From Candidatus Omnitrophota bacterium (GTDB taxonomy: Bacteria; Omnitrophota; Gorgyraeia; Gygaellales; Profunditerraquicolaceae): 42,106 nt of DNA. Position 1 is the first letter of the stretch; every line of letters starts with the position of its first letter. The stretch is taken from NCBI GenBank assembly GCA_028716705.1, contig JAQUPI010000002.1, positions 78,067 through 120,172 of the forward strand, written 5' to 3'. Position numbers and translations under genes: made by a program. Below are positions 1-42,106 of this stretch, piece by piece. The notes under the pieces are model-generated. The model worked only from the letters and a program-made list of their open reading frames with translations. It was not told the origin of the DNA and did no database searches.

Positions 1-603
1 GTCATTTCCGCTGTCGGGCATGAACGCGACTGGACGATCGCCGACCTCGTAGCGGACGTGCGGGCGGCTACGCCGTCGGTTGCCGCGGAAATGGTTATTC
101 CCAAGAAAGAAGACCTAAGGGACAAAGTTGATGGTTTGTTTTCCGACCTGAAGGGGGCTTTCCTAGATATGTCCTCAGGCTTGCTGGACAGAATAGACGA
201 TTTGGCCCGCCGTTTAACACTTTGCGCGCAGCACTCGATGGAATTAAATACAAGAGAGTTGGCTTCCATAAGCAAAAAGTTGGCGCTTTTGAACCCGACG
301 GCTTTAATTCAACAGCATAAGTTGAAGATTGCGGACCTGGCCCGGCAGATGGGTGTCCGTATCGGACATTTCTTAAAATTAAGACAGGCGGAATTCAACG
401 GCGCTATAGAAAAACTTGAAAGCCTCAGCCCATTAAATATCCTTGGGCGGGGCTACAGCATTACATTCAAAATGCCGCAGGGGCAGGTCATCAAAGATGT
501 AAGCCTTCTGAAAACCGGGGATACGGTCAAAACCAGGCTGCATAAAGGCGAGATCTTAAGCAAGATCATGGAGGTCAATAAGAATGGCAGAGATGAAATT
601 TGA
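1..603 (+). CDS. xseA: Exodeoxyribonuclease VII large subunit, C-terminal part (5' end outside window)
   Basis: This is the catalytic subunit of exonuclease VII, which degrades single-stranded DNA to oligonucleotides in repair and recombination. The reading frame is open from base 1, so the N-terminal OB-fold and the start are outside the window. The first residues read [18 protein letters not shown] followed by [10 protein letters not shown], the signature at the family's catalytic core. A long, charged helical stretch follows, then the conserved tail [12 protein letters not shown] with [17 protein letters not shown]. It overlaps xseB by 20 bases, the usual translational coupling of the two subunits. 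The assignment is secure; only the missing N-terminus is unknown. Confidence 0.96.
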
Positions 604-817
604 GGACGCGTTAAAAAAGCTGGAGAAGATAGTCGAAGACCTGGAAAAAGGCGATCTATCCCTGGACGAGGCCCTGAAGAAGTACCAGGAGGGGATAGAG
701 CTAGCGCGGCAATGTTCTCAGGGGCTGGAAAACGCCAAGAAAAAAATCGATGTCCTGTTGAAGGGCAAAAAGGGCGAATTTGAATTAAAGTCATTGGATG
801 ATACCAAGATCGAATAA
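584..817 (+). CDS. xseB: Exodeoxyribonuclease VII small subunit
   Basis: This 77-residue protein is the small, all-helical subunit that binds in several copies to XseA. It has the family core [18 protein letters not shown], then [20 protein letters not shown] and [12 protein letters not shown], with the usual length of about 70-80 residues. It starts inside the 3' end of xseA and ends 6 bases before dxs. A pairing of xseB with isoprenoid genes (ispA or dxs) is common in bacteria and fits here. Confidence 0.95.
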
Positions 818-823
818 CAGAAT

Positions 824-2680
824 ATGTGGCTCGAAAAATTAAACGACCCCTCGGATTTAAAAAACATGCCTTTAGAACGGCTGCCGCTATTAGCTAAAGA
901 GATCCGGCAGAGGATCATCGAAGTCGTCTCTGAAAGAGGAGGGCATCTTGCTTCCAGTCTTGGGGCAGTCGAGCTGGCCATCGCTTTGCATTACTGCCTG
1001 AATACGCCGAAGGATAAGATAATTTGGGACGTAGGGCATCAGTCATACGCGCACAAGATCTTAACCGGCAGGAATAAAGATTTCGCTACGCTGCGGCAAT
1101 ATCAGGGCCTAAGCGGTTTTCCGTCTAAAGACGAATCGGCTTTTGACCCGTTTACCACCGGGCACAGCTCTACAGCGGTATCGCTTGCGCTGGGGCTTGC
1201 CAGCGCGAGAGATTATTTCTCGAAAGAAGAATATTTCAGGGTGGCCGCCGTGATCGGGGACGGCTCCATAAGCGGAGGGCTATGTTTTGAGGGATTGAAT
1301 AACGCCGGGCACCTTAAAAAGGATATCATGGTGATCCTTAATACAAATGAGCTGAGCATAGCCCCAAATGTCGGGGCGCTTAGCAACTACCTGAATAAAC
1401 TCATCTCCCTGCCGATATATAACCGCTTCAAGAACTCTTTGGAAGGTTTCGCCAAGTCGCGCCTGCCGAAGGGGTCAAGGCTTATAAAGCTGGCCAACAA
1501 ATTCGAAGAGGGCCTCAAAGGGCTGTTTGTCCCGGGCATATTTTTTGAAGAACTGGGATTCCGCTATTTCGGGCCCTTTGACGGACATAATTTGCCCGCC
1601 CTTATTACGGCATTAAAAAATATAATGGATATAAAAGGCCCGGTGATGATCCATGTAGTTACTAAAAAAGGCAGAGGTTATATCCACGCCGAAAAAGAGC
1701 CTGTAAAATTCCATAGCGCGGCTCCTTTTGATATCGCTACCGGAAAGTCTAAGGGGCAAGGTGAAAAACCAAAAAGCTACACGGATATCTTTAGCGATAA
1801 AATGATCGAGCTCGCCAGGACAGACCGGCGGATAACGGCGATCACGGCGGCCATGCCGGAGGGTACCGGCCTGGATAAATTCCGCGATTTATACCCGAAA
1901 AGATTTTTTGACGTGGGGATCGCCGAAGGGCACGCCGTCTGCTTTGCCGCCGGGTTGGCCAAAGAAGGCCTTAAGCCGGTGGTAGCGGTATATTCTACTT
2001 TTTTGCAGCGGGCATTTGACCAGATAATGGAGAGCGTATCCCTGCAAAAACTTGGGGTTATTTTGGCGATCGACCGCGCCGGAATAGTAGGGGAGGATGG
2101 GGTAACCCATCAGGGCGTTTTTGATATAGCCTTTTTGGGGAGCATACCCAATTTGATCCTTATGGCTCCCGCCGGGCAGTCGGAACTGGAAGGAATGCTC
2201 GAATTCGCCGTTAAATTGGATGCCCCGGTTGCTTTAAGGTACCCCAGGGCTGCCGCGCAGCAGCTGCAGGTCCCGTCTCAACCCATTGAGACCGGCCGGG
2301 CCCAGACTTTAAGCGAAGGCCAGGATTACCTGCTTATTGCCTTAGGTACAATGGTCGCGCCTGCCCTTGAAGCGGTTAACCTTTTGGAAAAGGAAGGATT
2401 GAAGGGAACGCTGGTCAACGCCCGCTTTATCCGGCCGCTGGACGAAACTTTGTTTAAAAAGCTAAGCTTAAAAACTAAATTTATTTTTACCGCTGAAGAA
2501 GGGGTTATAGGCGGGGGTTTTGGCAGCGCTGTCAGCGAAGCCATAGAAAGGCCGGTAATAAAGATAGGGCTGCCTTTTGATTTTATTTCTCACGGTTCAA
2601 GGGATATTTTACTGGATAAATTCGGCTTAACCGCCCCGGGGATAGCGGACAAAATCAAATCCGTCGTATGGCAAAAGTAA
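824..2680 (+). CDS. dxs: 1-deoxy-D-xylulose-5-phosphate synthase
   Basis: This TPP enzyme condenses pyruvate with glyceraldehyde 3-phosphate, the first step of the MEP isoprenoid pathway, in the cytosol. The 618-residue length is normal. Visible motifs are HQSYAHKILTGR, GHSSTAVSLALGLA and the TPP/Mg motif GDGSISGGLCFEGLNN in the N-terminal domain. The pyrimidine-binding domain has DVGIAEGHAVCFAAGLA and VYSTFLQRAFDQI plus DRAGIVGEDGVTHQG. The transketolase C-terminal domain follows with ALGTMV and GGFGSAVSEA. Its last 13 bases overlap the ferredoxin-like korD gene, so it is part of the same transcript as the kor genes. Pyruvate links both activities, but the coupling may be only organisational. 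Confidence 0.97.
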   Translation: MWLEKLNDPSDLKNMPLERLPLLAKEIRQRIIEVVSERGGHLASSLGAVELAIALHYCLNTPKDKIIWDVGHQSYAHKILTGRNKDFATLRQYQGLSGFPSKDESAFDPFTTGHSSTAVSLALGLASARDYFSKEEYFRVAAVIGDGSISGGLCFEGLNNAGHLKKDIMVILNTNELSIAPNVGALSNYLNKLISLPIYNRFKNSLEGFAKSRLPKGSRLIKLANKFEEGLKGLFVPGIFFEELGFRYFGPFDGHNLPALITALKNIMDIKGPVMIHVVTKKGRGYIHAEKEPVKFHSAAPFDIATGKSKGQGEKPKSYTDIFSDKMIELARTDRRITAITAAMPEGTGLDKFRDLYPKRFFDVGIAEGHAVCFAAGLAKEGLKPVVAVYSTFLQRAFDQIMESVSLQKLGVILAIDRAGIVGEDGVTHQGVFDIAFLGSIPNLILMAPAGQSELEGMLEFAVKLDAPVALRYPRAAAQQLQVPSQPIETGRAQTLSEGQDYLLIALGTMVAPALEAVNLLEKEGLKGTLVNARFIRPLDETLFKKLSLKTKFIFTAEEGVIGGGFGSAVSEAIERPVIKIGLPFDFISHGSRDILLDKFGLTAPGIADKIKSVVWQK

Positions 2681-2871
2681 AAATAGATATTGAGAAGTGC
2701 AAAGGTTGTTTCTTGTGCGTAAGTTTCTGCCCCAAGAGGTTAATAAAGCCGGATAGTAAACTCAACCGGCGCGGGGTAAGGCCCGCGAAGATGGAAATTG
2801 ATTCGCAGTGCTTAGGCTGCGCCATGTGCGCCGTTATCTGTCCGGATTGCTGTATCGAAATATATAAATAA
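2668..2871 (+). CDS. korD: 2-oxoacid:ferredoxin oxidoreductase delta subunit (2[4Fe-4S] ferredoxin-like)
   Basis: This 67-residue protein carries two cysteine clusters, CKGCFLCVSFCPK and CLGCAMCAVICPDCC, each of the CxxCxxCxxxC type that binds a [4Fe-4S] cluster. It would pass electrons from the TPP-containing subunits to external ferredoxin. Its start overlaps the dxs end by 13 bases, and korA, korB and korC follow directly, so it is the delta subunit of that complex rather than a free ferredoxin. The spacing and fold match the small delta subunit of the four-subunit 2-oxoglutarate (Kor) or branched-chain 2-oxoacid (Vor) enzymes. Confidence 0.9.
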   Translation: MAKVKIDIEKCKGCFLCVSFCPKRLIKPDSKLNRRGVRPAKMEIDSQCLGCAMCAVICPDCCIEIYK

Positions 2872-2878
2872 GTGTTAC

Positions 2879-2897
2879 GGCAGGGACTGTCCCTACT
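2879..2897 (+). repeat. REP-like palindrome between korD and korA
   Basis: The short spacer between korD and korA holds the odd-length perfect palindrome AGGGACTGTCCCT. Its core GGGACTGTCCC resembles GGGCGCTGTCCC, which flanks the REP-associated transposase at 36448-37273. It is probably a dispersed single REP unit that could form a small hairpin in the operon transcript just before korA. Confidence 0.5.
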
Positions 2898-2910
2898 AAG
2901 CGAGATAAGC

Positions 2911-4035
2911 ATGAAGAGCAAGAGCCGCCAAAAAGAGATCAAAAAGATTCTAATGACGGGAAACGAAGCTATCGCCCAGGGGGCTATAGACGCTGGATGC
3001 CGTTTCTACGCCGGTTATCCCATCACGCCTCAAAATGAATTGACCGCTTATATGGCAAGGTGTATGCCTGATTCAGGAGGGGTATTTGTCCAGTCCGAGT
3101 CGGAGGTCGCGGCGATAAATATGGTCTTCGGCGCCTCTTGCGCCGGGGCGCGGTCAATGACCTCTTCCTCCAGCCCGGGTATCAGCTTAAAGCAGGAGGG
3201 AATATCCTATATCGCCGGAGCGGAATTGCCGGCAGTAGTGGTGAATATTATGCGCGGCGGGCCGGGGCTGGGGAATATCTGGCCTTCGCAGTCGGATTAT
3301 TTCCAGGCCACGCGCGGCGGAGGGCACGGGGACTATCACTCCATAGTCTTGGCCCCTTCATCCGTGCAGGAGGCCTATGACCTTATGTTCCTGGCCTTCG
3401 ATTTAGCCGATAATTACCGCAATCCGGTAATGGTATTAGGGGATGGTATCCTGGGGCAGATGATGGAGCCGCTACAAGTCACAAGTCACAAGTCACAAGT
3501 CACTGGCCAGAAGGCCGTGGTTTGCCTTCCGATAGGCAAAGCCACAAGTCAAAAAACGTGGGCGTTGACCGGATGCGAGGGCAGGAACCCAAATATCATA
3601 AAATCCTTTCGCATGAAAGAGGGGGATCTGGAAAAATTGAATCTTGCGCTGCAAAAAAAATATAAGGCTATTCGGCAGAAAGAAGCGCGTTTTGAAAGCT
3701 TATTTTTAGAAGACGCGAAGATCATCATCGTGGCTTATGGAACAATGGCGCGTATCGCGAAGGGCGCGGTGGGCATGTTAAGGGCGAAAGGCAAGAAAGC
3801 GGGCCTCCTCAGGCCTATAACCCTCTGGCCATTTCCCGAAAAAGTATTTAAGGACCTGCAAGCTCGAAACTCCAAGCTCAAAACCCTTTTGGTTACGGAG
3901 ATGTCCTACGGCCAGATGTTAGAGGATGTGAAACTAGCGCTCGATGGTAAGCTGAAGGTGGAATTTCTGGGCCGGGCAGGGGGAGGAGTGCCGACAGAAG
4001 AAGATATTATCAGGAAGGCCGGAAAAATACTATGA
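2911..4035 (+). CDS. korA: 2-oxoacid:ferredoxin oxidoreductase alpha subunit
   Basis: This is the large subunit that, with KorB, oxidatively decarboxylates a 2-oxoacid (most likely 2-oxoglutarate) to the acyl-CoA and reduces ferredoxin. Conserved segments are MTGNEAIAQGAIDAGCRFYAGYPITP, VQSESEVAAINMVFGAS and RSMTSSSSPGISLKQEG near the N-terminus. Also present are the LGDGILGQMMEP segment and a C-terminal transketolase-like domain with LLRPITLWPFPEK. I chose the ATG at 2911; an upstream GTG at 2872 has no ribosome site and lies across a REP-like palindrome. A linker after LGQMMEPL holds about 15 unusual residues encoded by heptamer repeats and a hairpin (3474-3550). It overlaps korB by 4 bases. 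The exact oxoacid is not provable from sequence. Confidence 0.92.
   Translation: MKSKSRQKEIKKILMTGNEAIAQGAIDAGCRFYAGYPITPQNELTAYMARCMPDSGGVFVQSESEVAAINMVFGASCAGARSMTSSSSPGISLKQEGISYIAGAELPAVVVNIMRGGPGLGNIWPSQSDYFQATRGGGHGDYHSIVLAPSSVQEAYDLMFLAFDLADNYRNPVMVLGDGILGQMMEPLQVTSHKSQVTGQKAVVCLPIGKATSQKTWALTGCEGRNPNIIKSFRMKEGDLEKLNLALQKKYKAIRQKEARFESLFLEDAKIIIVAYGTMARIAKGAVGMLRAKGKKAGLLRPITLWPFPEKVFKDLQARNSKLKTLLVTEMSYGQMLEDVKLALDGKLKVEFLGRAGGGVPTEEDIIRKAGKIL
3474..3550 (+). repeat. Heptamer tandem repeat plus hairpin inside korA
   Basis: Four exact tandem copies of ACAAGTC run from 3474 to 3501. They are followed by a GC-rich stretch and an inverted repeat: GTGGTTTGCCT at 3517-3527 faces AGGCAAAGCCAC at 3534-3545 with one bulged base. 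A fifth ACAAGTC closes it at 3544-3550. All of it is translated in frame within a linker of the alpha subunit. It looks like a small inserted repeat element tolerated in a loop. Confidence 0.75.
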
Positions 4036-4769
4036 AAGAAGCGCAAAAAATATTTTCTCGCCCAAGGTCATTGAGGAATATCTCCACGCATTACTGCGGA
4101 GGATGCGGCCATGGCATCGCGCACCGTCTCGTCGCAGAAATCGTCGATGAGCTTGGCATACGCGAGCGCGTTATCGCGGTAGCGCCGGTTGGATGCGCGG
4201 TGATCGCGTACGATTACTGGGATTTTGATTGTTCGGAAGCGGCTCATGGGCGGGCTCTGGCGGTAGCAACGGGAATAAAAAGGGTGAGGCCGCAAAACAT
4301 TGTTTTTACTTATCAAGGCGATGGGGACCTGGCGGCTATCGGGACTAGCGAAACGATACACGCCGCTAACCGCGGCGAGAACGTTACCGTCATATTTATC
4401 AACAACGCCATTTACGGAATGACCGGCGGCCAGATGGCGCCCACCACTTTATTAGGGCAAAGAACGGCTACCACGCCCGCGGGAAGGCAGATCGGGGTCC
4501 ACGGCGCCCCGTTGAAGATTTCGGAGATGCTGGCCTTATTGCCGGCGGTAAAATATATTGAAAGAGTATCGCTGCATTCTCCTCAGGAGGTCCTTAAAGC
4601 GAAAAGCGCTATAAAACGGGCTTTCCAGAGCCAGATCGATAATCTGGGTTTTTCCATGGTTGAAGTTTTGTCCGCCTGTCCTACTTATTGGGATATGCCG
4701 CCAAAGAAAGCGCTGGATTGGATCAGGGACGTGATGTCAAAAGAGTTTCCTTTGGGAAGGATAAAATAG
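4032..4769 (+). CDS. korB: 2-oxoacid:ferredoxin oxidoreductase beta subunit (TPP-binding)
   Basis: This 245-residue subunit binds thiamine pyrophosphate. It begins the family pattern with THYCGGCGHGIAHRLVAE and has the TPP/Mg site GDGDLAAIGTSETIHAANR, then INNAIYGMTGGQMAPTT. The CGGCGHG cysteines are typical of the Kor/Vor beta family. No extra ferredoxin domain is fused, which agrees with the separate korD. It overlaps korA by ATGA and abuts korC with no gap. The substrate preference between 2-oxoglutarate and branched-chain oxoacids is an inference. Confidence 0.93.
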   Translation: MKEAQKIFSRPRSLRNISTHYCGGCGHGIAHRLVAEIVDELGIRERVIAVAPVGCAVIAYDYWDFDCSEAAHGRALAVATGIKRVRPQNIVFTYQGDGDLAAIGTSETIHAANRGENVTVIFINNAIYGMTGGQMAPTTLLGQRTATTPAGRQIGVHGAPLKISEMLALLPAVKYIERVSLHSPQEVLKAKSAIKRAFQSQIDNLGFSMVEVLSACPTYWDMPPKKALDWIRDVMSKEFPLGRIK

Positions 4770-5309
4770 TTGACTGAAAAAATCATAATAGCGGGCGCGG
4801 GCGGCCAGGGGATCATGCTCCTGGGCAAGGTTTTGGCCGAAGGGGCGATGCGGGAAGGCAAATATGTCACTTGGTTGCCTTCTTACGGTGCGGAGGTTCG
4901 TGGAGGAACCGCGCATTGTATGGTAATTATATCCGATGAGCCGATAGGCTCCCCCTATATAGATAAAGCCGATACTTTGATCATAATGAACGCTCCATCA
5001 CTGAATAAATTCCGGGATAGGATAAAAAATAAAGGGCTTTTGATCGTGAACAGCTCTTTAGCCCCCGAGGCCGGTGTCGCCAGCGAGGGAAGGCATATTT
5101 TGAGGTGTCCTTTTACGGACCTGGCGTTAAAGATGGGAAACATCAAAATCGCCAACATGATCGCCTTGGGTTGTTTTATCGGAAAGAAAAAAACCGTCAA
5201 TTCACGGAGCCTCCTTGAGGTTATCGGGTCGATTGCCCCCGAGCATAAGAAAGGGCTGATAGAGATCAACCAAAAAGCGCTGGAAGAAGGGATGGAATTA
5301 GGTGGTTAG
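4770..5309 (+). CDS. korC: 2-oxoacid:ferredoxin oxidoreductase gamma subunit
   Basis: This 179-residue subunit completes the four-part oxidoreductase. The N-terminus IIIAGAGGQGIMLLGKVLAEG followed by SYGAEVRGGTAHC is diagnostic of the gamma family. It starts with TTG immediately after the korB stop codon (zero gap), which implies translational coupling. The 3' end overlaps the gltX start by 8 bases. The D-A-B-C order is one known arrangement of these genes. Confidence 0.93.
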   Translation: MTEKIIIAGAGGQGIMLLGKVLAEGAMREGKYVTWLPSYGAEVRGGTAHCMVIISDEPIGSPYIDKADTLIIMNAPSLNKFRDRIKNKGLLIVNSSLAPEAGVASEGRHILRCPFTDLALKMGNIKIANMIALGCFIGKKKTVNSRSLLEVIGSIAPEHKKGLIEINQKALEEGMELGG

Positions 5310-6597
5310 GGTCCGTTTTGCTCCCAGTCCGACGGGAAATTTACATATTGGCGGAGGCCGGACAGCGCTTTTCAATTGGCTTTTTGCCCGCTCAAAACAG
5401 GGGAAGTTTATTTTAAGGATAGAAGATACCGATTTAACCCGTTCCAAGCCGGAATTTATCGAGGAAATATTGAGCAGCCTAAAATGGCTCGGGTTTGACT
5501 GGGACGAGATCTACTACCAGAGCCGGCGGTTCGAGATATATAAAGAATACGCGCAAAAAGCGCTGCAAAAAGGATGCGCCTACATAGAAAGGTCAGAAGA
5601 CGGCAGGGAAGCGATAATTTACAAAGTCATTCCGGAAAAGATAAAGATAACGGACCTGATCCGCGGTGAAATAGTCTTTGATACTTCCGTAATAAAGGAC
5701 CAGGTATTGATCAAATCCGACGGCACTCCCACCTACAATTTTGCCTGCGTAGTGGATGATGCCTTAATGGAAATTACCCATGTGATAAGGGGCGATGACC
5801 ATATCTCAAATACGCCTAAACAGGTCCTTTTATACCGGGCCCTGGGTTTTCCGGTCCCCCAATTCGCGCACCTTCCATTAATACTTGCCAAGGGGGGCGG
5901 AAGGATGTCCAAGAGAAAAGGCGCCACAGCCATAAGCGAATACCGGATGATGGGATACCTGCCTGAGGCGCTGGTCAATTTCCTTCTGCTTTTAGGATGG
6001 GCCCCGGGCGGCAACCGGGAGATCATCGACATAAAAGAGGCGATGAAACTTTTTGACATAAAAAACGTGAATAAAACCGCCGCGGTAATGGATATGGATA
6101 AACTCGATTGGATAAATAACCAGTACCTTAAGAGCGAAGATCCCGTGCGACTGACCGAGGCGGTGGTCCCGCTGCTCATTGAGAAGCAATATATAGATAA
6201 GGCTGATTTCGACAGGGAGTATGTTCTATCTTTGGTAAAATTATTTCAAGCGCGCTTGACGGTTATAAATGACTTCCCTGACTGGGCGGATTTTTTCTTT
6301 CTAAAGGAAATTACCGTTGACCCGGCAGCCAAGGAGAAATACTTGAGCCGCGATTTGTCACGGGAATTCAAACTTTTTATTGAAAGGCTGGACAATTTGG
6401 ATAGATTTGATATAACAGAAATTGAGGCGGCTTTTCGGGAGATAGTTGCCGACCTTAATATCCAGGCTAAAGTGCTTATCCATCCTATAAGAGTAGCCCT
6501 TACCGGAAAGACTGTCGGCCCGGGTTTATTCGAGGTTATTTATTATTTAGGGCGAGAGCGCGCTAAGGAAAGGCTGTTAAAATGGGTAAAACAATGA
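5302..6597 (+). CDS. gltX: Glutamyl-tRNA synthetase, compact form
   Basis: This cytosolic enzyme charges tRNA-Glu (and possibly tRNA-Gln when a transamidase is present). The HIGH-like motif is PSPTGNLHIGGGRTALFNW and the KMSKS-like motif is RMSKRKGATAISEY. IRGDDHISNTPKQVLLYRALG confirms the class I GlxRS core. It is 431 residues, shorter than the usual 460-500. The deletion is in the connecting region after AYIERSEDGREAIIYKV, where the usual cysteine-containing, zinc-binding insertion is absent. The start is GTG, overlapping korC by 8 bases. Glutamyl rather than glutaminyl identity rests on overall similarity. Confidence 0.93.
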   Translation: MVRVRFAPSPTGNLHIGGGRTALFNWLFARSKQGKFILRIEDTDLTRSKPEFIEEILSSLKWLGFDWDEIYYQSRRFEIYKEYAQKALQKGCAYIERSEDGREAIIYKVIPEKIKITDLIRGEIVFDTSVIKDQVLIKSDGTPTYNFACVVDDALMEITHVIRGDDHISNTPKQVLLYRALGFPVPQFAHLPLILAKGGGRMSKRKGATAISEYRMMGYLPEALVNFLLLLGWAPGGNREIIDIKEAMKLFDIKNVNKTAAVMDMDKLDWINNQYLKSEDPVRLTEAVVPLLIEKQYIDKADFDREYVLSLVKLFQARLTVINDFPDWADFFFLKEITVDPAAKEKYLSRDLSREFKLFIERLDNLDRFDITEIEAAFREIVADLNIQAKVLIHPIRVALTGKTVGPGLFEVIYYLGRERAKERLLKWVKQ

Positions 6598-6788
6598 CGA
6601 GAAAACTGAAGAAGGCGGTTTTGTTTTTCATGCCCACCATTTTTCTTATTTCAATTTTAGGCTGTGAAACAACCAAGGCAGTGAAAATGGATTTGGACTC
6701 GGTAGGCCGAAGTCTGAGCTCCGGCGTTGATGCGGTCTGGCAGGCGCTGGAAGAAGCCGACTATTGGGTTCAAAGGAACCTCTGGTAA
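6594..6788 (+). CDS. Small lipoprotein, function unknown
   Basis: This protein of about 64 residues starts at an ATG that overlaps the gltX stop as ATGA; a second in-frame ATG lies 12 bases upstream. The N-terminus is a lipoprotein signal: basic residues, a hydrophobic stretch (VLFFMPTIFLISI) and the lipobox ILGC. The mature part is short and partly amphipathic and ends in WVQRNLW. I do not recognise a named family; many bacteria carry similar tiny envelope lipoproteins. It is the last gene of the operon, just before tRNA-Gln. Confidence 0.7.
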   Translation: MTRKLKKAVLFFMPTIFLISILGCETTKAVKMDLDSVGRSLSSGVDAVWQALEEADYWVQRNLW

Positions 6789-6804
6789 TTCTTTTCTAAC
6801 GTAT

Positions 6805-6876
6805 TGCCCTGTCGTCTAATCGGTAGGACTTCAGATTCTGGATCTGACTATCTTGGTTCGAGTCCAAGCGGGGCAG
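6805..6876 (+). tRNA. tRNA-Gln (anticodon CUG)
   Basis: A complete cloverleaf can be drawn. The acceptor TGCCCTG pairs with CGGGGCA (one G-U pair), the anticodon stem is TCAGA/TCTGA with loop TTCTGGA giving anticodon CTG, and the T arm contains GGTTCGAGTCC. The discriminator is G and no CCA is encoded. It lies 16 bases after the small lipoprotein gene. Confidence 0.93.
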
Positions 6877-6885
6877 TTTATAATT

Positions 6886-9282
6886 TTAACTCCGCACTAA
6901 TTCCTCCAAAGCTTTTAAACTTTTGTGTATATCCGTCCCTTGAATAAATAAATCCTTCCAAATGCCCGGTTTATTGGAAACTCTGGTTGGAATTGTGTGG
7001 ATGTTGAAATCCAGTGGATTCAGTCCGCGCTTGACTTCGCTCCACTCCAAAGGAGTGGAAACAGTCGCTCCAGGCTGGGGGCGCAGGGAGTAGGGGGCGG
7101 CCATCGTAGCCCCGTAACGGTTCTGCAGGTAGTCAAGATAAACAAGGCCTCTGCGTCTTGAAGGGCTGCGCTCTAAACTCACGCCTAAATCCCGGTATCT
7201 GTTTCTTACTACAAGGTTAATTATATTCGCGAATTGCTTTGCCTGCTCGTAGTTGAATTCCCCTTTTAGCGGAATGTAGACATGCATTCCTTTGGCTCCT
7301 GAAGTTTTGCAAAAGGAGACTATCCCGATTTCGTCAAGGACAGTCTTCGTCGCTAAAACCGCTTCCACAACCCTCGGAAAGGGGACATCCAGCGGGTCAA
7401 AATCAAGGACGACGTAATCCGGGATTTCCAAATGGTTTATTCTGGAATTCCAGACGTTGATTTCAATGCATCCCAGGTTCGCCATGTAAAGCAGGCTGTC
7501 TTTGTCTTGGCAGACCAGATAGGTTATCTTTTTATCCTCATTTTCCGGTTGTATTTTTACGGTTTTTATCCACTCCGGAGCGATTTCGATATTCTTCTGA
7601 AAAAACCCCGCGTCTTTTATGCCGTTAGGCTGGCGTCTTAAGGATTGCGGCCGGTCTTTTATAAACGGCAGCATATACTCCGCCATCTGCCAGTAGTAAT
7701 TGATCAGGTCCGTCTTGGTGAGCCCTTCATCCGGCCAAAAGACCTTATCCAGGTTCGACAATTCCACTCTGGTTGAGATTCTTTTGCCTACTGGCTTTGA
7801 TACCGTTTCTGGCTGTTCAGGCACGGCTTCCCGGGCTTCTTTATCTTCCCTTAAGCCCAAAAAGATAGGTTGGCGCAGATTCCCGGAATCTGTCCAGCCG
7901 CTGAATTTGACTTCGCACAAAAGCCTGGGTTTTACCCACTTTGCCGGCATATTTGTCGGCGGTTTAGGCTTAAAAGGGCATACATCGGTGATAAGGGGCG
8001 CTAATTTATCGTATACAAATTTTAAGGTTTCTTCGTCGAAGCCGCCGCCTACATGGCCGATATATGTTAACTCTTTATCTTTGTATATCCCAAGGATCAG
8101 CGCGCCAAAAAATTTTCGGGAGGCGCGCGGTTCGGTAAAACCGCAAATTATCGCTTCCTGCCGTTTTTGAGTCTTGATCTTTAGCCAGTACTTGCTTCTT
8201 ACCGCGGATAAGTAAGGGCTGTTAAATTCTTTGGCGATTATCCCTTCAAGCCCGTTCTTTTTCGCCGCCTCAAAAAAGGCGCTGCCTTTCCTTATGATAT
8301 AATCGCTTAAGCGTATGGTCTTCGACTTCGGAAGAAACTTTTCTAAGAGGGCTTTTCTCCGGTACAAAGGGAGTCCGCGCAGATCATATTCTTTGGCGTA
8401 GAGGATATCGAACACATAATAGATCAATCTGCCTTCTTTGGCGCGCATGTAATTCTGCAGCATCTGGAATCCGGCTCTTCCGTTCTCATCCACGGCTACA
8501 ATTTCTCCGTCGAAGAGGGCGTTAACGGGAATTCCTTTTAAAGCGGAAGCCACAGCGCTAAACTTCTCAGCCATGTCTATGTTATTACGGGAATATAAAC
8601 GCACCCTGCCGTTTTCGGATTCCGCCATACAGCGGTAGCCGTCCCATTTTACCTCAAATATCCAATTATCGAGGTCAAAGGGTTCTTTTACCAGAGTGGC
8701 GAGCATGGGGTTGACGCCTTTAAGCAGCGGGGCTTTTACAGCTCCTTGAAAATCATCATCTATGCTTTTATCCGAGCGTACGGAGGCTTCATCAAAGTGC
8801 GCTGATCTATGGGCATATTCATCCTCCTGCTTGATCAGGAGCCAATGGTTCTGCGTATCCTTCAAGCGCACAAGGTTGAATCCGCCCCGGAGTTTTTTGC
8901 CGTTAAGCGTAAAAAAGAGGTGTCCTTTTTGCAGCGCTTCCGAAACGCTCTTTTCCGAAGAATATGTTCCTTCGTCCCAGATGATCGCTTCTCCGGCGCC
9001 ATAATTTCCCTCCGGTATCCTGCCCTCAAAATCCTTGTATTCCAGAGGGTGATCTTCAACCTGTACCGCCAGCCGTTTTTGGCCGGGGTCCATGGAAAAT
9101 CCTTTGGGTACTGCCCAGCTTTTTAAAACCCCTTCATTTTCAATTCGGAAATCGTAATGCAGATGCGAGGCGTTGTGTTTCTGGACGACAAAACGGAGAT
9201 CCTTTTCAGCGGTTGGTTTGGAGGGAGGGGGTTCCGGGGTTTTGTGAAAATCGCGTTTTTCGAAGTAGGATTTTAATCCCAT
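6886..9282 (-). CDS. ligD: ATP-dependent DNA ligase D (phosphoesterase-ligase-polymerase)
   Basis: This 798-residue multifunctional enzyme seals double-strand breaks in bacterial non-homologous end joining. The order of domains is an N-terminal phosphoesterase (about 20-170, HYDFRIE, RIPEGNYGAGEAIIW), a central ATP ligase (about 190-490) whose nucleotidyl lysine is in FEVKWDGYRC, and a C-terminal archaeo-eukaryotic primase/polymerase (about 520-798). The last has DLINYYWQMAEYMLPFI and the metal site VLDFDPLD. It follows Ku by 12 bases on the same strand, its known partner, and is the last gene of a long minus-strand operon. All three domains appear intact. Confidence 0.96.
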   Translation of the reverse strand: MGLKSYFEKRDFHKTPEPPPSKPTAEKDLRFVVQKHNASHLHYDFRIENEGVLKSWAVPKGFSMDPGQKRLAVQVEDHPLEYKDFEGRIPEGNYGAGEAIIWDEGTYSSEKSVSEALQKGHLFFTLNGKKLRGGFNLVRLKDTQNHWLLIKQEDEYAHRSAHFDEASVRSDKSIDDDFQGAVKAPLLKGVNPMLATLVKEPFDLDNWIFEVKWDGYRCMAESENGRVRLYSRNNIDMAEKFSAVASALKGIPVNALFDGEIVAVDENGRAGFQMLQNYMRAKEGRLIYYVFDILYAKEYDLRGLPLYRRKALLEKFLPKSKTIRLSDYIIRKGSAFFEAAKKNGLEGIIAKEFNSPYLSAVRSKYWLKIKTQKRQEAIICGFTEPRASRKFFGALILGIYKDKELTYIGHVGGGFDEETLKFVYDKLAPLITDVCPFKPKPPTNMPAKWVKPRLLCEVKFSGWTDSGNLRQPIFLGLREDKEAREAVPEQPETVSKPVGKRISTRVELSNLDKVFWPDEGLTKTDLINYYWQMAEYMLPFIKDRPQSLRRQPNGIKDAGFFQKNIEIAPEWIKTVKIQPENEDKKITYLVCQDKDSLLYMANLGCIEINVWNSRINHLEIPDYVVLDFDPLDVPFPRVVEAVLATKTVLDEIGIVSFCKTSGAKGMHVYIPLKGEFNYEQAKQFANIINLVVRNRYRDLGVSLERSPSRRRGLVYLDYLQNRYGATMAAPYSLRPQPGATVSTPLEWSEVKRGLNPLDFNIHTIPTRVSNKPGIWKDLFIQGTDIHKSLKALEELVRS

Positions 9283-9294
9283 GCATAAAGGGCC

Positions 9295-10065
9295 TTACTT
9301 GTTTGCCGTCTCAAGGCTGGCCTTAAGTTTTACGAGAATATCTTCTGCTTGGGTAACCGGGATTTTTTCTTCTTCTAAGCGTATAGGTTTGCCTTTTTTC
9401 TTGGCTTCGACGATCTCCCTGATCGTCTGCGTGTAAGTATCATGGAATTCCCGCGGCTTGAATGTGCCGGCGAATTTGTTGATCAATTCCATGGCCAGCT
9501 CCATCTGATTCTTAGGGATGTTTACTTCCCCGGGAAGGTCAAGCTCACCGGGATCCTTTAAAAGCTCGGCAAAACGCATCTGGTTCAAAATGATGACTTT
9601 ATCCTGGGGCTTTAGCATTACCAGGTGTTCGCGGTCCTTTAACACGAACCTGCCGATACCGACTTTTTTAGATTTGGTCAGCGCCTGCCGGAATAATGCG
9701 TAAGTTTTTTGCGCTTTCTTATCCGGTTCAAGGAAATAAGGCTTTTCAAGAAATTTTCCGTCTATCTCTTTTTCATCCACGAAAACCTCTACATCTATGG
9801 TATAGGTCTTTTTTACCCCCGCCTTTTTGAAATCCTCTTCTTCCAGAACTATATAATCGCCTTTCCTGAATTGGTAACCGCGGACGATCTGCTCAAAGGG
9901 GACCTCTTCGCCCGTCCGGCGGCAGACACGTTTATATTGAATAGGGCAGAGATCATCCCTGCGCAGATAATTCATCTCGTAAGGGTGGGATTTTACGGCT
10001 GTATATAATTTAACCGGAATGTTGACTAATCCAAAACTGATCATCCCTGACCACATCGGACGCAT
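9295..10065 (-). CDS. ku: Ku protein (non-homologous end joining)
   Basis: This 256-residue homodimeric ring protein binds broken DNA ends and recruits LigD. The N-terminus MRPMWSGMISFGLVNIPVKLYTA is typical of bacterial Ku, followed by LRRDDLCPIQYKRVCRRTGEEVP and YIVLEEEDFKKA. The C-terminal LKASLE tail is short, without an extended lysine-rich region. It lies 3 bases after the stop of a 44-residue gene and 12 bases before ligD, forming one operon. Ku plus LigD suggests repair during stationary phase or stress. Confidence 0.96.
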   Translation of the reverse strand: MRPMWSGMISFGLVNIPVKLYTAVKSHPYEMNYLRRDDLCPIQYKRVCRRTGEEVPFEQIVRGYQFRKGDYIVLEEEDFKKAGVKKTYTIDVEVFVDEKEIDGKFLEKPYFLEPDKKAQKTYALFRQALTKSKKVGIGRFVLKDREHLVMLKPQDKVIILNQMRFAELLKDPGELDLPGEVNIPKNQMELAMELINKFAGTFKPREFHDTYTQTIREIVEAKKKGKPIRLEEEKIPVTQAEDILVKLKASLETANK

Positions 10066-10068
10066 GGA

Positions 10069-10203
10069 TTATCCTCTATGTTTGAAATATTCCACCTGTT
10101 TTAGTCTTTTCTCTGCTTCGCCCCTGGTTTTATAGGGGCCGCCGAGATTCCTCCCGGATTTTTCGGATTTTACCATATAGCCCTTAGAAGTCTTTATGAT
10201 CAT
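10069..10203 (-). CDS. 44-residue conserved-type small protein between DUF2892-like gene and ku
   Basis: A complete frame of 44 residues starts at an ATG overlapping the upstream stop codon as ATGA and ends 3 bases before ku. It contains NLGGPYKTRGEAEKRLKQVEYFKHRG. This resembles a widespread family of tiny proteins with the pattern NLGGPYKTxxEAxKRLxQVEYFKH, whose function I do not know. The fold is probably an SH3-like or beta-hairpin unit followed by a helix. Coupling on both sides strongly supports that it is translated, and its position suggests a role linked to end joining or stress. Confidence 0.8.
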   Translation of the reverse strand: MIIKTSKGYMVKSEKSGRNLGGPYKTRGEAEKRLKQVEYFKHRG

Positions 10204-10709
10204 CGTTCGCCTCCACTGCTGCATTCTTTCATGATTTCTTCGCCGCTAAATGCCTGGAGAACCTTCTCCGCTTGTTCCGCCGCGGGAAGCTCAGCAAGCT
10301 GTCCGATGCTTGAGAAGTTGCCTTGTAAAGCCCGTAAAGCCATTTTTTCCCTGAGGATCTCATCCTTTGTTCTTACCCCCAGCCTGCGCATGATAGGCAG
10401 GGGAGGGCACCATCCCTGAACTCCATGCTGGAGCAAGAACGCGGCCACGCCCAAAGGCAATACCAGCCACTTTTTGTTCACCGTAATACCCAGCAAAAGG
10501 CCGGTCAGCAATAGGGAGGCGGCGTTTGTTTCCAGCATCTGCTCGATGTCCCATTCTTTTTCCAGTTCGCGTATCCGCCGCGGTATCTCTCCGGGGTGGC
10601 GGGAGAAATATTTGACCGACTCATCGGTAGCCGCTTTTATCATTTTGTTGATATGCTCCGGGGTATTCTTAGCCACCCTTTCTTCTATGGCGCACTCGTT
10701 AGCAGTCAT
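10200..10709 (-). CDS. DUF2892/YgaP-type membrane-anchored protein
   Basis: This 169-residue protein has a charged helical N-terminus (about 1-65) followed by a two-helix membrane segment, ASLLLTGLLLGITV and WLVLPLGVAAFLLQHGVQG. It ends that region with WCPPLPIMRRLGVRT, the hallmark of the DUF2892 (YgaP-like transmembrane) family, then a soluble tail. A GGAGGT ribosome site precedes the ATG. No rhodanese domain is attached. Its stop overlaps the start of the 44-residue gene. Function is unknown; the context is a stress/NHEJ operon. Confidence 0.78.
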   Translation of the reverse strand: MTANECAIEERVAKNTPEHINKMIKAATDESVKYFSRHPGEIPRRIRELEKEWDIEQMLETNAASLLLTGLLLGITVNKKWLVLPLGVAAFLLQHGVQGWCPPLPIMRRLGVRTKDEILREKMALRALQGNFSSIGQLAELPAAEQAEKVLQAFSGEEIMKECSSGGER

Positions 10710-10739
10710 TATTTACCTCCTGCGATTTTTTAACCGGTT

Positions 10740-10772
10740 ACAGGTTGTCCTCCGTTGGGGTGGAGCACCTGT
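10740..10772 (-). other. Hairpin in the spacer upstream of the DUF2892-like gene
   Basis: ACAGGT and ACCTGT form outer arms, with CTCC/GGAG inside and small bulges. No T-run follows on either strand, so it is not a classic terminator. It could be an mRNA processing or stabilising structure inside the minus-strand operon. Confidence 0.35.
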
Positions 10773-10783
10773 CTGTCTTTCTT

Positions 10784-11149
10784 TTAACTTTTATCCGATG
10801 ATTGTGCGGCGCGGTAGGCTTTCATCCAGCGCTTTTGTGAGAACGTGACGAAAAACAGGATACCTGCGGCAAGCAGATACAAGAAAGTGATAAACAGGCT
10901 CAGGGTAACCTTTAATTTCCAGTCCCAGGGGAGGAACGTGAGTATGGCTATGGGAAAGAAAATAAACGCCCAGCTCGCCAAGATCAGGGCAAGGCCGAGG
11001 CCCGCCAGGCTGAAGAACGCCGTGCGCAGCACCCCAACGGCGTAAGCGTATGCCCGGCCGCTATGTTTTTTGAAGATCTCGGCAGCGCATTTTTTATAAT
11101 TGCCCAGCGGGCCGCATTCGGAAAAAATATAACCGAACAGGTGCCTCAT
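10784..11149 (-). CDS. Phage holin superfamily III-like membrane protein
   Basis: This 121-residue protein has an amphipathic N-terminus and two strong hydrophobic hairpin segments. The first is TAFFSLAGLGLALILASWAFIFFPIAILTF and the second is VTLSLFITFLYLLAAGILFFVTF, separated by a short charged turn. The shape matches the Phage_holin_3_6 / YqjE-type membrane proteins that commonly sit beside DUF883 (YqjD/ElaB) genes. The DUF883-like gene is indeed just upstream, overlapping by ATGA. The role is unknown, probably membrane stress rather than lysis, since no phage genes are near. Confidence 0.68.
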   Translation of the reverse strand: MRHLFGYIFSECGPLGNYKKCAAEIFKKHSGRAYAYAVGVLRTAFFSLAGLGLALILASWAFIFFPIAILTFLPWDWKLKVTLSLFITFLYLLAAGILFFVTFSQKRWMKAYRAAQSSDKS

Positions 11150-11322
11150 TGTTTCATCGTTTTACTTACATTGTTTCCAAGAAGAACCCCCAACAGAGTG
11201 CAGGATACGGCCACTACGGCAAGAGCCGGCCAGGGATTTTCCTTAAGTTTTTTCTCTATATCGGATACCACTTTCCTTGCTCTTTCTTCACCTTCATTGA
11301 CGACGTCTTTAGCTCGTTCCAT
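11146..11322 (-). CDS. DUF883 (ElaB/YqjD-like) membrane-anchored protein
   Basis: This 58-residue protein has a charged helical region (MERAKDVVNEGEERARKVV) followed by KENPWPALAVVAVSCTLLGVLLG, the typical NPW plus glycine-rich membrane anchor of the DUF883 family. The E. coli members bind ribosomes and the inner membrane in stationary phase. I place the start at 11322 because AGGAGGG lies 5 bases upstream. A longer frame to 11370 adds 16 basic residues but has no ribosome site. It overlaps the holin-like gene. Confidence 0.78.
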   Translation of the reverse strand: MERAKDVVNEGEERARKVVSDIEKKLKENPWPALAVVAVSCTLLGVLLGNNVSKTMKQ

Positions 11323-11427
11323 TCTTGCCCTCCTTTTATTGCGTGGTTTACGTACTTTTTTATTCTTCATATGAGATAACGCTTATATGCCCGCCGGATT
11401 CCATGCCATCAGAAGATCCTTTTTGCT

Positions 11428-11598
11428 TCAATCGAGCGGAGTCTTTCTCCAGCCAAAGATCAGGGAGACAATAAAAAGAATGATAAAAATAAAGAAGAGT
11501 ATCTTCGCGATCTCCATCGCCGTTCCGGCTATGCCCCCGAAACCGAGAAAGGCAGAGATTATCGCTATGACCAGGAAAGTTACCGTCCAGCTTAACAT
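11428..11598 (-). CDS. ytjA: DUF1328 / YtjA-family small membrane protein
   Basis: A 56-residue frame: [20 protein letters not shown], then [18 protein letters not shown] and a short tail. This is the well-known DUF1328 (YtjA) pattern with a glycine-rich turn between two membrane helices. GGAGGT lies 5 bases upstream of the ATG. Family members are often induced by envelope or osmotic stress; the biochemical role is not known. It is the third of a run of tiny genes with strong ribosome sites. Confidence 0.88.
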
Positions 11599-11611
11599 TT
11601 TTACCTCCAGT

Positions 11612-11776
11612 TTATTTACATCTGCAAAGTAGCGAGCTTCCCCATATCGCTGACAAAGTCCCGGCGATAATCAGTATTATCGACTTTGTGTTCGGGGTAC
11701 CCCAGGCGTTCACTCCGAAGATCAATAATACCGCGCCGGTAACTATTAGTGCCGCGGCTATTATTCTTTTGTTCAT
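11612..11776 (-). CDS. DUF3185-like small membrane protein
   Basis: A 54-residue protein with two hydrophobic helices: [25 protein letters not shown] and [16 protein letters not shown]. This matches the layout of the DUF3185 family (MNK start, GxxLLxxGxNA, then K-T/S-I-x-L-I-x-G), with a shorter middle loop. AGGAGG precedes the start. The gene lies 9 bases downstream of the DUF6496-like gene and 13 upstream of ytjA. Function is unknown. Confidence 0.68.
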
Positions 11777-11785
11777 CGGATCCTC

Positions 11786-11959
11786 CTATTTTCTCGGTAC
11801 TTTCGCCCCTTTTCTTCTCGCTTCCGAAAGGCCTATGGCGATCGCCTGTTTCGGGTTTTCCACCGGCTTACCGCTCTTTCCGCTTTTTAGCTCTTTTCTC
11901 TTATACTTGAGCATCGTCCGGCGCACATTTTCCTGGGCCGCTTTTGAATACTTAGCCAT
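11786..11959 (-). CDS. DUF6496-like small basic protein
   Basis: A 57-residue, strongly basic protein. It contains LKSGKSGKPVENPKQAIAIGLSEARRKGAK, the pattern of a broad family of tiny proteins annotated DUF6496, found in soil and groundwater bacteria and some phages. AAGGAGG lies just upstream. The first half may bind nucleic acid given its charge; this is speculation. It is the first gene of the run of tiny genes leading to ku and ligD. Confidence 0.75.
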   Translation of the reverse strand: MAKYSKAAQENVRRTMLKYKRKELKSGKSGKPVENPKQAIAIGLSEARRKGAKVPRK

Positions 11960-12027
11960 TCTTTCCTCCTTAGGCAGTATTAAGAATAGGCTTTATTGAG
12001 AAAATAGCAATATGGCGTTTCAACTTT

Positions 12028-12888
12028 TTAATGACTTTTTTCTACCGGTAGAGCCGCCTCTTTCAAACTAACCCCTGAAATCTTGATCGCGGATAAATCC
12101 GCGTTGCCGAGTTTTAATCTCTGGGCGAGCATAATATGCCTGACGCCTTCAAATCCCAAAATTTTAGCTCCGGCAGAATCACAGGCGACGAAATCCCGGC
12201 TGGCTATTGTCAGCCCGGTTTCAAACGTTTCTCCTCCTATCGGCCCGCGCACAGTCATCGCGGGGTGCCCTGAAATGATCCCCAGATGGATGGGGAACCT
12301 CTGGCACATTCCCGCGATGAATGCATCTAAATCGATGAAAAAATTATGGGGATGCAGCATTTTCTCCCGGGAGTGCCCGTAATAATCAGCCGCGGGAAAG
12401 GACATCCCGATATTTTTCATAGTCAGGGTTACTGTGGCGGCATGATGTACTTTAAGCTGGGCGAGCGAGATCAGCGTTTCATATTGCGTTACATAAGGGT
12501 TGACCATGACTTCCTTCTGGGGGCCGTACATCAGTTTTATGGTTTTAAACGGTTTACGGTTATGGTCGAAGAATTCCACGGCATGCTTTTTGATAATTTT
12601 GTCGATACCCAGGAGCTTAAAGACTTCACCGGTCTCTGCCGCGCCTGAACCTCCGGTAACGGTAATTTTGCGCGGCCGAAAATCCTTGATGTAGATAATA
12701 AGGGCATCAAGGGTATCTGCCTGCGTACAGGCAGTTAAGTCATTTTTTGAGGCCCAAGTTTCATTTGGCTTGACCGCCACATGCTTATTTTTCAAGATCA
12801 CCGCTAGATCCCCAAGCCTGTCAAGCGCTCCGGCCATGGATTTTTGAGTATCCGGATTATATTCTATGCTTACACTGCTTTTTCCCAT
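12028..12888 (-). CDS. DUF362 domain protein
   Basis: This 286-residue protein matches the DUF362 family. Visible landmarks are a lysine-proline segment VAVKPNETWA, a glycine-rich segment KITVTGGSGAAETGEVFKLLG, and LISLAQLKVHHAATVTLTMKNIG. Near the C-terminus are the G-G-E-T-F-E-T-G-L segment and DFVACDSAGAKILGFEGV. No ferredoxin cysteine clusters are attached, unlike the fused forms. The function of DUF362 is unsettled (an iron-sulfur or redox role is often suggested). It may share a transcript with the small-gene operon 68 bases downstream. Confidence 0.85.
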   Translation of the reverse strand: MGKSSVSIEYNPDTQKSMAGALDRLGDLAVILKNKHVAVKPNETWASKNDLTACTQADTLDALIIYIKDFRPRKITVTGGSGAAETGEVFKLLGIDKIIKKHAVEFFDHNRKPFKTIKLMYGPQKEVMVNPYVTQYETLISLAQLKVHHAATVTLTMKNIGMSFPAADYYGHSREKMLHPHNFFIDLDAFIAGMCQRFPIHLGIISGHPAMTVRGPIGGETFETGLTIASRDFVACDSAGAKILGFEGVRHIMLAQRLKLGNADLSAIKISGVSLKEAALPVEKSH

Positions 12889-13007
12889 GCCTTTTAGTTT
12901 ACATACGTAACACCGTTAAACAAATAGCTAAAATAATCTTTCTTTTGACCTTTTTCCGCCCGAACATATAGGAGGAAAAAAGACAGAAAATTGTGGATTC
13001 CGGCACT

Positions 13008-13036
13008 TTACATCTTTTTATAATCATACATATAAT
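13008..13036 (+). promoter_or_regulatory. Candidate sigma-70 promoter for the AsmA-like gene
   Basis: TTACAT at 13008-13013 and TATAAT at 13031-13036 are 17 bases apart. The start codon with GGAGGG is about 25 bases further on. The rest of the 173-base spacer (12889-13061) holds nothing else that I can support. Confidence 0.5.
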
Positions 13037-13061
13037 GAATAAGCAAAAATATGGAGGGCAT

Positions 13062-13805
13062 ATGAAGAAAAAACGCAACTTCTTAATTTTACTTGTTTTT
13101 CTGCTTGTTTTGCTGTTCGTCCTGGCCTTCGCAAAGAACATAATCGCTCAGGTGGTAATTACTTCAGGCGTTAAGGCAATAACCGGGCTTGAGGTCAAGA
13201 CAGGGGGTGTAAACGCGAGCATAAGGAAAACGTTTTTGGGGATCAACGGTTTAACAGTCTTTAACCCGCCTCAATTCTCGGACCGGGTTATGGTGAATAT
13301 GCCGGAGGTTTACGTTGATTATAATTTAGGGGATTTTTTCAAAGGCAAGGCCCATTTCGAGGAATTAAGGATAAATTTAGAGGAGCTGATCGTGGTGAGG
13401 AATCAAGCCAACCAGGTGAATATCAAATCATTGAAAGCCCTTTTGCCTAAAGGAGAGGGTAAGCCGCCGCAGATACAGATAGACGGCTTAACCTTAAAAA
13501 TAAGCCGGGTTATCTATAAGGATTATGTGTTGGGCAGTCCCGAAACCCGGGAATTTAACGTGAACATCACGGAGAAGATTGAAAATGTAACTGACCCCCA
13601 GGCGCTGGTAAGGCTTATCCTGATGCGGGCGCTATCAAAGACGAACATCGCCGGCCTTGCCGGAATAGATCTGGATAAATTAAAACAGGATATCTCTGAA
13701 TCGCTCTTACGGCAGGGAGGCGGGGCGGTCGAAGAGTTAAAGGGGAAAGCGCAGGAGAAGCTGGAAGAAGTCGAAGATAAATTCAGGGATATTTTCAATA
13801 AGTAA
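13062..13805 (+). CDS. AsmA-like envelope protein
   Basis: This 247-residue protein begins with a basic N-terminus and a single hydrophobic segment (FLILLVFLLVLLFVLAFA), then a periplasmic domain. The pattern VKAITGLEVKTGGVNASIRKTFLGINGLTVFNPPQF is typical of AsmA/DUF748 proteins, which are beta-helical lipid-transport or outer-membrane assembly proteins. A helical, charged tail ends the protein. I chose the ATG at 13062 because GGAGGG lies just before it; a longer frame begins at 12993. It is followed 30 bases on by a lipoprotein gene. Confidence 0.72.
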   Translation: MKKKRNFLILLVFLLVLLFVLAFAKNIIAQVVITSGVKAITGLEVKTGGVNASIRKTFLGINGLTVFNPPQFSDRVMVNMPEVYVDYNLGDFFKGKAHFEELRINLEELIVVRNQANQVNIKSLKALLPKGEGKPPQIQIDGLTLKISRVIYKDYVLGSPETREFNVNITEKIENVTDPQALVRLILMRALSKTNIAGLAGIDLDKLKQDISESLLRQGGGAVEELKGKAQEKLEEVEDKFRDIFNK

Positions 13806-13835
13806 AATGGGGTTAAGGCGAAAAGCGGAGGCAGG

Positions 13836-14312
13836 ATGAAACTTTTTAGGGTGCCATTGGCCGCGGTTTTGGCATTGGCCATTCTTTCGGGCTGTTCAAG
13901 TTACCAGCTTTCCAGCAAAAATAAGAGCGTTATAGTAGATAAGATCTCCCCGAACACTTTTGCGGTAAATTTCTGCGGTAACGCCTATATGAGCCAGCAG
14001 GAAGTAGAGAAATACGCGATGCAGCGGGCATCCGAAGTTACGCTTTCCGAAGGTTTTGCTTATTTTGAAGTATTAAATAAGCGCGATGATTCCGAAATGT
14101 GCGCTCTCGCTTATAAAAAAATGCCTTCGGCTTCAACTCCCGGAGAAACGCAAATGGAGGCATCGCCTACCTATGAAACTCCGCAATTTATGCGGCCTAA
14201 CGTTACCCTTACCATCCGTTGCTATTCTGCGTTTGAACAACTGCCGGGTAAAGCGGTCAACGCACAGGATTACCTGCGCGAGAATTTCCCGGGAATGGAA
14301 AAACAGAGTTAA
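13836..14312 (+). CDS. CC0125/CC1285-like lipoprotein
   Basis: This 158-residue lipoprotein has a clear signal with lipobox ILSGC, cleaved before Cys20. The mature part contains VDKISPNTFAVNFCGNAYMSQQEVEKYAMQRASEVTLSEGFAYFEV. This resembles the CC0125/CC1285 lipoprotein family, in which a gene-product beta strand is followed by a helix with A-E-x-T-L-x-x-G. AGGCAGGATG precedes the start. It shares a likely transcript with the AsmA-like gene and ends tail to tail with the DUF2079 gene, overlapping it by 4 bases. Confidence 0.72.
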   Translation: MKLFRVPLAAVLALAILSGCSSYQLSSKNKSVIVDKISPNTFAVNFCGNAYMSQQEVEKYAMQRASEVTLSEGFAYFEVLNKRDDSEMCALAYKKMPSASTPGETQMEASPTYETPQFMRPNVTLTIRCYSAFEQLPGKAVNAQDYLRENFPGMEKQS

Positions 14313-16036
14313 CGTTTATGGATCTGGATTCCGTTTTTTCTGAAAATCAGGGTATAATCCTTAAGGGCATTTTCATCGAGCGAAGCCCTGCTTTTTTGAT
14401 CAGTCAAAACGTACTCGCCTAATTCCCCTTCTTTAATCAGAGAATATCTTTTCCTGTCGGAAACATGAACCGCTAAATCCCGCGGTACGGTTACAAAGGC
14501 TTTCTTTGGCAGCAGGGAAAGGGCCTCCTTCGCGGCAGTAACATGAGGGAGATCCCGGTTATATCCCAGCTGGCCGGTCCATAAATGAGAGTGTATTAAA
14601 ACCGAAGAGAAAACGAACGCGCAGAGCAACGATTTCGCCTTACCGCTATTTATACACAAGTATTTTATCCAGCGGGCATCGGCGGTTCTTTTGATGCCAT
14701 AAAGGGCGCCGATAACGAGGAAACAGGAAAATACTACGTTATAGTGCCAGGGGGCGGCAAGCATAGCTGGGCGGTCAGAGAGAAGGTTTATGAGCATTTC
14801 GGGAGAACCCAAAAGGGAAACGGGGCTCAACAAGGGAAAAACGGCGCCCAGAGACAAAAACATGGGAAACAAAAGGCTGAATCGGAAAAAGCTGCTTATA
14901 TTGGAATGGGCAAAAATGTAGGAAAGCGGACTTTTCTTTAGGTATGCGATGAACCATGCCGCTTCCGTACTTGGCGCGTATATCTTTTGAAAATAGCCTA
15001 TGATGAAAAGCGAAATAAAGAGCCAGGCTGCGCCTAATAACATAGGGGCGATAATCATTTTCGCATTTTTTTTGCTGAACAAGGCGTATATCCCCAGCGT
15101 GATCGCCACCAGCGACACGTGCTCTTTTATGGAAAGGAAGAGCAATAAAAAGGCCAGAAACGGGATGAACCTGTTTTTCACGAAAAAATAAAAAGTGAAT
15201 AATAGAAAAAAAGGAGCGTACGTGATCTCGTGAGGAGGGATGATGCTCGTCGCTATTAAATAAGGGAAAAACATATAAGCCAGCACAGCGGCGATCGAGC
15301 CTTCCGCTCCTAATATTGATTTGGCGATCAGATAAAATGGTATTGCCGAGAGGGCAAGCAATAAGACTTTCAAAAATAAAAGCGTAAGGGGATGCGGAGC
15401 GAGGTAATAAAAGGGAACCAGGGTCCAGAAAAATGGAGTGTTGTGACAGGCAAAGTTTGAGCCGTATGTGGAATTTTGGAAGAACCTGCCGTGGATCGTA
15501 TTCCAAAAGGTCTGGTTGTAGATCGCGAAATCCTTCGCGTTAAAAAGAGAAAATGCATCGAATTTCTTAACACCGATGCAGCTGAAGAAAACGCAATAAG
15601 AGATGATAAGCAAAAAGAGGACAAGCCTTTCTTTTTTCGCGCTGATTTTTACGGACCTGTCATCTTTGGACAGTACCGCGAAAAAATAGATCTGAGCCGC
15701 GGCCGCGACAGTCAAGGGAAAGATCGGAGGAAGGTTAGGACGCGCTATTCTGTATAAATAAAGTAAAACTAACGGGAAGAGGACGATACAGGAATAAGCC
15801 AGATTGACCGCGGGTTCTCTTTTAAAGAGAAGAGAGATACTTACGAAGATAAGGAAGAGGAGGGCGACAAAGATGAATATGGAAACAGCGCTTGCTGCAT
15901 AATTATGCAGCAGGGATTTCGCCGGCTTATACCAATAGGCCAAACTAAAATCAAAGATGATGAAACTTAAGAATAGAAGGAATAACAGATGAAAAATAGA
16001 AACGGATTTAACAGAAAAAAGGAAGCGGTTTTTCAT
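14309..16036 (-). CDS. DUF2079 polytopic membrane protein
   Basis: This 575-residue protein has many hydrophobic helices. A conserved block near residue 180 reads DFAIYNQTFWNTIHGRFFQNS, then FACHNTPFFWTLVPFYYL and PHPLTLLFLKVLLLALSAIPFYLIA, the signature of DUF2079. These proteins resemble GT-C glycosyltransferases/mannosyltransferases, so a lipid-linked sugar transfer is possible but unproven. Its 5' end is divergent from the methyltransferase-glycosyltransferase fusion 69 bases away, which suggests a shared glycan role. Confidence 0.82.
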   Translation of the reverse strand: MKNRFLFSVKSVSIFHLLFLLFLSFIIFDFSLAYWYKPAKSLLHNYAASAVSIFIFVALLFLIFVSISLLFKREPAVNLAYSCIVLFPLVLLYLYRIARPNLPPIFPLTVAAAAQIYFFAVLSKDDRSVKISAKKERLVLFLLIISYCVFFSCIGVKKFDAFSLFNAKDFAIYNQTFWNTIHGRFFQNSTYGSNFACHNTPFFWTLVPFYYLAPHPLTLLFLKVLLLALSAIPFYLIAKSILGAEGSIAAVLAYMFFPYLIATSIIPPHEITYAPFFLLFTFYFFVKNRFIPFLAFLLLFLSIKEHVSLVAITLGIYALFSKKNAKMIIAPMLLGAAWLFISLFIIGYFQKIYAPSTEAAWFIAYLKKSPLSYIFAHSNISSFFRFSLLFPMFLSLGAVFPLLSPVSLLGSPEMLINLLSDRPAMLAAPWHYNVVFSCFLVIGALYGIKRTADARWIKYLCINSGKAKSLLCAFVFSSVLIHSHLWTGQLGYNRDLPHVTAAKEALSLLPKKAFVTVPRDLAVHVSDRKRYSLIKEGELGEYVLTDQKSRASLDENALKDYTLIFRKNGIQIHKR

Positions 16037-16069
16037 CGCGCAACCCTTATTATACTACCAATATACTTA

Positions 16070-16098
16070 TTGCAATAGTAAAATGGCCATTCTATAAT
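16070..16098 (+). promoter_or_regulatory. Sigma-70 promoter placing transcription start at the ATG of the fusion gene
   Basis: TTGCAA at 16070-16075 and a perfect TATAAT at 16093-16098 are 17 bases apart. Only seven bases separate the -10 box from the start codon at 16106. Transcription would therefore start at or within a base or two of the ATG, giving a leaderless mRNA. Confidence 0.6.
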
Positions 16099-16105
16099 AC
16101 AAGCC

Positions 16106-17497
16106 ATGAATTCAAAGAAAAAAAACCGCGAACCCGAAGGCGTAAAGCAGCATTTTAACAGGATAGCCGCGGAGTACGATTATTGGAAGAAGAAAAACGA
16201 TTATTACTATAGCTTGATCAAGGACTTCTACAGGAAGAATATTCCGCCCGGTTCGTCAGTTTTAGAGCTTGGCTGCGCCACCGGCCAGATCCTTGCCAGC
16301 GTCGAACCTAAAAGAGGGGTGGGCATAGATATTTCAGACAGCCTTATAACGCTGGCCAAATCAAAATACCCGCAATACGAATTCAATGTCGCTGATGTGG
16401 AAGAATTTACTTTTTCGGAAAAATTCGACTACTGCGTAATGAGCGACCTAATTGATCATCTCCACAATATACCCAGGGCCATCCAGAGCGCCTACGGGGC
16501 CTTAAAACCCGGGGGTAAACTGATAATCACGAGCATCAATCCTTTATGGAACCCTTTGTTCGGATTGCTGGAGAAGATGCGCCTCAAGATGCCTGAAGGG
16601 CCGCATTGTTTTATACCCAACCGGTTCCTGGAATTTTTTTGCCAGATGAAAGGCTTTAAGACCGTATGCAAGGGCGCGCTTATATTCATCCCAAAAAAGA
16701 TAATCTTTATCGGCGGTATCCTTAACAGGATCATCCCGAAAACGCCGCTGTTGAATAGATTCTGCTGGGTGCAGACCCTGATAGTCAGTAAGGACCAGAA
16801 AGCCAAATTGGACTTATCATGTTCGGTGATCGTAGCCGCCTATAACGAAGAGGAAAATATCGCCGAGTGCGTTGAAAGGGTCCCGGACATCGGGAGAGAA
16901 TATGAAATAATAGTTATAAACGACGGCTCCAAAGATAAAACCCCGGAAATCCTTACGGCATTAGCGCGGAAAAAGCATAATTTGAGGGTGATAAATTTTC
17001 CTGAAAACAGGGGAAAGGCATCCGCTATAGAGGAAGGGATAAGGGCCGCCCGGAAAGAGGTGATAATAATCTTGGACGCGGACATGTCCGTGGCGCCGGA
17101 AGATATACCGCTCTTCGTTGAGCCCCTGGAAAGAGGCATAGCTGATTTTATCAACGGCACGCGCCTTATTTACGACATGCAAAAACATGCTATGGCCCAG
17201 GTAAAAAGAATAGCCAATTTTATACTCGCCGTCTTATTTTCCGCGTTAAATCAACTGCGCCTGACCGATACGCTTTGCGGCACCAAGGCTTTTTTCCGAA
17301 AGGATTTTCAGGATATAAAGATACGCGGAGAAAAATGGGGCGACCTTGTCCTGCTTGAGCACGCCAAAAGAAAGGGACTGAGGATAAGAGAGATCCCCAT
17401 AAGGTACTATACCCGTACAGGCGGGGTTTCCAAAATGAGATTTTCAGACGGCTTGCGGTTTATTCGATTTACTCTAAGCGCCGCCCTAAAACGCTAA
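16106..17497 (+). CDS. Methyltransferase-glycosyltransferase (GT2) fusion
   Basis: This 463-residue protein joins two enzymes. Residues about 1-215 are a class I SAM methyltransferase with motif I VLELGCATGQIL, GVGIDISDSLITLAK and LKPGGKLIITS. Residues about 225-463 are a family 2 glycosyltransferase resembling dolichol-phosphate mannosyltransferases: CSVIVAAYNEEENIAE, EIIVINDGSKDKTPE, NRGKASAIEEGI and the metal site LDADMS, then DTLCGTKAFFR. No membrane tail is seen after the catalytic domain. Its order suggests decoration of a lipid-linked or surface glycan. Substrates are unknown. Confidence 0.9.
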   Translation: MNSKKKNREPEGVKQHFNRIAAEYDYWKKKNDYYYSLIKDFYRKNIPPGSSVLELGCATGQILASVEPKRGVGIDISDSLITLAKSKYPQYEFNVADVEEFTFSEKFDYCVMSDLIDHLHNIPRAIQSAYGALKPGGKLIITSINPLWNPLFGLLEKMRLKMPEGPHCFIPNRFLEFFCQMKGFKTVCKGALIFIPKKIIFIGGILNRIIPKTPLLNRFCWVQTLIVSKDQKAKLDLSCSVIVAAYNEEENIAECVERVPDIGREYEIIVINDGSKDKTPEILTALARKKHNLRVINFPENRGKASAIEEGIRAARKEVIIILDADMSVAPEDIPLFVEPLERGIADFINGTRLIYDMQKHAMAQVKRIANFILAVLFSALNQLRLTDTLCGTKAFFRKDFQDIKIRGEKWGDLVLLEHAKRKGLRIREIPIRYYTRTGGVSKMRFSDGLRFIRFTLSAALKR

Positions 17498-17570
17498 AAC
17501 CTTGCGCTAGCGGTCAGCAATATTAAAATTGATTTACCGGAAGGGATCCTTTAAAATCGGAGGCGCCTGA

Positions 17571-17990
17571 ATGGCCCGCTCATCTAAGCAGGCATTCAAC
17601 CTGCAAGAAACATTAAATACTGACTTAAAGAAGATCCCGGGGTTTGTACACAGGGTTTCAGAGAAAATCTTTGCTTTAACCGGAAAAAAAGAAGAAGCTT
17701 TTCACGTCAAGCTTTCATTGGAAGAGGCTTTGAGCAACGCGATGCGCCATGGCAATAAACTTAAGCCGGGAGCAAAGGTTATAGTCAAGATCAAGGCCAG
17801 CCCCAAAATGATACTCCTGGACGTGCATGACGAAGGGAAGGGGTTTGATTCTCGGGGCCTCTCGGATCCGACCAACAGGGAAAACCTCCGCTCACCTTCA
17901 GGCAGGGGTGTATTTTTGATGCGCAAGCTCATGGATAAGGTAGAATTTTACGACGGTGGAAGCGGCGTAAGGATAAGGAAGAAATTTTAA
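17571..17990 (+). CDS. ATP-binding anti-sigma-type serine/threonine kinase (RsbW/SpoIIAB-like)
   Basis: This 139-residue protein is a GHKL HATPase of the anti-sigma kinase type. The N-box EEALSNAMRHGNKL, the G1 box DEGKGFD and the G2 region PSGRGVFLMRKLMD are intact. In known systems such a kinase phosphorylates a STAS antagonist and sequesters a sigma factor or other target. It precedes the CHASE2-SpoIIE phosphatase by 4 bases and the STAS gene follows, so the three form a complete partner-switching set. No sigma factor gene is in the window. Confidence 0.9.
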   Translation: MARSSKQAFNLQETLNTDLKKIPGFVHRVSEKIFALTGKKEEAFHVKLSLEEALSNAMRHGNKLKPGAKVIVKIKASPKMILLDVHDEGKGFDSRGLSDPTNRENLRSPSGRGVFLMRKLMDKVEFYDGGSGVRIRKKF

Positions 17991-17994
17991 GGAT

Positions 17995-19884
17995 ATGATC
18001 CCGCGCAGAGCTGATTTCTATCTCTCCTTTGTAATCCCGGTTTTTGTCTTGTCTGTTTTAGCGCTGTTGGGAGGTGTCTTTGAGCCGCAGGAAATGGCGG
18101 CTTATGACTGGTTGATGCGCTCAAGGCCGGCGCAGCCGGTAAACGAAGAGATAGTTATAATTGAGATTTCAGACGATACCTTAAGAGAATTGGGCCAGTG
18201 GCCGTTAAGAAGGGAATTTCACGCCGCGCTGATCAAGGCCTTATCAGAGAGCGGCTGCCGCGCGATCATATTCGATACGCTTTTCAGCGAGCCGCAGGCG
18301 GCAGACGACGTTCTCGCGTTAGAAATGGAAAGATCCGGCAGGGTACTCTTGCCGTGCGCGTTTAAACTTGATCAGGATAAAAATGGATCCGGCGCGGCCC
18401 CGGCAGAGCGGCTTTTGGCCGGGGTAACTGACAAGCTGCAGGCCGCCTCCGCGGGAATAGGGCACATCAATATTTTTATCGACTCCGACGGGAAAGTCCG
18501 CCGCATTCCCTTATGGGTCCGGCACAAAGACCGGCTGTGGCCTTCCCTTGGGTTTTTAGCCGCTGCCAGGCGCCTTGGGCGCGGCGCGGATAAAGCGGCG
18601 TTTAATAAAATGCCTTTTGAGCGCCAGTCTTCTGTTTGGGTCAATTTCCCCGGGCCATGGACGCGGACATTCCGGCACTTTTCTTATATCGATATATTAA
18701 AGGCTTATGCCGCCCGCCAAAATGGCACGCCCGGCATTCTCGACCTGAGTTTTTTTAAGGACAAGATCTGTTTTGTCGGCCTTACCGCGGTTGGCACAGT
18801 GGACCTAAGGGCGAATCCCTTTGATACCGTTTATCCGGTAGTCGGGATACAGGCGAGCATCTGCGACAGCGTTTTGCGCGGCGCTTTTATTGCCAGGCCG
18901 AAATTGGCGCTGCGCGCGTTTATTATCGCGCTTGTTTTTCTCTGTGCCTTATTCGTCTGTCTCAGATTTACACTGCCAAAGGCGTTGGCGCTATGCTGGG
19001 CCCTTGCCTTGGTTTATGCCTGGCTGGCCAGGGTATTTTTTGTTACGAAAGGTATTTTCCTTGATTTATTCCTGCCGTCAGTTATTATTATAATAGGTTA
19101 CGCAGGTTTTTTGCTGCGCAGATTCTTTCTGGAGATACAGCGCAGGAAGCTGTTGGAAAAAGAACTGGAAATAGCAGCTTCCATACAACGCAGCTTCCTT
19201 CCCGCGGCCTTAAAGGATTTCCCCGGGGTCCTGGCAAACGCCGCCCTTGAGCCGGCGAAGTTCGTCGCCGGTGATTTTTACGACCTCATCGCGTTGAATG
19301 AAAACACGTTAGGGGTTTTCATCGGCGACGTAAGCGGAAAAGGGATTTCCGCGGCTTTGATCATGGCCCAGGCGATCTCGCTCTTTCGGGTTTTGGCGCA
19401 GCGCGTCAGCGACCCGGCAGAGTTACTGGCAGCCTTAAACAGCCGGCTTGAACCGATCCTCAAAGGAAGGTTCGTCACGGGGGAATATGTCATTGTGCAC
19501 GCGAAAGAAGGGTATTGGGAGGGAGCGTGCGCCGGACATCCTTCAGCGCTTTTTTTCGATTTTGAGAACCGGGTTCTTTTAGAGCTTCTTGGGGCTTCAG
19601 GCCCGCCGTTAGGCATAAAGAAAGACGTTTCTTACGTTACTGTACGGCGGCAATACAAAGCGGCGGATAAGATGCTGCTTTATACTGACGGGTGGATTGA
19701 GGAACGCGACCGCAGGGGAGAAGAATTCGGGATTGAGCGGTTAAAGGAAAAATTTTTGCGGGCAAGCTCCGAAAAAACAGGGATGGTTTTGCCCAACTTG
19801 CTGGCTGAACACGACGCTTTTAAGGGGGATCTCCCTCTTCATGACGATTTAACAGCGGTTGTGCTTGAATTCACCGGCCCTTAA
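17995..19884 (+). CDS. CHASE2-SpoIIE sensor phosphatase
   Basis: This 629-residue membrane protein likely dephosphorylates the STAS partner in response to an external signal. After an N-terminal membrane helix (about 8-30) comes an extracytoplasmic CHASE2 domain (about 30-300), with DWLMRSRP, VIIEISDDTLRELGQWPL and KICFVGLTAVGTVDL. Three membrane helices follow (about 302-378), then a short coiled linker and the PP2C/SpoIIE domain (about 395-629). The latter has EIAASIQRSFLP, FVAGDFYDLI, GDVSGKGISAALIMA, LLYTDGWIE and the metal-binding DDLTAVVLEF. Key aspartates are present, so it should be active. Confidence 0.92.
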   Translation: MIPRRADFYLSFVIPVFVLSVLALLGGVFEPQEMAAYDWLMRSRPAQPVNEEIVIIEISDDTLRELGQWPLRREFHAALIKALSESGCRAIIFDTLFSEPQAADDVLALEMERSGRVLLPCAFKLDQDKNGSGAAPAERLLAGVTDKLQAASAGIGHINIFIDSDGKVRRIPLWVRHKDRLWPSLGFLAAARRLGRGADKAAFNKMPFERQSSVWVNFPGPWTRTFRHFSYIDILKAYAARQNGTPGILDLSFFKDKICFVGLTAVGTVDLRANPFDTVYPVVGIQASICDSVLRGAFIARPKLALRAFIIALVFLCALFVCLRFTLPKALALCWALALVYAWLARVFFVTKGIFLDLFLPSVIIIIGYAGFLLRRFFLEIQRRKLLEKELEIAASIQRSFLPAALKDFPGVLANAALEPAKFVAGDFYDLIALNENTLGVFIGDVSGKGISAALIMAQAISLFRVLAQRVSDPAELLAALNSRLEPILKGRFVTGEYVIVHAKEGYWEGACAGHPSALFFDFENRVLLELLGASGPPLGIKKDVSYVTVRRQYKAADKMLLYTDGWIEERDRRGEEFGIERLKEKFLRASSEKTGMVLPNLLAEHDAFKGDLPLHDDLTAVVLEFTGP

Positions 19885-19913
19885 AATACCCGGAGAGAAA
19901 AGGAGGCAAGATT

Positions 19914-20288
19914 ATGGCGCTAACAATCAGCACACTGATAAGAAAAGAAGATAACGCGGCGATTTTCCGCCTGAAGGGGTCCCTTGACAGCGAAACTTAC
20001 GAGGAATTTACAAGCGCCGCGAAAAAGGAATTAGAGGCCCCCAAGAAGGTGGTATTATTGGACTTGGAAGCCCTCGATTATATCAGTAGTATGGGCGTAA
20101 GCGCGATCTTGGAAGTACGTAAGTTATCCGAGGAGCAGGGGGCAAGCTTCATGATGGTGAATATCCCCAAGCATATAGACAAGGTTTTTCAAATAATCAA
20201 TGCCCTGCCCGACATGAAGGTATTCGCGAGCATCAAAGAGGCTGACGCTTATCTTTTAGAGATGCAAAAACGGGCCAAGGAAGAGTAG
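19914..20288 (+). CDS. STAS-domain anti-sigma factor antagonist
   Basis: This 124-residue STAS protein has the typical VVLLDLEALDYISSMGVSAILEVRK segment. Its serine (in DYISSMG, near residue 60) is the expected phosphorylation site for the RsbW-like kinase. AAGGAGG precedes the start by a short distance. As antagonist it would release the kinase target when dephosphorylated by the CHASE2-SpoIIE protein. It ends the signalling cluster, and tRNA-Leu follows after 14 bases. Confidence 0.92.
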   Translation: MALTISTLIRKEDNAAIFRLKGSLDSETYEEFTSAAKKELEAPKKVVLLDLEALDYISSMGVSAILEVRKLSEEQGASFMMVNIPKHIDKVFQIINALPDMKVFASIKEADAYLLEMQKRAKEE

Positions 20289-20302
20289 GGTTTTAAAAAA
20301 CG

Positions 20303-20385
20303 CGCGGGTGGCGGAATGGCAGACGCGCTACTTTGAGGGGGTAGTGCCGCAAGGTGTGAGGGTTCAACTCCCTCCCCGCGCACCA
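20303..20385 (+). tRNA. tRNA-Leu (anticodon GAG)
   Basis: The acceptor GCGCGGG pairs with CCCGCGC, with discriminator A and encoded CCA. The anticodon arm CTACT/GGTAG closes the loop TTGAGGG, so the anticodon is GAG. A variable arm of leucine type follows (TGCCGCAAGGTG), and the T loop contains GGTTCAACTCC. Confidence 0.93.
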
Positions 20386-20390
20386 AAAAA

Positions 20391-20450
20391 ATTCCCGTAG
20401 CAAGTATCGGTTGCTTATTATTAAATACTTGTTACGGGAATTAATTTTTT
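20391..20450 (+). terminator. Bidirectional intrinsic terminator
   Basis: A 16-base inverted repeat (TTCCCGTAGCAAGTAT against ATACTTGTTACGGGAA, one mismatch) has a run of A before it and a run of T after it. It would stop transcription from tRNA-Leu on the plus strand and from the GGDEF regulator gene on the minus strand, whose last codons overlap it. Confidence 0.85.
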
Positions 20451-21391
20451 TGATTGTTGTTGGCCTTGCGCTGGTCTTTTACGTAGTTGCTTCTCCCGAG
20501 GCTTTTTGCGTAAGATTTTAGCTCCGCGCCGATCTCGCCTACCTGCGCCACATGCTGTATTCCCCTGAATTCGTTCGTGACCAGGCCGATAGAGACCGAA
20601 AGCAGGGGGATCTTTTGTTCCTTCCCTTGGCGATCGAGACCCATTATAAACCCGGCTTTTCTATCGGTTTCGTTATAAAACGAAGGGGACCTCTCATCGA
20701 ACTCGGCGATTATTTCTTTGCAGAGATTATCGGCTACATCGGGAGTGGTGACAATGACAAAGTCATCCCCGCCGATATGCCCGATAAAGTCCGAAGGATT
20801 GCCGATCTTTTGGGTGGATTGTATCAATATGCGGGCGGTTTCGCGGATCACTTCGTCTCCGTGTTCAAAACCGTATTTGTCATTATAGGCCTTAAATTTA
20901 TCCAGGTCCACGTAGCAGACCGCGAAAAGCGTCTTGCTTTCCAGGCGTGAAGATAGTTCATTCAAAATGGAGACATTGCCCGGAAGGCGCGTCAAAGGGT
21001 TGGCTTCCAGGTCCCTTGCCGTGCGCCTTAAGATCATGCGTATTCGCGCCAAGAGTTCCTTTGGCTCAAAGGGTTTAACCACGTAATCATCGGCGCCCGC
21101 GTCAATACCTCCGACTTTATCGCTCACTTCCCCTTTTCCGGTGACCATGATAATGGGTAAATGCCTTAAAAGCAGATCCTTCTTTGTTTCCCGGCAGACT
21201 TCCCGTCCGTTCATTTTCGGCATATTGTAGTCCAATAGCGCTAAATCCAGCGGTTTGGATTTAATGATCTTTAAGGCTTCTTCCCCGTCCATCGCTTTTA
21301 TAATTTCGTAATTCTCTTCGGAAAGAGTGATCTCCAGGACATCGAGTATGTCCGGGTCATCGTCAGCGATCAACACCCGCGGTTTAACCAC
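20441..21391 (-). CDS. Response regulator with GGDEF-type output domain
   Basis: This 316-residue protein has a receiver domain (1-125; DDD cluster at 10-12, phospho-acceptor D54 in LLDYNMP, the KPF lysine near 104). A GGDEF-type domain (about 140-316) follows with YVDLDKFKAYNDKYGFEHGDE and HIGGDDF. The signature is GGDDF rather than GGDEF, so the fourth residue is Asp in place of the usual catalytic Glu. Diguanylate cyclase activity is therefore uncertain. The start is GTG, close after the histidine kinase stop codon, with GAGGAGG upstream. The kinase is its likely cognate partner. Confidence 0.9.
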   Translation of the reverse strand: MVKPRVLIADDDPDILDVLEITLSEENYEIIKAMDGEEALKIIKSKPLDLALLDYNMPKMNGREVCRETKKDLLLRHLPIIMVTGKGEVSDKVGGIDAGADDYVVKPFEPKELLARIRMILRRTARDLEANPLTRLPGNVSILNELSSRLESKTLFAVCYVDLDKFKAYNDKYGFEHGDEVIRETARILIQSTQKIGNPSDFIGHIGGDDFVIVTTPDVADNLCKEIIAEFDERSPSFYNETDRKAGFIMGLDRQGKEQKIPLLSVSIGLVTNEFRGIQHVAQVGEIGAELKSYAKSLGRSNYVKDQRKANNNQKN

Positions 21392-21392
21392 T

Positions 21393-22883
21393 TCAAGCCT
21401 CCTCTAAGACGGGAAGTGTAAAACTGAATGTGCTGCCTTTCCCCGGTTTGCTTTCTACCCAGATCTTGCCTTTGTGCGCCTCAATTATGTGCTTGACCAG
21501 TGATAAACCCAGGCCGGTTCCTTTTACCTGCTGGTTTATCGGGTTGTCTACGCGATAGAACTCCTCGAACAATTTCCCAAGCGCCTCGGGCGGCATACCG
21601 ATACCCGTGTCAGAAACATCCACCTGTATGATATTGTCCTTGGACCTGGCCCTGATAGTGATCTTTCCTTTTTCGGGAGTGAATTTCACCGCGTTCCCGA
21701 GAAGGTTTATGAATACGCGCTCAAGCTGTGTCCTATCCGCCAGGACCGCGGGGATATCTTCTTGCACATCCGTGACCAATTCGACGTTCTTATTGCGGCA
21801 TTGTATGGACATTATGTCGGTAGAGCTGAAGATTATCGCTTTTAAATCCTGATGCTCCATATTCATGACTTGCCTTCCAGATTCGATGCGGGCTATATCG
21901 AGCAGGTCATTTACCATGTGCACCAGTTCATCGCTATGCCGGTTGATCTTTTCCAGCCGCTCCTTGGCGGCTTGAGGCAATTCCCCAAGTTTACCCTCTA
22001 TGAGGATAGCCGCGTAACCTTTTATCGAAGTAAGAGGGGTCCTGAGTTCATGCGAAACACTGGAAATAAAATCGCTTTTGCGTTTATTTATCTTATTTAC
22101 CTCTTCGAATGCCGATGTTAGTTCGCGTGTCCTTTCTTCTACTTTTTTCTCCAGCTCCTGCTGCGCGCGCCAGGTATTCTCAAATAAACGGGCGTTTTCC
22201 AGCGCCTGTCCGATCTGGTTGCTCAATATGGTGATCAATTTTTCATCCGCGTCTGTGATCGCGGAATCAACATTCTCTGTGCCGGCGAAAAAGAATCCTT
22301 TATTCCCTTCTTTGGGCAGGATAGGGGAGATGATAAAATTTCCGGCTTTAAAAGTATGACTGATCTTTTCGTGCAAGGGCCCGTTGAGCGGGTAGGATAT
22401 CGAAGAGAAAGTCTTGCCATTATTCACCAGGCTCAGGTACGCGTCTTTTTCGGCGTTCACCAGCGGTTTTATCTTTTCGATGTCTTCCGGGGCGTAACCT
22501 ATGGTAAGGTAGGGGATAAAAGCATTTTCTTTGGCGCTCCATAAGAATGCCCAAGCCTTCTCAAAACCCAAATCCTCGAAAGAGGCCGATTCTATTAGTT
22601 TGAAGATCTGGCTCTCTACGAGAGTAGTGCTGATCTCGCGTGACAGCCTCTGCAAGGCGAACAACCCGGAGAATTTTTTATCCAGCTCTTCCTGGGTCCG
22701 GTTTAATTCTATGTCCGTGCGCACGATGAGTTTTGCCTGCTCATCCATCTCTTCGACGGATTTCTTTAACCTGTCTACTGTCGTCTGGAGTTTTTTGATC
22801 CTCTCGATCTTAAACATGATAAAAGCCGACATCGCGGCGATAACCAGCAGAAGAGAAATGAGGGATAATAGCATAGCGTTCAC
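21393..22883 (-). CDS. Sensor histidine kinase with GAF-like domain
   Basis: This 496-residue kinase has one N-terminal membrane helix (about 4-24), a coiled coil, and a GAF-like sensor domain (about 80-235). A second coiled coil leads to the HisKA domain with phospho-accepting His278 in SSVSHELRTPLTSIKGYA. The catalytic domain has NLLGNAVKFTPEKG, DTGIGMPPEALGKLFEEF and GTGLGLSLVKHI. It overlaps no neighbour but lies 4 bases after the FIST gene and 1 base before the regulator start, so the FIST protein, kinase and regulator probably act in one pathway. Confidence 0.93.
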   Translation of the reverse strand: MNAMLLSLISLLLVIAAMSAFIMFKIERIKKLQTTVDRLKKSVEEMDEQAKLIVRTDIELNRTQEELDKKFSGLFALQRLSREISTTLVESQIFKLIESASFEDLGFEKAWAFLWSAKENAFIPYLTIGYAPEDIEKIKPLVNAEKDAYLSLVNNGKTFSSISYPLNGPLHEKISHTFKAGNFIISPILPKEGNKGFFFAGTENVDSAITDADEKLITILSNQIGQALENARLFENTWRAQQELEKKVEERTRELTSAFEEVNKINKRKSDFISSVSHELRTPLTSIKGYAAILIEGKLGELPQAAKERLEKINRHSDELVHMVNDLLDIARIESGRQVMNMEHQDLKAIIFSSTDIMSIQCRNKNVELVTDVQEDIPAVLADRTQLERVFINLLGNAVKFTPEKGKITIRARSKDNIIQVDVSDTGIGMPPEALGKLFEEFYRVDNPINQQVKGTGLGLSLVKHIIEAHKGKIWVESKPGKGSTFSFTLPVLEEA

Positions 22884-22887
22884 TCTA

Positions 22888-24096
22888 TTAGCCTCCGATA
22901 TTCAGAATAGCGATACTCTGATTATGAAAATAAGCCTGTCCGTGGTAACTTATAGCCTTTAAGGGGGCCTGTTCCCCGTAAGTATATAACCCTATAATCG
23001 GCACGTCCTTGCCAAAGCCCTCTTTAATTATTTGAAGCTCCTGATTAGCTTCCCTGCGCAAAAGCGTGTATCTGGAAGTGGAATCGAAAACAAACACGGC
23101 ATTTTTGATCTCACCCTTGTTTATATCCGCGGCCGGAAAGGAATTCCTTTTTGCTTCATCCAGCGCCTGCCGCGTCGCGTTCAGGCAGGATTTTTTTGTA
23201 CCGATCATCAACCGGACCAGGCTGCCTTGTATAACATTTCCCTGCATCCTGAGCCAGCCGTCATTTTCTATTTCCAGTATATTCCTTAAAAGATATTCTT
23301 CTTCGCCCGGGATAAACATCCCTATCGGATATAATGTTGAAACAAGCCTTATCTCTTTCTGGAGTTGAGGCAGTTCCCGCGCAAGATATTCCTCATAAAC
23401 CTTTACCGCGGGCTTGCCGTCAATTTCGTATATAATGTTGCCTGCCGACCTTGTGATCGTGCGCGGCTTACCGAGCGGTTTCCAGCCGTGTTTTATTCCC
23501 AGCCCGAAATTCAACTTTCCTCCCAGCAATATGCCTACCGCGCTGTCCGTAAGCACCTCCTGGTTGAAATACAGATAAGTCCTTAAAAACCGCATATTAT
23601 CGGAGGCAGAAGCGCCGGCCAAAGGGAAGCTCTTGCCGAGTCTCTCCTGGATGCCGTTAATGAGGTTGGATCCTTCTTCTATCAGGCCGTCGGAGAAAAT
23701 TATGCTTAAGTCCCGGCGCATGTCGCGGAAGCCGTGGAGCAATCTTTCCCCCAGCTCTCTTCCGGCGTTTAAGGCGGTCTTTTCCTTAATGTCTTTTACG
23801 CAGGCAACACTGAAATGCATATGCGCGGGCATGCTTAAAAGCATGACTGCCACGCCGTGTTTGAATATGCCGGCATTACAGATGACGGCCGCGCTGCTGC
23901 AGCCGATAATAGGCACCTGGCTTTTCAGCGACAAACCTATTGTTTTTAATAACCCGACGGAGGCCAGGTCGACGGAACTGAAGACTATCGCCAGATCAAC
24001 TTTTTCACTGTACAGGTTTCCCATGGCCTGCCTGGCTGCCTGGCGGGCCGCCGTAATGGGTTCTTTATCCGTGCTTAAACCTATGCCTACTTTCAT
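22888..24096 (-). CDS. FIST domain sensor protein
   Basis: This 402-residue protein has a FIST_N domain (about 25-220, VDLAIVFSSVDLASVGLL, PIIGCSSAAVICN) and a FIST_C domain (about 225-385, KVYEEYLARELPQL and VPIIGLYTYGEQAP near the end). FIST proteins are known or predicted intracellular small-ligand sensors that feed two-component or chemotaxis systems. Its place directly before a histidine kinase gene and after a CpaF-type ATPase gene suggests it is the input module. No signal peptide is visible. Confidence 0.9.
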   Translation of the reverse strand: MKVGIGLSTDKEPITAARQAARQAMGNLYSEKVDLAIVFSSVDLASVGLLKTIGLSLKSQVPIIGCSSAAVICNAGIFKHGVAVMLLSMPAHMHFSVACVKDIKEKTALNAGRELGERLLHGFRDMRRDLSIIFSDGLIEEGSNLINGIQERLGKSFPLAGASASDNMRFLRTYLYFNQEVLTDSAVGILLGGKLNFGLGIKHGWKPLGKPRTITRSAGNIIYEIDGKPAVKVYEEYLARELPQLQKEIRLVSTLYPIGMFIPGEEEYLLRNILEIENDGWLRMQGNVIQGSLVRLMIGTKKSCLNATRQALDEAKRNSFPAADINKGEIKNAVFVFDSTSRYTLLRREANQELQIIKEGFGKDVPIIGLYTYGEQAPLKAISYHGQAYFHNQSIAILNIGG

Positions 24097-24102
24097 GGAG
24101 GC

Positions 24103-25446
24103 TTATGCCCCTAGGTCCTCTTTTTTTATCCCTAATTCGCTCATAACCGCCTGCCGGTTGACGGTAAAATTACGGCAGAGCGAAGTAACCCGGCGAATAT
24201 CGGTTATATCTTTTTTTAAAAGTAATTCCAGCAATTTCCCGCGTACCCTGGTTTCGTCCATAATGTCTTTCGCGCTTTTACCGCTGATCTGGACGAGCCG
24301 GTCGCGGAAGATGCTGCTCACGTTGGACTCATGCATCTGCCTGCCGGACAGGTCATACGCCCACAGGGTAGATAAAAGCACCATCTTTTTTTCCATACCC
24401 GCGGTTTCCACCAGCTCAGCTACTACCCTGTGTATCCTGCCGTCGATATTATACCTGCGCATGATCACGAATACATCCACCAGGTTAACCAGGACATCAG
24501 GGACGTTCATCGGCTCATTCTCCATCCGCATTATCGTTTCTCTGGCGGTTGAGGCGTGCAATGTGCCCATGCAGTACTTGCCTATGTTCATGGCGGTCAT
24601 CAGATCCTCCGCCTCTTTGCCTCTCACTTCACCGACGATTATCCTGTCCGGACGCATGCGCAGCGCGTTTTTTACCAGGTCCGCGAGGCTGGTTTCTTCA
24701 TCGCTTTCCAGGCGCGCGCAATTTTCTTCAACGCCTGTATTCAATTCCAGAGTATCCTCGATAACCACTATCCGTTCCTTCTCCGGTATAAAACTAAAAA
24801 GCGCGTTTAATAAGGTGGTTTTTCCGGTACCCGGCCCGCCAGAAATTATTATGTTCGCGGGTTTAACGCCCAAGCCTTCCGAGTAAATCCAAAGCTGCGC
24901 TGCCAGTTGGGGGGTAAGCGTGCCGCTTTTGATCAGCTCGATTATGCTCAAAGGTTTCTCTTTGGCGCGGGTTATAGTTATCTGGGGCCCAAATGGCGAA
25001 TAAACGATATTTACCCGGCCCTTTATCTCTGAAAGCTCGACGTTGTTTATCTTATTTATTGTTTTGCGCCCGGAGAAAATTATCAGTTTCTTAATGAAGA
25101 GATCCAATTCTTCCCTGGAAGAAAACCTTCTATCCGTTTTGATCAGCCCCGACTTGGTTTTGCGTACGTACATGGGGGAAAGGTTATTGATCATGATATC
25201 TTCTATCTCGGGATCGCTTAAGAATTCTTCGATGATGCCGTACGAGAGGAATTCTTTGAAAAAACCTTCCATCTCGAGGCCCTTGGACTTGCGGATAAAT
25301 CTTTGCAGCTGGTGGGAGTTATTATAAACTTCCAGAAAGACCTGGAAAATGACGTCCCGCTTATGGGTAAAATCCTGCAGAAGAAATATTTTTCCGCTTA
25401 ATTTATCGAGGATCTCGTTCTCAACCGCTATTTTTTCCGGGTCCAT
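24103..25446 (-). CDS. CpaF/TadA-type secretion ATPase (stand-alone copy)
   Basis: This 447-residue ATPase belongs to the CpaF/TadA branch of type II/IV secretion ATPases. Visible are an N-terminal helical part, LSDPEIEDIMINNLSPMYV, the Walker A ISGGPGTGKTTLLNALF, VIEDTLELN, and DLMTAMNIGKYCMGTLHAST. I set the start at 25446 because AAGGAGGGG lies upstream; the longer frame to 25581 runs into tRNA-Glu. It is separated from the pilus operon by about 5 kb and belongs to the FIST-kinase-regulator operon. It could energise a second secretion apparatus or act as a regulated partner of the Tad system. Confidence 0.88.
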   Translation of the reverse strand: MDPEKIAVENEILDKLSGKIFLLQDFTHKRDVIFQVFLEVYNNSHQLQRFIRKSKGLEMEGFFKEFLSYGIIEEFLSDPEIEDIMINNLSPMYVRKTKSGLIKTDRRFSSREELDLFIKKLIIFSGRKTINKINNVELSEIKGRVNIVYSPFGPQITITRAKEKPLSIIELIKSGTLTPQLAAQLWIYSEGLGVKPANIIISGGPGTGKTTLLNALFSFIPEKERIVVIEDTLELNTGVEENCARLESDEETSLADLVKNALRMRPDRIIVGEVRGKEAEDLMTAMNIGKYCMGTLHASTARETIMRMENEPMNVPDVLVNLVDVFVIMRRYNIDGRIHRVVAELVETAGMEKKMVLLSTLWAYDLSGRQMHESNVSSIFRDRLVQISGKSAKDIMDETRVRGKLLELLLKKDITDIRRVTSLCRNFTVNRQAVMSELGIKKEDLGA

Positions 25447-25523
25447 TTTTCCCCTCCTTGGCAGCGCTGATATACCAAAAATATACCAGAAAGCGGCGCA
25501 AAAAGCAATCAAAGAAAATGCCC

Positions 25524-25553
25524 TTGACGCCTTCGCGAGAGTTATGTTATCAT
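25524..25553 (+). promoter_or_regulatory. Candidate promoter for tRNA-Glu
   Basis: TTGACG (25524-25529) and TATCAT (25548-25553) are separated by 18 bases, about 20 bases upstream of the tRNA. Both match the sigma-70 consensus at five of six positions. Confidence 0.45.
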
Positions 25554-25573
25554 TATTTGCTTTAAAGCAAGCC

Positions 25574-25651
25574 GGCCCCATCGTCTAGCCTGGTCTAGGA
25601 CGCGTGGTTCTCAGCCACTAAACACCGGTTCAAATCCGGTTGGGGCTACCA
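25574..25651 (+). tRNA. tRNA-Glu (anticodon CUC)
   Basis: The acceptor GGCCCCA pairs with TGGGGCT (one G-U pair), discriminator A with an encoded CCA. The anticodon stem GTGG/CCAC encloses the loop TTCTCAG, anticodon CTC. The T arm CCGGTTCAAATCCGG is complete. The last 17 tRNA bases before CC are repeated at 25790-25806. Confidence 0.93.
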
Positions 25652-25806
25652 GTAAATGATCCCTCCCGGGAGATAGTTCTCCCGTTCGTAAACACTCCAA
25701 AATTTCGTACCTCAATTTTGTCGCACTCACGGGATTAATTCCGGCTTATAAGTTACGTCGTTGCACTCCGTAACTTATGCCGTCATTATAAATCCGGTTG
25801 GGGCTA
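25652..25806 (+). repeat. Hairpin-rich element bounded by a duplicated tRNA-Glu tail
   Basis: A 17-base direct repeat (AAATCCGGTTGGGGCTA) lies in the tRNA at 25632-25648 and again at 25790-25806. Between them are several inverted repeats: CTCCCGGGAG and GGGAGA/TCTCCC near 25663-25683, TCCCGT/ACGGGA enclosing CAAAATT/AATTTTG at 25680-25734, and a TAAGTTAC/GTAACTTA arm near 25750-25778. The repeat could be attL/attR-like ends or the footprint of a small palindromic element. No open frame is present. Confidence 0.65.
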
Positions 25807-25859
25807 TTTACTTATTTATAACGAAATTCCCCCCGCAGCCGAAATCCCTTCTTAATAAC

Positions 25860-25888
25860 TTGACAATTCGATATATCTGATGTAACAT
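25860..25888 (+). promoter_or_regulatory. Promoter of the AbrB-like/exporter operon with inverted repeat
   Basis: A perfect TTGACA (25860-25865) is 17 bases from TAACAT (25883-25888). The inverted pair TATCTGAT (25874-25881, in the spacer) and ATCAGATA (25911-25918, in the leader) could be an operator for autoregulation by the adjacent AbrB-like protein. Confidence 0.6.
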
Positions 25889-25934
25889 ACTTTTCATACA
25901 TTTCCTATTTATCAGATAAAAATGAGGAGGGGAT

Positions 25935-26159
25935 ATGAAGGGTTCGATGAAGGGGAAGATCTTCGGCACGGTCACCGTTGGAGAACGCGGCCAGATGGTC
26001 ATACCGGCGGAGGTCCGAAAGGTTTTCAAGATCAAAACCGGGGATAAGCTTATCGTTTTGGCTAAGCGCGATACGCTCAGTCTTGTCCCGGCGGAAAGCT
26101 TCAGCCAGTTTTTAAACGAGGCCTCCGAGATCATGGCCAAGTTCAAGGCAAAAACGTAG
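25935..26159 (+). CDS. SpoVT/AbrB-family DNA-binding regulator
   Basis: This 74-residue protein has a swapped-hairpin AbrB domain: KIFGTVTVGERGQMVIPAEVRKVFKIKTGDKLIVLAKRDTLSLVP, followed by a helical tail. GAGGAGGGG lies upstream of the ATG. The fold occurs in transition-state regulators and MazE-type antitoxins. No toxin gene is adjacent. The tolC gene starts 8 bases after its stop, so it is most likely the local repressor of the exporter operon. Confidence 0.9.
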   Translation: MKGSMKGKIFGTVTVGERGQMVIPAEVRKVFKIKTGDKLIVLAKRDTLSLVPAESFSQFLNEASEIMAKFKAKT

Positions 26160-26167
26160 AAAACTTC

Positions 26168-27448
26168 ATGGCATTTCACTATCTTCGTCTTTTTATAATA
26201 ATTCTCATCTTGCTTCCAAGCGGCTTTTGCTCAAATGCGGGGGCAGAAGAGGCCCTTAGCTGGCAGGACTGCCTGAGGGAAGCGGCGAAGAATCATCCTG
26301 ACTTGATCGCGGCCCGGGAGAGCGTAAAGCAGTCGCAGGCCGCCAAAACGATTACCGCGAGCGCTCTCTTCCCGCAGGTAGACAGCCGCCTCTCCGCCCA
26401 AACCGCGAGGACCGATACGGGCTCCATCAGCTCGACCGCGGATTCATATTCATACGGTGTAAGCGCAAGCCAATTATTCTTCGACGGCAGCAAGACCATT
26501 AACGATGTAAGGGCGGCAAGCGAGGATATAAGCGCTTCAAAGCAGTCCTTCAGGTTCACTTCCGCTACGGTGAGGTTCCGCTTACGCAGCGCGTTTATAA
26601 ATTTGCTCAAAAGCCAGGAATCGCTTAAGATCGCCGAAGAGATTTTTGAGATCAGGAGGCAAAACCTGGAACTGATCACCTTAAAGTATGAGTCCGGCCA
26701 GGAGCATAGAGGCGCGCTCCTTACGGCCGAGGCGGACTTGGCGCGCTCCAAATACGTGATCGCGCAGGCGAGAAGGGATTTTGAGGTAAGCCAGCGTGAG
26801 CTCGCCAAAGAAATGGGCAGAAAAGAATTAGTCCCAATGCAGGTAACCGGCGGTTTTGAAATAAAAGAGGCCGTTAAAGAAAAACCTGATTTAGAGGCTT
26901 TAGCCGAAAATAATCCTTCGCTTCTGCAGGCCGCGGCGCGGGCCAGCGCGGCGAATTTCAGCCTCAGGTCCGCCTACGCCAATTTTTCGCCAGCCCTCAC
27001 AGGTTCGGCCGCCGCGACCAAAACCAGCCAATATTGGGCGCCGAAAAATGACCAATGGAATCTGGGCTTGGCCTTGTCCATGCCTGTCTTTGAAGGCGGC
27101 CTGAGGTTCGCTCAGGTCTCTCAGGCAAAGGCCTTATTAAATCAACTCAGGGAAAATCAACGGAGCACCAAGGACAGCGTTGTTTTAACCATGGAACAGG
27201 CCTGGGCGGCGCTCCTTGACGCTTTGGATAATCTGGAAGTGCAGAAAAAATCCCTTTTCGCGGCGGAAGAGCGTTCGAAGATCGCTGAGGCGCAATATTC
27301 AGTAGGCTTTATTTCGTTCGATAACTGGACGATCATCCAGGATAACCTGGTCAGCGCCAAAACCGCTTTACTTGACGCGCAAGCGCAGGCCCTGGCCAGA
27401 GAGGCAGAATGGGTCCAGGCGAAAGGAGAGACGTTGGAATATGAATAA
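26168..27448 (+). CDS. tolC: TolC-family outer-membrane efflux protein
   Basis: This 426-residue protein has a signal peptide (hydrophobic FIIILILLPSGFCSNAGA) and the two-repeat helical-barrel pattern of outer-membrane efflux proteins: LSWQDCLREAAKNHPDLIAARESVKQS, long coiled-coil helices, and beta segments such as SYSYGVSASQLFFDG. The second repeat begins about residue 240 with LEALAENNPSLLQAAARASAAN. It forms the outer-membrane channel for the MacA/MacB-type pair that follows, overlapping macA by 8 bases. The substrate is unknown. Confidence 0.92.
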   Translation: MAFHYLRLFIIILILLPSGFCSNAGAEEALSWQDCLREAAKNHPDLIAARESVKQSQAAKTITASALFPQVDSRLSAQTARTDTGSISSTADSYSYGVSASQLFFDGSKTINDVRAASEDISASKQSFRFTSATVRFRLRSAFINLLKSQESLKIAEEIFEIRRQNLELITLKYESGQEHRGALLTAEADLARSKYVIAQARRDFEVSQRELAKEMGRKELVPMQVTGGFEIKEAVKEKPDLEALAENNPSLLQAAARASAANFSLRSAYANFSPALTGSAAATKTSQYWAPKNDQWNLGLALSMPVFEGGLRFAQVSQAKALLNQLRENQRSTKDSVVLTMEQAWAALLDALDNLEVQKKSLFAAEERSKIAEAQYSVGFISFDNWTIIQDNLVSAKTALLDAQAQALAREAEWVQAKGETLEYE

Positions 27449-28394
27449 AAAAAGAGGGTTTTTTATAATCATCGTCTTTACTCTCATCGTCGCCGCTTTC
27501 CTTGCGGCGAGAATGAAAGGCAGAACCAGGCCCGCGGAAATAATCGAAGAGATAAGGCCCGCCGTCGGTAATATAGAGACCTTTGTCTCTACCACGGGGA
27601 CCGTCTTGCCAAAGAACCGGCTTGAGGTAAAGCCTCCGGTAGCCGGCAGGATCGAAAGCATAGAGGTAAAAGAAGGGGAAAAGATAAAGGCAGGGTCGAC
27701 TTTGGCCTGGATGAGCTCAACCGAGCGCGCCGCGCTCCTTGATTCCGCCAGGGGACAGGGAGAAGACGCCTTAAAGTACTGGAAGGAAGTTTATAAGGCT
27801 ATCCCTTTGCTGTCGCCTATCGACGGGGAGGTAATAGTAGCCACCACCCAGCCCGGCCAGACAGTTACTACAACCGATCCGGTAATCGTTCTGTCCGACC
27901 GGTTGATCGTGCGCGCCCAGGTGGATGAGACCGACATCGGTAAGATCAAGGAGGGCCAAAACGCGTTTGTGACTCGCGACGCTTACCCGGATACTAAAAT
28001 AAAAGCTGTGGTCGAGCATATATACTACGAATCCAAGACCGTAAGCAACGTAACCGTCTATCAGGCGGATCTATTGCCGGAAGAGGTTCCTTACTTTTTC
28101 CGTTCCGGGATGAACGCCTCTATAGACTTTATAGAAAAAAGCAAAGAAGGCATACTCACCATACCCAAGGAAGCGGTGCGCCAAGAGAAGGAAGAGTCTT
28201 ACGTCCTGCTTAAACAGGAAGGCAGCGGTGAACCGGTAATGACGCGCGTTATCCTGGGGGCATCCGACGATAAGAACGTTGAAATTATTTCGGGCATCGG
28301 CGCGGCCGACACTATCATTATATCAAAAGAGAAATACGCGCTTCCTCGGGCCTCCTCCGGAGGAAGCCCGTTCCTGCCAGGCCGGAGAAGATAA
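27441..28394 (+). CDS. macA: MacA-like periplasmic adaptor, short hairpin
   Basis: This 317-residue membrane-fusion protein links MacB to TolC. It has an N-terminal membrane anchor, the lipoyl half RPAVGNIETFVSTTGTVLPKNRLEVKPPVAGRIESIEVKEGEKIKAG, and the second half PLLSPIDGEVIVATTQPGQTV, then a beta-barrel domain. The helical hairpin between the two lipoyl halves is only about 30 residues, far shorter than in E. coli MacA. I start at 27441 rather than the upstream frame start because the ATG is coupled to the tolC stop. It overlaps macB by one base. Confidence 0.88.
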   Translation: MNKKRGFFIIIVFTLIVAAFLAARMKGRTRPAEIIEEIRPAVGNIETFVSTTGTVLPKNRLEVKPPVAGRIESIEVKEGEKIKAGSTLAWMSSTERAALLDSARGQGEDALKYWKEVYKAIPLLSPIDGEVIVATTQPGQTVTTTDPVIVLSDRLIVRAQVDETDIGKIKEGQNAFVTRDAYPDTKIKAVVEHIYYESKTVSNVTVYQADLLPEEVPYFFRSGMNASIDFIEKSKEGILTIPKEAVRQEKEESYVLLKQEGSGEPVMTRVILGASDDKNVEIISGIGAADTIIISKEKYALPRASSGGSPFLPGRRR

Positions 28395-30358
28395 TGCTGG
28401 AATTAAAGAATATACACAAGACTTACCGCATGGGACAGGTGGATGTAAAGGCCCTTGACGGAGTATCTCTCAAAATAGAGCCGGGAGAGTTTGTGGCGAT
28501 CATGGGCCCTTCGGGTTCCGGTAAATCAACACTAATGCACATCCTGGGGCTTTTGGACAGGCCCGATACTGGAGAATACCATTTAGGGGAGAGAAGGATC
28601 GATGAGCTTTCGGACAATGAGCTTTCCGGGATACGTAACCGTTTAGTGGGTTTTATCTTCCAGCAGTTCCATTTATTGCCCAGGATGACCGCTTTGCAAA
28701 ACGCGGAGTTGCCTCTAATTTACGCTGGTAAGCGTCATTTAAAAGAAAAGGCAAAAGAAGAATTGGAAGAAGTGGGCCTGGGGGAGAGGATCAACCATAG
28801 GCCAAACGAACTTTCCGGAGGGCAGCAGCAGCGGGTCGCCATCGCCCGTTCACTCGTAAATAACCCGTTCATTATTCTGGCGGACGAGCCGACAGGCAAC
28901 CTCGACTCTAAAAGCAGGGAAGAGATAATGGCTATTTTGAAGGGATTGAACGCCAAGGGAAAGACGATCATTATCGTTACCCACGAGAACGCGGTCGCCC
29001 TTCAGGCCAGGCGCGTCATACGCATGCTGGACGGCAGGATCATCTCCGACGATAAACAGGGTACGCAAATACCTGCCAGGCAAGAGACGTCCGAGAACGT
29101 AACGGACCCGGTCTTATCTAAAAGCGAAAGCAAGGCAAGGCAGACGGAATTCTTCGATTACCTGCGCCAGGCGGCCTCCGCGATGTCCGCTCACAAAATG
29201 CGCTCTTTTTTATCCATCCTCGGGGTATTGATAGGCGTCTCGGCGGTTATCGCCATGCTCGCGCTGGGAGAGGGGGCGAAGGCATCGATCCAAAAGGAGT
29301 TGGCTTCTTTAGGCTCAAACCTGCTGGTAGTCCGGCCCGGATCACCCAGAGTGGGCAGGGTAGCCTTGGAGTCCGGCTCTGCTACTCGTTTTACTTTCCA
29401 AGATGTCGCCGCTATCAAAAAGCTTACCGATGTAGTTGAGAAAGTAGCGCCCGCAGTCTCGGGCAGGGGCCAGATAGTCTACGCCAATAAGAATTGGAAT
29501 ACCCGCATAGAAGGAGTGGGGGTAGATTATGCCTCTATCCGCGCCGCCCATCCGCAGGTCGGAAGGTTCTTCACGCAAGAGGAAGAGAGGCTGAGGGATA
29601 AAGTCATTATCCTGGGGACAACCGTGGCCAGGGAGCTTTTTGGCGAGGCCAATCCAGTGGGGGAAACGGTCAAAGTCAACCTTTTGAATTTCAAGGTGGT
29701 CGGCGTGCTGCCCGCGAAGGGAGCCACGAGCTGGCACGACCAGGATGATACCTTACTAATACCGGTTACTACGGCGATGTACCGGGTCTTTGGGAAGGAA
29801 TATATCGACGCCATTTATGTGCAGGTAAAAAGCCCGGAACTGATCCAGGCGGCAAACGGCACGATCTCGGAGCTGATCATAAAACAGCATCGCCTAGATA
29901 AAAACGGAGAGGATACCTTCCAGATACGCGACATGTCGGATATCAAAAACGCGCTTGAATCCACCACAAGGACCATGTCGCTCTTGCTGGGTTCTATAGC
30001 GGCTATATCGCTCCTGGTGGGAGGTATAGGTATAATGAACATCATGCTGGTTTCGGTAACCGAGCGCACACGCGAGATCGGCCTGCGCAAGGCCATAGGC
30101 GCCACCAATAAGGATGTCCTGGCGCAGTTCCTCATTGAAGCGGTGATGATGTCTTTTATAGGAGGTTCCTGCGGGATCCTATTAGGGGCGGGAATTTCGG
30201 CGCTGATCACCTTTTTCGCGGGTTGGGCGGTGAAGGTCTCCTGGTTTTCCATAAATCTCTCCGCGGGTTTCTCCTTGTTGATAGGGATCGCCTTCGGGAT
30301 GTGGCCGGCGCGCAAAGCTTCGCAGCTCGACCCGATCGAGGCGCTGAGATACGAATAA
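28394..30358 (+). CDS. macB: MacB-like ABC transporter, ATPase-permease fusion
   Basis: This 654-residue protein has an ABC ATPase (about 1-230): Walker [15 protein letters not shown], signature [15 protein letters not shown], Walker [16 protein letters not shown]. One membrane helix follows (about 275-300), then a periplasmic MacB core domain, then three helices of an FtsX-type permease ([27 protein letters not shown] ... [12 protein letters not shown]). It drives export through MacA and TolC in a mechanotransmission mode in the known family. Possible substrates are peptides, siderophores or lipids; nothing here decides it. Confidence 0.94.
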
Positions 30359-30385
30359 GGTATTCACAAGAATACATAAAATATA

Positions 30386-30413
30386 TTGACTTGTAATTTT
30401 TTATCTGTATATT
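30386..30413 (+). promoter_or_regulatory. Promoter of the pilus core operon
   Basis: TTGACT (30386-30391) and TATATT (30408-30413) are 16 bases apart. The palindrome ATTATTA-AC-TAATAAT at 30411-30426 overlaps the -10 and the predicted start of transcription. AAAAAAGGAG precedes the ATG of the first gene. Confidence 0.5.
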
Positions 30414-30448
30414 ATTAACTAATAATCTTTAAAAAAGGAGAACGTCTT

Positions 30449-31354
30449 ATGACCACGCGCAAAGCCGCGCCTGCCGTTTTGATTTTCTCAGCCGCTTTAA
30501 TCCTTTCCGCCTCTTCTGGTTGCAAAAAACTCGAAAACCTAAGCTCAAAAATGAAACCGGTTCAGCCCCCCAAGGGGACGATCATCGCCAAAGTAGACAG
30601 CCTCTTTGTTACCGCCGAGCAATTAGAGCAGGAAATTGAGAATTATAATCAGTTAATAGATAATCCCGCGGGAAAAATAACCACGCGCGAACAGAAACTA
30701 GCCTACCTGAACGACGAATTAATAAGGCGCTATTTATTCTATTTAGAGGCGAAGGAAAAGCGCATGGATGAGCGGCCGCAGACACAGGAGATCCTGCGTA
30801 CCCTGGAAATAAATGTTCTGGCCAACCAGCTCATACAGGATGAGATAGGGAATATGACCGTTACCTCGTCGGAAGTAGAGGATTTTTATAAAATCTATAA
30901 AGACCAGTATCAGCAGGCCGAAGAGAGAAAGGTCAGGGAGATCGCCGTTGATTCCGAGCAGGAAGCGAAAGACGCGTTAGTCCAATTGCTCCAGGGGGCG
31001 GACTTTCCCGGCGTAGCTGTCCAGCGTTCACGCGCGGAGAGCGCCGCCAAGGGGGGAGACCTGGGATTTATTAAAAGAGGCGACAGGGGGCCGGATTTCG
31101 CGGCTTTTGATGAAGTCGCCTTTTCCCGTTCTTTAGCCGCGGGACAGATCAGTAATATCTTCAAGCTGAAAGACAAGTATTATATTATCAAGGTAGAAGC
31201 GGTAAGAGGGGGCCAGGCAAGGCCTTTGTCAGAGGTATGGGACGAAATAAACAGAACGGTCTTATTCCTGAAACAGCAACAGAAACTTCAGGAGATATCC
31301 GCGAATCTGTCAAAAAAGAACAAGGTAACCATATACGACGATAAAATAAAGTAA
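30449..31354 (+). CDS. Parvulin-type peptidyl-prolyl isomerase lipoprotein
   Basis: This 301-residue protein has a lipoprotein signal with lipobox ASSGC (Cys25). A SurA-like helical N-terminal chaperone part (about 45-150) is followed by a parvulin rotamase domain (about 155-265): REIAVDSEQEAKDALVQLLQGADFPGVA, then GGDLGFIKRGDRGP and the terminal YYIIKVEAVR. It lies one base from cpaB, so it is probably a periplasmic folding factor for secretin or pilus components. SurA-, PpiC- and PrsA-like names are all possible. Confidence 0.88.
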   Translation: MTTRKAAPAVLIFSAALILSASSGCKKLENLSSKMKPVQPPKGTIIAKVDSLFVTAEQLEQEIENYNQLIDNPAGKITTREQKLAYLNDELIRRYLFYLEAKEKRMDERPQTQEILRTLEINVLANQLIQDEIGNMTVTSSEVEDFYKIYKDQYQQAEERKVREIAVDSEQEAKDALVQLLQGADFPGVAVQRSRAESAAKGGDLGFIKRGDRGPDFAAFDEVAFSRSLAAGQISNIFKLKDKYYIIKVEAVRGGQARPLSEVWDEINRTVLFLKQQQKLQEISANLSKKNKVTIYDDKIK

Positions 31355-32256
31355 TGCAAATGCAGCAAATCCAAAAGCGCCTTCCTTTGATCATTGCGAT
31401 CGCCTGCGGTATCTGGGCGATATTATTGCTGAATAGCTATCTTAAGCGCCGCGAGACAGAGATCTGGGAAAGGATACAGCAATCCCAGCGGCAGGCGCAG
31501 CCGTCCCGGGCCCCAGAGCAGACGGCGATTGCCCTGGTGGCACAGAAAGACATACCCATCCAGGTCCCTATTACCCCCGCGGACCTTGTAATCAAAGAGA
31601 TACCTGTCGAATATATTCAGCCCGGGTCAGTCACTTCGCTCGATGAGGTTATTGGGCAAATAGCGGTGGCGCCCATTGCCGCCGGAGAGCAGATAATGAG
31701 AAATAAACTGCTTCCTCCGGGGAAAATAGGCAAAACCTTGTCTGAGATCACTCCGCCCGGAAAAAGGGCCGTAAGCGTTCCGGTAGATAATATGGCGAGC
31801 ATCGCAGGCCTGATCCGGCCCGGAAATTTTGTGGATGTACTCGCTTTAATAGCGATTCCGCAGGCTCAAGGGGCCCATCCGGACAAGGCCGAGCCGCGTT
31901 TAATAACGCTCTTTCAGAATATCGAAGTTTTGGCAGTGGGCGGGGAATTCGCTCCGGCCGCGCAAGCTGAAAGACAGGAGCAGGCGAAGATTCCGACCGC
32001 TGCGGCCGCCGGGGCGGTTACCCTGGCACTCAGTCCTCAAGAAGGAGTTTTGCTCAGCTTTGTCCAGGAGCACGGCAAGATCAAATTAGCTTTACGTTCA
32101 TCTGATGACACCAAGGAAGAAGCGGTTAAACCCGCGGATTGGGACACTTTATTCCAGCATTTATATCCCAGCCAAGCAGGTCCTGGAGGCAAACAACAGA
32201 CGGTCGAGATTTACCGCGGCCTGAACAAGGAAATTGTGCCTTTGCTCGAAAAATGA
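31354..32256 (+). CDS. cpaB: Flp pilus assembly protein CpaB (RcpC)
   Basis: This 300-residue protein has an N-terminal membrane helix (LPLIIAIACGIWAILLLNSYL), then an SAF domain: ALVAQKDIPIQVPITPADLVIKEIPVEYIQPGSV and GQIAVAPIAAGEQIMRNKL. The RcpC-type core follows with GKRAVSVPVDNMASIAGLIRPGNFVDVLALI. CpaB is a periplasmic component of the Tad pilus. It starts inside the stop of the isomerase gene and overlaps cpaC by ATGA. Length and order match other tad loci. Confidence 0.92.
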   Translation: MQMQQIQKRLPLIIAIACGIWAILLLNSYLKRRETEIWERIQQSQRQAQPSRAPEQTAIALVAQKDIPIQVPITPADLVIKEIPVEYIQPGSVTSLDEVIGQIAVAPIAAGEQIMRNKLLPPGKIGKTLSEITPPGKRAVSVPVDNMASIAGLIRPGNFVDVLALIAIPQAQGAHPDKAEPRLITLFQNIEVLAVGGEFAPAAQAERQEQAKIPTAAAAGAVTLALSPQEGVLLSFVQEHGKIKLALRSSDDTKEEAVKPADWDTLFQHLYPSQAGPGGKQQTVEIYRGLNKEIVPLLEK

Positions 32257-33929
32257 AAAACACGCTAAAGATTTGCGCGGTTTTATCTTTCATTATACTT
32301 TGCGGTTTTAACCCGGCTTTTGTGCAGGAGCCGGAGAAAGAAGATTCCTTGTCCATGTACAAAGGCGAAGTCAAGGTCCTTACCGTGGACAATCCGACGC
32401 GAGTCGTGGTGAATAACCCGGCTGTAGCCGATGTCGCTTCAGTAGATAAGAAAGAATTGGTGATCGCGGGGAGGGGGCAAGGTTCCACCAGCTTGATCTG
32501 GTGGGATGCCCACGGCCAGCACTTGATTCAGCTTGTGGTTTTTCCGGAAGATATGGGTTCGGTCAAGAACAGCGTCGACAATATCTTGAAAGAAATGAAT
32601 ATCGCTACGGTTTCGGCAAGGGCGATCAACAGTGAAGGCAAAGTCCTGCTTTTGGGCACGGTCAAGACTCCCCAGGAACTGGAGCGGATCAATGTCGCGT
32701 TGGCTTCGAATAAGGCAAAGCTCATCAATGTCATCCAGGTAAAAGAAGAAGAGGCGGTAATAGGCATAGACGTGCAGGTCCTGGAACTGGATAGGGATGC
32801 CACTTCCACGTTAGGATTCAGCTGGCCGGGTTCGATCGATATTACCGAGGTGGGCTCTCCCGCGCTGAATACCGCCGCCGGTACAACTTGGGGGCAGCTC
32901 TTCAGAGTACTTAATGTAAGCAGGGACGCGTTTACTCTGACCCTGGACGCCTTAGCCCAGGAGGGTAAAGCGCGCATACTTTCTCAGCCGCAATTATCCT
33001 GCCAGAGCGGCAAAGAGGCAGAGCTATTAGTCGGCGGAGAAAAACCTATATTAACCACAACTGTAGCGGCCACAACCGGAGCAACGGGCACGAGCGTGGA
33101 ATACAAGGAATTCGGTATAAAATTAAAGATAAAACCTTCGGTCACCGAAGATAAAAAGATCAAACTGGCTCTGAACGTTGAAGTAAGCGAAGTGCAGACT
33201 CCGGAAATCCTCGGCTCAGCCAACTCTCCTACAGCCAGGGCTTACCCGCTTACCAAACGTAATGCCTCCACGGAATTGTTCCTTAATGACGGCCAGACCA
33301 TGGCCATCGGCGGCCTTAAAAAACAAAAAAGCGACGAGGATATCCGCAAAACTCCGATTTTAGGTGACGTGCCTTTGCTGGGGCTGGCTTTTAGGAAAAA
33401 GACCACCAGGATAGGCGGAGGAGAAGGAGAAAGAGGGGATGTTAATTTATTTATTACGCTGACTCCCACCATCCTGAAAGAAGCCCCCCCAAAGGCAGAA
33501 GCGAAATCCCAGGTAGAACCTGCGGCGGACGAGAAGCCTCCGGTAAAATCTAAGGCTAAAGTCGCGAAGGCCCCAGCTTCTGCCGCGAAAGAGCAAACAT
33601 CCGGATTCACCAGGAGATCCTACACTCGAAAAAGCCCGGCTCCGGTTGACGAATATGTCCGTCGGGTTTCCTATCTGGTACGCCGCAATTTCTCCTATCC
33701 TTGGGCGGCCAAACAAGCCGGGATAGAAGGTTCTGTAAAACTTGCCCTCAGGGTGGATAAAACCGGCCAATTATTGGATGTGGAAGTCAGGGATTCATCC
33801 GGTTACGCCGTGCTCGATGAAAACGCGGTGAACATCATTAAAAAAGTCGCTCCCTATCCGCCTTTTTCTCCGCAGATGGAACAGAAGGAACTCTGGATAG
33901 ACCTGCCCATTGTATATAAAAATAAATAA
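32253..33929 (+). CDS. cpaC: CpaC-type secretin with a fused TonB C-terminal domain
   Basis: This 558-residue outer-membrane secretin forms the Tad pilus channel. A signal peptide (about 1-24) is followed by the pilus N-domain (KVLTVDNPTRVVVNNPAVADVASV), a BON/N-domain, and the secretin core (about 180-400) with LNDGQTMAIGGLKK, TPILGDVPLLGLAFR and VNLFITLTPTIL. A proline/lysine/alanine-rich linker (about 405-460) leads to a TonB C-terminal domain (about 465-558): GIEGSVKLALRVDKTGQLLDVEV and SSGYAVLDENAVNIIKKVAPYPPFSP. I chose the ATG at 32253, coupled to cpaB. The fusion is unusual; the frame is continuous. Confidence 0.92.
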   Translation: MKNTLKICAVLSFIILCGFNPAFVQEPEKEDSLSMYKGEVKVLTVDNPTRVVVNNPAVADVASVDKKELVIAGRGQGSTSLIWWDAHGQHLIQLVVFPEDMGSVKNSVDNILKEMNIATVSARAINSEGKVLLLGTVKTPQELERINVALASNKAKLINVIQVKEEEAVIGIDVQVLELDRDATSTLGFSWPGSIDITEVGSPALNTAAGTTWGQLFRVLNVSRDAFTLTLDALAQEGKARILSQPQLSCQSGKEAELLVGGEKPILTTTVAATTGATGTSVEYKEFGIKLKIKPSVTEDKKIKLALNVEVSEVQTPEILGSANSPTARAYPLTKRNASTELFLNDGQTMAIGGLKKQKSDEDIRKTPILGDVPLLGLAFRKKTTRIGGGEGERGDVNLFITLTPTILKEAPPKAEAKSQVEPAADEKPPVKSKAKVAKAPASAAKEQTSGFTRRSYTRKSPAPVDEYVRRVSYLVRRNFSYPWAAKQAGIEGSVKLALRVDKTGQLLDVEVRDSSGYAVLDENAVNIIKKVAPYPPFSPQMEQKELWIDLPIVYKNK

Positions 33930-33934
33930 TCATT

Positions 33935-36115
33935 ATGGCCCAGACAATATCGATATTCAGCACTAAAGGCGGCGTAGGCCGGACATTTATCGCCGTTAAC
34001 CTGGCGGTAAGCCTCGCCGTAAAATTTAAAGGGAAAAAGATCCTTCTTCTGGATATGGATTCCGATCTGCCGGGTGATATGGCCAGGCTTTTGAATCTTA
34101 AACCGCAGAAAGTCTTGAATACGCTTTTGCGCGAAGGCCATAAAGAGGCGTATTCTTCCGACGAGCTTAAAGAATATATCATACGCGATCCTGCCAGCGG
34201 ACTGGATTTCGCGACTTTTACCCTTCACACAAAAGATATAATGGGCGTCCATTTAGACAGCGATTTCCTTTCGGCCATATTGGAAAACCTGGCAAAGGAA
34301 TACGATTTCATCATCGCGGACAATGGCCGGGCATTTAATAAGCTGCTCATCTCTTTCCTGGAACGTACTAATCTTATCCTGCTTGTAACTAATCCGGATA
34401 TGCTTTCCGTTTCCCAGGCGAAAGAGGCGATCGAGACGCTGCAGTCTTTATATTTTCCGTTAAAAATGATCAAGGTTATATTGAACCGGGCGGAGAGCCT
34501 TGGAGGGGTAACCTGGCGGGAGGTTAAGACGGTATTGCCCTGTGACATAATCGCGCGCATCCCTTCAGAAGGTAAAGTCATCGGTTCGGCTTTAAACCGT
34601 CAGGTACCGGTTATCCTCGACAGCCCGCGCAGCCGCGCGAGCGCCGCCCTGAATACTTTAGCCGAAGACCTGACCACGCATTATGAATATTTTATCCCCT
34701 TGCAGGAGCTGGAAGGGATCTTTTCCGGCCAGTCTGCGCCCAGGGAAAAGATCCTGGTTCAAGAGACAACTACCCTTGAATCGCTTTCTTTGCAGGGAAA
34801 GCCCAAGATAGAGAAAAAAGAGGGTCCTGAAGACAAGATCGATGAATTGAAGCAGCGCATCCATCGCCGTCTTATTCAGGAGTTGGATCTGCGCCGGCTG
34901 GACCGTGTAGCCGGAGACATGGCAAAAGTCGAAGGGCTGAGAGAGCGGACCATTAAGCTTGTCAGCAATGCCCTGGCGGAGGAATCCGGGATCCTGATTA
35001 CTTCCAGGGAGGAGCGCGAACGCATCATCAAGGAAATAGTCGATGAAGCGCTTGGGTTAGGGCCATTAGAAGACCTGATCAACGACGAGGAAATCAGCGA
35101 CATATTAGTCAACAATAAGAACCAGATATATGTGGAAAAACGCGGGAAATTACAGCAGTCTAAAAAAAGGTTTGTTTCGAATGAACAGGTGCGTCAGATA
35201 ATTGAGCGCATAGTAGCGCCGCTTGGCCGTAGGATAGATGAGTCAATGCCTATGGTGGACGCGCGCCTTGCCGACGGCTCGCGCGTGAATGCGATCATCC
35301 CCCCGCTTTCTTTGACCGGGCCTACCTTAACTATAAGGAAATTCGGCGCTGAGCGCCTGAAGATTTCAGACCTTGAAAGGCTCAACGCGGTAAATGATAC
35401 AATGGCGCAATTCCTTAAGGCGTGTGTTTTGTGCCGGAAGAACGTCATAGTTTCCGGAGGGACAGGCTCAGGCAAGACTACTGTCCTGAATGTGCTTTCA
35501 GAATTTGTTCCTGACGGCGAAAGGATAATTACCATCGAAGACGCCGCGGAATTAAAACTGCATCATGAACACTGGATAAGGCTGGAATCGCGTCCCCCGA
35601 ATATCGAGGGTAAAGGCGCGATCTCAGTACGGGATCTGTTCCGCAATTCATTGCGTATGCGGCCTGACCGTATTATCATCGGCGAATGCCGGGGCCCGGA
35701 AACGCTGGATATGCTCCAGGCAATGAATACCGGACACGATGGCTCAATGACCACGCTGCACGCGAATTCTACCCAGGATGTGTTATCCCGCCTGGATTCA
35801 CTTATCCTTATGAGCGGTATTGAAATTCCTTTGCGCGCGATCCGGGAGATGATCGCATCCTCCATAGATGTTATTGTACACACCGCCCGCCTTTCTGACG
35901 GCTCCCGTAAAGTGACGCAGATAACCGAAATCACCGGCATGCTCGACGAAGTGCACATCGGCCTGCATGATATATTCGCCTTTCATCAGGTAAATGTGGA
36001 TGAACGCGGCAAGATCAACGGCAATTTCGAACCCACCGGCGCCATACCTACCTTTTTTGAGGAATTCCACAGGCGTGGCATTCCTTTGTCCGCGGATTTA
36101 TTTAAGAAAAAATGA
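33935..36115 (+). CDS. TadZ-TadA fusion: ParA-like ATPase joined to CpaF-type pilus ATPase
   Basis: This 726-residue protein joins two normally separate Tad proteins. Residues about 1-260 are a MinD/ParA-like TadZ/CpaE part with deviant Walker A FSTKGGVGRTFIAVNLA and LLLDMDSDLPGD; it would localise the assembly machine. After a linker comes a CpaF/TadA motor (about 300-726): DELKQRIHRRLIQELDLRRLD, LINDEEISDILVNNKNQIYVE, Walker A VSGGTGSGKTTVLNVLSEF, IEDAAELKL, and the MRPDRIIIGECRG box. The frame is uninterrupted. It overlaps the DUF192 gene by ATGA. The fusion enforces 1:1 stoichiometry. Confidence 0.92.
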   Translation: MAQTISIFSTKGGVGRTFIAVNLAVSLAVKFKGKKILLLDMDSDLPGDMARLLNLKPQKVLNTLLREGHKEAYSSDELKEYIIRDPASGLDFATFTLHTKDIMGVHLDSDFLSAILENLAKEYDFIIADNGRAFNKLLISFLERTNLILLVTNPDMLSVSQAKEAIETLQSLYFPLKMIKVILNRAESLGGVTWREVKTVLPCDIIARIPSEGKVIGSALNRQVPVILDSPRSRASAALNTLAEDLTTHYEYFIPLQELEGIFSGQSAPREKILVQETTTLESLSLQGKPKIEKKEGPEDKIDELKQRIHRRLIQELDLRRLDRVAGDMAKVEGLRERTIKLVSNALAEESGILITSREERERIIKEIVDEALGLGPLEDLINDEEISDILVNNKNQIYVEKRGKLQQSKKRFVSNEQVRQIIERIVAPLGRRIDESMPMVDARLADGSRVNAIIPPLSLTGPTLTIRKFGAERLKISDLERLNAVNDTMAQFLKACVLCRKNVIVSGGTGSGKTTVLNVLSEFVPDGERIITIEDAAELKLHHEHWIRLESRPPNIEGKGAISVRDLFRNSLRMRPDRIIIGECRGPETLDMLQAMNTGHDGSMTTLHANSTQDVLSRLDSLILMSGIEIPLRAIREMIASSIDVIVHTARLSDGSRKVTQITEITGMLDEVHIGLHDIFAFHQVNVDERGKINGNFEPTGAIPTFFEEFHRRGIPLSADLFKKK

Positions 36116-36453
36116 AGGTAATTAACCTGTCGAGGAATACCATCCTTGCCGATAAGGCGGCAAAGGCAGAAAGCCCTTTTGCCCGGCTCGTAGGACTTTT
36201 AAAACGTAAGTCTTTAGACAAGGGCGAGGCATTGATCCTGTCGCCCTCCAGCGGCATACATTCCTTTTTTATGCGCTTTACCATAGACGCGTTGTTCCTG
36301 GATAAGACCGGGAAAGTAATCGCTATCCTGCCGTCTTTCAAACCCTGGCGCCTGAGCTCGATCTATTTTTCTGCTCATACGGTCATCGAATTACCTGAGG
36401 GTACTATTAACCTCACCCAATCCCAGCCTGGGGACACCATCCAAATTAAATAG
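36112..36453 (+). CDS. DUF192 protein
   Basis: This 113-residue protein fits DUF192: AKAESPFARLVGLLKRKSLDKGEALILSPSSGIHSFFMRFTIDALFLDKTGKVIAI and the tail HTVIELPEGTI. The cysteine often seen as the M-x-F-x-I-D-x-x-F neighbourhood is absent. No signal peptide is seen. It is coupled by ATGA to the TadZ-TadA fusion. DUF192 genes are found near pilus or envelope genes in other bacteria, but the activity is unknown. Its stop codon lies in the REP palindrome that ends the transposase gene. Confidence 0.88.
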   Translation: MKVINLSRNTILADKAAKAESPFARLVGLLKRKSLDKGEALILSPSSGIHSFFMRFTIDALFLDKTGKVIAILPSFKPWRLSSIYFSAHTVIELPEGTINLTQSQPGDTIQIK

Positions 36454-36469
36454 GGACAGCGCCCTATTT
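36448..36469 (+). repeat. REP palindrome at the 3' junction of DUF192 and the transposase
   Basis: AAATAGGG and CCCTATTT form a perfect 8-base stem around ACAGCG. Read on the minus strand the core is AGGGCGCTGTCCCT, the same as the three copies at 37205-37273 but inverted. It contains the stop codons of both convergent genes. Confidence 0.8.
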
Positions 36470-37144
36470 CTTGGTATTGTTCGGTCGCCTACCTTTCGGT
36501 AGTTCAAATAATTTCCGCTTGAATTTTGATTCCAGCGTTTCAATAAAGGCAGCCGCCCCTAAAGGCCGTCCGGAAAGCGTACATTTTCTTATATGCCGTA
36601 ATGAGCTTTCTTCTTCCGCAAAATCAATGTATTTTTTCCATGAATCATTGGACATGCCTATGATCTCAAGGAAATTTCCAAGTTCAATTGGAAGGCGGGA
36701 ATTCTTATCGATATGGGGCATTGCGCTTGACCAAGGCCACTGCCAAGGTTTTTCAACCAGCCCTGCGCGCACAGGATTTCTTTCGATATAACGTCCAGCA
36801 AGTATAAGGTGCGGTTCATCTAATACGCAAGAATAGAAACGCCCTTGCCATAGATGTCCTTTTTGTTTCGACTTACTATTAAAGTACTGAGAATAACGCA
36901 TATGAGCTGCATTAAATGTCCTGGCCAGGGAATCAGAGACATTTGGAATAGCGATAAAATGAATGTGGTTTTGCATAAGACAGTACACCAAAATGGAGAG
37001 ATTGTATTTAAGACTATATTCTTGAATCCAGGCTAAGTAGAAGTTTTTATCGTTAGCATTAGAAAACACATCTTGTTGATAATTTCCTCTTTGAGTAATA
37101 TGGTGAGGTAATCCGACGGCAACGATTCTAGCCATTCGAGGCAT
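36464..37144 (-). CDS. REP-associated tyrosine transposase (Y1 transposase, IS200-like)
   Basis: This 226-residue protein has the Y1_Tnp fold. It opens with PRMARIVAVGLPHHITQRGNYQQDVF, has the HUH metal pair in LMQNHIHFIAIP, the likely nucleophile region HMRYSQYFN, then KGHLWQGRFYSCVLDE, RYIERNPVRAGLV and WPWSSA. GAGGAGG lies before its ATG. The gene is bracketed by REP-like palindromes, as expected for a RayT that recognises such hairpins. It appears complete and may be active or domesticated. It separates the pilus core operon from the pilin array. Confidence 0.93.
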   Translation of the reverse strand: MPRMARIVAVGLPHHITQRGNYQQDVFSNANDKNFYLAWIQEYSLKYNLSILVYCLMQNHIHFIAIPNVSDSLARTFNAAHMRYSQYFNSKSKQKGHLWQGRFYSCVLDEPHLILAGRYIERNPVRAGLVEKPWQWPWSSAMPHIDKNSRLPIELGNFLEIIGMSNDSWKKYIDFAEEESSLRHIRKCTLSGRPLGAAAFIETLESKFKRKLFELPKGRRPNNTKK

Positions 37145-37204
37145 GTCGACCTCCTCAGTATAATTGACGTAAAACAGAGAAAATTCTAACTAAAAGTTTA
37201 CGTG

Positions 37205-37273
37205 AAAATGGGCGCTGTCCCCCATTCTAAAATGGGCGCTGTCCCCCATTAAAATTGGGCGCTGTCCCCCATT
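37205..37273 (+). repeat. Three tandem REP palindromes
   Basis: Three near-identical units lie at 37205-37226, 37229-37250 and 37251-37273. Each contains AATGGG and CCCATT arms around GCGCTGTCC; the third has an extra T and an ATTGGG arm. Each can fold into a hairpin. They lie 5' of the transposase gene, with the inverted copy at its 3' end. Confidence 0.85.
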
Positions 37274-37287
37274 AAATAACAATTATC

Positions 37288-37369
37288 TTGACAATGCGCC
37301 TGGATTGTGATAATTTCTGCTTAGAAATAATGTCCATATTAACAAAAAGAATGTCCACATAAATGTCCA
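37288..37369 (+). promoter_or_regulatory. Promoter and iterated repeats before the HTH protein
   Basis: A perfect TTGACA (37288-37293) is 17 bases from TAATTT (37311-37316). The palindrome ATTTCT-GCTT-AGAAAT (37313-37328) overlaps the -10 and start of transcription. Three direct copies of AATGTCCA follow at 37329, 37350 and 37362, the last touching the ATG. No Shine-Dalgarno sequence is visible, so the repeats may act as operators or leader elements. Confidence 0.6.
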
Positions 37370-38236
37370 ATGCTTAAAAATTATAAATTAACTCAAGAAA
37401 TCGAAGATTTTATTGTTGAAGAAAAGAAAAATAACTCTAAGCTATCCTGCCGGGGCCTTACTATCTTAATTCAACAAAAATTCCAAAAGGAGATCTCCAA
37501 ATCTTTGATCAATAACGTAATAAAAAAGAATAATCTCAGCGGCCCCGTCGGCAGGCCCAGGACCCGTGAAATTATAGTCAAAAAAGAGACGGAAAAAGAA
37601 ATAGAGAAGAAGCCGGTACCGCCCCTACCCGGTAACTACTTGCTGGAGAATGGCGGGTTTTTTCTGCTAAAGGCAGCTGACCTAAGATTGGGCCTGACTT
37701 TCCATCTTGCGGACGGCATTTCCGGCCGTATCCCTGAAATAACCAGCCAGATCATCGAAACGCTGATTTACTCTCCGCACTATAAAGATAAGAAGAGCCT
37801 TGCTTTTTTGGTTGAAGAAGAGGTAGCCGAAGAAACATCAAAGCGATTCTCAGAGCGGCTAGCGGGCATTCCTTTGGGTGAGCTTAGGTCTCTGGCTAAG
37901 GAAATCGATATCAATACTAACTTCAACGATATCAATGAGTTATGGGAAAACAGCATCTCCCGGCTGAGCTCTTTTTTATCACATTATTTCCCCGGAGAAT
38001 TCCAATTTATGGAATTTGACGCCATGTTCCAGCGTTTTTTTTCTCTTGCCGCCAAACTTGAATCTAAACCAGAACTTCTTACAATCCAGCTCTTCCACCC
38101 CAAAGATTTCCCTTGGATCAATGATGCCGTTTGGTATGAAGGTTTTTCTCATGCCTCACAGAGCCTTAATGAGGCCCGGATCTTTACTCCTAAAAAGCAA
38201 CTGATCAGGATAAATCCTAAAGTAGAGATTTTATAG
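37370..38236 (+). CDS. Orphan protein with N-terminal helix-turn-helix, function unknown
   Basis: I do not recognise a named family for this 288-residue protein. The first 65 residues look like a transposase- or resolvase-type helix-turn-helix: KKNNSKLSCRGLTILIQQKFQKEISKSLINNVIKKNNL, ending in GPVGRPRTR, a minor-groove-like basic hook. A charged linker (KKETEKEIEKKP) leads to a globular part with GFFLLKAADLRLGLTFHLADGIS, with no DDE, HUH or serine-recombinase residues visible. No signal or membrane helix is seen. It could be a domesticated transposase N-terminus acting as a regulator of the adjacent pilin array. That role is a guess from position only. Confidence 0.75.
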   Translation: MLKNYKLTQEIEDFIVEEKKNNSKLSCRGLTILIQQKFQKEISKSLINNVIKKNNLSGPVGRPRTREIIVKKETEKEIEKKPVPPLPGNYLLENGGFFLLKAADLRLGLTFHLADGISGRIPEITSQIIETLIYSPHYKDKKSLAFLVEEEVAEETSKRFSERLAGIPLGELRSLAKEIDINTNFNDINELWENSISRLSSFLSHYFPGEFQFMEFDAMFQRFFSLAAKLESKPELLTIQLFHPKDFPWINDAVWYEGFSHASQSLNEARIFTPKKQLIRINPKVEIL

Positions 38237-38267
38237 GGAAACGCTTTCCATAACCCCCTTAATTCGC

Positions 38268-38295
38268 TTGACATCGCAACTATATATGATATATT
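38268..38295 (+). promoter_or_regulatory. Promoter of the pilin array
   Basis: A perfect TTGACA (38268-38273) and TATATT (38290-38295) are 16 bases apart. Transcription should start near 38302, at the first base of the riboswitch-like structure. The bases between 38237 and 38267 hold nothing I can support. Confidence 0.7.
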
Positions 38296-38301
38296 TTAAA
38301 T

Positions 38302-38401
38302 GCCAGTTCGAAAAGGTTATTCTGAAAGAAAAAGTGCAGGATAGCAAAGCCACGGAGAAAGAGAATTTAATTTGTATGAACCGGGTTGCCGAAATTGGTA
38401 A
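38302..38401 (+). ncRNA. Cyclic-di-GMP-I (GEMM)-like riboswitch aptamer
   Basis: The leader contains GATAGCAAAGCCACGG at 38340-38355 and CCGGGTTGCCGA at 38381-38392. These are the two conserved joining segments of GEMM RNAs (GCAAAGCCACGG ... CCGGGTTGCCG). GCCAGTTCG (38302-38310) pairs with CGAAATTGGT (38390-38399), giving a closing P1 helix with one bulge, exactly where GEMM P1 lies. A GAAA occurs at about 38324 in the first hairpin. The 5' part departs from the canonical consensus, so it may be a variant (c-di-GMP or cGAMP class). The 3' segment is shared with a terminator. Confidence 0.62.
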
Positions 38402-38412
38402 CCAGGTTTTTT
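38381..38412 (+). terminator. Riboswitch expression-platform terminator
   Basis: CCGGGTTGCC (38381-38390) pairs with GGTAACCAGG (38397-38406) with one mismatch and a 6-base loop, directly followed by six T. The 5' arm is the conserved aptamer segment, and the 3' arm includes P1 pairing bases. Aptamer and terminator therefore exclude each other, so ligand binding would allow read-through (an ON switch). Confidence 0.8.
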
Positions 38413-38428
38413 AATTTAGGAGTTTCTA

Positions 38429-38608
38429 ATGACTTTAAAAAAGTCTAAAGAAGATTGGGCTCAGGGTCAGTCAATCTTTGAATACTTCATCTTAACGACC
38501 GTCGTAGTGGCGGTCGTTTTATTTTTTGCGAACACTCCGTATTTCAAAGGCATTAAGGCATCTTGCGCGAATGCCTTTGACCGCGCGGTGGGGGAGATAT
38601 TGAAATGA
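38429..38608 (+). CDS. Flp-type pilin-like protein 1
   Basis: A 59-residue protein with a prepilin signature: leader ending in DWAQG, then QSIFEYFILTTVVVAVVLFFA, followed by a short soluble tail with one cysteine (KASCANAF). Cleavage is expected between G and Q, and E at +5 is present. AGGAG lies 6 bases upstream of the ATG, just after the riboswitch terminator. It overlaps the next gene by ATGA. As the first gene of the array it may be a minor pilin. Confidence 0.82.
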   Translation: MTLKKSKEDWAQGQSIFEYFILTTVVVAVVLFFANTPYFKGIKASCANAFDRAVGEILK

Positions 38609-38754
38609 GAAGGGGCCAAAGCATAATCGAATACGCGTTATTGATCGGCATAGTGGCGGCGGCATTCTTGGCTATGCAGCTTTATATGCAGCGTTCAGTT
38701 CAGGCGAATTTTAAACTTATTGAGGATCAGGTAAATGCGGAGGCAAAGCCTTAA
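38605..38754 (+). CDS. Flp pilin-like protein 2
   Basis: A 49-residue pilin with MRRG, then QSIIEYALLIGIVAAAFLAMQLYMQRSVQ and a short acidic/polar tail. It has the length and form of a classic Flp major pilin. It starts inside the stop of pilin 1. The motif MQLYMQRSVQ is the first instance of the MQIYxKRxxQ block that recurs in the long pilins downstream. Confidence 0.85.
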   Translation: MRRGQSIIEYALLIGIVAAAFLAMQLYMQRSVQANFKLIEDQVNAEAKP

Positions 38755-38779
38755 AGTAAGACAAGGAGGTGTGAGGGCT

Positions 38780-38965
38780 ATGCGCAGAAATAAGGGTCAG
38801 AGCATACTGGAATACGTCATAGTTTTAACCGCGATCGTGGCGGTGATAGTTATAGGGGCAGCTAAGTTTGCCAGCAAGGACAAGGGCAGCGGCGTAGGCA
38901 AATTGATGGACAGCGCGGGCAGTAAAATAACTACATCTACGGGTAAGATCGCCGAGATCAAATAA
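38780..38965 (+). CDS. Flp pilin-like protein 3
   Basis: A 61-residue pilin: MRRNKG, QSILEYVIVLTAIVAVIVIGAAKF, then a glycine/serine/lysine-rich tail (KDKGSGVGKLMDSAGSK). I use the ATG at 38780 because AAGGAGGTG precedes it; a longer frame starts at 38735 inside pilin 2. This and the next gene form a pair lacking the MQIY block. Confidence 0.85.
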   Translation: MRRNKGQSILEYVIVLTAIVAVIVIGAAKFASKDKGSGVGKLMDSAGSKITTSTGKIAEIK

Positions 38966-38976
38966 CAGGAGGTCTT

Positions 38977-39147
38977 ATGTTAAAGCGCAAAAAGGGCCAG
39001 AGCATATTGGAGTATGTGGTTGTCCTCGTCGCGATAGTCGCGGTCATTGCCTGGGCGGCCAAGGAAATAATCGGCAAGGCGGTAGGAAAGGGGCTTGATG
39101 ATGCCCGGACCACCGTCGGTAATGCCGCGGATAATTTGGCAAAATAA
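38977..39147 (+). CDS. Flp pilin-like protein 4
   Basis: A 56-residue pilin: MLKRKKG, QSILEYVVVLVAIVAVIAWAAKEIIGK, then a short helical tail. It is the closest paralogue of pilin 3, sharing QSILEYV and IVAVI. CAGGAGG precedes the start by a short distance. It is the last of the four short pilins. Confidence 0.88.
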   Translation: MLKRKKGQSILEYVVVLVAIVAVIAWAAKEIIGKAVGKGLDDARTTVGNAADNLAK

Positions 39148-39165
39148 GCTTTCGGGAGGTGAAAA

Positions 39166-39522
39166 ATGCTATTTAATCGCAAGGGTCAGAATACAGCCGA
39201 ATACGCGATACTCATCGCGCTGGTTGTGGCCGTCGCAGTAGCCATGCAGACCTACGTAAAAAGGAGCATGCAGGGCGGGGTAAAGTACACAGTGGATAAA
39301 CTTAAAAAGGGAGAAACGGGTACAGGCCAGTACGAGCCGTACTACCTGCAGTCCCAATACCAAACGACTCAGGGAGCATTTCAGGATATAGAAGAAACCA
39401 AATTGGGCGGCGGTGTTGAACGTACTTACGCGGGCCAGGGAGGCTCAGGCGAAAAGAAGACTACCCGTGCCGGTTATCAAAAAACAACCGCTTATGAAGA
39501 ACCTCAACAGGGAGGTGAATAA
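39166..39522 (+). CDS. Long Flp-type pilin-like protein 5
   Basis: This 118-residue protein begins MLFNRKG, QNTAEYAILIALVVAVAVAMQTYVKRSMQGG, with the pilin helix of the short pilins, and adds about 75 residues rich in Gly, Thr, Gln and Tyr (GQYEPYYLQSQYQTTQ, GQGGSGEKKTTRAGY). GGGAGGTG precedes the start. The polar tail could be an exposed, possibly modified, surface domain. Confidence 0.85.
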   Translation: MLFNRKGQNTAEYAILIALVVAVAVAMQTYVKRSMQGGVKYTVDKLKKGETGTGQYEPYYLQSQYQTTQGAFQDIEETKLGGGVERTYAGQGGSGEKKTTRAGYQKTTAYEEPQQGGE

Positions 39523-39523
39523 C

Positions 39524-39892
39524 ATGACCAGGAACCAGGGCCAGAGCACACTGGAATACGCCTTGATCATCGCCGTAGTAGTTGGCGCGCTCCTGGCGAT
39601 GCAGATATATTTCAAGCGCGGAGTACAGGGTAAGCTGCGTGAAGCGACCGATGACATCGGCGGGCAATATTCAGCGGGTAATGTTCAAGCTAAATATATA
39701 ACCACTCAGGCAGGAGACAAGGTTACTAAAGAAATGGTAGGGACCGAAGAGGCCGGAGGAGAAGGCGCTATAAGGACAGAAGTTATCACGGCCGCGGAGG
39801 TGACAACCAGCGCGAGCGGCGAGGGTGCCGAAAAGATCACCAAGACGTTCAAGCAGGAATTAGACGAACAGGGCTTGACGCCGAAGCAATAA
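39524..39892 (+). CDS. Long Flp-type pilin-like protein 6
   Basis: This 122-residue protein: MTRNQG, QSTLEYALIIAVVVGALLAMQIYFKRGVQGKLREATDDIGGQYS, then a Thr/Glu/Ala-rich tail. I use the ATG at 39524, since GGGAGGTG lies just before it and the pilin leader fits; an upstream frame start at 39413 overlaps pilin 5. It is a near-duplicate of pilin 8 in the first 50 residues. Confidence 0.87.
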   Translation: MTRNQGQSTLEYALIIAVVVGALLAMQIYFKRGVQGKLREATDDIGGQYSAGNVQAKYITTQAGDKVTKEMVGTEEAGGEGAIRTEVITAAEVTTSASGEGAEKITKTFKQELDEQGLTPKQ

Positions 39893-39904
39893 GGGGGTGA
39901 AGAG

Positions 39905-40273
39905 ATGAGGAGATTTAATAAAAAGGGTCAAAATATGGCAGAGTACTCCATCCTTATTGCCCTGGTAATTGCCGCGGCCATCGGCATAAAAGTCTACGTC
40001 CAGAGAGGGATCCAGGCGAGGATACACGATGAGTCTGACGAGATGTTTAACGCGGTAAAGGACGCGGATTGGTCCCAGATCAGCACGGTCGCCGTAACCG
40101 CTAACAAGCAATTTGAGCCTTCAGATTTTTCTAAGAAGACGACTACACAGACCGTCCAGGATACCGAAGATTACACCCTGGAGAAAGAAGGAACAACCGC
40201 ACAGACAAGCACTAAGACAACCAAACAAGCCGCAGGCGATTATGAACAGTATAATAAGCCTACGGAACAATAG
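39905..40273 (+). CDS. Long Flp-type pilin-like protein 7
   Basis: A 122-residue protein: MRRFNKKG, QNMAEYSILIALVIAAAIGIKVYVQRGIQAR, then a tail rich in Thr, Lys and Gln (TTTQTVQDTEDYTLE, TSTKTTKQ). AAGGGGGTG lies before the ATG. It pairs with pilin 5 (both QNxAEY) in the way pilins 6 and 8 pair, as if two-gene units were duplicated. Confidence 0.87.
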   Translation: MRRFNKKGQNMAEYSILIALVIAAAIGIKVYVQRGIQARIHDESDEMFNAVKDADWSQISTVAVTANKQFEPSDFSKKTTTQTVQDTEDYTLEKEGTTAQTSTKTTKQAAGDYEQYNKPTEQ

Positions 40274-40298
40274 ATTTGTTTAAGGAGGTGAATTCTCC

Positions 40299-40628
40299 AT
40301 GTTGAGAATGCAAAAAGGTCAGAGTACGCTGGAATACGCCTTAATAATCGCTGTAGTGGTCGGAGCGCTTTTGGCGATGCAGATCTATATGAAGCGCGGT
40401 ATGGAAGGCAGGATGCGCAAGGCCGCTGACGATATCGGAAAGCAGTTTGACGCGGAAAAGACATACGTCCATCATACTACGACAAAAACCGGGACAACGG
40501 TAGAAGAGACGGCTTCGGGAGCGACTACGGTTTATAGCGGCGGTTCCCCCGCAGGCGCGGCGCAGGGCGCGGCAGAAGAGACCAAATTCAGCGGTAAGGA
40601 AGTCGTGGACAGCCTGGATAAATATTAA
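40299..40628 (+). CDS. Long Flp-type pilin-like protein 8
   Basis: A 109-residue protein: MLRMQKG, QSTLEYALIIAVVVGALLAMQIYMKRGMEGRMRKAADDIGKQF, then a Thr/Gly/Ala-rich tail (TTTKTGTTVEETASGA). The first 30 mature residues are nearly identical to pilin 6, a sign of recent duplication. AAGGAGGTG precedes the start. Confidence 0.88.
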   Translation: MLRMQKGQSTLEYALIIAVVVGALLAMQIYMKRGMEGRMRKAADDIGKQFDAEKTYVHHTTTKTGTTVEETASGATTVYSGGSPAGAAQGAAEETKFSGKEVVDSLDKY

Positions 40629-40632
40629 GGCG

Positions 40633-41013
40633 ATGAAAATGACCAGAGGGCAGAGTATAAACGAATATAGCCTGTGCTTAGCCATAATATTAATCGCCTT
40701 TCTTGGGGTTAATATCTATGTCAAGCGCGGGCTGCAAGGCCGATACAGGGATATGGTCGATGAAACGACTAATGCCATCTCCGCCCAAACGCAATATGAA
40801 CCGTATTACGCGAAAACAACAACAACGGTGAATATGGCCAGGACCGTCGATATGACCACAAGCGAAATAGTCGACGGTAAAGTGGTTAATCCAGGCAAAG
40901 TAAGCAAGAATATCTCCGGCGATCCTACAACGGTGAAGAATATAGACGCGGAAGCCGCGGGTATGGTAGGGAGCGAATTAGAGCCGGGATCCAAGATCAT
41001 TAAGGTGCAATAA
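40633..41013 (+). CDS. Long Flp-type pilin-like protein 9
   Basis: A 126-residue protein: MKMTRG, QSINEYSLCLAIILIAFLGVNIYVKRGLQGRYRDMVDETTNAIS, then a Thr/Val/Asp-rich tail. YEPYYAKTTTTV echoes the YEPYY segment of pilin 5. Its ATG lies 4 bases after pilin 8, and its stop codon shares one base with the start of pilin 10. The Cys in the membrane helix is unusual among the set. Confidence 0.85.
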   Translation: MKMTRGQSINEYSLCLAIILIAFLGVNIYVKRGLQGRYRDMVDETTNAISAQTQYEPYYAKTTTTVNMARTVDMTTSEIVDGKVVNPGKVSKNISGDPTTVKNIDAEAAGMVGSELEPGSKIIKVQ

Positions 41014-41390
41014 TGAATCATAGGGCGCAAAGCTTGATCGAATACGGGTTGATCCTTGGGGTAGTCACTGTCGCCTTGTTGAGCATGCAAATTTATTTCC
41101 GGCGCGGGATACAATCCGTGGTTAAAGTTACCGCGGATGACTTCGGCCCCCAGGGCGAGGCGGTAGGTAATATAGAAGTTGCAATTAAGAAAAATATATA
41201 TGGCAAAGCGCAGGACGGCGGTAAAGGAAAGCTTATCGTTGATACAAAGGGCGTTGTTCAGGCGGTTACTAACAAGACGGGCGAGGATAGCGGAAGTATC
41301 CGAACGGAAACAACCTCTTCAAATACCGCCAGCGGAGGAGTTGCGGGGGTCTCAGTGGTCGGGGATTATAAGGACAGGAAGGTAGACTAA
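41013..41390 (+). CDS. Long Flp-type pilin-like protein 10 (Ala at -1)
   Basis: A 125-residue protein: MNHRA, QSLIEYGLILGVVTVALLSMQIYFRRGIQSVVKVTADDFG, then a tail of Lys/Gly/Thr/Ser. The residue before the cleavage site is Ala, not Gly, while Q and E(+5) are kept. It overlaps pilin 9 by one base. Confidence 0.85.
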   Translation: MNHRAQSLIEYGLILGVVTVALLSMQIYFRRGIQSVVKVTADDFGPQGEAVGNIEVAIKKNIYGKAQDGGKGKLIVDTKGVVQAVTNKTGEDSGSIRTETTSSNTASGGVAGVSVVGDYKDRKVD

Positions 41391-41391
41391 G

Positions 41392-41796
41392 ATGAGAATA
41401 TCAGGAAGCCGCAGATTAATGGCGCAATCTATCCTGGAATACGCCATGGTTATTGCCTGCCTGGCCTTAGCGATGTTCGCAATGCAGATCTACGTCAAGC
41501 GCAGTATACAGGGAAAATTAAGGACTGCGGCCGACGAGATCGGGGAGCAATATTCGGCTAAACATACTACTTCTAAATTGAACCAGGTTATATCTACCCC
41601 TGCCGGGGAGAATATTACTACCGTCGGTGCGCCAATGTTTATAGATGTGGAAATTACCGATCCTAAAACCGGCGCGAAGCGTATCGAAAGAAGAGAAATA
41701 ATGGAGATCACCAGAACAGAGCCGATGACTATGAGCGTTGAAAAAGGGAGTTTCGAAGAAACGGGAAAATTGTCCGATGAGAAACTATTCGACTAA
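41392..41796 (+). CDS. Long Flp-type pilin-like protein 11 (Ala at -1)
   Basis: A 134-residue protein: leader MRISGSRRLMA, then QSILEYAMVIACLALAMFAMQIYVKRSIQGKLRTAADEIGEQYS, and a Thr/Ile/Glu-rich tail. The block KLRxAxDxIGxQYS matches pilin 6 closely. Ala replaces Gly before the cleavage point. The 3' end overlaps the next gene by 20 bases. Confidence 0.85.
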   Translation: MRISGSRRLMAQSILEYAMVIACLALAMFAMQIYVKRSIQGKLRTAADEIGEQYSAKHTTSKLNQVISTPAGENITTVGAPMFIDVEITDPKTGAKRIERREIMEITRTEPMTMSVEKGSFEETGKLSDEKLFD

Positions 41797-42040
41797 AGAT
41801 CCAATAAATACGGCAAAGGCCCAGGCAACGATTGAGTTTGGCATTGCCCTGGTTTTAGCGGTTTTATTCCTATTCTTAAGCGCGAATCTCTTTGTTTGGC
41901 TGAACCAGAATATAGTCAAGCGTCAAAGAGATTATGAGCAGACGCGCGTGGAATCTGCTAGTAGCAACCCCGGAAAGGTAGATTTTTACACTCACTATAA
42001 GCCGATGAATGTTTTTACCTCCGGAGGCTCGAAGAAATGA
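41777..42040 (+). CDS. TadE/pseudopilin-like protein 12 (Ala at -1)
   Basis: An 87-residue protein: NTAKA, QATIEFGIALVLAVLFLFLSANLFVWLNQNIVKRQRDYEQTR, then a short tail. The QATIEF start with a longer helix and R-Q-R-x-Y-E resembles TadE-like minor pilins more than Flp. I use the ATG at 41777 rather than an upstream frame start at 41738, which lies inside pilin 11. It overlaps the last gene by ATGA. Confidence 0.78.
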   Translation: MRNYSTKDPINTAKAQATIEFGIALVLAVLFLFLSANLFVWLNQNIVKRQRDYEQTRVESASSNPGKVDFYTHYKPMNVFTSGGSKK

Positions 42041-42106
42041 TAAACAAAGCGCAGGCACTAACTGAACTGGCGATCTTTGGAAGCATCCTTCTGTTCTGCG
42101 TGGCGA
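42037..42106 (+). CDS. Pilin- or TadE-like protein 13 (partial, 3' end outside window)
   Basis: Only 23 residues are visible: MINKA, QALTELAIFGSILLFCVA. The pattern of a basic leader, Ala-Gln, then E at +5 followed by a hydrophobic helix continues the pilin-like series. It overlaps the previous gene by ATGA, so the operon continues past the window. Confidence 0.65.
   Translation, partial: MINKAQALTELAIFGSILLFCVA

Follow-up and report, generated by a model that had tools for sequence, protein, structure and literature searches.

The window, meaning the whole stretch of 42,106 nucleotides that was analysed, runs from position 78067 of contig C2 to the contig end within a 1.87-Mb Omnitrophota draft genome. 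Its distal part carries Tad machinery genes, a leader and an array of prepilin-like genes, arranged as follows (window positions):

31354–36115, + strand: Tad machinery genes (RcpC/CpaB, secretin, fused ParA/TadA-type ATPase), from Pfam
37370–38236: 288-aa protein, between the Tad machinery genes and the leader
38237–38249, no strand: palindrome GGAAACGCTTTCC upstream of the −35 box, an exact match in the window
38268–38295, + strand: sigma-70-type promoter TTGACA-16-TATATT with TG before the −10 box, 11 of 12 consensus bases
38302–38310, + strand: P1 5′ strand, which folds with 38390–38399; P1 strands covary across 21 variants
38311–38315, + strand: junction AAAAG with G38315 as the G20 equivalent (alignment via model R2 and intermediate RNA L074)
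38316–38324, + strand: P2 5′ strand GUUAUUCUG (fold; both sides vary in each of the six modelled P2 pairs)
38325–38336, + strand: P2 loop AAAGAAAAAGUG, no GNRA tetraloop (sequence and fold)
38337–38345, + strand: P2 3′ strand CAGGAUAGC (fold)
38346–38355, + strand: AAAGCCACGG, the A47-equivalent junction and P3 5′ strand (AGCC 38348–38351, CGG 38353–38355; alignment and fold)
38356–38380, + strand: P3 terminal loop, AU-rich and without a tetraloop receptor; A38380 at the G83 position (sequence)
38378–38412, + strand: intrinsic terminator 38378–38409 with T-run 38407–38412 (fold and sequence)
38381–38387, + strand: P3 3′ strand CCGGGUU, also in the terminator 5′ arm (fold)
38389, + strand: C92 equivalent (alignment; ligand role taken from known GEMM-I)
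38390–38399, + strand: P1 3′ strand, overlapping the terminator 3′ arm (fold)
38418–38422, + strand: Shine-Dalgarno sequence AGGAG (sequence)
38429–38608, + strand: gene 1 of the prepilin-like array, coding for 59 aa (15 of the 108 genomes in the family, this one included, have a homologue)
38605–42040, + strand: 11 more complete prepilin-like genes (ORFs; Pfam Flp_Fap and class III signal matches below cut-off only)

An IS200-like transposase gene (Y1_Tnp, 36464–37144) separates the Tad machinery genes from the pilin operon. The sequence-only reading had counted 13 pilin-like genes in the array; 12 stand as complete prepilin-like ORFs, but the thirteenth (AQALTELAIF...) begins near 42038 and runs off the end of the window. 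The placement of the leader before a Tad/Flp pilin array, proposed in the same reading, is repeated in the closest relative that has the operon (G034, leader L034), where the genes continue with TadE-like, large TadG-like and TadB/TadC-like proteins, named by sequence appearance. The nearest homologue of the operon is in JAPLLU010000042.1.

The sigma-70 promoter claimed previously is present, with the −35 box at 38268–38273 and the −10 box at 38290–38295 on either side of a 16-nt spacer, and the transcription start predicted at about 38302 falls on the P1 5′ strand. Near-identical copies of GGAAACGCTTTCC lie at a similar distance upstream of the −35 box at the pilin promoters of G034, G089, G006 and several g13 genomes, and the palindrome recurs also at pilin promoters that have no GEMM leader; it is probably an operator for a regulator. 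The 288-aa protein, for which Pfam gave no match, is a candidate for this regulator. Its N-terminus looks like an HTH, and a homologue is encoded directly upstream of the pilin leader in G034, as is one in G006 that is recognised by its C-terminus.

Nascent RNA extending to 38399 folds into P1, AAAAG, P2, AA and P3 (38348–38355/38381–38387), and its minimum-energy fold contains the closing helix 38302–38310/38390–38399, exactly as had been read from the sequence; all of the leader parts described there lie within a few bases of where they had been placed. The fold of the whole leader has z = −3.4. However, a 9-bp P2 (38316–38324/38337–38345) was absent from that description, and is likewise absent from the Rfam alignment. 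The core blocks GCAAAGCCACGG (38344–38355) and CCGGGTTGCCGA (38381–38392) occur as a pair at a single place in the window, and 100 dinucleotide shuffles never produced the pair. We take G38315, A38346 and C38389 to be the counterparts of Vc2 G20, A47 and C92.

At the gathering threshold, Rfam finds only three tRNAs in the whole window. The c-di-GMP-I family (RF01051), the best of its Rfam clan for the leader, scores 22 bits against a gathering cut-off of 35 and misplaces P2. We rejected the Rfam placement of P2 within 38325–38345, since P2 then shrinks to 2 bp and the 9-bp helix obtained from folding and covariation is disregarded. The leader shares with RF01051 the P1-P2-P3 three-helix junction (present by fold, covariation and an independent model), the AAAG before P2, the AAAGCCACGG and CCGGGUUGCCGA blocks and, by alignment, the ligand-contact positions equivalent to G20, A47 and C92. 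In contrast, its P2 is continuous and lacks the 3x3 internal loop, and therefore C44, whose partner G83 is replaced by A38380; it also has a short P3 and neither a GNRA loop nor a CUAAG/UAUG receptor pair. The c-di-GMP-I-GGC family (RF03167) has in common with the leader a P3 without the CUAA receptor, but its consensus has a GNRA-capped P2 with a 3x3 loop, and its gathering cut-off of 59 bits is not reached by the leader. RF03167 is nevertheless the best Rfam model for several other RNAs with a continuous P2 (22.8–36.2 bits), which do not approach this cut-off either. The leader thus lies outside the Rfam c-di-GMP-I family as defined.

Searching with the pattern AAAGCCACGG-N8-38-CCRGGTTGCCGA gave matches in 16 of the 128 genomes of the order, whereas a reversed control matched in none. 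These matches are of two kinds, either canonical, with GGCAAACC...GGGACGC around P2, or with one continuous P2 helix set flush between AAAG and AAAGCC; RNA L074, whose otherwise canonical P2 has CC/GG and not GC/GC at its base, bears out this register. When the leader was used as a DNA query, most matches were short and unrelated, except in G034, G018, G064, G065, G077 and G089. Since MAFFT misaligned P2 in full leaders, models were built from loop-trimmed sequences, and model R2 was made from six continuous-P2 RNAs found in other genomes, so that neither the window leader nor its G034 homologue contributed to it. It assigns 45.0 bits to the window leader (E = 2.6e-10; nothing else in the window exceeds 16.8 bits) and 34.7 bits to that of G034 (E = 2e-7), E-values that are rough because of the loop-trimmed input and a short calibration. 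The Rfam score would suit a terminator and promoter in which GEMM blocks occur by coincidence, but the E-value of the independent model, the empty control in 128 genomes and the homologue of the leader that G034 has at this operon refute such a chance resemblance, to which we give next to no credence. GEMM descent, as claimed for the locus, therefore holds, even if membership of the Rfam family does not, and we are nearly certain that the leader is a real, conserved, GEMM-derived element with ON-type architecture.

Covariation supports the continuous P2. In a set of eight sequences all six modelled pairs are changed on both sides, and none of 500 shuffles reaches the score; these P2 strands had been picked by us to pair, and a strand-swap test was therefore made as well. 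Across 21 variants, whose effective number is smaller because several come from one genome or from sister genomes and are nearly identical, the own strands of P1 and of P2 pair better than swapped ones, and none of 10,000 permutations is as good for either helix. While these flanking helices change in sequence, the unpaired AAAG before P2 and AA before AGCC are kept.

Loss of the internal loop usually goes together with loss of G83. The base before CCGGG is G in all 48 canonical RNAs but A or C in 14 of 18 continuous-P2 RNAs (Fisher p = 4e-11, with kinship not accounted for; both counts are hand-corrected for a spurious match at position 1481 of L082 and for L081, which the automatic classification had misclassed). 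A GNRA loop is likewise missing from most continuous-P2 RNAs, the two exceptions being in G006 (GUAA) and G064 (GCAA). A subtype with P2 GUUNUYC...AUAGC/GUAGC and a P3 reduced to its base unites the window leader, that of G034 and L118, a second RNA of G006. Model score alone does not define the group, because G378 and G278, both outside f1, score above 40 bits and yet proved on inspection to have a canonical P2; they were rejected as members. On this comparative evidence, we assign the leader to a remodelled ('continuous-P2') GEMM-I subclass not listed in Rfam and known so far from about 20 copies, spread over 10 genomes that belong to a single Omnitrophota family; none of the copies tested reaches any Rfam cut-off. 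Our literature search, which was not exhaustive, returned no paper joining c-di-GMP, riboswitch and Omnitroph*, and a prior description of the subclass is possible.

The terminator, which had been placed at 38381–38412 with a conserved GEMM block as its 5′ arm, is found at 38378–38409 followed by the T-run, and this arm is CCGGGTTGCC. Some bases of P3 and P1 also belong to the terminator, which makes aptamer and terminator mutually exclusive; the leader has the arrangement of a transcriptional ON switch, in which an aptamer helix and the 5′ arm of an intrinsic terminator ahead of the gene overlap. In computed nascent folds the aptamer is preferred up to 38405 and the terminator from about 38408. 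For the full leader the drawn structures have energies of −21.3 (aptamer) and −26.4 kcal/mol (terminator), and ligand binding could tip a predicted balance of about 5 kcal/mol. By inspection, nearly all of the approximately 20 variants continue with a 3′ arm able to pair with CCGGGUUGCC and with a T-run, which, together with the nascent folds, lends support to the ON-type logic suggested earlier. RNA polymerase would start near 38302 and make P2, P3 and then P1. Bound at the three-way junction through the G20, A47 and C92 equivalents, c-di-GMP would hold CCGGGUU in P3 and the following CGAAAUUGGU in P1, so that the terminator is blocked and polymerase reads on into the pilin array. In the unbound state, CCGGGUUGCCG would pair with UGGUAACCAGG and transcription would halt at the T-run before the Shine-Dalgarno sequence. 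A comparable GEMM ON switch precedes Geobacter pilM, where aptamer and terminator are mutually exclusive and the terminator sequesters the ligand-pairing C (PMC9262584). C92-type bases pair with the ligand in known GEMM-I (compare PMC9262584). The pilM RNA (GEMM-Ib) shares with the leader the ON logic, this exclusivity and a pilus-type gene downstream, but unlike it has a canonical aptamer and a cGAMP ligand, whereas the leader has a G20 equivalent. Beyond the GEMM descent, the helices, the terminator overlap and the gene context that we observe, we infer the identity of the ligand, its binding and the direction of control, and with these the leader would probably be a c-di-GMP ON switch for pilin transcription.

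As regards the ligand, the genome has 11 GGDEF matches, and where a GHxxGD stretch is present it carries the aspartate, except in one divergent protein with Asn; the serine of Hypr (cGAMP-type) enzymes occurs in none of these stretches. A divergent GGDEF domain (GGDDF, GFEHGD) is encoded in the window itself (20714–20998, minus strand). No EAL domain was found in the genome, so that any breakdown of c-di-GMP needs another enzyme. Three clear RF01051 copies (58–79 bits) in the genome, L003, L002 and L001, precede genes for a type IV pilin, a filamentous-haemagglutinin-like exoprotein and a cyclic-nucleotide-binding-domain-like protein, respectively, as judged by sequence appearance, and each of 59 relatives searched has at least one c-di-GMP-I RNA. 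The choice between c-di-GMP, cGAMP and a variant had been left open; cGAMP appears less likely, as the G20 equivalent is G and the genome has no GGDEF with the Hypr serine, and c-di-GMP is the most likely ligand given this and the retained equivalents of A47 and C92. The same switch logic might instead serve another ligand, be it cGAMP, a dinucleotide that is linear or modified, or a novel compound, as the surroundings of the pocket (3x3 loop, C44, G83) are altered and position 20 only tunes GEMM selectivity (PMC9262584). With the three contact positions unchanged, no Hypr serine, and ordinary c-di-GMP-I RNAs elsewhere in the genome that precede genes of pilin and adhesin type, such a change of ligand seems rather improbable.

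GEMM-I is a model for the reading of cyclic dinucleotides by RNA, and its tetraloop-receptor and C44–G83 contacts are regarded as important. We take the G79–C35 pair of the Cd1 riboswitch to be equivalent, in Vc2 numbers, to C44 (P2 loop) and G83 (bulge before CCGGG). This Cd1 pair has been reported, and mutation of Cd1 A24-26, which maps to the tetraloop, abolished binding (PMC9262584). The absence of the GNRA loop, its receptor and the C44–G83 contact, like the 22 bits with RF01051, thus counts against a c-di-GMP switch. A GEMM that has lost binding while its competing hairpins are kept could act as a ligand-blind attenuator, set by transcription speed, a protein or temperature, as the loss of the two tertiary contacts and the state of the pilin leaders in some relatives would suggest. 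In five g13 genomes the pilin leaders have no GEMM at all, having lost it on this account, and the operon can therefore do without one. Those of G006 and G089 look decayed by eye; the G006 leader keeps only CACGG and overlapping hairpins, in which GGUAGCCA/UGGCUACC oppose the terminator. However, the unpaired AAAG and AA junction bases persist while both flanking helices turn over, the variants precede intact secreted-protein genes, and the joint loss of C44 and G83 from many copies suggests remodelling more than decay; we therefore regard a ligand-blind attenuator as unlikely. It is possible, if somewhat doubtful, that the continuous-P2 RNAs are a distinct GEMM-derived class in which tertiary structure was rebuilt after loss of both peripheral contacts, and whose affinity or ligand may have shifted.

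GEMM RNAs are found in the pilin leaders of G011, G063, G071, G074 and G077 (34–51 bits) and, in another family, before a pilin in G036/G043. In this group, many pilin arrays but not all are thus under the putative control of a GEMM-type leader. Five GEMM-I pilin leaders (L045, L046, L047, L049 and L053) have a non-GNRA P2 loop with conserved NGGAGG or GGGAGG and, in P3, a long insertion with GGUC; a contact between loops may stand in for the tetraloop-receptor there. The G006 pilin leader (L042, reverse complement, on G006:C3) shows apparent decay to a bare antiterminator/terminator, GGUAGCCA/UGGCUACC versus ACUGGCUACC/GGUAACCAGU.

Tad pili of Omnitrophota have been discussed as a sign of predation or parasitism, in an account that mentions neither riboswitches nor c-di-GMP (PMC10066038). 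If the proposed switch is real, production of Tad pili in this phylum would be tied to c-di-GMP, and database cut-offs would miss part of the Omnitrophota c-di-GMP regulon. A subclass that drops both contacts and yet keeps the junction and the switch would, moreover, show which parts are dispensable and how the scaffold can be rebuilt. Continuous-P2 RNAs precede Flp pilins in the window and G034, and elsewhere mostly proteins with signal peptides. In L114 (G065:C26) and L115 (G064:C23) at least five GEMM-type RNAs, canonical and continuous mixed, occur within about 17 kb, most of them before secreted-protein genes, a putative dense c-di-GMP regulon of surface proteins.
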